Source of the DNA: Caldilineaceae bacterium
GTDB taxonomy: Bacteria > Chloroflexota > Anaerolineae > Caldilineales > Caldilineaceae
Assembly (NCBI GenBank): GCA_022824685.1
Contig: JAJDZJ010000073.1
Span: 1 to 33,287, forward strand
DNA length: 33,287 nt
Reading direction: 5' to 3'
Positions 1-33,287 of the stretch are shown piece after piece; positions within the stretch are counted from its first letter, which is position 1, and each line of letters opens with the position of its first letter. The notes below the pieces were generated by a model. It ran no database searches, had not been told where the DNA came from, and worked only from the letters and a program-made list of their open reading frames with translations. The translations under genes were made by a program, and so were the position numbers.

Positions 1-363
1 GATGTACAGGTTTTCGATATCCACACCGATTTTGCGCGCATAGCTCGGGTCCAGCGCATGCTCCACATCCACAAAGCCGCACACGCCTCCCATCCGCTGC
101 GATTCCGCAATCGCATGCAGACACAGCGTCGTCTTCCCCGAACTTTCCGGCCCGTACACTTCGATGATGCGCCCACGCGGGATCCCGCCTATGCCCAGCG
201 CGATGTCCAGGCTCAGGCTTCCCGTCGGAATCGACGCCACGTCCAGCCGGGTCGCTTCACCCAGCTTCATGATGATCCCCTCGCCATAACGGCGATTCAG
301 ATTGGCAATTGTTACGTCCAGCGCTTTGGCCGGACCACTGTCGGCAGATCGCTTTTTCGCCAT
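1..363 (-). CDS. recA: RecA recombinase, N-terminal part (runs off window edge)
   Basis: RecA forms ATP-dependent filaments on single-stranded DNA, performs strand exchange and triggers LexA self-cleavage. Only the first 121 residues are present; the frame is open at the window edge. It starts [10 protein letters not shown] and has the RecA N-terminal helix region, then the Walker A motif GPESSGKTT at residues 71-79, followed by [11 protein letters not shown] and GVDIENLYI, all diagnostic of RecA. The ATG at 363-361 has a good Shine-Dalgarno (GAGGAG, minus strand, about 3-5 bases away). The gene is preceded by a near-consensus promoter overlapped by a perfect SOS box, so LexA control is very likely. 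No oddities in the visible part. Confidence 0.97.
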
Positions 364-441
364 TGTTCTCCTCTACAGTCTGTTCTGGCTATGCGTTGAC
401 CTGTCTGGCGCGCAACTGGCCAGAAGGTTTTGACTAAGACC

Positions 442-471
442 ATTATAGAACATGTGTTCAATTTATGCCAA
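442..471 (-). promoter_or_regulatory. recA sigma-70-type promoter
   Basis: On the minus strand the -35 is TTGGCA (471-466) and the -10 is a perfect TATAAT (447-442), with an 18-base spacer. The expected start of transcription is near 435, giving a leader of about 70 bases to the recA ATG. Confidence 0.85.
448..459 (-). promoter_or_regulatory. SOS box (LexA operator) of recA
   Basis: GAACACATGTTC on the minus strand matches the Bacillus-type LexA operator GAACNNNNGTTC perfectly. It fills the last 12 bases of the promoter spacer and touches the -10, so bound LexA would block RNA polymerase. Confidence 0.9.
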
Positions 472-631
472 ACTGCCGCTGCCGCGGGTGCAGTCCAGAA
501 TGGAGGGTGAGTTTTTGGCTGCCATTGGATGACGACACCTTCGTTGCAGTAGTCTGTGGTAAGTGCGGGGCGGGGAATGGGACTTGCACCGGCTGATGCG
601 TATCCAATCAGGATTTTCCGTAATCCAATTC

Positions 632-661
632 TTGTCTTTTGACGCGATCACCGACTATAAT
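632..661 (+). promoter_or_regulatory. Probable promoter for the small gene at 797
   Basis: TTGTCT (632-637), an 18-base spacer and a perfect TATAAT (656-661). Transcription would start near 668, downstream of the earlier in-frame start at 563, which supports choosing the ATG at 797. The rest of 364-796 holds the recA promoter and nothing else recognised. Confidence 0.55.
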
Positions 662-796
662 CCATGCGCGGTTCAGATCCCCTCACCTTCGGACTACAGA
701 TCTCAGCTACGTCAGACGGGTATAGAAAAGCCTCAATTCGGGAAAGATACTGACGCTGCAACTGCGCCGATCAATGGCGCGCCATTGGGACCTGGC

Positions 797-1135
797 ATGA
801 GTGTAAATCGTCGCAAACTGAACAGAGCCTGGGAAACGCTGCGGTCGCTGCCGATTCCTGCCATTGGGTCCGATCGCCTTGTCGACCTGCACGATGACCT
901 GCTGCATTACGATACGGTGATTGCGCAGGAGATGCGGGAGTATCTGCGGGGGCGCGTCATCAATCGGATCCGGGTGCAGATTGACTGGGAGCTGGAGGAG
1001 ACGCTGCGGTCGTTCAAGCCGCAATCCCCGGCGGAGATGGAGTGCAGGCGGGAGTTACTGCGTTACAAGCGCCGAATTGATGATGTCGTGCGTCAGTTGC
1101 TCCACGGCCAGCCGGAAGAATCCCCTCTTGAATAG
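797..1135 (+). CDS. Small hypothetical protein, 112 residues
   Basis: Not recognised. The ATG at 797 (MSVNRRKLNR) is preferred to an in-frame start at 563 because a TATAAT promoter lies at 656-661 and the upstream part looks non-coding. The Shine-Dalgarno is weak (GGGA about 9 bases upstream). The protein is charged and helical, with many Arg, Glu and Leu; residues 45-112 alternate hydrophobic and charged positions (for example QIDWELEETLRSF and RYKRRIDDVVRQLL), suggesting a helical bundle or coiled coil. There is no signal peptide or membrane segment. It diverges from recA and converges on lysA, with only 27 bases between stop codons. Function unknown. Confidence 0.55.
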   Translation: MSVNRRKLNRAWETLRSLPIPAIGSDRLVDLHDDLLHYDTVIAQEMREYLRGRVINRIRVQIDWELEETLRSFKPQSPAEMECRRELLRYKRRIDDVVRQLLHGQPEESPLE

Positions 1136-1148
1136 CAAGGCGGCCTTG
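1136..1148. terminator. Weak hairpin between convergent stop codons
   Basis: CAAGG-CGG-CCTTG immediately after the stop of the 797 gene, followed by TATTT. It lies between two convergent genes and could help terminate, but the stem is only five pairs. Confidence 0.3.
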
Positions 1149-1162
1149 TATTTCCTCGCCGT

Positions 1163-2488
1163 CTAAACGACATCCCGCAGCAGGAGATCATCGACAGTTT
1201 CGCGACGCTGGATCAGTTGCGCGCTGCCTTGGCGCAGCATGGTGAGGGCTGGGCGCAACGCCCCGTTGTAGTTGCTCGCCATCATCAGCTGGTATGCCCC
1301 GCTGGCCGGCACTGCCAGCAGCTCTCCCATTTCGATTTCAGGCATAGGCAGATCCTCGATGAGCAGGTCGCCGCTTTCGCAGAAAGGCCCGGCGAGCCAT
1401 GCGTTCGGGGAAACAGGAGGCCTGCCCAGTGGGTCTGTGACCGGCAGGGCCGAGTAACGCGCGTGATAAAGGGCCGGGCGGATATTGTCGGCCATTCCGC
1501 CGTCGAGAAGGAGCCAGCGGCGGGAGCCGGCCCGTTTTATGGTTCCGACCCGGTAGAGGGCGACGCCGGCGCGGGCGACAAGGCTGCGCCCCGGTTCCAT
1601 TTGGAGGCGGGGCAAGGGCAGAGAAAAGGAAGAGAGGCTTTCCGCCAGGGCCGCGGCAGTTGTGGCGACGTAGCGCTCGATCGATTGGTGCGGGAGGTCA
1701 TCTTCATGGTAGGCGACGCCCCAACCGCCGCCGGGGCTGAGGGCCTGGGGCCACCATTTGCGTTCCCGCTGCAGCCGGCCGATTAAGGCGCAGACCATGT
1801 CCAGGGCGGGCAGCACTTCTTCGGCATAGTGGAAGTGTGAGCCCTGGTGGAAGTGCAACCCGGCGGCGGGAAGCCGATGACGCTGGCAGAAGGCCACCGC
1901 TTCGACACATTCGTCGGCGTCCATTCCGAATTTGCTGTCGTGCTGTCCTGTCTGGCGGAAGCGATGGGTGTCCACGGCGAAACCGGGCCGGACCCGCAGC
2001 CAGAGAGCCGGCATGGCGTCGCGGGCGTGCGCCAGTTGGGCGATACGCGCCAGTTCCGGCAGATTGTCGACGACGATCGTGCCGGCCCGCGCGAGGCCGG
2101 CCTGCAGATCGGCATGGCTCTTATTGACGCCGTGCAGCAGGATCTGCGCGGGCGGCACACCGGCCTCGCGGGCGATGTGCAACTCTCCGACACCGGTGCA
2201 GTCCAGTAGAAGGCCGTGCGCCGCCATCAGTCGGGCCATGGCGAGGTTCATACCCGCTTTGCCTGCGTAGGTGATGCCGGCCGGGCCGGGGTAGTGGCGG
2301 CTGAGGGCAACCTGATAGGCCTCTACGGCGCTGTCGATGGTCACCTGATCGTAGAGATAGAGAGGGGTGTCGAACGCCGCGGCCAGTTCGTTCAGGTCAC
2401 AGCCGCCGACGTGGAGAGTGGGTACCCCATTTCCGGCGGGGCGCAGCGCGATGGTGTCTGGGAAGAGGGAGAGGCGGTCACGGTACAT
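1163..2488 (-). CDS. lysA: Diaminopimelate decarboxylase
   Basis: PLP-dependent fold-type III enzyme converting meso-diaminopimelate to lysine and CO2, the last step of lysine synthesis. The 441-residue length is normal. The PLP lysine is K77 in YAGKA. Other family motifs in order are HFHQGSH, the glycine-rich SPGGGWGV that binds the PLP phosphate, EPGRSLVARAG, the active-site cysteine in FCESGDLL, and a C-terminal GAYQLMMASNYNG. The ATG at 2488 (MYRDRLSLFP) has AAGGA eight bases upstream. It lies 92 bases downstream of a frameshifted EamA transporter gene on the same strand, probably in one transcript. An ornithine/arginine decarboxylase of the same fold is less likely given the CESGD and GAYQ motifs. 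Confidence 0.93.
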   Translation of the reverse strand: MYRDRLSLFPDTIALRPAGNGVPTLHVGGCDLNELAAAFDTPLYLYDQVTIDSAVEAYQVALSRHYPGPAGITYAGKAGMNLAMARLMAAHGLLLDCTGVGELHIAREAGVPPAQILLHGVNKSHADLQAGLARAGTIVVDNLPELARIAQLAHARDAMPALWLRVRPGFAVDTHRFRQTGQHDSKFGMDADECVEAVAFCQRHRLPAAGLHFHQGSHFHYAEEVLPALDMVCALIGRLQRERKWWPQALSPGGGWGVAYHEDDLPHQSIERYVATTAAALAESLSSFSLPLPRLQMEPGRSLVARAGVALYRVGTIKRAGSRRWLLLDGGMADNIRPALYHARYSALPVTDPLGRPPVSPNAWLAGPFCESGDLLIEDLPMPEIEMGELLAVPASGAYQLMMASNYNGALRPALTMLRQGSAQLIQRRETVDDLLLRDVV

Positions 2489-2580
2489 CGCGGGATCCTT
2501 TTCGGCATGGAAGAGACCGGCGGCGCTTGCGTTAGCGGGTTGACTCCGCCTGACTCGCAGTGGCTGGCAGAGGGCGGGGC

Positions 2581-3472
2581 TTACAGAAGCACGATGAGGA
2601 TTCCGCCGATGGTGATGAGAGCGCCGACGAGGCTGCTTACGGAAGGGAACTCCTGTAACAGGAGCGCGCCGAGCAGAATGCCGCCCAGGACCTCCTGGGT
2701 TGCGATGACGTTGACGTAGGTGGCGCTTACCCGGCGCAGGGCGGCGTTGTAGAGGGTATGGCCGCACGCCAGTGGGAAGACTCCGAGCGCGGCGATGCTG
2801 GCGACGGCGGGCCAGTTGAGGCTGCCGGAAACATGCGCCGCGGCAGCGGCGGGAAGCAGCCAGAGCGCGGCCAGGATGTAGACGGCGCCGGCATACACCA
2901 GGAGAGGAAGGCGTTGCCGCTGGGCGCGGCCGGCAATGCTGTAAAGGGCGAAGGTGACGGCGCTGCCCAGCGCCAGCAGGTCGCCGATCAGGGCGCGGGG
3001 GGTGAAGTTGTAGGATGCGCTGCCGCTTTGCTGAATGAGCGCGAGGGCAGGCTCGAACCCGGACAGGACGGAAACGCCCAGGACGGCTACGATTATGCCG
3101 AGCCATTTGCGCTGCGACAGGGGTTCTTTGAGCAGAAAGCGGGAGAGCAGCGCGACCCAGACTGTTGGCAATCGACGTGAATTCCAGGGAGTAGGCGTAG
3201 AAGAAAAAGTGGAGGGCGGCGACCAATCCGACGAGGAGAAGCCAGGGCCAGGCCGAGAGCAGTTTGCCGGGCCGGGTTGCCGCGTCGCCCGGCGTGCGGC
3301 CGCGGAGGAGGGCCAGGCCCAAGACAACGATGCCGGCGACGAGGAGACGGCCGGCCGCGATCTCGAAGGAGGAGACGGAGCGTGCAGCCCACCGCACCAG
3401 CACGGGGCTGGTGCTGAAAAAGAGAACGGCAATCGCAACCAGCGCCAGCCCGCGGCGTTCTTCGACTGTCAC
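2581..3472 (-). pseudogene. EamA/DMT-family transporter, frameshifted
   Basis: Drug/metabolite transporter superfamily (EamA repeats, normally ten membrane helices, about 290 residues). The N-terminal half is in one frame: VTVEERRG, then LALVAIAVLFFSTSPVLVRW and on to YSLEFTSIAN. The C-terminal half, from VWVALLSRFLLKEPLSQ to the stop at 2581, is in another. The break lies near 3160-3170. Relatives usually have several more residues between the TSxAN motif and the VWVALL helix, so a short deletion not divisible by three is likely rather than a one-base slip. The start is unsure: GTG at 3472 is used here, with TTG at 3514 possible. It lies upstream of lysA and may have exported an amino acid or metabolite. 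A sequencing or assembly error would restore a working gene. Confidence 0.8.
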
Positions 3473-3539
3473 GGTATCGGTCCGGATCTGGGCGCGGATG
3501 TGTGGCCTGCGCAAACAGGGGTGAAGATCTGTGGCCGTT

Positions 3540-3668
3540 CTAGGGAACGGCGGGCGTTATCGCCACGTAGACCAGGCTCAACACCATGCTGAGCGCAATC
3601 AGCAGGCTGAGAAAGTAGAATATCTTTTCATTGCGGCTCAAGCGGCGTCTGCGCCGTCTGCGGCTCAT
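3540..3668 (-). CDS. Arg-rich single-pass membrane peptide, 42 residues
   Basis: Short gene starting MSRRRRRRRLSRNEK, followed by a hydrophobic helix (residues 16-36, FYFLSLLIALSMVLSLVYVA) and a short tail ending TPAVP. The seven consecutive arginines before the helix predict an inner-membrane protein with a cytoplasmic N-terminus. The ATG at 3668 has a good Shine-Dalgarno (AAGGG, minus strand, about 9 bases upstream) and the frame ends in TAG at 3542-3540. It precedes the frameshifted EamA gene on the same strand by about 70 bases. Function is unknown. The combination of Shine-Dalgarno, basic cap and clean helix makes it a credible real gene despite its size. Confidence 0.6.
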   Translation of the reverse strand: MSRRRRRRRLSRNEKIFYFLSLLIALSMVLSLVYVAITPAVP

Positions 3669-3854
3669 GCGCTGTCCCTTTCCGACCTGTATACGACGTG
3701 ATGCGGACCGGAATGCCCTTCGCGGATGCTCAAATCATCTGATGGGCGGTTCGCCGCGTCGAGAGAACGATGTATGACTTGTGAACGAGAGGAATGATAG
3801 TCGAAATCCTGCTGTGAATCAAGGCGCGGGGAGGTCTGTATTGGCGGCGGCGGT

Positions 3855-6215
3855 TTATTCGACGCGTAGGGGCCCGAGCAGCAGCCGGTCCTCCTGGGCC
3901 GGATTGATTCTGTCGAGCACGCGCAGGCGTCGAAAATCGGGGCGGGTGTACAGCCCGATCTCGACCTGATAGAGACCGGGGCCGGCGTTGGCGGGAACGG
4001 TGAATGTATGCACGGTCGCGACGGTTTCGCCAGCGGACCAGTCTTGGGTTGGAGGCGAGGGTTCCAGGTCGGCGCCGCCGAACATTTCGAAGCTGTCGGT
4101 GAGGAGGTGGGCGAAGACCGTGTACGATTCGGCCACCGGTCCGGTTGCGGTCCAGTACAGGGTAACGGTCATCTCCTGGCCGGGAACCGGGGTGCGCGTG
4201 CTGAAGCGATAGCCGGCCAGGGAAACATTGTCGGCAAACTGCGCACTGACGGGGACGGTGATTGCGCGGTTGCCGTCCAGGAGATCGGGATCCTGCGCGC
4301 CGGCCCGGCAGTCGGACGGGGTGAACGCAGCGGGACAGATGATCACTTCGCCGAAGGAATAGCCTGTGCCGCCGTTTTGCCGGAGCAGGCGTTCGCCGTT
4401 GCGATGGTTGTAGAATCCCACTTGCCAGCTGGCCCGATTCGGCGCGTGGGCCGTTTCCGGAATGGCAATGTCGTAGCTGTCGAGAAGGCGGCGGCCCGGC
4501 TGCCAGCCGCTGGTCGGGCGCAGCCCCCCGCCGGGCATCGTATCCAGCTGCGCGACGGTCAGGCCGGCGCCGTCCAAGAGGTGGATGAACAGGGACCAGT
4601 CAAGGTGGAGGGTTGCGTCGGCCTGGAAACCCAGGTCCAGCTGCGCTTCGCCACCCGGATAGACGATGGGGGGCTGGTCGTCCGCTTCGCCTGCCGGTTC
4701 CGGTAGAATTTCATACGAAGCTGCGGCCGCCTGCAGCTCAATCGTGGCGTTGCCGGCGATAAAGGCGGCGAGGGGCGGCGAGGCGATGGCGATGCTGGGC
4801 TCGCTGTCAATGGTGTGCATCGGCGGGGGCATGTAGGCGGGGCGGAGCAGGGAGAGCGGTGTGGCCAGCGTCAGGAGCCCGAGGGCAGAGGCGGCGCCCC
4901 AGCCGATTCGGCGGCCGAACCGGCTTCCCCATCCTGTCCAGCCCAGCGTCCAAAGCAGCGCCAGGGCGGGCAGCGCGGCGAAGAAGTAACGTCCTTGCGC
5001 GGCGGGCGCCACGCGCATGAAGCGCAGCCAGGAGATGGTGAGCACGAGCAGCCACAGGAACAGGAAGAGATGGGGCAGAAGAGGGGGGGCGCGTCGGTCG
5101 AGCGCGGCGCGGGCCGCGCGGAAGAGCAGCCCAAGCGCCGCGATGGCGGCGGCGGCGCGGAGCGCCAGGTAAACCCAGGGGGGATAAGCCAGGTTGAGCC
5201 AGCCAAACAGGCCCCAGAAGGAGCGTTCGAGGCCTCCCAGTTCGCTCAGGATCTGCGCCGGCCCGGCCGGGATGACGCGCAGGAGGATGTTGGCCTCCCA
5301 CATTTCCCAGGCAAGGGGATCGCCATAGAGCCGCCAGTTGCGCAGATACCACCAGCCTGCTATCAGGATCGCGGGCAGGGCGGCCCAGAGCGCGGCATCG
5401 ACGACTGGACGAAAGCTGCGGAGGCGCCAGGCCAGCCACAGAACGGCCGCCGCGGAAACAGCGGCGAGGCCGAGCCCGCTCAGCTTGGAGAGCAGCGCCA
5501 GGCCGAGAGCGAGGCCGAGTTTCAGCAAGCGGGCCGGTCGCGGCCGCACTCCATCTGCCAGCAGCTCCATCAGCTGCCAGAGAACGAGCGCGGCGGCCGC
5601 GTTGACGGCGTTGTCGTTGCTTACGGAGGCGCTGATAAAGACAAATTGGGGCAAAAAGGCGGCAAACGCCGTGCCGAGCAGGGCATCCTGTTCCGAGAGG
5701 AAAGGGAGCAGGGCGCGATAGACGGCATAGACAGTGACGGCGCCGAGCAAGACGGAGAAGAGCCGGGCAAGGCGCAGGGCCAGGATCGACTGCCGCCAGG
5801 GGAAGCGTTCGGTCTGCTGGTGGTGAATCAGGTAGTTGCGATTGATGGTTGCGCCGGGCTGGCCGATGGCGCGGTGGGGGTTGGCGCGTTCGAAGAGTTG
5901 GGGGAAGTCGGATTGGTCGATGAGCGCGGTGAGCAGGGCGGCGGCGGCGTAATAGGCGGGGGCTTGCGTCCCCTGCTGCCGCCAGAGCGCTTGTGTATTC
6001 GGCTCCGCTACCGGAAGCGTTTTCTGCGTCGCCAGGTGCTGTACAAAGGCGAAATGCCAGATCTCATCGGGCGCTTCAAATGGAGGGGTGACAAGACTGA
6101 ACAGGCTGGCAAGAAGAAGGAAGACCGCCAGGAGGCGGTGAATGGTGGGACGGACAACAGGAAGAGCGGGAGCGAACCGGCGCGGCGCCTTCCCCGTTTG
6201 ACGGGATGGGGACAT
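3855..6215 (-). CDS. Multi-pass membrane protein, DUF2142/GT-C glycosyltransferase-like
   Basis: A 786-residue protein, probably using a polyprenyl-phosphate sugar as donor at the outer face of the membrane. After a first helix (residues 27-45) comes the acidic loop PPFEAPDEIWHF (44-55), typical of DUF2142 and related GT-C enzymes, whose Asp/Glu pair is thought catalytic. About ten hydrophobic helices follow up to about residue 470. The last 300 residues form a soluble, beta-rich, probably extracytoplasmic region with repeated YTVFAHLL/DWSLFIHLL-type segments. Its ATG immediately follows the TAA of the GT2 gene (TAAATG), so the two are translated together. The GT2 enzyme could make the polyprenyl-linked sugar that this protein transfers. 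The exact family and substrate are not certain. Confidence 0.75.
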   Translation of the reverse strand: MSPSRQTGKAPRRFAPALPVVRPTIHRLLAVFLLLASLFSLVTPPFEAPDEIWHFAFVQHLATQKTLPVAEPNTQALWRQQGTQAPAYYAAAALLTALIDQSDFPQLFERANPHRAIGQPGATINRNYLIHHQQTERFPWRQSILALRLARLFSVLLGAVTVYAVYRALLPFLSEQDALLGTAFAAFLPQFVFISASVSNDNAVNAAAALVLWQLMELLADGVRPRPARLLKLGLALGLALLSKLSGLGLAAVSAAAVLWLAWRLRSFRPVVDAALWAALPAILIAGWWYLRNWRLYGDPLAWEMWEANILLRVIPAGPAQILSELGGLERSFWGLFGWLNLAYPPWVYLALRAAAAIAALGLLFRAARAALDRRAPPLLPHLFLFLWLLVLTISWLRFMRVAPAAQGRYFFAALPALALLWTLGWTGWGSRFGRRIGWGAASALGLLTLATPLSLLRPAYMPPPMHTIDSEPSIAIASPPLAAFIAGNATIELQAAAASYEILPEPAGEADDQPPIVYPGGEAQLDLGFQADATLHLDWSLFIHLLDGAGLTVAQLDTMPGGGLRPTSGWQPGRRLLDSYDIAIPETAHAPNRASWQVGFYNHRNGERLLRQNGGTGYSFGEVIICPAAFTPSDCRAGAQDPDLLDGNRAITVPVSAQFADNVSLAGYRFSTRTPVPGQEMTVTLYWTATGPVAESYTVFAHLLTDSFEMFGGADLEPSPPTQDWSAGETVATVHTFTVPANAGPGLYQVEIGLYTRPDFRRLRVLDRINPAQEDRLLLGPLRVE

Positions 6216-7109
6216 TTACCTGGAGCTGGCTTTCGGGATCTGTTCTCCTGGCGCGGACAGTTTAGAAGAGGGGGTGGCAACTGTCTCCTCTGTGTTGTTG
6301 CCGCCCTGGCCCTGGCTGCCGGTGCTGATGTTTTGCGCAGCCCTCTTGGGCGGTCGCCAGATGAAGAGAAAGTAGAGCCAGTTTTTCAGATATTTGAACC
6401 AGACATCCAGCACGCGAAAGTTGGACTCGCCATTGGAGCGGACGTATTCGTGGGTGGCGACTTCAGTGATGCGGTAGCCGCTGCGCACGGTCTTGATGAT
6501 CATCTCCTGCTCGATGGTTGTGATCTCGGATTGCAGCGAGAGCCTGCGCGCCAGACCGGCGCGGATGGCGCGGAACCCGTTCTGGGAATCGGTGAGGCTC
6601 ACACCTTGTGTGTAGTTGATGCTCAGCGTGATCACCTGGCTGCCGAAGAGGCGGACGAACTGGTTGATCGTGGCGTGCAGCTCGTCGCTGCCCCCCAACA
6701 TGCGGGAGCCGGATACGTGATCGGCCGCGCCGTCGATGATGGGTTGGACGAGCGCGGGGATGTCGCGGGGGTCGTGGGAGCCGTCGGCGTCGACAAAGAC
6801 GATGACATCGCCGCTGGCGTGAGCGATCCCGACCCGCAGAGCATCGCCTTTTCCTTTGCCGTTATCCAGGAGCACGGTCGCGCCCATTTCGGCGGCGATG
6901 GCTCGCGTATCATCGCTGCTGTGGCCGTCGACGACAAGCAGTTCGTCGGCATAGGGCGCGGCCCACTCGAGCACCGGTCGGATGTTGCGGCCCTCGTTTC
7001 GGCAGGGCACGATGACTGAGATTCGGACCGCGCGCCCGTCCGGCCCCTGGCGTGTGATTGCGGTGGGACGGTCGGGCTGGGTATACCAGTTGGGCAGGAT
7101 ATCGGTCAC
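6216..7109 (-). CDS. GT2 family glycosyltransferase, polyprenyl-phosphate mannosyltransferase-like
   Basis: GT-A fold enzyme of the DPM1 type, expected to move a sugar from a nucleotide donor to polyprenyl phosphate on the cytoplasmic face. The 297 residues begin at a GTG at 7109; no strong Shine-Dalgarno is seen. Motifs in order are ISVIVPCRNEG (residues 30-40), VVDGHSSDDT (59-68), KGKGDALRVGI, the metal-binding DxD in FVDADGSHDP (D107 and D109), and a distal DSQNGFRAI. A positively charged, aromatic segment near YLKNWLYFLFIWRPPKR may attach to the membrane. The last 40 residues are low-complexity Gly/Asn/Ser/Pro. It directly precedes the DUF2142-like gene, with stop and start adjacent, suggesting a two-step cell-surface glycosylation pair. 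Confidence 0.88.
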   Translation of the reverse strand: MTDILPNWYTQPDRPTAITRQGPDGRAVRISVIVPCRNEGRNIRPVLEWAAPYADELLVVDGHSSDDTRAIAAEMGATVLLDNGKGKGDALRVGIAHASGDVIVFVDADGSHDPRDIPALVQPIIDGAADHVSGSRMLGGSDELHATINQFVRLFGSQVITLSINYTQGVSLTDSQNGFRAIRAGLARRLSLQSEITTIEQEMIIKTVRSGYRITEVATHEYVRSNGESNFRVLDVWFKYLKNWLYFLFIWRPPKRAAQNISTGSQGQGGNNTEETVATPSSKLSAPGEQIPKASSR

Positions 7110-7334
7110 GGATCGTCTCAGGAAAAGAGAAAGATGGATGGGCCGCGGTTTGGCAGGCCCGTGGGCCCTACTTTAGCAGCATTCAATACCGATGCCAAGC
7201 CCCAGAGCGACCATTCCACAGGAATTGACCGGCGATGGGCGATGCTTTAGAGTGCATAGAAGCCGTTCGCCGCGGACAGGCGTTTGCGGGGCCGGGGCAG
7301 ATGGAAGCGGCGCAAGTGACGGGGTTGGAGAACG

Positions 7335-8351
7335 ATGCCGATAGATGATCGAATGAAAGCGGTGGCAGCGGTGGCAGCGGCGGCGCGGCTCGTCGGCATT
7401 GACCTGGACGGGGGCGTGCAGATCATCGGCGCGGCGCGGCTGGCGGCCCGCCATCATCCGCCGTTTGATCTGGGGCAGCCGGCGCTGGTGCTGGGGATCA
7501 ACAGCAGGCAGACTGCGCAGGCGGTCGGCGCGGTGTTGGGCAACGCCTACCCGGACGACCACCCCCTACAGCTGATTTTTACGGACGGGGATGGCGCGGC
7601 TACGGCGCGCGCTGTGGCGCTGGCTGAAGCTGGCGCGCAGTGCGGCGCGGCGGGGGCGTCATGCCTGTATGTGCCCCCGCTGCCGCGCAGCAGCTATGGC
7701 GATCTGCAGGATGTGATGGCGCACCTGCGCGCGCCCTACGGCTGCCCGTGGGACCGGGAGCAGACGTTGGCGAGCACGCGGGCCTTTCTACTTGAGGAGG
7801 TAGGGGAGGCGCTGGAAGCGATGGACGCGGAGGACGGGAGCCATATCGCGGAAGAGCTGGGCGATGTGCTGGGCATCATAGCGATGATAGCGCAGATCGC
7901 GACCGAGGAAGGCCGGTTCCAGATGGCTGACGCGGTGCGCCACAGCGTGGAGAAGCTGATCCGGCGCCATCCGCACGTCTTTGGCGAAGATGAGATCGAC
8001 GACATGGAGCAGTTGTTCACGCGCTGGGAAGAGATCAAGGCAGAGGAGCGGGCGGCGCAGGACAGGCCGTCACGCGGCCCGCTGGATGCTGTGCCGGCGG
8101 CTTTGCCTGCGCTGCGCAAGGCGCGCCAGATGCAGTCCAAGGCAGACAAGGCCGGGTTGCTCGACCGGGCGGCGCTGGCGCAGAGCAGCCCGGAGCTGGC
8201 TGCTCTGCTGCCGGAGGGCAGCGATGAAGAGGCGCTGGGGCTGCTGTTGTGGAGGCTGGTGGCGCTTACGAGCGCGCGCGGCCTGGACGCGGAGGACGCG
8301 CTGCGCGCCTATACAGGCCGGTGGCGAACGCGGATTCTGGCGCGTGAGTAA
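7335..8351 (+). CDS. mazG: MazG-type nucleotide pyrophosphohydrolase with truncated methylase domain
   Basis: MazG hydrolyses nucleoside triphosphates to monophosphates and pyrophosphate. The MazG domain begins near residue 120 (LQDVMAHLRAPYGCPWDREQT) and has the metal-binding set E154, E155, E158 (EEVGE) and E173, E174, D177 (EELGD), followed by the RHPHVFG motif. Residues 20-117 resemble the second half of the tetrapyrrole-methylase-like domain fused to MazG in YabN-type proteins (AARHHPPFD, SRQTAQAV, AYPDDHP, SCLYVPPLP). The first half, with the SAM-binding loop, is missing. The ATG at 7335 has GGAG four bases upstream. The C-terminal 130 residues look like a degraded second MazG repeat. 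It diverges from the GT2 gene. Confidence 0.9.
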   Translation: MPIDDRMKAVAAVAAAARLVGIDLDGGVQIIGAARLAARHHPPFDLGQPALVLGINSRQTAQAVGAVLGNAYPDDHPLQLIFTDGDGAATARAVALAEAGAQCGAAGASCLYVPPLPRSSYGDLQDVMAHLRAPYGCPWDREQTLASTRAFLLEEVGEALEAMDAEDGSHIAEELGDVLGIIAMIAQIATEEGRFQMADAVRHSVEKLIRRHPHVFGEDEIDDMEQLFTRWEEIKAEERAAQDRPSRGPLDAVPAALPALRKARQMQSKADKAGLLDRAALAQSSPELAALLPEGSDEEALGLLLWRLVALTSARGLDAEDALRAYTGRWRTRILARE

Positions 8352-8412
8352 GGCGGGATGAGGGAGAGTCTGACTGCAGGACAGGTTGCCGGCCCCCCCG
8401 GGCGGTCACTTT

Positions 8413-8442
8413 TTGAAGGCGGGGCGCCGGACGTGCTATACT
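8413..8442 (+). promoter_or_regulatory. Promoter of tRNA-Arg
   Basis: TTGAAG (8413-8418), an 18-base spacer, and TATACT (8437-8442), placing the start about nine bases before the mature tRNA 5' end. Confidence 0.6.
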
Positions 8443-8457
8443 CCGGGGTGCTTGTTT

Positions 8458-8531
8458 GCCCCGGTAGCTCAGTGGATTAGAGCATCTGACTTCGGATCAG
8501 AGGGTCGTGGGTTCGAATCCTACCCGGGGTG
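8458..8531 (+). tRNA. tRNA-Arg (anticodon UCG)
   Basis: A 74-nucleotide cloverleaf. The acceptor stem pairs GCCCCGG with CCGGGGT (one G-U pair) and the discriminator base is G. The D arm is GCTCAGTGGATTAGAGC. The anticodon stem is TCTGA/TCAGA around the loop CTTCGGA, giving anticodon TCG, which reads CGA. The T arm contains GTTCGAATC. CCA is not encoded, so it must be added after transcription. Confidence 0.96.
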
Positions 8532-8552
8532 CTCACGAAAGCCGCGCGGCCG

Positions 8553-8608
8553 AAGCCGCCCCCTCCAAGCGCTCCCAGGGTGGAGTTGCGAAGGAGGGGG
8601 CGGCTTTT
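8553..8608 (+). terminator. Intrinsic terminator after tRNA-Arg
   Basis: A perfect 14-base-pair stem (AAGCCGCCCCCTCC at 8553-8566 with its complement at 8593-8606) and a 26-base loop, followed by TTTTCGCTTT. The T tract is short, but the stem is very strong and sits 22 bases past the tRNA. Confidence 0.75.
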
Positions 8609-8753
8609 CGCTTTGGATTCGAGCGCTCCGGGCTGTGGGTTGGGAGGCGTTTCGGAAGCCGCTTGCGGCTGATCGCCCAAAAACAAGAAGAGAGGCGTTA
8701 GAAACTCCTGTGCTCTCTCTGCTCAGCCTCGTGGAAGAGCGATGGCATAGCAG

Positions 8754-10604
8754 CTACGGATCGGGCGCCTGCTGGACCTCCTCCGTCTGTTCGACTGTGT
8801 TGACGAACTGGCCGAAGACCCAGCCTGGCTGCCCATGATTGTCGATCTGCCACCAGTTTCCCACCACATTTCTGCCGGTTACCGGGTACTGATAGCCGGG
8901 AACAGTTGTGTCGATGACGGGGAAGCGGCTGCCAGGACCGCCATACACGTTCATGCGGCGGTTGAAAGTCAGCACGGCTTCGGTTGCCGGCAGCAGAGGA
9001 GGAAGCGGATATCTGACCACCACTTGCACGTTGCCGGCATTGACCAGTTCGGCCAACTCGCCATACACCCACCCGATCCGACCGTCTTCGTCGATCTGCC
9101 ACCAATCGCCGGCCGCATTTCTGCCTGTGATCAGGTAGCGGCGTCCGGGCACGGTTTCGCCGACGATGGGGTAGCTGCTGTCCGGTCCGACGCGCACGTT
9201 CAGGGGTCTGTTGACCGTCATCAATGCCTCGGTCACCGGCAGCATGGGCGGGGAGGGGAACTTGACGACGGCGACCTGCACACCCCCCGCGTCGACAGGA
9301 TTTATCAGTTCACCGAAGACCCAGCCAGTCTGGCCGTTCTTGTCGATTTGCCACCAGTCGCCGGCCGCATTTCTGCCTGTGATGAGAAACTGCTGACCGG
9401 CTACAGCCAGGCCGATTACAGGATTATTTGCGCCGGGCCCGCTGCGCACACTGACGCGCCGGTCGATCATTGCCACGGGAACGGCTACAGGCGCATCGGG
9501 CATATTGGCGGCTGCGATGGGATCCGAAACCCAGCCGGGCTGACCGCCATAGCTGACCCGCCACCAGTTGCCCGTGAAATCCCGCTCCAGAATTGAGAAC
9601 GGCTTTCCAGCCTCGATCTTTCCGATGATGGGACTGAAAGAGGCAGGTTCGTTGTAGACGACCATAGGCCGGTTCGTGATTGTGACCGGGCCGGCGCCAA
9701 GCTCAACGTCGCGGGCGTCGTCGGTCCACCGAATGCGATGGACCATCTCTGTGAGCAGGGGTTCCAGCTCCGCAAACTGCTCGCCAAGAACGGTAAAGGT
9801 CAGGACAAGCAGATGTTTGGCGTCAGGCGAGAGCAGGATAACCTGCCAGCCCGCAGTTCTCGCGCCGGCTAGAACTGATTGGGAGGTTGCGGGCGCGGGC
9901 AGTTCGCCTCGGAACCGGATTGAGATGGTCTCTTCTCGTTGGGGCCGTAGTCTGGTGACAAGATCGAAGTCGTCCACATCGGTTCCGATTTGGCGATCCA
10001 GCGCCGCGGCCGCGCTCTGTCCGAACTCGTACATCGTCAGACCCCTGGTGGGGAAAACCTCGACGACGACGTTGTTGGCATGGAGCCAGACAGGGGGCTC
10101 CTGCGGGAAGGCGAACCCAAAGCCAAGCAACGTACTCGGCTGCACAGTGAACTGCAGCTTCATCAGCAGATGCACGATGTCGTCTCTGCCCTGGGCGGAC
10201 ATGTCCTGGTGGAGGGCGTCTGCCTGCGTCCACTCGAAGAAGAGCCAGCCGGGTGGGCAGGACAGTGTAAGGCCGTGGGCAGGGGCGTGGAACGTCTGCC
10301 AGTCTGGCGAGACGTTGTCGGTTTCGGGGTGGGCGGCTGGCGGGGGATCGTCTATGCCTGCCGGATCAGGAGCCGGTGTAGGGGCGGAGGAAGGCGATTG
10401 GGAAGCGCGCAACTGGGAGGAGAGAGCGAAGGCGCCGGGCGCCCTTTCGAGCTTGTTGGAGATGCCGGGCCCGGCAGGCCTGGCAAGCGGGCGCAGGCTG
10501 CTGGCAGGGGCTGGGCCGGCAAGCAGCGGGACGACGGGCGCCGCTCGTGCGAAGCAGCTGAGGCAACAGAGGCATAGGGGCAACAGATACAGAATTCCCC
10601 GCAT
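8754..10604 (-). CDS. Secreted protein with four bacterial SH3 (SH3b) repeats
   Basis: The ATG at 10604 gives MRGILYLLPLCLCCLSC, a signal peptide; a GTG further upstream at 10661 would place 19 extra residues before it and falls inside a hairpin. Residues about 85-300 form a domain related to the neighbouring lipoprotein (PPGWLF, GLGF/GFGF, LRPQ, GWQV, LSPDA). Then come four SH3b-like repeats of about 65-80 residues, each with a (V/N)VRxGP-type turn, a GNWW or GDWWQI core and a GWV(F/Y)GEL end. SH3b repeats commonly bind cell-wall or surface ligands. The total is 616 residues. No catalytic motif is seen, so a binding or stress-sensing role outside the membrane is the most that can be inferred. 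It lies downstream of the paralogous lipoprotein gene, separated by a hairpin. Confidence 0.82.
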   Translation of the reverse strand: MRGILYLLPLCLCCLSCFARAAPVVPLLAGPAPASSLRPLARPAGPGISNKLERAPGAFALSSQLRASQSPSSAPTPAPDPAGIDDPPPAAHPETDNVSPDWQTFHAPAHGLTLSCPPGWLFFEWTQADALHQDMSAQGRDDIVHLLMKLQFTVQPSTLLGFGFAFPQEPPVWLHANNVVVEVFPTRGLTMYEFGQSAAAALDRQIGTDVDDFDLVTRLRPQREETISIRFRGELPAPATSQSVLAGARTAGWQVILLSPDAKHLLVLTFTVLGEQFAELEPLLTEMVHRIRWTDDARDVELGAGPVTITNRPMVVYNEPASFSPIIGKIEAGKPFSILERDFTGNWWRVSYGGQPGWVSDPIAAANMPDAPVAVPVAMIDRRVSVRSGPGANNPVIGLAVAGQQFLITGRNAAGDWWQIDKNGQTGWVFGELINPVDAGGVQVAVVKFPSPPMLPVTEALMTVNRPLNVRVGPDSSYPIVGETVPGRRYLITGRNAAGDWWQIDEDGRIGWVYGELAELVNAGNVQVVVRYPLPPLLPATEAVLTFNRRMNVYGGPGSRFPVIDTTVPGYQYPVTGRNVVGNWWQIDNHGQPGWVFGQFVNTVEQTEEVQQAPDP

Positions 10605-10635
10605 AGGCGTTTTCTGATACCAAAGGTGGGCGAGT

Positions 10636-10669
10636 CGCGGCGCGTGGAGCGAACGGTCCACGCGCCGCG
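10636..10669. terminator. Strong GC hairpin between the two paralogous secreted-protein genes
   Basis: A perfect 12-base-pair inverted repeat (CGCGGCGCGTGG / CCACGCGCCGCG) with a 10-base loop, beginning three bases past the lipoprotein stop. There is no T tract on either side, so it may slow RNA decay or attenuate rather than terminate cleanly. Confidence 0.5.
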
Positions 10670-10671
10670 GT

Positions 10672-11439
10672 TCACTCGACCCACTGAACCCGCTGCACGA
10701 TTTCCGCGAGCAGCGGCTCGGACTCCGGGAAGTCTTCGCTGCGGATACAGAAGGTCAGGATGACAATCCTCTCTGCATCAGGCGAAAGCACCCCTACCTG
10801 CCAGCCGACGACTTCCAAATCCGGCTGATCAAAGAGGGCGCCTTGTGAACGGTAGCGGACCGATACCACCTCCGCGCCTTGGGGCCGCAGACCGGCGACC
10901 ACGTCGGCGCTGTCCACTTGGAAACTTTCCATGCCGTTCAACTGGGCAGCGGTCATTTGCGCTAGCAAATGCAGGGGAAGCCCTTCGGTGTGGAAGGAGA
11001 TCGCGTTGAAGTTGTTGACAAAACTGGCGCCGGGGGCGTTTTGGCTGGCATACTGGAAGCCCAGGCCGACAAACAGGTCTTCCTGTATCGCCTGGCCAGA
11101 CGTTGCCAGTAGCGCCCTGATCTCGTCGCTGTTGGCCCTGTCGCCCACCTCCTCCATCAGCTCTGCCAGCTCCTTCTTGATTGGATCGACGAAGAGCCAT
11201 CCCGGGGGGTAGGCGATCGACAGCCCGCGCGCGTCATCGACAAAGACCTGCCAGTCATTTGAGGGGAGCGGTTCCGGCGCGGCTGCTGCCGGCTCGGCGT
11301 TTTCCTGGGAAGGGTCTGGCGCTGACGCGGCCGCCAAGGGTTCCCCGCCGGCGGGCAGCGGCGGAATCGGTGCGCAGCCGGCCAGAGCAAGCGTAACGCA
11401 GACCGATGCGAGCAGGAAAAGACGGTCAACTCCCCACAT
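10672..11439 (-). CDS. Predicted lipoprotein, PsbP-like region, paralogue of the SH3b protein
   Basis: A 255-residue protein starting MWGVDRLFLLASVCVTLALAGCAP, with a lipobox LAGC (cysteine at residue 22), so it is exported and lipid-anchored. A Pro/Ala-rich linker leads into a single domain (about residues 62-255) with NDWQVFVDD, AYPPGWLFVDP, VGLGFQYAS, LRPQGAEVVSVRYRS, VGWQVGVLSPDAERIVILTF and a final VQRVQW. These blocks recur in order in the downstream SH3b protein, showing duplication. The fold may be PsbP/DUF1795-like, which would fit the PPGW motif, but that is tentative. The Shine-Dalgarno is weak. It is 82 bases after uvrA on the same strand, so some read-through from the SOS-controlled uvrA promoter is possible. 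Confidence 0.78.
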   Translation of the reverse strand: MWGVDRLFLLASVCVTLALAGCAPIPPLPAGGEPLAAASAPDPSQENAEPAAAAPEPLPSNDWQVFVDDARGLSIAYPPGWLFVDPIKKELAELMEEVGDRANSDEIRALLATSGQAIQEDLFVGLGFQYASQNAPGASFVNNFNAISFHTEGLPLHLLAQMTAAQLNGMESFQVDSADVVAGLRPQGAEVVSVRYRSQGALFDQPDLEVVGWQVGVLSPDAERIVILTFCIRSEDFPESEPLLAEIVQRVQWVE

Positions 11440-11458
11440 GCGCGTTGCCCCACTCTTT

Positions 11459-11490
11459 CATTTGCCGATGTCCCGCATTTGCCGATGTCC
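11459..11490. repeat. 15-base direct repeat, two copies
   Basis: CATTTGCCGATGTCC occurs at 11459-11473 and again at 11476-11490, two bases apart, just upstream of the lipoprotein start. It could be a regulatory site or a small slippage duplication. Confidence 0.5.
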
Positions 11491-11521
11491 TGTGCGCATA
11501 GGCGGGTCCGGTCTACGGCCT

Positions 11522-14476
11522 TCAGGCCCTGACCATGGTCTGCAGGCAGTCTTGCAGGAACTGACCGGTGTAGCTCTTCTCCACGGAGGCGACCTGCTCC
11601 GGGGTGCCTTCGGCCACCACGTAGCCGCCCTTGCCTCCGCCTTCGGGCCCCATGTCGATCACCCAGTCGCAGTTTTTGATTACATCGAGGTTGTGCTCGA
11701 TGACCAGAACGGTGTTGCCGCGGTCGGCCAGCTCATGCAAGACGGCCAGCAGCTTGCGCACATCTTCGAAATGGAGGCCGGTCGTCGGCTCATCGAGGAT
11801 GTAGAAGGTGTTGCCGGTGTCGCGGCGGCTGAGCTCCTTGCTCAGCTTGATACGCTGGGCCTCGCCGCCGGAAAGCGTGGTCGCGGGCTGGCCGAGGCGA
11901 ATGTAGCCAAGGCCGACAGCCATCAGCGTTTCCAGGCGGGAGCGGATGCGGGGAATGTTCTGGAAGAAGTCGAGGGCCTCTTCGACGGTCATGTTCAGGA
12001 CATCGGAGATCGATTTGCCGCGGAAGCGGATTTCCAGTGTTTCGCGGTTGTAGCGATCGCCGTGGCACTCCTCGCAGGGGACGTAGACATCGGGCAGAAA
12101 CTGCATTTCAATCCTGATGATGCCGTCCCCGCGGCAGGCTTCGCAACGCCCGCCCTTTACGTTGAAACTGAAGCGTCCGCTCCGGTAGCCGCGCGCCTTG
12201 GCCTCCGGGATGCTGGCAAACAGTTCGCGCATGGGCGTGAACAGGCCGACATAGGTGGCCGGGTTGCTGCGCGGCGTGCGTCCGATCGGGCTCTGGTCGA
12301 TTTCGATGACCTTATCCAGATGCTCGATGCCCTCGACTCTCTCGCACTTGCCTGGACGTGCCTTGGCCCGGTAAAAGCTCTGCGCCAGCCGTTTGTAGAG
12401 CACCTCCACCACCAGGCTGGACTTGCCGCTGCCGCTGACTCCGGTGACTGCGACCAGCCGGCCCAGGGGGAAACGAACGTCGACCTTTTTGAGGTTGTTC
12501 TCGGTTGCGCCGCGTACATGCAGGTACTCGCCGTTTCCCTCCCGCCGTTCGAATGGCACTTCGATGCGCCGTTCGCCGCGAATGAACTGCGCGGTCAGGC
12601 TGTCCGGGTGGTTGACGAAGGCGTCATGCACATCAGAGACGACGACTTCGCCGCCGTGTTCGCCGGCGCCCGGGCCCATATCGACCACCCAGTCGGCGGC
12701 GCGAATCGTTTCTTCGTCATGCTCGACAACGAGCACCGTGTTGCCCAGATCCCTCATGCCCTGCAACGTGTTGATCAGCCGGACATTGTCCCGCTGGTGA
12801 AGGCCTATGCTCGGTTCATCCAGGATATAGAGGACGCCCATCAGCTGGCTGCCGATCTGGGTGGCGAGCCGAATCCGCTGTGACTCGCCGCCGGACAGTG
12901 AAACGGCGGTGCGGTTGAGCGTCAGATAGTCGAGACCGACGTTCACCATGAACTCCAACCGGGCCTCGATCTCTTTCAGCACCTGGCCGCCGATTGCGAG
13001 CTGGCGGGAGGAGAAGAGCGGTTCAGCGCCGTTTCGGCCTGCGGCTGACCGGACCCATTCCAGGGAATCGCTGACCGCCATCGCGGTGATGTCATGGATG
13101 CTTTTGCCGGCGATGGTAACGGCAAGAGCCATCGGGCGCAGCCGCCGCCCTTCGCATACGGGGCAGGGGTTGATGCCCATATAATCTTCCAGCTTGCCGC
13201 GGATCCAATCGCTGTCGGTCTCCCGGTAGCGCCGCTGCAGATTGTTGAGCACGCCCCCGAAATTGGTATCGTATTGGCGTTCATAGCCGCGTGCGTTGCG
13301 GTAGTGAACGCGCACTTTCTCGCGTCCCGGCGGCCCGTTCAGAATGATGTCGCGCTGTTTGCTGCTCAACTCTTTTACGGGCACGGTGCGGGGGATCGAA
13401 AACTGGTCGCAGACTGAGCGCAGCAGCTGCTTGTAGTAGCCCTCATCACCGTTGCCGGGGTTCGCGCCTTGCCAGGGCCGCACGGCCCCCTCGGCGATGC
13501 TGAGTTCACTATCAAGAATCAGATCGGGGTCGAACTCTTTCTGCACGCCGAGCCCATCGCAGGAAGGGCAGGCCCCGTGGGGGCTGTTGAAGCTGAAGGT
13601 GCGGGGTTCGATCTCGGAGAAGCTGAGCTCGCAGCGCATACAGGCGAAGTGTTCGCTGAAGACGCGGTCGGTGGTGACGTCGCGCAGGCTGCCGTTGCCG
13701 TCGACCGGCACGCGTTTCACTTCTGAGATGATCACCGAACCCCCGCCCAATTTGAGAGCTGTTTCGACGGAGTCGGTGAGCCGCGTCCGGTCGGTGCCGG
13801 GCATGACGGAGCCGGGGTTGTCGGGGTCGGATCGTTCCGCGCGCACGATGATGCGATCGATCACCGCTTCAATCGTGTGCATTTTGTACCGGTCCAGCTC
13901 AGGCGCCTCCCCGACTTCGAAGAGCTCGCCGTTGACGCGCACGCGAATATAGCCCTGCGACTGCAGGTCCTCGAAGACACCTTTGTGCTCGCCTTTGCGG
14001 TCTTTGATGATGGGGGCCAGAATCAGGAGCCGGGCGCCCTCCTCCATTTCGAGGATCGAGTTGACGATCTGCTGGGGCGTCTGCTGGGTGATGGGGTCGC
14101 CGCACTCGGGGCAGTGGGGCTGGCCGACGCGTGCGTAGAGGAGACGCAGGTAGTCGTAGACCTCGGTGACGGTGCCGACCGTTGACCGGGGGTTGCGGCC
14201 GGCGCCCTTCTGGTCGATTGAGATTGCGGGGCTAAGTCCTTCGATCTGGTCCACATCGGGCTTTTCCATCAAGCCGAGGAACTGTCTCGCGTAGGAGGAG
14301 AGAGACTCGACGTAGCGGCGCTGCCCTTCGGCGTAGATCGTATCGAAGGCCAAGCTGCTCTTCCCGCTGCCGCTCAACCCCGTGATCACAACCATCTTGT
14401 CGCGAGGGATCTCCAGATCCACATCGCGCAGATTGTGTTCGCGTGCGCCCCGAATGATGAGTTTATCTAGGGCCAT
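11522..14476 (-). CDS. uvrA: Excinuclease ABC subunit A
   Basis: Damage-recognition ATPase of nucleotide excision repair; works with UvrB and UvrC. The full-length 984 residues begin with ATG at 14476, with GGAGG four bases upstream. The first ABC module has Walker [10 protein letters not shown] (residues 33-41) and a signature [14 protein letters not shown]; the second has [11 protein letters not shown] and [15 protein letters not shown], each followed by ILDEP. Zinc-binding cysteines are seen in CPECGDP, in CMRCELSF with CPSCDGLG, and in CEACRGDG with CEECHGDR. The insertion domain and the closing signature ([21 protein letters not shown]) are intact. It is the first gene behind a promoter with a perfect SOS box. 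Nothing is missing. Confidence 0.98.
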
Positions 14477-14568
14477 GCAGCCTCCGAACTGTTTTCTGTT
14501 TCCTGTTACTGGTTCCTGACTGTCGGGCTGCCGGTTGCGGCGCCCAGCGCAGGCTAACAGGAATTCGT

Positions 14569-14580
14569 GAACAAATGTTC
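14569..14580 (-). promoter_or_regulatory. SOS box (LexA operator) of uvrA
   Basis: GAACATTTGTTC on the minus strand is a perfect GAACNNNNGTTC, placed about +4 to +15 of the predicted transcript, where bound LexA would block initiation or escape. Confidence 0.88.
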
Positions 14581-14589
14581 TCAGGGCCT

Positions 14590-14618
14590 ATCATATCATT
14601 CCTGCCCGCAGCTGTCCA
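14590..14618 (-). promoter_or_regulatory. uvrA promoter
   Basis: Minus strand: TGGACA (14618-14613), a 17-base spacer, then TATGAT (14595-14590). Transcription should start near 14583. The remaining part of 14477-14851 holds no gene that I can support. Confidence 0.7.
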
Positions 14619-14851
14619 CATACGGGTCCTATATGATACCAAAACGGGCCCTCTCTTGAGAAAGCTGTCGTGTGATCTGTTTTTCTGGCAAGTTGGGGAT
14701 GGAATCCGGCGAAGGGCTGGGTGATTACACTGGAATGCGGGGCAGCCTTCCTGCTTTCCGAGTTTTGCGCCCCCGAAAAGGCATTGACTGGGGCGCTGAA
14801 CAATATGTCTACGAATCAGCTACGAACTGTCCACAGCGGAAGATTCCGCCC

Positions 14852-15559
14852 TCAATCCTGGCGCGCGTCGTGCTGCCATGTCGCGTGCGGCTGCCCGCGA
14901 GGCGGGTCGTAGAAAGGGCGCAGGGAAGGGTCCTGCCGCCACTTGAAGGCGAAGCGAATGCGGGCGGGATGGGCAGGATGCAGGGCTTCCCACGGGACCT
15001 CTTGAGGGGAGAACCAGCCTACGTCCAGCGTTTCTCGGGTGACGATTGGCGTTCCTTCGATGTGGCGGGCGGCGAAGAGCAGGCAGTAGAGATGATGAAG
15101 GCCCCCGCCGCCGTGATAGTTGTTATCAAATATGCCGAGAAATCCGCTCAGAGCGACCCGGCAGCCGGTCTCTTCCCACACCTCACGCACGGCTCCCTCG
15201 GCCGGCAGCTCGTTTACTTCGCACCATCCGCCCGGCAGGGCCCAACGCCCGTTGTCCTTCCGCTGGATCAGGAGAATGCGGCCGGCGTCATCGAAAGGAG
15301 CCGTATCGACCACGGTGTAGGGCGATATGTAGCGCTGATCATCAAAGAAATGGCGTTGGATTTCGGCCCGCGGGCGCGCGTCGACCAGCGCCGTCAACTC
15401 GGCGCTTAGAGCCAAAACCTGCTCAAAGGTCTCGACCTGGTACGGATTGTCGGCAAAATGGAGGCCGGTGTTGCTGAGCGCGCGCAGCTTGCCGGCCACG
15501 CGCAGAATCGTGTCCTCCGCCGAACGTGCCTCCGCGGCGCTGCGATCATTCGTTTCCAT
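14852..15559 (-). CDS. NUDIX hydrolase with N-terminal helical domain
   Basis: Hydrolyses a nucleoside diphosphate linked to another group; the exact substrate cannot be told. The Nudix box is complete: G111-x5-E117-x7-R125-E-x2-E129-E130-T-G132 (from GGWCEVNE to REVWEETG). The first 70 residues (KLRALSNTGLHFADNPYQVETFEQVLALSAEL) match the Nudix_N-type helical extension found in ADP-ribose and related pyrophosphatases. The ATG at 15559 is chosen because GGAG lies five bases upstream; a GTG two codons earlier would be too close to it. The 235-residue length is normal for this two-domain form. It is alone between uvrA and the GNAT gene, about 50 bases from the latter's stop on the same strand, so it may be in that transcript. 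Confidence 0.88.
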   Translation of the reverse strand: METNDRSAAEARSAEDTILRVAGKLRALSNTGLHFADNPYQVETFEQVLALSAELTALVDARPRAEIQRHFFDDQRYISPYTVVDTAPFDDAGRILLIQRKDNGRWALPGGWCEVNELPAEGAVREVWEETGCRVALSGFLGIFDNNYHGGGGLHHLYCLLFAARHIEGTPIVTRETLDVGWFSPQEVPWEALHPAHPARIRFAFKWRQDPSLRPFYDPPRGQPHATWQHDARQD

Positions 15560-15607
15560 CGTCACTCCGGTTCGAACTGCAGAATTGGCGGTTGCGGCAT
15601 GTGGCCG

Positions 15608-16144
15608 TCAGGCGCCAGCTGCGAGAGTCTTTTCCATGGCGAGCAGACGCACCAGGCGTTTGCCTGACCGGATGCGTTGGGCCTCGCCGGTGAGGGTGAA
15701 GCCAAGAGATTGGAAGAAGCTGAGCGCCCCGGGGTTGAACTGTTCGACGCCCAACTTGACTTCGTTCACGCCGCCCTCGGCGGCCAGCCAGGGTTCAAGG
15801 AGGGCCCAGGCATGGGAGCCGACGCGCTGCCGCTGAAACGGCTCTGCCACCAGGAGGATGCCGATATAGGCGGTTTCGGGGTCGGGCCAGTGAAGGCGCA
15901 GGTCGATCAGCCCGATCAGTTGGGCGCCGGCCTCGGGGTTGCCCGGCTCATTGGCGGCGACGATTCCCAGCCCCATGCGGCCCGGCTCCTCTTCGATGGC
16001 GGCCAGATCGCGCGCGGACTGCCCGGCGGGCGCCTGCGCCAGGTGATACATCGTCCAGTAGGCGGGGGACAGTTCGTATACGCGTTGCAGCGCGTCGGCG
16101 TGCAACGAGGCGTCCAGGGGAAGCAGGGAGATGGAATGCGTCAT
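15608..16144 (-). CDS. GNAT-family N-acetyltransferase
   Basis: A 178-residue GNAT-fold enzyme transferring an acyl group from acyl-CoA to an unknown amine. Strand beta-4 and the acetyl-CoA loop are seen at AYIGILLVAEPFQRQRVGSHAWALLE (motif A, with QRQRVGS as the Q/RxxGxG/A loop in slightly altered form). Motif B follows as VNEVKLGVEQFNPGALSFFQSLGF. The ATG overlaps the TGA of the dynamin-like gene (ATGA at 16144-16141), so translation is coupled to that GTPase. That arrangement suggests the acetyltransferase acts on the GTPase or in the same process, though simple operon packing is also possible. Confidence 0.85.
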   Translation of the reverse strand: MTHSISLLPLDASLHADALQRVYELSPAYWTMYHLAQAPAGQSARDLAAIEEEPGRMGLGIVAANEPGNPEAGAQLIGLIDLRLHWPDPETAYIGILLVAEPFQRQRVGSHAWALLEPWLAAEGGVNEVKLGVEQFNPGALSFFQSLGFTLTGEAQRIRSGKRLVRLLAMEKTLAAGA

Positions 16145-17937
16145 GACGGCAGGAGCGCGTCGTTGGCGGCCAGCTCTTCCACGTTGCGGCGGAGCTCATT
16201 CCACTCGGCCTCGGCGCGCCGCAGCTCGGCCGCCAGCGTTTCCAGTTTTTCCCGTTCCACGCGCACAAAGCGCGTATAGGGCGCCACCTCCTCGCGGATG
16301 CGTTGAATGCTGGCGGTCAGCTCGGATTCGAACTGCTGGGAGATGGCGGCATCGAGCCGCCGGCGCAGGTCGCCGATGCGCGTGCGCAGCTGTGTCTTGA
16401 CCTTCTGCCTTCGGTAGGGGAGGACGTAGAGGCCGAGGGCGGCGAGCGCGCTGGCGCCGAGGACGCCGGTCACATCGAGAAAGGTCGTATTCAGGATAAC
16501 GACGAGGATTGCGCCGAGGCCGATGGCGCCGGCCTCGACCGCGGCCGTCTGGATGATGGCGCGCTGCACGTCCTGGGCCAGTTTGAGGGCTTCGGCCTCG
16601 CGGTCGTAGGAGTCGACGACCTCCTGCGCGCTGCGGCCGATGCTTTTGAGAAGGTTTTGACGGTTGAAATCGAACTCTCCGCGTACCTGGCCGATCATCT
16701 GATCGGTGTGATGGAGGGAGCGGCGTTCGATGAACTCCATCACTGCCTGCCACTGGCGGTAGTCGCGTTCGATCAGCCAGTCGATCAGCTCGTCCACGTG
16801 CCGTTCGACGGCGCGGCTGCTGTCTGCCAGAACGCGGCGCTCGAACTCGCCGCGTAGGCGTTCGCTGTTGACGAGCTCGATGATGCGGGTTATCCGCAGA
16901 TTCTCATCGAAGAAGCGGTCGCCGCGCTCCGCCATTTCGTAGAGGACATTGTCGACGCGGTCGCTCTGGTAGCGGAAGTCGCGCCGCATATCGGTCTGGT
17001 AGGCGGCCAACTGCTGGTCGATGGCGTCCAATGCCTGGAAGTCGCCTTTGAGCAGGGCTTGGCGCTGTCCGATCACATCCTGATAGTTGACGATGAGGGC
17101 GGAGGCGATGCCGATTGGGTTGGAGAGCTGCAGGCGCACGCGTTCGCCGGCGTCGAGAAAGTCGAGTATATACTGTTCCAGCGGGCCGAACCGGCTGCGC
17201 TGCCAGAGGGAGGGGCGGGAGGATGGCTTCGAGTCTTCGGTCCGCTTGTTATTCTCTCCGGATTTCTTTGCTTCCAGTGCAAGGCGTGCGCTGACGGCGA
17301 AAAGCGCCGGTGCAACGCCGAGAAGCTCGCGGGCGTTCTGGCGTACGAATTCGAGCACCTCTTGTTGCTCCTCTGCTGTGGTCAGCAGCTCAATTTTGTT
17401 GACCACGATCACGATCTTTTTGCCCCAGTCCCGGATCTGCTGGAGGAAGGCGCGCTCCGATTCGCTGAATGGCCGGTCCGCGCTGGTAACGAAGAGGACG
17501 AGGTCGCTGCGGGGCACGAAGTGTTCGGTCAGCTCCTGGTGCTGGCGGATTACGGCGTTGGTGCCGGGCGTATCGACCAGGTTGACTTCCTGGAGCCAGG
17601 GGACGGGCAGGCGGCGCACGGCCATGGGGCCGTCGGAGCCGGGCTGTTCGGGGGCGTCGCTGTGGCGGATGAGGACGAGTTCGCTGGTGGTGGGCACGAC
17701 GCCTTCGGCCAGGTATTCACCGCCGAGGAGCGCGTTGATGACGGCGCTCTTGCCGGCGTTGAACTCGCCCACGACGACCATGAGGAAGAGCTCTTCCAGC
17801 TGGGCGAGCGCGTTGCGGATCAAGCCCAGGTCGGTGTCGGGCGCGTCGAGGCGGGCGAGGGCGACCTGCAGGTTCCCCAGGAGTTGGCGCTCTTCCTGTA
17901 AGATGCGGCCCTGCTCAGCGGTCAGTACCTGCTGCAC
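16141..17937 (-). CDS. Bacterial dynamin-like GTPase
   Basis: A large GTPase expected to remodel or protect membranes. Residues 50-240 form the GTPase domain: G1 GEFNAGKS (57-64), G2 around VPTTSE (81-86), G3 DTPG (122-125) and G4 NKIE (180-183). Long helical stretches rich in Arg, Glu and Leu follow (assembly stalk). A hydrophobic hairpin near residues 480-520 (AIGLGAILVVILNTTF and LGASALAALGLYVLPY) probably inserts in the membrane, and a coiled coil ends the protein. A low-complexity Lys/Ser/Asn linker lies near residues 225-245. The start is GTG at 17937 with GAGG seven bases upstream; length is 598 residues. Many bacteria carry dynamin-like proteins in pairs, but here only one copy is visible, coupled to a GNAT gene. 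Confidence 0.88.
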   Translation of the reverse strand: MQQVLTAEQGRILQEERQLLGNLQVALARLDAPDTDLGLIRNALAQLEELFLMVVVGEFNAGKSAVINALLGGEYLAEGVVPTTSELVLIRHSDAPEQPGSDGPMAVRRLPVPWLQEVNLVDTPGTNAVIRQHQELTEHFVPRSDLVLFVTSADRPFSESERAFLQQIRDWGKKIVIVVNKIELLTTAEEQQEVLEFVRQNARELLGVAPALFAVSARLALEAKKSGENNKRTEDSKPSSRPSLWQRSRFGPLEQYILDFLDAGERVRLQLSNPIGIASALIVNYQDVIGQRQALLKGDFQALDAIDQQLAAYQTDMRRDFRYQSDRVDNVLYEMAERGDRFFDENLRITRIIELVNSERLRGEFERRVLADSSRAVERHVDELIDWLIERDYRQWQAVMEFIERRSLHHTDQMIGQVRGEFDFNRQNLLKSIGRSAQEVVDSYDREAEALKLAQDVQRAIIQTAAVEAGAIGLGAILVVILNTTFLDVTGVLGASALAALGLYVLPYRRQKVKTQLRTRIGDLRRRLDAAISQQFESELTASIQRIREEVAPYTRFVRVEREKLETLAAELRRAEAEWNELRRNVEELAANDALLPS

Positions 17938-18203
17938 GACAATCCTCGGTGTGGGCGGGTATCCATGTTGGACGCGGCAAAGGGCATTCTAGCACAAGGG
18001 GGCTGGCGTTCATATTGGCTGGGAGGGAGGCAAAAGGGCGGGAAGTTGGAATCCGGCTGGCTACAGTCGCAGGGGAGGCGCGTTCGAGCCACAGTGTCGC
18101 GAAAGGTGCTGCATGTTCAGTTGACCTCAAAGAATGGACCATGAAGTGACGAAAACGGTCTTCAGTATTGAGCATGGGGATCGGAGCGCTTGCCGGCGCT
18201 GCG

Positions 18204-18232
18204 TTGTACTGTCGTAAGGGTTGATGTAGAGT
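18204..18232 (+). promoter_or_regulatory. Possible promoter for the Fic gene
   Basis: TTGTAC (18204-18209), a 17-base spacer and TAGAGT (18227-18232), 44 bases before the start codon. The hexamers are only moderate. The remainder of 17938-18275 holds no gene that I can support. Confidence 0.35.
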
Positions 18233-18275
18233 CAAGTGAGAAATTATGCGTTAGCAATCTGAGAGTGAATTTGCC

Positions 18276-19400
18276 ATGACACCTGTACGTTATCACTCAG
18301 GACGGTTTCCGCCGCAGAATCTGGACTGGCAGAGGTTAGTGCCGCTTATCGGTCCGGCCCATGCCGCCGTAGCCGGCTATGAAGGGATGTTGAAAGGGCT
18401 TCCCAATGCCAATGTGCTTCTGTCGCCTCTTGCCTCGCAAGAAGCTGTCCTTTCCAGCCGCATAGAAGGCACACAGACGACCCTGACCGAACTCTTGACA
18501 TTCGAGGCGGAGGGAGACTTGTCGGACGAGAGCACACCGGCAAAAGCCGACGTTCGTGAGGTTCTCAATTATCGACTAGCTCTTTATGCCGCAATCGACA
18601 TGTTGAAGGAAATCCCCCTGTCACAGAGGTTGGTCCGAGCTTCACATGAGGTTCTCATGCAGGGCGTACGGGGCTATAACAAAGCGCCCGGCAACTATCG
18701 CCGCCTGCCCGACACCTGTTGGATTGGGCCGCCGGGCTCGACGATTGAAACGGCTCGGTATATCCCCTGTCCGGTCGAAGAGTTGAACTCCGCGATGGAT
18801 ATCCTGGAGTCCTATTTGCACGAAGAGCCGCTGGACAGGCTTGTACAACTCGCCGTTATCCACGCAGAATTCGAAGCCATCCATCCTTTCCTGGACGGCA
18901 ACGGACGGATGGGGCGGTTGATCGTTCCTCTTTTCATGTTTACAAAGCAGCTCCTATCTTCCCCGAGCTTCTATATCAGCGAATATCTTGAGAGTCACCG
19001 TGATGAGTACTACGATGGTTTGCTAGCGGTGTCGCGCGACGGTGATTGGACCGGTTGGTGCGTGTTTTTCCTGACCGCCGTGACGGAGCAGGCGCGAACA
19101 TACCAGCAGAAAAGCCAGGATCTGCTAACGCTCTACAGCGAACTCAGAGACCTGGTGGTGGAGGTAGTCCCGTCCCAGTACAGTGGCAGAGCGCTTGATT
19201 GGATATTCAACAAGCCGATTTTTCGTTCAATCGACTTTGTAAACGGCGCCGAAATCCCCAAATCTACTGCGCGGCGGCTACTAAACCTTTTCAAGACGCG
19301 TGGTTTGTTGAAGGAGTTGAGACAAGGCGGTGGCCGCCGCTCTTCCATACTTGCCTTCCCTGAGTTGCTCAACATCGCAGAAGGCCGAAAGGTCTTTTGA
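18276..19400 (+). CDS. Fic-family adenylyltransferase (class II) with winged-helix tail
   Basis: Fic enzymes usually transfer AMP from ATP to Ser, Thr or Tyr of a target protein. The catalytic motif HPFLDGNGRMGR spans residues 203-214 with the base H203, metal ligand D207 and R211/R214. The N-terminal Fic_N region carries an inhibitory motif of class II type, S60-x3-E64-G65 (SSRIEG), so the enzyme is self-restrained and needs no separate antitoxin. About 80 C-terminal residues resemble a winged helix (EIPKSTARRLLNLFKTRGLLKEL), suggesting DNA binding. The length of 374 residues is normal. The start is ATG at 18276 with a weak GAGAGTG. The gene is noticeably lower in GC than its neighbours and stands alone, consistent with transfer. 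Confidence 0.93.
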   Translation: MTPVRYHSGRFPPQNLDWQRLVPLIGPAHAAVAGYEGMLKGLPNANVLLSPLASQEAVLSSRIEGTQTTLTELLTFEAEGDLSDESTPAKADVREVLNYRLALYAAIDMLKEIPLSQRLVRASHEVLMQGVRGYNKAPGNYRRLPDTCWIGPPGSTIETARYIPCPVEELNSAMDILESYLHEEPLDRLVQLAVIHAEFEAIHPFLDGNGRMGRLIVPLFMFTKQLLSSPSFYISEYLESHRDEYYDGLLAVSRDGDWTGWCVFFLTAVTEQARTYQQKSQDLLTLYSELRDLVVEVVPSQYSGRALDWIFNKPIFRSIDFVNGAEIPKSTARRLLNLFKTRGLLKELRQGGGRRSSILAFPELLNIAEGRKVF

Positions 19401-19425
19401 GTTTCATCTGTTGAACTCAAAAGAC
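19392..19425. terminator. Hairpin 1 at the end of the Fic gene
   Basis: A perfect 12-base-pair inverted repeat (GTCTTTTGAGTT / AACTCAAAAGAC) with a 10-base loop. The TGA stop of the Fic gene lies inside the left arm. No T tract follows on the plus strand. Confidence 0.6.
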
Positions 19426-19462
19426 GTTGAGATTCAAAAAACGCCATTTTTGAATCTCAACG
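19425..19462. terminator. Hairpin 2, 16 base pairs, possibly bidirectional
   Basis: A perfect 16-base-pair inverted repeat (CGTTGAGATTCAAAAA / TTTTTGAATCTCAACG) with a 6-base loop ACGCCA, abutting hairpin 1 and sharing its last base. Because the A/T part sits next to the loop it is not a classic terminator, but it blocks both strands equally and lies between genes converging on it. Confidence 0.55.
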
Positions 19463-19642
19463 CAGTTCGTTAAGCACACATTAGGAACAGATGCGGACTC
19501 TTGCCAAAGTATGCCCGCCTTCCCAATGGTCACCGTTACTGAAACCCGTGCCAAACAGGCTGTACTCCCGTCGGCAGGCAGCGCAACGTCTTGCAGCGCC
19601 AGCGGAAGCTTTGTGCCTCACTCACGGGCGCGGGAAAGGCGT

Positions 19643-20251
19643 TCACCTCCGCATTAGGCCTTGCAGGCGTTTTTTCACGGCAGGCCACTCGCTTTCGATG
19701 ACGCTGTAGTAGACGGTGTGGCGGTCTGCGCCGTCGCGGGCGATGCGGTGGTTGCGGAGGGTGCCTTCCTCCACTGCGCCCAAGCGCAGAATCGCCCGCC
19801 GCGAGCGTACGTTGCGGCTGTCCGCCTTGAGGGAGACGCGGCGCGCGGCCAGGTCCTCGAAAGCGTGGCGCAGCAGCAGGTATTTGCACTCGGTGTTCAC
19901 GCCGGTCCGCTGCCAGGCGGAGCCATACCATGTCATGCCGACTTCCAGCGTACGGTGCTCGCGGACGATGTCGATGTAGGCGGTTGAACCCACGGCCCTG
20001 CCGGTCGCCTGATGGATCACGGCAAAGGTGACGCGGGCGCCGTCGGCCCCCTCCTGCAGGCATGCCTTGATCCAATCCTCAGCGTCGGCAACGTTTTTGA
20101 GAGCGGGACGGGCCGCGTAGCGCCATATCAGCTCCTCCGCGCCCGCGGCGTACAGATCGGCTGCGTGCTCGGGCGCGATGGGTTCAAGCCGCGCCAGGTT
20201 GCCGGTCAGCGTGACCGGATGGGGATCGAAACTCGCACTGTTTTTGGCCAT
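19643..20251 (-). CDS. RimJ/RimL-type GNAT acetyltransferase
   Basis: A 202-residue acetyltransferase like those acting on protein N-termini or small molecules. The family layout is present: VTLTGNLARLEPIAPEHAADLYAAG near the start, VIHQATGRAVGSTAYIDI, LEVGMTWYGSAWQRTGVNTECKYLLLRHAFE (motif A with the CoA-binding loop QRTGVNTE) and RVSLKADSRNVRSRRAILRLGAVEEGTLRNH (motif B, the typical N-x-x-S-R-x-A-I-x-x-L-G-A). The ATG at 20251 (MAKNSASFDP) is chosen with GAGG about nine bases upstream; an earlier TTG at 20326 has no such signal. It is a single gene converging on the Fic hairpins. Confidence 0.88.
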   Translation of the reverse strand: MAKNSASFDPHPVTLTGNLARLEPIAPEHAADLYAAGAEELIWRYAARPALKNVADAEDWIKACLQEGADGARVTFAVIHQATGRAVGSTAYIDIVREHRTLEVGMTWYGSAWQRTGVNTECKYLLLRHAFEDLAARRVSLKADSRNVRSRRAILRLGAVEEGTLRNHRIARDGADRHTVYYSVIESEWPAVKKRLQGLMRR

Positions 20252-20480
20252 GTCAAGATGCCTCAGAGTCTGCGGCGCAATTTGGTTGGACCTGAGAACG
20301 GTAGCGGCAGTCGGAATGCCAGGCAACTGGCTGAGAAGCCCGGGTTGCGAGGCCGAACTGTTGAGCAGGCTCTGCCCGATTCAGGATAGGTGCGGTTCAG
20401 GGATAGGCAGATTCCGGGAGGGAAAGGTCGAATTCGGATAGGCGTTCCTTTGCCTAAAGAATAAGGAGAAGGCGATTCCC

Positions 20481-20504
20481 GGCAGTGCGGCAGGCAGTGC
20501 GGCA
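20481..20504. repeat. 12-base tandem repeat, two copies
   Basis: GGCAGTGCGGCA at 20481-20492 is followed directly by an identical copy at 20493-20504, in the gap between the GNAT gene and the ABC operon. Confidence 0.55.
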
Positions 20505-20543
20505 GAAGGGAGGCGCGGGGAGAAAAAGTTGCGCTATGCTCCT

Positions 20544-20568
20544 GAATCCGGTAGAATCCGCCTGAATC
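20544..20568 (+). promoter_or_regulatory. Three helically phased GAATC repeats upstream of the ABC operon
   Basis: GAATC occurs at 20544, 20554 and 20564, exactly ten bases apart, so all copies lie on one face of the helix. They sit about 55-80 bases ahead of a TATACT element (20625-20630), a typical place for an activator. The protein that would bind them is unknown. Confidence 0.35.
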
Positions 20569-20624
20569 AACGGTGTTTGCTTCAGTCCCCCGCGACGACA
20601 GTAATATACGCGTACCATTCCTAC

Positions 20625-20630
20625 TATACT
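20625..20630 (+). promoter_or_regulatory. Probable -10 element of the ABC operon promoter
   Basis: TATACT lies 25 bases ahead of the solute-binding protein start. The -35 region is poor (TAATAT at 17 bases), as is common in activator-dependent promoters. Confidence 0.35.
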
Positions 20631-20655
20631 CCAGACGAAAAGGAGCGAGAATTTC

Positions 20656-22053
20656 ATGACTCACAATACGACACTCAGCCGGCACCGCTTCCTGCAGTGG
20701 GGCGCGGTCGGCATCGGCGGCGCGGCCATTGCGGCGTGCGCTGCGCCTGCAGCACCGGCGGCGGCCCCCGAAGAGGCGGAGATGGCAGCCGAAGAGGTGG
20801 TCACGATCTCCTGGTGGCATGCCTGGGGCGGGACGACCGGTATGGCGGCCATGGAAGGCGTAGCCGCGGCCTTCAACGAGGAGGACCGCAACGTCAAGGT
20901 CGAACGCCTGCACGTGACCGAGATGAATGACAAGCTGCTGGCCGCGATCGCCGGCGGTACCCCGCCCGATGTCGGCGTCTGCTGTGTGCAATACGCCGAA
21001 CTCTACTCGCGCGGCGCGGTCACGGCCATTGACGACCTCATCGACAACAGCGACGTCATCGGCCGTGACGACTTTGTGCCCGGCCTGCTCGAATCAATGC
21101 AGTGGCAGGGCGCCACCTACGGCGTGCCCGGCTTCGAGGCTGGCCCCCGCTACGGGCTGATGTACAACAAGGCAATCATTGACGAGGCCGGCCTCGACCC
21201 CATGAACCTTCCCCGAACATGGGACGAGATGTTCGAGTGGCACGTCGAGTTGACCAGGTTCGACGACGCCGGCAACGTCGAGATCGTTGGCTTCGACCCG
21301 CGCGACGCCACCGCCGGCAACGGCCCGGCCACCAACATCCCGCAGTTCTGGGCCCTCACATACGGCCTTGACATGTGGGACGACGAGACCAGCTCGTTCA
21401 ACTACGACAACGAACTCTTTGTCAGCGCGCTGCAGACGATCAAGCGCTTCACGGACCACGTCGGCGTGCAGCAGATGGAGTCGTTCCGCTCCAGCTTTGG
21501 CGGCTGGACGCAGAGCCCCTCCTCCTCCTTCCCCAGCGGCGTCCAGGCGATGATCGTTACCGGCTACTACGCCCCTGGAGAGCTGTTCCACTCCTCGCCT
21601 GATAACGAGTTCGGCGTTGGTTGGGCGCCCGTATCCGGTGATCGCAGCGACGTCACCTTCCAGAATGTCGGCGGCCATCCGATGTACATTCCCAGCGGTG
21701 TCACCGAAATCGACGCAGCCTTCGAGTTCATCGAGTTCTGCTCGGAGGAAAAGGCCCAGGGCGTCATCTTCGACAACACCGGCTGGCTGGGCGGCCGCAA
21801 GGCTCTCTATGACCCTGAACTGCCCAAGTACCAGCGCTACGAGAACCTGGACTGGTTCCTGCAGTCGGTCAATGAGGCCGATGAGTTGTGGGCCTGCCCG
21901 GTGATTCCGATCCAGGGCTTCGTCAACCAGCAGCGCTCCCGCACGTACGAGTCCGTTATCTTCGGCGACAAGGATCCCGAGCAGGCTGCCGCCGACATGC
22001 AGGCCGCCTGCACGGAGGAGATGCTCAAGCAGTTCCCCGAGTTGGTTGGTTAG
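20656..22053 (+). CDS. ABC sugar transporter solute-binding lipoprotein
   Basis: Extracellular binding protein of the CUT1 carbohydrate ABC family, delivering a sugar to the two permeases encoded next. It begins MTHNTTLSRHRFLQWGAVGIG with a Tat-like signal in which the second arginine of the usual RR pair is replaced (R9-H10-R11), then a lipobox IAAC with C28, so it is probably lipid-anchored. The mature part (465 residues in all) has the family pattern ISWWHAWGGTTGMAAMEGVAAAFNEE, AAIAGGTPPDVG, YNKAIIDEAGLDP, PRTWDEM and PSGVQAMIVTG. A GGAG lies ten bases before the ATG. A strong hairpin follows the stop. No ATP-binding subunit gene is present in the locus. Confidence 0.92.
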   Translation: MTHNTTLSRHRFLQWGAVGIGGAAIAACAAPAAPAAAPEEAEMAAEEVVTISWWHAWGGTTGMAAMEGVAAAFNEEDRNVKVERLHVTEMNDKLLAAIAGGTPPDVGVCCVQYAELYSRGAVTAIDDLIDNSDVIGRDDFVPGLLESMQWQGATYGVPGFEAGPRYGLMYNKAIIDEAGLDPMNLPRTWDEMFEWHVELTRFDDAGNVEIVGFDPRDATAGNGPATNIPQFWALTYGLDMWDDETSSFNYDNELFVSALQTIKRFTDHVGVQQMESFRSSFGGWTQSPSSSFPSGVQAMIVTGYYAPGELFHSSPDNEFGVGWAPVSGDRSDVTFQNVGGHPMYIPSGVTEIDAAFEFIEFCSEEKAQGVIFDNTGWLGGRKALYDPELPKYQRYENLDWFLQSVNEADELWACPVIPIQGFVNQQRSRTYESVIFGDKDPEQAAADMQAACTEEMLKQFPELVG

Positions 22054-22069
22054 AAAAGAGTTAAACATA

Positions 22070-22110
22070 GCCGTGACTGGCGGTTGGTGAAACTGACCGT
22101 CAGTCACGGC
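22070..22110 (+). promoter_or_regulatory. 19-base-pair hairpin between binding protein and permease genes
   Basis: The arms 22070-22088 and 22092-22110 pair along all 19 positions (16 Watson-Crick, three G-U) around a 3-base loop. It starts 17 bases after the binding-protein stop and has no T tract. Such intercistronic stems usually protect the upstream message from 3' decay, giving more binding protein than permease. It also argues against the in-frame TTG/GTG starts at 22084-22087, which fall inside it. Confidence 0.75.
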
Positions 22111-22125
22111 GCACAGGCCACAAAG

Positions 22126-23028
22126 ATGCCACAGCACTGGACTCCTGCCCAGACGCGCAACCTCCTGAAGGGGCTGGCCTTCATCTCACCCTGGCTGGTG
22201 GGTTTTGCCGGCTTCGTTCTCTATCCGATCGCGGCCTCTGCCTATTACAGCCTGACGCGCTACGATGTCCTGCGCCCGGCCCGCTTCATCGGCCTGGAGA
22301 ATTACATCGAGTTGTTCGTTAAGGATGAGATCTTCCGCACTGTGCTCGGCAACACAGTCTACCTGGTTGTGATCGGCGTGCCGGCCGGGCTGGTGGTGGC
22401 CTTTCTGCTGGCCAGTCTGCTCAACCGCAAGATGATGCTGCGGCCGCTTTTCCGTACCATCTTCTTCCTGCCGGTGCTGGTGCCGGCCGTGGCCTCGGCG
22501 GAGGTATGGCGCTGGGTCTACAACACCAACTACGGGGTGATTAACTCTGTCATCAAGAGCTGGGGGTGGGCGGTCATCCCCTTTATCTCTTCGATGGAGC
22601 TGGCGAAACCATCCCTGATCCTCATCCACGTTTGGGCGCAGGGCACCGCCATCGTCATCTTCCTGGCGGCTCTGCAGGACGTGCCCAGTTCGCTGATGGA
22701 CGCGGCCGAGGTCGACGGCGCCAACGCGCTGCAACGCTTCTGGCACGTCACTATTCCCATCTGTACGCCGGCAATCCTGTTCGTAATGCTGACCGGTATG
22801 ATCGGCATGTTCCAATACTTCACGCTTGGCTGGCTGCTCACCGGGGGCGGCCCCAACGATTCGACCGAGTTTTTCAGCCTTTATCTCTATCGCAACGCTT
22901 TCCAGTTCTTCAAGATGGGGTATGCCTCGGCCCAAGCCTGGATTCTGTTCATTATCATTCTCGCCTTCACCCTGCTCATCTTCCGCAGCTCAGCGCGCTG
23001 GGTCTACTACGCCGGAGAGTCGGACTAG
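22126..23028 (+). CDS. ABC sugar transporter permease, MalF/UgpA type
   Basis: An inner-membrane subunit with about six helices (FISPWLVGFAGFVLYPIAASAYY, VYLVVIGVPAGLVVAFLLASLL, TIFFLPVLVPAVASAEVW, and others) and 300 residues. The EAA loop that contacts the ATPase is present as DAAEVDGANALQRFWHVTIP. The ATG at 22126 (MPQHWTPAQT) is chosen because nearby in-frame TTG/GTG codons fall within the hairpin; the Shine-Dalgarno is weak, so translation may follow from the upstream gene. It is the second gene of the four-gene plus-strand run. Confidence 0.92.
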   Translation: MPQHWTPAQTRNLLKGLAFISPWLVGFAGFVLYPIAASAYYSLTRYDVLRPARFIGLENYIELFVKDEIFRTVLGNTVYLVVIGVPAGLVVAFLLASLLNRKMMLRPLFRTIFFLPVLVPAVASAEVWRWVYNTNYGVINSVIKSWGWAVIPFISSMELAKPSLILIHVWAQGTAIVIFLAALQDVPSSLMDAAEVDGANALQRFWHVTIPICTPAILFVMLTGMIGMFQYFTLGWLLTGGGPNDSTEFFSLYLYRNAFQFFKMGYASAQAWILFIIILAFTLLIFRSSARWVYYAGESD

Positions 23029-23043
23029 CTGCCACACAAGATC

Positions 23044-23940
23044 ATGCAACGAGCCGAAGCCATCGCCAGCAGCCCTATACAACATCTTCCGCTCACTCAG
23101 CGCCCCCTCTTCAGATTTGTGCGCCGCGCGCTCTTTTACCTGATGATGGTCGCGTTGGCGCTTGTTTTCGCCGGGCCTCTGCTGTGGATGCTCTCAACTT
23201 CCTTGAAGACGGATCCCCAGGTCTACACCGTCCCGCCCATCTGGATTCCCAATCCCGTGCGCCTGATCAACTACCCGGAGGCGCTCTCCTCCCGCCCCTT
23301 CGGCATCTATACCTATAATACGTTGCGATACGCTCTTGGCGCGGTGGCCGGCGCGCTGATTTCGAATACGCTGGTCGCCTACGGCTTCGCCCGCATCCGC
23401 TGGCCCGGGCGGGACATCTTCTTCATCATCTGCCTTTCGACGATGATGATCCCGTTCCAGGTGCGCATGATCCCGCTCTATCTCACCTTCAAGAATCTTG
23501 GCTGGCTCAACACGTACCTGCCTCTCATTGTCCCGACTTTCCTTGGCGTGAACGCCTACTATACCTTTCTGCTGCGCCAGTTCTTTCTCACCATCCCCAG
23601 CGAACTGTCCGACGCGGCTCGCGTTGACGGCTGCACTGAGCTGGGCATCCTGATTCGAATTATCCTGCCCCTGGCCAAGCCGGCGCTGGCGGTGATCGGG
23701 CTTATCCAGTTCATGTTCGCCTGGGACAACTATATCGGGCCGCTGATCTACCTCAACAATGAAGCCTTGTACCCGATCGCGCTCGGCCTGCAGCAATTCC
23801 GTACCATGTTCCAGGAAGAACTGATGTGGCCCTACATGATGGCGGCGAGCACCGCCGCGGTGGCGCCGGTCATCATCCTCTACTTCTTCGTCCAGCGCAC
23901 CTTCGTCGAGGGCATCTCCATAACCGGCCTGAAGGGATAA
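23044..23940 (+). CDS. ABC sugar transporter permease, MalG/UgpE type
   Basis: The partner inner-membrane subunit, 298 residues, with about six helices (LFYLMMVALALVFAGPLLWML near residues 30-50, then others). The EAA loop reads DAARVDGCTELGILIRIILP. The start region and the end of the protein (FVQRTFVEGISITGLKG) are typical of the family. The ATG at 23044 is 15 bases after the stop of the first permease gene. Together with the preceding genes it makes an uptake system lacking only its ATPase, which in many bacteria is shared between systems and encoded elsewhere. Confidence 0.93.
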   Translation: MQRAEAIASSPIQHLPLTQRPLFRFVRRALFYLMMVALALVFAGPLLWMLSTSLKTDPQVYTVPPIWIPNPVRLINYPEALSSRPFGIYTYNTLRYALGAVAGALISNTLVAYGFARIRWPGRDIFFIICLSTMMIPFQVRMIPLYLTFKNLGWLNTYLPLIVPTFLGVNAYYTFLLRQFFLTIPSELSDAARVDGCTELGILIRIILPLAKPALAVIGLIQFMFAWDNYIGPLIYLNNEALYPIALGLQQFRTMFQEELMWPYMMAASTAAVAPVIILYFFVQRTFVEGISITGLKG

Positions 23941-24034
23941 CTTGGCGGCTCACGTTTCGCGGCCCATCTCCTCTTCTGACCGGCGGCTCTCTCGCCCAGC
24001 AACTTCAATCCCAATAAATCCGAGGTGAAGAACC

Positions 24035-25501
24035 ATGCCAGCAGACAGCCGGCCCAACATTCTATTCATCTGCGTAGACCAGTGGCGCGCCGACGCGTTG
24101 AGCCTGACCGGCCACCCTGTGGCAGAGACGCCCCACCTGGACAGGCTGGCCCGTGAGGGCATCAACTTCACGCAGGCCTATGCGGCCACGCCCACCTGCG
24201 TGCCGGCGCGGGCGACGATCTTCACCGGCCTGAACCAGCGGCATACCGGATTTGTCGGCTATAACGACAGAGTCGACTGGCATTACGACTGCACGATGCC
24301 CGGGCTGCTGGCCGACGCGGGCTACCATACACAGTGTGTCGGCAAGATGCACACGCATCCCTCGCGCAATCTGATGGGCTTCCACAACGTCCTCCTGCAC
24401 GACGGCTACCTGCACCGCGAGCGTTCCAAGCGGGACGACTACGGGCTGGTTGACGACTACACGCCGTGGCTGCGAGAGCGGCTCGGCCCGGACGCGGACT
24501 ACATCGATACCGGCGTGGGTTGCAATGGCTACGCGGCGCGGCCCTGGGTGTACGAGGAGATGCTGCACCCGACCAGCTGGGTCACGACGATGGGCATCGA
24601 CTTTCTGCGCCGCCGCGACCCGACCAAACCGTTCTTCCTGATGCTCTCCTACCACCGGCCCCACCCCCCGTTGGACCCGCCGGAAGCGTTTATGGACCGC
24701 TACACGACGAAGCCGCTGCCGGACCCGGTGATGGGGGACTGGGCGCCGGACAGCCTGCCGGTGCGGGGGCTGGACAGCCCGATCCCGACGGATGCGGCGC
24801 AGCGCGACTATGCGCGGCGGGCCTACTACGCCCAGATCAGCCATATCGATTACAGCCTCAACCGCGTCTTTCAGGCGCTGTTTGAGAACGGGGAGCTGGA
24901 GAATACCGCGATCGTGTTCACCGCCGACCATGGTGAGATGCTCTACGACCACAACCATGTCGCCAAGGGCTATCCCTTTGACAGCTCGGCGCGCCTGCCG
25001 TTCATTCTGCGGCTGCCGCACGCAGGCAGCCCGCACCACCAGGCGAGGCAGGCCGATGAGCCCCTGCAACAGGTCGACCAGGTGGTAGAGCTACGCGACC
25101 TGCTGCCGACCTTCTGTGATCTCGCCGGATGCGACACGCCCGCGCACGTTGACGGGCGGAGTATACTGCCGCTGGCGCGCGGGGAGACCGATGGCTGGCG
25201 CGAGCATCTGCACGGCGAGCACTTCATGAACGCCGACTCCAACCAGTGGGTGACGGACGGCCGCGAGAAGTACATCTGGTTCAGCCAGAGCGGGCGCGAG
25301 CTGCTGTTCGACCTGGACGCGGATCCCACGGAGCTGCATGACCTGGCCGCGGCGCGCCCGCAGCGCGTTGCCTTCTGGCGCGAGCGGTTGATCGCGGAGC
25401 TGGATGGGCGCGAGGAGGGGTTTGTTCAAAACGGGGCGCTGGTGAGCGGTATGCCGCAAAGCCCGACGCTGGTCGACGCCGGGCGGTATCGGGCGCGGTG
25501 A
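24035..25501 (+). CDS. Sulfatase (arylsulfatase/choline-sulfatase-like)
   Basis: Hydrolyses a sulfate ester using a formylglycine made from a cysteine. The modification motif is C55-V-P-A-R59 within TCVPARATIFTG. Metal and active-site segments are visible as NILFICVDQWRAD (D15, Q16), VGKMH, YHRPHPPLDPP, and FTADHGEMLYDHNHVAKG. The 488 residues have no signal peptide, so desulfation probably occurs in the cytoplasm after uptake by the ABC system just upstream. The start has GAGGTG about nine bases before the ATG. A separate maturase must exist elsewhere. The substrate is unknown, but the context suggests a sulfated sugar. Confidence 0.92.
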   Translation: MPADSRPNILFICVDQWRADALSLTGHPVAETPHLDRLAREGINFTQAYAATPTCVPARATIFTGLNQRHTGFVGYNDRVDWHYDCTMPGLLADAGYHTQCVGKMHTHPSRNLMGFHNVLLHDGYLHRERSKRDDYGLVDDYTPWLRERLGPDADYIDTGVGCNGYAARPWVYEEMLHPTSWVTTMGIDFLRRRDPTKPFFLMLSYHRPHPPLDPPEAFMDRYTTKPLPDPVMGDWAPDSLPVRGLDSPIPTDAAQRDYARRAYYAQISHIDYSLNRVFQALFENGELENTAIVFTADHGEMLYDHNHVAKGYPFDSSARLPFILRLPHAGSPHHQARQADEPLQQVDQVVELRDLLPTFCDLAGCDTPAHVDGRSILPLARGETDGWREHLHGEHFMNADSNQWVTDGREKYIWFSQSGRELLFDLDADPTELHDLAAARPQRVAFWRERLIAELDGREEGFVQNGALVSGMPQSPTLVDAGRYRAR

Positions 25502-25511
25502 GCGAGCGGCG

Positions 25512-25538
25512 GATGGTTGAGCGGCCGATGGTTGAGCG
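25512..25538. repeat. 12-base direct repeat, 15-base period
   Basis: GATGGTTGAGCG at 25512-25523 and 25527-25538, in the short gap between the convergent sulfatase and TIM-barrel genes. Confidence 0.45.
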
Positions 25539-25544
25539 CCGGCT

Positions 25545-26408
25545 CTAATGGACGGGGATCCCTTCTCTCTCCAGGATGCGATGCACGTTGGCCGCGGCAA
25601 GGGGATACTTCTCGTTGGGCAGGTGTTCGAGCATCATGTAGCCGTCGGGATGCTGGTTGTGCCAGAGACGCAAGGCAGTGGCCAGGTTCAGCTCTCCTTC
25701 GCCCGGAATCTCTTCATCCATATGAACCACAAATTCGTCGCGCACGCTGATGTCCTTACAGTGCCCAATCGCGCTGATTGGCCCCATGCATTCGAAGATG
25801 TGTTGGAGCCGCTGCCTGCTGTCATAGACCTGGTGCAGCGTCTGGAAGTGGTTCACGTAATCCATCACCATCCGCATACGCGGGCTGCCCACATCACGGA
25901 TGACGGCGCGGTTGAACTCGGGTGAGTTCATGATCGTCAGCACGTGCGTTTCGACAGCGACAGTCTGACCAACTGCTTCGGCAGCCTCGGCCAGCCAGGC
26001 GAGAGATTCCACCAGCAGGGCGCGGCGCCCCGGCCGGTGGTTTTCCCGGTGGGGGCTGTAAGAGCCGTTGGGGCTCAAGCTTCCGGTGCGAATGAGGGCG
26101 ACATGACCGCCCAACTCGCGCGCGACGCCAAAGCCCCGGCGGATATTCTCCAAGAGCCGCAGTCGCACCTCGTCGTCCGGGTCAAAAAGACATTCCCTGA
26201 AACCAATGCCGACCTGAACAAGGTCCATGCCTTCATCCGCGAACAGCCGCCGCACGCGCTGCCAGACCGGCGCGGAGGCCGGCGGCGAACCGGCGGCAGA
26301 GACGGAGAGGGCGCCCCCCGTCAGTCCCAAGTCGCGAATGGCGACCAGATGCGGGCCGTGGATATCAGCGGGATCCGGGGGCAACATGCCGACAACGCCT
26401 AATCTCAT
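25545..26408 (-). CDS. Xylose-isomerase-like TIM-barrel protein
   Basis: AP_endonuc_2/sugar isomerase superfamily, probably a sugar or sugar-acid isomerase, epimerase or dehydratase. The 287 residues start MRLGVVGMLPPDP and contain family-type metal-binding strands: VAVETHVLTIM, RMVMDYVNHF, IGHCKDISV and GYMMLEHL, in which Glu, Asp, His and Glu recur at the ends of beta strands. The ATG at 26408 has GGAG about seven bases upstream. It lies on the opposite strand to the surrounding sulfatase, peptidase and oxidoreductase genes, so it is separately controlled, yet its position suggests the same catabolic route. The substrate cannot be determined. Confidence 0.82.
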   Translation of the reverse strand: MRLGVVGMLPPDPADIHGPHLVAIRDLGLTGGALSVSAAGSPPASAPVWQRVRRLFADEGMDLVQVGIGFRECLFDPDDEVRLRLLENIRRGFGVARELGGHVALIRTGSLSPNGSYSPHRENHRPGRRALLVESLAWLAEAAEAVGQTVAVETHVLTIMNSPEFNRAVIRDVGSPRMRMVMDYVNHFQTLHQVYDSRQRLQHIFECMGPISAIGHCKDISVRDEFVVHMDEEIPGEGELNLATALRLWHNQHPDGYMMLEHLPNEKYPLAAANVHRILEREGIPVH

Positions 26409-26486
26409 GGGAAGACTCCATTCGGTGATCGGTGGACGGTGCTGTGGGCTGCAACCGGCAGTGGGCTAAAGCCGAGGACCGCCAGG

Positions 26487-26514
26487 TTGACATTCGCGAG
26501 ACTTACTGTAAAAT
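26487..26514 (+). promoter_or_regulatory. Promoter of the M20 peptidase gene
   Basis: TTGACA (26487-26492), a 16-base spacer ending in TG, then TAAAAT (26509-26514). Near consensus with an extended -10. Expected start near 26521. Confidence 0.75.
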
Positions 26515-26614
26515 CGGGGCGTTCCCGCAAGTACATATCATCAGAAAATCCCGAAAAGCGCAAACGGCCGGCCAGGAACTTTGCGCCGGGGTCTGCGCCA
26601 TGAGGAGGAAACGA

Positions 26615-27997
26615 TTGATCGCAAAGGAGAGCAGGCCTCCCGAACTGGCGGACGTGTTTGCCTATGTCGACGCCCACCGGCAGGCGTTTGTCGACCGCCT
26701 GCTGGCCTATGTTGCCCGGCCCAGCATCAGCGCGCACGGGGTCGGCATCCGGGAGACTGCCGAGTTCCTGTTCGGTTACCTGCAGGGGCTGGGGATGGAG
26801 GCGCGGTTGCTGGAAGGCGCGGGCTGGCCCTTCGTTTACGGCCGCTATGGGGAGAGCCCGAACGCGCCGACCGTGCTGCTCTACGGCCACTACGACGTGC
26901 AGCCGCCGGATCCTTTGGACGCATGGGACTCGCCGCCGTTTGAGCCGGAGATCCGGAATGGGCGCATCTGGGGGCGGGGCGTGGGCGATAACAAGGGGCA
27001 GCATCTGGCCCAGCTTCTGGCGATTGAGTCCTGGCTGGCGGTCACCGGCGGCCTGCCGTGCAACGTCATCGTCCTGCTGGAGGGCGAGGAGGAGGTCGGC
27101 AGCCCGCATATCAGCGACTTTGTGCGGGCGCATCGCGGCCTGCTTGTCGACGCCGACCTGGTGATCACCGCGGACGGCCCCGTGCATGAAAGCGGGCGGC
27201 CTTGCATCAAGTTCGGCCCGCGCGGGATTGCATCGTTCGAGCTGCGAGTGGAACATGGAGCGCGCGATTTTCATTCGGGCAACTGGGGCGGCGTCGCGCC
27301 CAACCCAATCTGGACGCTGGCGCATCTGCTGGCGACGATGAAGGACAGCCGCGGCGCCATTACAATCGACGGATTCTACGACAACGTCGCGCCGCTGAGC
27401 GAGCTGGAACGTGAGGCGCTGGACGCGCTGCCGGTGGATGTGGCGGCGGTGATGGCGGGAGCGGGCCTGGCCCGGCTGGATGAGCCGCAGGACCGGCCTT
27501 TTTTCGACCGCCTCGCGGCGTGGCCGACCTTTACGATCAACGGATTTCATGGCGGGTACGGCGGGCCGGGAACGAAAACAGTGCTGCCGCATCAGGCGAC
27601 GGTGAAGTGCGACATGCGCCTGATCGAAAACCAGCGCGTTGACGAGATTCTGGACAAAGTGGAGGCGCATGTCCGCCGCCATGCGCCGGAGGTCGAGGTG
27701 ATCCGCCAGGGCGGTATGGAGCCTTCGCGCACACCGCTGGACTCGCCCTACACGCAGCCGCTGCGGCAGGCCCTTCGCGCGGCCCAGGGTGTCGATCCCC
27801 TCCTCATTCCGGCGATGGGCGGGAGCCTGCCCGACTATGTCTGGACCAAGGTTCTGGGCGTTCACTCCTTTACCACGCCCTATGCCAACCATGACGAGGC
27901 CAACCATGCGCCGAATGAAAACCTGGAGGTAGAACGCTTCGTCGCCGGCATACGCACCGGCGTCGCGGTCTTGGCCTGTCTGGGTGAGGAGGGTTGA
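26615..27997 (+). CDS. M20-family metallopeptidase (dipeptidase-like)
   Basis: Zinc-dependent amidase/dipeptidase of the M20 family. Metal ligands and catalytic residues are H92 and D94 (YGHYDVQPPDP), the bridging D125 (GRGVGDNKGQ), E158/E159 (EGEEEVGS) and a C-terminal histidine in YANHDEANHAPNE. A dimerisation insertion follows residue 200. The start is TTG at 26615, since a perfect AGGAGG lies six bases upstream at 26603-26608; the ATG at 26600 would put that Shine-Dalgarno inside the gene. That gives 460 residues, normal for the family. The substrate could be a dipeptide or an N-acylated sugar or amino acid. Three genes of the neighbourhood handle sugars, which favours the latter slightly. 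Confidence 0.9.
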   Translation: MIAKESRPPELADVFAYVDAHRQAFVDRLLAYVARPSISAHGVGIRETAEFLFGYLQGLGMEARLLEGAGWPFVYGRYGESPNAPTVLLYGHYDVQPPDPLDAWDSPPFEPEIRNGRIWGRGVGDNKGQHLAQLLAIESWLAVTGGLPCNVIVLLEGEEEVGSPHISDFVRAHRGLLVDADLVITADGPVHESGRPCIKFGPRGIASFELRVEHGARDFHSGNWGGVAPNPIWTLAHLLATMKDSRGAITIDGFYDNVAPLSELEREALDALPVDVAAVMAGAGLARLDEPQDRPFFDRLAAWPTFTINGFHGGYGGPGTKTVLPHQATVKCDMRLIENQRVDEILDKVEAHVRRHAPEVEVIRQGGMEPSRTPLDSPYTQPLRQALRAAQGVDPLLIPAMGGSLPDYVWTKVLGVHSFTTPYANHDEANHAPNENLEVERFVAGIRTGVAVLACLGEEG

Positions 27998-28079
27998 GAC
28001 GTTTCAAGGCAGCCAGGTTGCCGGCGGCATCACCCCAGCGAACCAGTTACAGAAGCCGACAAAGTTGAAAGGAGCACTC

Positions 28080-29279
28080 ATGTTACGCCTAGGCATCATC
28101 GGATATGGCCGCCGCATTGCGGGCATGGCCAAGGGGCTGGATATCTTCGACATACCCTACCGGGTAACGGCTATAGCCGACCCGGGCAGCGACCGCATCC
28201 AGGCCGCGAACGATCCTTTTCTCTCCGACGCCCGTTTCTACAACTCGGCGGACGAGCTGCTGGCCGGAGCCGACGAGCTGGACGGCATCATGATCGGGAC
28301 TCGCTGCAATTTGCACACGGAAATGGCGCTCAAGGTCGCGCCCGCGCAGCTCCCGCTCTTCCTGGAAAAGCCGGTCGCAATCACCTTCGACGAGGTGCGC
28401 CGCCTGCACGCGGCCTATAAGGACTACAGCGCGCCCACCGTGGTCTCTTTCCCGCTGCGGCTGAGCCCGGTCGCCCAGAAGGTGCGGGAGATCATCGAAT
28501 CGGACCAGGTCGGCAGTATCGAGCAGGTGGTCGCGTTCAACGATGTCGGCTACGGCAGCGTCTACTTCAGAAGCTGGTACCGCAATTACGACTTGGACGG
28601 CGGGCTATGGCTGCAGAAGTTCACGCACGACGTGGACTATATCAACTATCTGCTCGACGCCCGCCCGCGCTGGGTCAGCGCGATGAATTCCCGCCGCGTC
28701 TACGGCGGCGACAAACCGTGGGATCTGCAGTGCAGGGACTGCGCCGAGCAGGAGACATGCCCGGAGAGCCCGTTTGTGCGCTTCCGCACCGGCTTTGAGG
28801 GCGGCCGCGTGCGCTTTGCCGAGGAGCAGGTCTACCGCGACGACCAGTTCTGTGTCTTTTCCGAGGGGCATCAGCTTCAGGACAATGGCGCCTGTATGTT
28901 GGAATATGAAAATGGCGTCCAGGCCAGCTACACACAGAATTTCTTTACCCGATATCGCGGGGCCCGCCGCGGCGCCCGTCTCTATGGCTATCGCGGCATT
29001 ATCGAGTTCAACTGGAACGAAAACTATATCAAGATCTTCAGCCACACATCGCCGGTGGTGGAAACGATCGACTTCAGCGGGGACATGCCCCATTTCGGCG
29101 GCGACCGTGAGCTGAGCTTTGACTTTCTGATGGCGATGCGGGACCGCCGGCCCTCGCGCAGTCCGATCGGGGCGGGCATTCTCAGCGCGCTGACCTGCCT
29201 GTGGGCCCGTGAATCGGCCAACAACCGCCAGGGCTACGAGGTGGTCATGCCGGAGGCGGAAGCGGTGGCCGGTGGATAG
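28080..29279 (+). CDS. Gfo/Idh/MocA-family oxidoreductase
   Basis: NAD(P)-dependent sugar or sugar-acid dehydrogenase. The N-terminal Rossmann fold starts LRLGIIGYGRRIAGMAKGL, followed by IADPGSDR and the family's EKP motif (E96-K97-P98). H183 and D184 in QKFTHDVDYINYLL are placed like the catalytic pair. A less usual patch of three cysteines, C218-x2-C221-x5-C227, lies in the C-terminal domain; it could bind a metal or be a structural disulfide. The ATG at 28080 has AAGGAG six bases upstream. The length of 399 residues is normal. It follows the M20 gene by 83 bases and is probably in the same transcript. Confidence 0.9.
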   Translation: MLRLGIIGYGRRIAGMAKGLDIFDIPYRVTAIADPGSDRIQAANDPFLSDARFYNSADELLAGADELDGIMIGTRCNLHTEMALKVAPAQLPLFLEKPVAITFDEVRRLHAAYKDYSAPTVVSFPLRLSPVAQKVREIIESDQVGSIEQVVAFNDVGYGSVYFRSWYRNYDLDGGLWLQKFTHDVDYINYLLDARPRWVSAMNSRRVYGGDKPWDLQCRDCAEQETCPESPFVRFRTGFEGGRVRFAEEQVYRDDQFCVFSEGHQLQDNGACMLEYENGVQASYTQNFFTRYRGARRGARLYGYRGIIEFNWNENYIKIFSHTSPVVETIDFSGDMPHFGGDRELSFDFLMAMRDRRPSRSPIGAGILSALTCLWARESANNRQGYEVVMPEAEAVAGG

Positions 29280-29313
29280 TGGACAGTGACGGCGACGCAG
29301 CTTGCGCGGAAGG

Positions 29314-29757
29314 TCAGATCAGGAGCAGAAGCAGCCCAACGAGGCCGATGAGGCCGGAGATGTGATCGATCTGGAGGATGAACCAGAGCGCGAGGCCATG
29401 CACGGCGATGCGCGCGGCCCAGACGCCCCAGCGGTGCGGCGCCGCGGCCAGCGCGGTGATCAGGACGAACCACAGGTAAGGAGTAAGTTGACCCCACTCC
29501 ATGCCGGTGCGCAGGAACTCCCATCCCGCCCAGACAAGTGAAATCGCCCGCAGCCCTGTGGCCGCGCCCACCCGGGGGTAGGCGGCGGCCAGGTGCGCCA
29601 GCCACGTCCACGGCGCGGCGTAGGGAGCGCCGATGAACCAGCAGGCGCCGACCGCGACGAGCCATTCCAGCGTGCCGGCCACCAGCGGCGCGACCGACAT
29701 CTGGCAGAAGAGGCCCCAGCCACGGTCCTGCTGTAAGAGGGATCTATAGGTAGCCAC
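29314..29757 (-). CDS. Small multi-pass membrane protein of unknown function (second gene of pair)
   Basis: Not recognised. The start is GTG at 29757 (VATYRSLLQQ), with GGAGGA five bases upstream; this overlaps the end of the preceding gene by 14 bases in another frame, so translation is coupled. The 147 residues hold four hydrophobic helices: VAGTLEWLVAVGACWFIG, then ATGLRAISLVWAGWEFL, YLWFVLITALAAA and IAVHGLALWFILQI, with a final ISGLIGLVGLLLLLI. There are no catalytic motifs. Together with the gene before it, it probably forms a two-component membrane complex. Function unknown. Confidence 0.7.
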   Translation of the reverse strand: MATYRSLLQQDRGWGLFCQMSVAPLVAGTLEWLVAVGACWFIGAPYAAPWTWLAHLAAAYPRVGAATGLRAISLVWAGWEFLRTGMEWGQLTPYLWFVLITALAAAPHRWGVWAARIAVHGLALWFILQIDHISGLIGLVGLLLLLI

Positions 29758-30352
29758 GCATCTCCTCCAGGGCCTCGTCGCCCAGTGTTTTGGCGGCGCT
29801 GGCCATGTAGGCCAGCTGTTCCGAGACCAGGGACGAGAAGGCAAAAAAGAGGTTGAAAGCCCGCAGCGGCGTGGTCAGATAGAAGCTGGCGTCGGTCGCC
29901 ATGTCGAAAATCTGGGACGGCCAGTAGAGCGCGATCAGGAAGGACATGCCCGACCACTCCTTGGCCAGCTTGCCGTACTCGATCGTAAAGACCGAACCGT
30001 AGTTGGCGCTGTTGAACTTCAGGCTTTTGCGTCCGAGGATGGAGCCGATCAGCCAGACGTAGAAGCCGACGCCCGCCATGTAAGGATTGGTCTTGGCGCG
30101 GTAGGCCATGCCGCTCGACACCATCTGGATGCCGGTGGTGAGCATCCAGATGAGCATGGTCATGATGACGCCCCAGTTCGAGATCGGGTTGTTGAAGAGG
30201 TAAAAGAGGGTCTCCCCCTGGATGCGGCCCTGGACCCAACCCATGCTTCCGAGGAGGTCGGCCACGAACATGGCGGCCACCAGGGCCAGAATTGGTCTTG
30301 AGGAGAGGAGGGCAACACGTCCGATCGAGGTTTTGGCGATATCGTTTTTCAT
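29744..30352 (-). CDS. Membrane protein of unknown function (first gene of pair)
   Basis: Not recognised. The ATG at 30352 (MKNDIAKTSIGR) is chosen since AAGGAG lies six bases upstream and a promoter places the transcript start near 30428; an earlier in-frame ATG at 30436 would sit at the -10. The 202 residues have about five hydrophobic segments, at roughly residues 20-38, 60-80, 92-110, 140-155 and 168-190 (for example RPILALVAAMFVADLL and NWGVIMTMLIWMLTTGI). Loops are Asn/Tyr-rich (KFNSANYGSVFTIEYGKL). The end (EALEEMRGYL) overlaps the next gene. The promoter contains an SOS-box-like sequence. Function unknown. Confidence 0.72.
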   Translation of the reverse strand: MKNDIAKTSIGRVALLSSRPILALVAAMFVADLLGSMGWVQGRIQGETLFYLFNNPISNWGVIMTMLIWMLTTGIQMVSSGMAYRAKTNPYMAGVGFYVWLIGSILGRKSLKFNSANYGSVFTIEYGKLAKEWSGMSFLIALYWPSQIFDMATDASFYLTTPLRAFNLFFAFSSLVSEQLAYMASAAKTLGDEALEEMRGYL

Positions 30353-30434
30353 GGTTCGCTCCTTGGAAGTTCCGTCGAGCAACTGATCTGCGATTGATGC
30401 CGGCGGCTGCCGGTCTGCGATGCGATATTCTGAC

Positions 30435-30463
30435 ATATTAGCACATTTGTTCTACTATGTCAA
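30435..30463 (-). promoter_or_regulatory. Strong promoter of the membrane-protein pair
   Basis: Minus strand: perfect -35 TTGACA (30463-30458), a 17-base spacer and -10 TAATAT (30440-30435). Confidence 0.8.
30441..30452 (-). promoter_or_regulatory. SOS-box-like sequence in the promoter of the membrane-protein pair
   Basis: GAACAAATGTGC on the minus strand differs from GAACNNNNGTTC at one position. It touches the -10, exactly as the recA box does. Confidence 0.5.
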
Positions 30464-30875
30464 GGGGAACTGGCCGGGAAATTGCAGCGAATTTCAAGAG
30501 TGCGGCAAATCTGGCGCTGGAATGAGGACAAGCAGCAGCGCTTCCGCTAGCGGTTCTGAGGTCGACGGACTCTGCGAAGGAATCGTGCGGGCGTTGCTCG
30601 GGGCTGTTCTGGGGATTATGGATAACATGTACCCGAATGGGCGAAGCGCTGCGCCTTCGGCGGCGAGGAGCGGTCAAACCCTTTTTCTGTTGGCGATTCA
30701 GGGCTTGGACGATAATGGCGCATTCCGGTAATCAAGAGATGACGATACTGGTATAGCAACTCTCAGCGCAGTGAAATCCGCAGCTGCGCAGCCCGCGCGT
30801 CAGGAGAAGAATTGGGGGAAGCAGACTGTGGCTTGCAGTGGGGAAGGCGTTCTGTCCAAGGCGAGGACGTCAGTT

Positions 30876-30905
30876 TTGGCACAATTGGAACAAATGCGCT
30901 AGAAT
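30876..30905 (+). promoter_or_regulatory. Promoter of the DUF6978-like/DUF1828-like pair
   Basis: TTGGCA (30876-30881), an 18-base spacer and TAGAAT (30900-30905). The -35 and spacer length are identical to those of recA. Transcription should start near 30912, giving a leader of about 165 bases. Confidence 0.65.
30888..30899 (+). promoter_or_regulatory. Degenerate SOS-box-like sequence
   Basis: GAACAAATGCGC keeps the left half GAAC and differs at two positions in the right half. It also touches the -10. Confidence 0.35.
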
Positions 30906-30923
30906 TGCTTTCTGGATTGGTCG

Positions 30924-30959
30924 GGGCGCCGGGTGGCGCCCATGAACATTTTCAAATGT
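30924..30959 (+). promoter_or_regulatory. Leader hairpin plus palindrome ahead of the DUF6978-like gene
   Basis: A GGGCGCC-GGGT-GGCGCCC hairpin (30924-30941) begins about 12 bases into the predicted transcript. The inverted repeat ACATTT-TC-AAATGT (30946-30959) follows closely and could be an operator for the product of either downstream gene. No other gene is supported in 30464-31077. Confidence 0.4.
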
Positions 30960-31077
30960 CCAGCAAGGCGAAGAGGTGTCCGCTGCTTTGAGCGGAAAAG
31001 AGTGAATTTCGGACCCAATCCGGCTCTCTTCGAGTAGAGACCCTCAACGAAAAATCCCCTTGTAACAGGAGATATAG

Positions 31078-31614
31078 TTGCCCTATAATATCGCCACGCT
31101 ACCAGAAAGACCGACGATGACCGAGCAGGAGATTCAGAATCTGCTTGACATTCCTAAGACGATTGGCGAGAAGACCCCTGCCAGAGGATATAAAGAGGAA
31201 AACAACCAGAAACGCTGCGACCTGGAGTTGGAAACCAATTCGCTCGACAACGAGAAATTCTCGGTTTTCATTCGCCGTCACAACACATACATCGAAAACT
31301 TTTCCATAGGGTTACGCTACCATAGCAGCGGAAAAGCGCTAAAGGTAATTACTCTGGTCCGCTACAACGGCGCGCACGGAGAATCAAGTTTGCATCCAGA
31401 TGGTCATTACGCTCTACCGCACATTCACCGCATAACCGCACAAGAGTTAGCATCTGGAAGCAGTCACCCGCAAGAACGCCATCGAGAAATTACGAACCGA
31501 TACAGTACATTCGAGCAGGCTCTCCGTATCTTCTTTGAAGACGTCGGTGTGACAAACTACGCCGAGTTCTTCCCCGAAGCGCTTCAACCGAGGCTTTTCG
31601 ATGAACATTCGTAG
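31078..31614 (+). CDS. DUF6978-like protein
   Basis: Resembles the small DUF6978 family of accessory genomes: an N-terminal helix (EQEIQNLLDIPKTIG), then a beta-rich region (LELETNSLDNEKFSVFIRRH, FSIGLRYHS, LKVITLVRYNGAHG) and HPDGHYALPHIHRI. Neither enzymatic motifs nor a signal peptide are seen. Two starts are possible: TTG at 31078, with GGAG six bases upstream (used here), or ATG at 31117 (MTEQEIQN), which has a weak signal. It overlaps the next gene by 14 bases, so the two are translationally coupled. GC is lower than in the housekeeping genes around, suggesting transfer. The family name is from memory of its pattern and is not certain. Confidence 0.65.
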   Translation: MPYNIATLPERPTMTEQEIQNLLDIPKTIGEKTPARGYKEENNQKRCDLELETNSLDNEKFSVFIRRHNTYIENFSIGLRYHSSGKALKVITLVRYNGAHGESSLHPDGHYALPHIHRITAQELASGSSHPQERHREITNRYSTFEQALRIFFEDVGVTNYAEFFPEALQPRLFDEHS

Positions 31615-32374
31615 CGTTCGAGAATCCTTGAATACGCCCCTCTCCGCCGGTTTCGACCTCTACGAACGTCGCCCCGGCAAGCATCAACTCATCCTTCCAA
31701 TCCACCATGAAGACGGGGACATGGTGGAGATCTACCTGCAGGACAGCCCAAAGGGGGATGGATACGTCCGTATCTGCGACTACGGCCTGACCCTTATGCG
31801 TCTTTCCTACACCTACGAAATCTCCACCCCCACGCGGCAGCAGATTTTCGACAGCATCCTCATCAATAACGATGTAGGCAATGAGGAGGGCAACCTCTAT
31901 ATAGACGCCCCCATCCACAAACTCGCCGAGAGCATACTTCAGTTCGCAGGTTGCGCGCAGAAAGTATGCAATATGCGCTATTGGAGTCGAGAAATCACTC
32001 GCAGTGCCTTCTACGATGACCTGGAAGCCTACGTCACATCCCATTTAAGAATCTTCTCTCCCAATGCCAATCAGTTTCCCTTGCCTGATTACCCTGTCGG
32101 CGTAGACTGGTCTCTGAAGCTAGACAGCTGGAACTTTTTCGTGTTTGGAGTCCGCGGCAACGATAAGGCAAAGGTCGTCGCGCTTGCGCTTCTTGAATTT
32201 CAGAAGGCTGAACTGTTGTTCACCAGTCTAATCGTCCACGAGGAAATGGAAGCGCTGGGCAAGAAAGAATACATTTTCCTCACTCGCAACGCCGACAAGC
32301 AGTATCCCGGACTGAAGGACTTCCAGAAGTCAAGCCCTAAAGATATTCCCCGGCTTGTCGGTGTCCCCGCGTAG
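31601..32374 (+). CDS. DUF1828-like protein
   Basis: A 257-residue protein whose first part matches the DUF1828 pattern: FDLYERRPGKHQLILPIHHEDGDMVEIYLQD, then GYVRICDYGLTLMRLSY. This is followed by a helical region and a C-terminal domain (DWSLKLDSWNFFVFGVRG and KAKVVALALLEF) that may correspond to DUF1829. The role of this family is unknown; members often lie on mobile elements and prophages. The ATG at 31601 has GAGG eight bases upstream and lies inside the end of the preceding gene. The strict overlap of the two genes, their isolated position and low GC resemble two-gene toxin-antitoxin or defence modules, but nothing in the sequence proves this. Confidence 0.65.
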   Translation: MNIRSVRESLNTPLSAGFDLYERRPGKHQLILPIHHEDGDMVEIYLQDSPKGDGYVRICDYGLTLMRLSYTYEISTPTRQQIFDSILINNDVGNEEGNLYIDAPIHKLAESILQFAGCAQKVCNMRYWSREITRSAFYDDLEAYVTSHLRIFSPNANQFPLPDYPVGVDWSLKLDSWNFFVFGVRGNDKAKVVALALLEFQKAELLFTSLIVHEEMEALGKKEYIFLTRNADKQYPGLKDFQKSSPKDIPRLVGVPA

Positions 32375-32798
32375 TGATTTCCAGCCTTGACGCCAAGATA
32401 GCATGGAATGTGTCCTCGGCGCCGAGATGTCCAGCTCCAGCCCGCCGATCTATACTTCGGCTATGGGTTCATCCCACCCGCTGTCTCTTTTAACTCCCCC
32501 TGACTCCTCTTCTGACCCCGCTTCCGTCACGTAACACTCCCTCCTTCCTCTTCCCTGAGTCTTCTCATCCCGTCCTATCGAGATTTACCACCCCCATTCT
32601 GGACTGCATTCATCAAGACGGGTTAAGTTCGAGTATAGACACCTTGTTGACTTCACAACGCAGAGGGGAAAACCAGCTTTGCGCCTGGCCCTGGTTTCGA
32701 GGTCACTGGTTTCAACATTTGGATTGCGGTGAAAGCGTACCCGGACGTCTGACGACCGATTGGTCCGGCGCCGCTCTTTGAACCAGGTAAAGGTTGGA

Positions 32799-32864
32799 AT
32801 GACCCAAATACAGATCGAAATCCCTGATTCTGATCGCGAGCGCTTCGGTCGTCAAGCGCGGCGG
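32799..32864 (+). pseudogene. Fragment resembling the start of a ribbon-helix-helix antitoxin
   Basis: MTQIQIEIPDSDRERFGRQA is like the beta strand and first helix of CopG/RHH-type antitoxins (a run of alternating hydrophobic residues, then PDS...RFxxxA). The frame then passes into the C-rich repeat region, giving a Pro-rich low-complexity tail. It is probably a truncated gene. A single 20-residue match is weak evidence. Confidence 0.35.
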
Positions 32865-32947
32865 GCAGACTTCCCCCGCCCCTCCCCCGCAGTTCCCCGT
32901 GCCCCATGCATCCCTCACCCCTCCCTTACTCCGCAAACCCCCTGTAG

Positions 32948-32968
32948 GGGCGCCCCTGGTGGGCGCCC
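32948..32968. repeat. Short palindromic repeat, GGGCGCCC hairpin
   Basis: GGGCGCCC-CTGGT-GGGCGCCC within the context GTAGGGGCGCCCCTGGTGGG. Such GTAGGGGCG-type palindromes are dispersed repeats in many bacterial genomes. A related hairpin lies at 30924-30941. Confidence 0.55.
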
Positions 32969-33287
32969 AAGCCCCTCCACACAGAAGCCAGCCTCCAATC
33001 AAAAACGCCAGCACGTCCCTCGCGCCCTTCCCCTGCATTTCCCTTGCCCTTCTCCCCGCCGCTCGCCCCAAATTCCCGTCCAGACAACTGACCACTGTTG
33101 TATTCCAAAGGTAGCCTGAATCCCGCCCCCGTTCTGGACCCCACCCCCTCAGGGCGATTGCATCTAAATTGGGTCAGAACATCGAAATGCAGCCGAATAC
33201 TCTTCCAGGTCGGGGTAAGACACAGGGAAATGTACGAAAGATGGCACGTAGACGGAGAATTTAACTTATCTCGCCGACTGAGGGCCT

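Follow-up and report, generated by a model that had tools for sequence, protein, structure and literature searches.

We analysed a 33,287-nucleotide stretch of a Caldilineaceae genome (contig JAJDZJ010000073.1, positions 1 to 33,287), referred to below as the window. Two plus-strand genes, here called A and B, lie near its right end and overlap by 14 nt, the stop codon of A occupying 31612-31614 and the ATG of B beginning at 31601. The features of the locus are as follows.

30469..32630, no strand assigned: inserted segment of 2.16 kb that carries the module and is absent from sister genome G413 (flank comparison)
30876..30905, plus strand: promoter TTGGCA-18-TAGAAT with a conserved ACA(A/T)ATG(T/C)GCTA element abutting the -10 (pattern scan, comparison of copies)
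30924..30941, no strand assigned: perfect inverted repeat in the leader, GGGCGCC-4-GGCGCCC, with 7-bp arms (sequence scan)
31078..31614, plus strand: gene A, DUF6978 family / PDC-M24A, putatively TumE-like, with a probable TTG start at 31078 and AGGAG upstream
31601..32374, plus strand: gene B, DUF1828 / PDC-M24B, with a predicted N-terminal domain of type III secretion (T3S) chaperone-like fold and a C-terminal PD-(D/E)XK-like domain without ExK
32799..32870, plus strand: remnant of an antitoxin-like gene, from its 5' end (MTQIQIEIPDSDRERF...); sister genomes have the complete gene at this site, ahead of a PIN-domain gene

The original prediction described a low-GC module of two genes overlapping by 14 bases, a description that the coordinates and base composition bear out. 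The GC content of the pair is 0.512, compared with 0.629 for window positions 1-30400, and the lowest value of any 1,297-bp stretch in that interval (0.529) is still above that of the pair. GC3 is 0.56 and 0.65 in the two genes and about 0.8 in housekeeping neighbours. The overlap suggests that A and B are co-transcribed and, together with the small size of the genes, their mobility and their patchy distribution, conforms to what is expected of a type II toxin-antitoxin locus. The start of A is most likely TTG 31078 rather than ATG 31117, since the ATG is replaced by CTG, GTG or TTG in relatives, while the AGGAG Shine-Dalgarno sequence and the N-terminal extension YNIAxLPExP are common to them. 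A TATAAT at 31084-31089 that emerged from a promoter scan was discarded as a promoter because it falls within the coding frame of A, after both the TTG start and the Shine-Dalgarno sequence that relatives share.

The promoter of the pair had been predicted to resemble that of recA, and the sequence confirms the likeness, with the same -35 and the same spacer length. The exact pattern TTGGCA-18-TAGAAT occurs once in the window and in none of 100 shuffles. recA occupies the window's left end, on the minus strand. Its promoter reads TTGGCA-18-TATAAT and carries the palindromic GAACACATGTTC within its spacer (448-459); in the promoter of the pair, GAACAAATGCGC (30888-30899) adjoins the -10. A perfect LexA-type box, GAACAAATGTTC, lies upstream of uvrA at 14569-14580, and this box and the recA palindrome suggest GAAC-N4-GTTC as the SOS box of the genus. 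The further suggestion of SOS control fared less well. The promoter likeness and the retention of an element at several sites speak for it, but GAACAAATGCGC differs from GAAC-N4-GTTC at 2 positions, short of a LexA/SOS operator, and no comparable LexA box stands against the -10 in any of 27 homologous upstream regions. We thus rejected a LexA operator as a general control element, while for the window copy the sequence is suggestive of LexA control. Nor did ACAAATGTGCTA behave as a genome-wide regulon, its 9 sites hardly exceeding the 8 of the reversed control. Both the window and a second contig of the same genome (C81) begin inside recA (positions 1-327 of each, with near-equal scores), reflecting a duplicated recA or else a break in the assembly.

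What is conserved is the promoter element itself. Seven copies at several sites retain it with 76-100% identity in most pairs (0.65 between the window copy and L024), whereas the flanking 25-mers are mostly 16-60% identical, at or near background, the syntenic pair L022/L023 excepted. Part of the element is an extended -10 (TGC-TANNNT), and the element could be an operator for autoregulation of the kind seen in type II toxin-antitoxin loci. It accompanies the module even in L026, where A is replaced, and is common to a neighbouring gene too. To the left of the module, a minus-strand, membrane-like gene without a Pfam match (29744-30436), present in 16/17 genus genomes, has a promoter at 30439-30465 (TTGACA-17-TAATAT) with GAACAAATGTGC, one base off the LexA box. 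The palindrome that had been noted in the leader is present at 30924-30941 but is not conserved among the relatives compared, and is incidental.

B matches Pfam DUF1828 well over the cutoff (E 2.5e-15). The A of the window falls below the DUF6978 cutoff (27.7 against 29.6 bits, E 3.6e-6), which some of its relatives exceed. In PADLOC, A matches PDC-M24A (1.8e-5, a weak match at 23 bits) and B matches PDC-M24B (1.8e-13). Homologues of M24A and M24B are thus adjacent here, and they are embedded in or near known defence systems, as expected of PDC-M24. PDCs are candidates nominated by 'guilt-by-embedding', most of whose members are without experimental test (PMC12988326). The original statement that the pair has no established function still holds experimentally, but the pair has already been catalogued as a candidate. 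Our literature search found no paper naming PDC-M24 and no function described for DUF6978 or DUF1828, and the PHROGs entries for both proteins are unknown-function families. Sequence relatives in the PDB were absent for A and at chance level for B, and a comparison of A with B gave no sign of common ancestry.

A comparison with sister genomes delimits the insertion. Homology to the flanks in G413 (94.5% identity) ends at 30468 and resumes at 32631, with 20 bp in place of the insert; G410 has 70 bp at this place, and in most sisters examined the left homology ends at 30464-30471. Close copies of the module are present in 9/17 genomes of the genus, and each A match has a neighbouring B match. 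Copies lie at several sites, namely that of the window (the window, L020, L021, L022 and L100, which share the left-flank homology), a glycosyltransferase site (L024, L025 and L032) and a type I restriction locus (L026). The left neighbour gene of the module is found in 16/17 genus genomes. nusA was considered as a fixed right neighbour of the site and set aside, as it was seen there in two sister genomes only. Beside the pair in the complete sister genome L100 (7061-8020) lie a gene for a restriction-endonuclease AHJR-like domain protein with a weak HEPN match and then a 77-aa open reading frame.

Other sisters carry different cargo at the window site, namely SoFic (L134, L137), Ppl (L141) and, in L136, an antitoxin-like gene followed by one for a PIN-domain protein; by eye, the site cargo of L139, L021 and L140 looks similar. 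This cargo, together with the remnant of the antitoxin-like gene at 32799..32870, indicates that the pair sits in a hot spot where defence and toxin-antitoxin genes are inserted.

We detected B in 13 of 400 sampled Chloroflexota genomes, that of the window included. A lies directly upstream of B in 9 of the 10 assessable genomes among the 12 others (L082, at a contig edge, and L090, with a distant DUF1828 only, were left out); L089 has a broken B and yielded no A. Pairs also occur in viral contigs (L104-L107 and L109-L115), in Pseudomonas phages 5399 and 5371, where the pair immediately follows cI, in Staphylococcus prophage-like records, where it lies between repressor and integrase, and in the haloarchaeal Halorubrum virus Humcor1. 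A further pair is carried by the conjugative IncP plasmid pRSB223; plasmid homologues were reached only through intermediates, the window's own proteins retrieving none as queries. In a plasmid-like prophage of Staphylococcus epidermidis (L128, 2953-3417), the DUF6978 gene is annotated as 78 aa within an open frame of 155 codons, and its annotated start is probably wrong. The pair is thus conserved together and outside stable core positions, the two points on which the original prediction had staked itself.

The surroundings of the pair are rich in defence genes. Hma genes enclose it in L088 (order HmaC, HmaB, pair, HmaA) and L098 (HmaB, pair, HmaC), and HmaB adjoins it in L084. A type III methyltransferase lies directly downstream in L083 and in the L091-L094 lineage (L083 and L091 were scanned). 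In L026, B sits beside a type I methyltransferase, a specificity subunit, SoFic, PDC-S20 and HEC-01A. With HmaB cases excluded from the count, 3/12 pairs have a PF01555 DNA methylase no more than 5.5 kb away, compared with an expectation of at most 3.3% per pair given a base rate of 101 matches in 36.2 Mb (P ~0.006). The clustering with defence genes and mobile elements that had been proposed as a check is therefore evident in the Hma genes, the type III and type I restriction loci, the phage lysogeny modules and the SoFic/Ppl site, and we consider a defence association of the pair well supported.

Two further loci of the same genome belong to this context. The window contains a low-GC Fic gene (18276-19400, plus strand) that matches the SoFic family (1e-104) and has a paralogue beside hsdR on contig C66. 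That contig also holds another DUF1828 gene, unaccompanied by DUF6978 (L006, 10376-11152); a Fic gene lies upstream of it, and a gene for an HsdR-like protein of type I restriction follows directly downstream.

The pair might instead play no part in defence and serve prophages and islands as an accessory for lysogeny or regulation, such as a maintenance module linked to the repressor. Such an accessory could explain why pairs lie beside cI, S24 repressors and integrases and why the conserved promoter element is shared with a neighbouring gene. Embedding among Hma genes and restriction loci would be unexpected of it, as would an insertion site common to SoFic and Ppl, and we regard this account as improbable.

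A is modelled with seven strands and two main helices (pLDDT 85.6, pTM 0.82). In a fold search against a PDB Foldseek shortlist and a viral library, nothing in the PDB shortlist exceeded Z 6.5 and nothing viral was found; DUF3836 proteins, at Z 6.5, were rejected as a fold match, likely sharing a common arrangement. TumE, a validated translation-blocking toxin, has been described as two helices on a seven-stranded antiparallel sheet, without a PDB match (PMC10584680). In its seven strands, two main helices and lack of a clear PDB match, the model of A resembles this published description of TumE (DUF6516). The motif RYNG...H...PHIH of A also resembles RYDN...H...PHHKH of TumE, in the same order. 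A Halorubrum virus protein provides a bridge between the families: it matches DUF6978 at 2.6e-15 and TumE at 0.0028, and is the top non-TumE match of the TumE profile among 3,652 open reading frames. The best A homologue falls short of the TumE Pfam cutoff (18.1 against 23.4 bits), and profile-profile comparison (hhalign) did not place A within TumE (E 0.29, not significant). The similarities weakly suggest that A is homologous to TumE, and A is probably a TumE-like toxic effector.

B comprises two predicted domains whose mutual arrangement is uncertain (pLDDT 86.6, pTM 0.59). The N-terminal domain of the model has a fold like that of class I type III secretion chaperones (Z 7-9 over ~100 residues), such as Spa15, InvB, CesT and SycE, from which it differs in its unrelated sequence, in its fusion to a second domain and in its strictly conserved D38-G39-D40, D60 and G97. 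The C-terminal domain is modelled with a PD-(D/E)XK fold (Z 7-10 over ~115 residues) like that of Can2/Card1/Cdn1, Bax1 and restriction enzymes. Unlike PD-(D/E)XK nucleases, it has no acidic ExK, and D169, the first Asp, alone is invariant. An alignment of 40 homologues shows little or no variation at D38-G39-D40, D60, G97, F137 and D169, whereas the ExK strand is hydrophobic and the catalytic D...(D/E)XK arrangement is lacking. For want of the ExK, we rejected B as an active nuclease. In the B homologues of S. epidermidis and pRSB223 the C-terminal domain is recognised by DUF1829, the window's own B being too diverged to match.

The pattern of gene loss bears on which gene is the effector. 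A has been lost about five or six times with B intact and the reverse has occurred once only, in L098, where A is intact and B is interrupted. In L020, A was removed by a 670-bp deletion that includes the promoter. A is truncated or replaced beside an open B in L021, in L026 and in the L091-L094 and L097/L099 lineages. The replacement in L026 (6830-8011) is an HNH endonuclease domain protein in frame with the last ~20 residues of A, just upstream of the intact B; from the reading frame, this protein is a natural replacement of A. A is broken in L025 as well, where B is 20 codons short. Allowing for gene length, the skew towards A is suggestive, with a one-sided P of 0.045 for 5/6 loss events and 0.02 for 6/7. 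B is thus unlikely to be a free toxin.

These losses weigh against the opposite assignment, in which B would be the toxin and A the antitoxin. An antitoxin-first order is the commoner one and B has a nuclease-like fold, as that assignment would have it. A lethal B would not permit repeated loss of A with B intact and conserved; the natural A-less genomes suggest a harmless B, and the ExK of the nuclease-like fold is missing in the 40 homologues. We consider a toxic B very improbable.

Selection on B after the loss of A raises a different alternative. In L091-L094, A is a remnant in all four genomes, three of which have no A match anywhere, and B evolves under purifying selection (dN/dS 0.09-0.17 at dS 0.2-0.5), which indicates that B keeps a function without A. 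Taken with the DUF1828 gene beside hsdR that lacks an A partner, this indicates that B does more than neutralise A and is not only its antidote. The module could thus be a defence system other than a toxin-antitoxin one, with B as the core (a sensor or adaptor able to act by itself or in concert with a restriction system) and A as an optional accessory enzyme. The persistence of B under purifying selection once A is lost fits this account, as do A-less DUF1828 proteins in restriction contexts (L006 and others), and DS-5 offers a precedent, a nuclease with a partner whose deletion abolishes defence without unleashing toxicity (PMC13092281). An accessory A sits less well with A being intact beside B in most distant lineages, viruses included, which implies that A is usually selected, and with its TumE-like features. 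We consider this arrangement a serious possibility, though an unlikely one.

The explanation that we put forward is that A and B form a horizontally moved, defence-associated module of the toxin-antitoxin type that acts against phages, with A as effector and B as regulator. A would be toxic, an alpha/beta protein of TumE-like type whose action on RNA probably stops translation. The role of B would be to bind and restrain A, for which it would probably use the chaperone-like N-terminal domain; its catalytically degenerate PD-(D/E)XK-like domain would probably bind nucleic acid, for infection sensing or for promoter repression. Infection would then free A and the cell would be halted before phage release. 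Counted against this reading are the link between A and TumE, which lies below family cutoffs and is not significant by hhalign, the purifying selection on B where A is a remnant, and the gene order, in which the toxin would come first although it usually comes second. The original prediction of a toxin-antitoxin or defence module is thus strengthened by pairing, mobility, lysogeny modules, embedding in Hma and restriction loci and the SoFic/Ppl site, while its mechanistic part is moderately supported. We judge the full explanation about evenly poised between right and wrong, and would give the toxin-antitoxin mechanism, taken separately, an even chance. A bolder extension, which we offer tentatively and think rather unlikely to hold in full, is that B represents a new kind of defence regulator, in which a chaperone-like domain and a dead nuclease-like domain restrain or fold a TumE-like toxin and sense phage nucleic acid, and which is reused alone as an accessory of type I and type III restriction after loss of the toxin.

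The pair was also compared with known systems. In TumE-TumA, TumE mostly follows its partner, whereas A precedes its own, which is a two-domain DUF1828 protein rather than TumA. In the phage-defence system DS-6/HipAD, DUF1829 occurs in DS-6B, the proposed antitoxin-like partner of a HipA-like toxin kinase (PMC13092281). The likeness is that DUF1829, in the non-kinase partner of that system, corresponds to the C-terminal domain of B homologues; the difference is that the window pair has no HipA kinase and no DUF3037, and thus is not a HipAD system. With the PADLOC candidate PDC-M24, both genes match, are adjacent and stand in identical order, and we found no difference.

The pair thus belongs to a candidate that was already catalogued. 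New in the present work are the folds assigned to both proteins, the links to TumE and DUF1829, the pattern of gene loss, the promoter element that travels with the module, and the occupied and empty states of the site. PDC-M24 is one of many candidate defence systems, and its polarity, with A as putative effector and B as putative regulator, is now testable. The pairs borne by Pseudomonas phages would permit a direct test, and natural variants lacking A or lacking B are now at hand, as is an insertion site seen both occupied and empty. The candidate also gains predicted domain identities for both proteins and, through these, a link to two studied families, TumE and the DUF1829 of HipAD.
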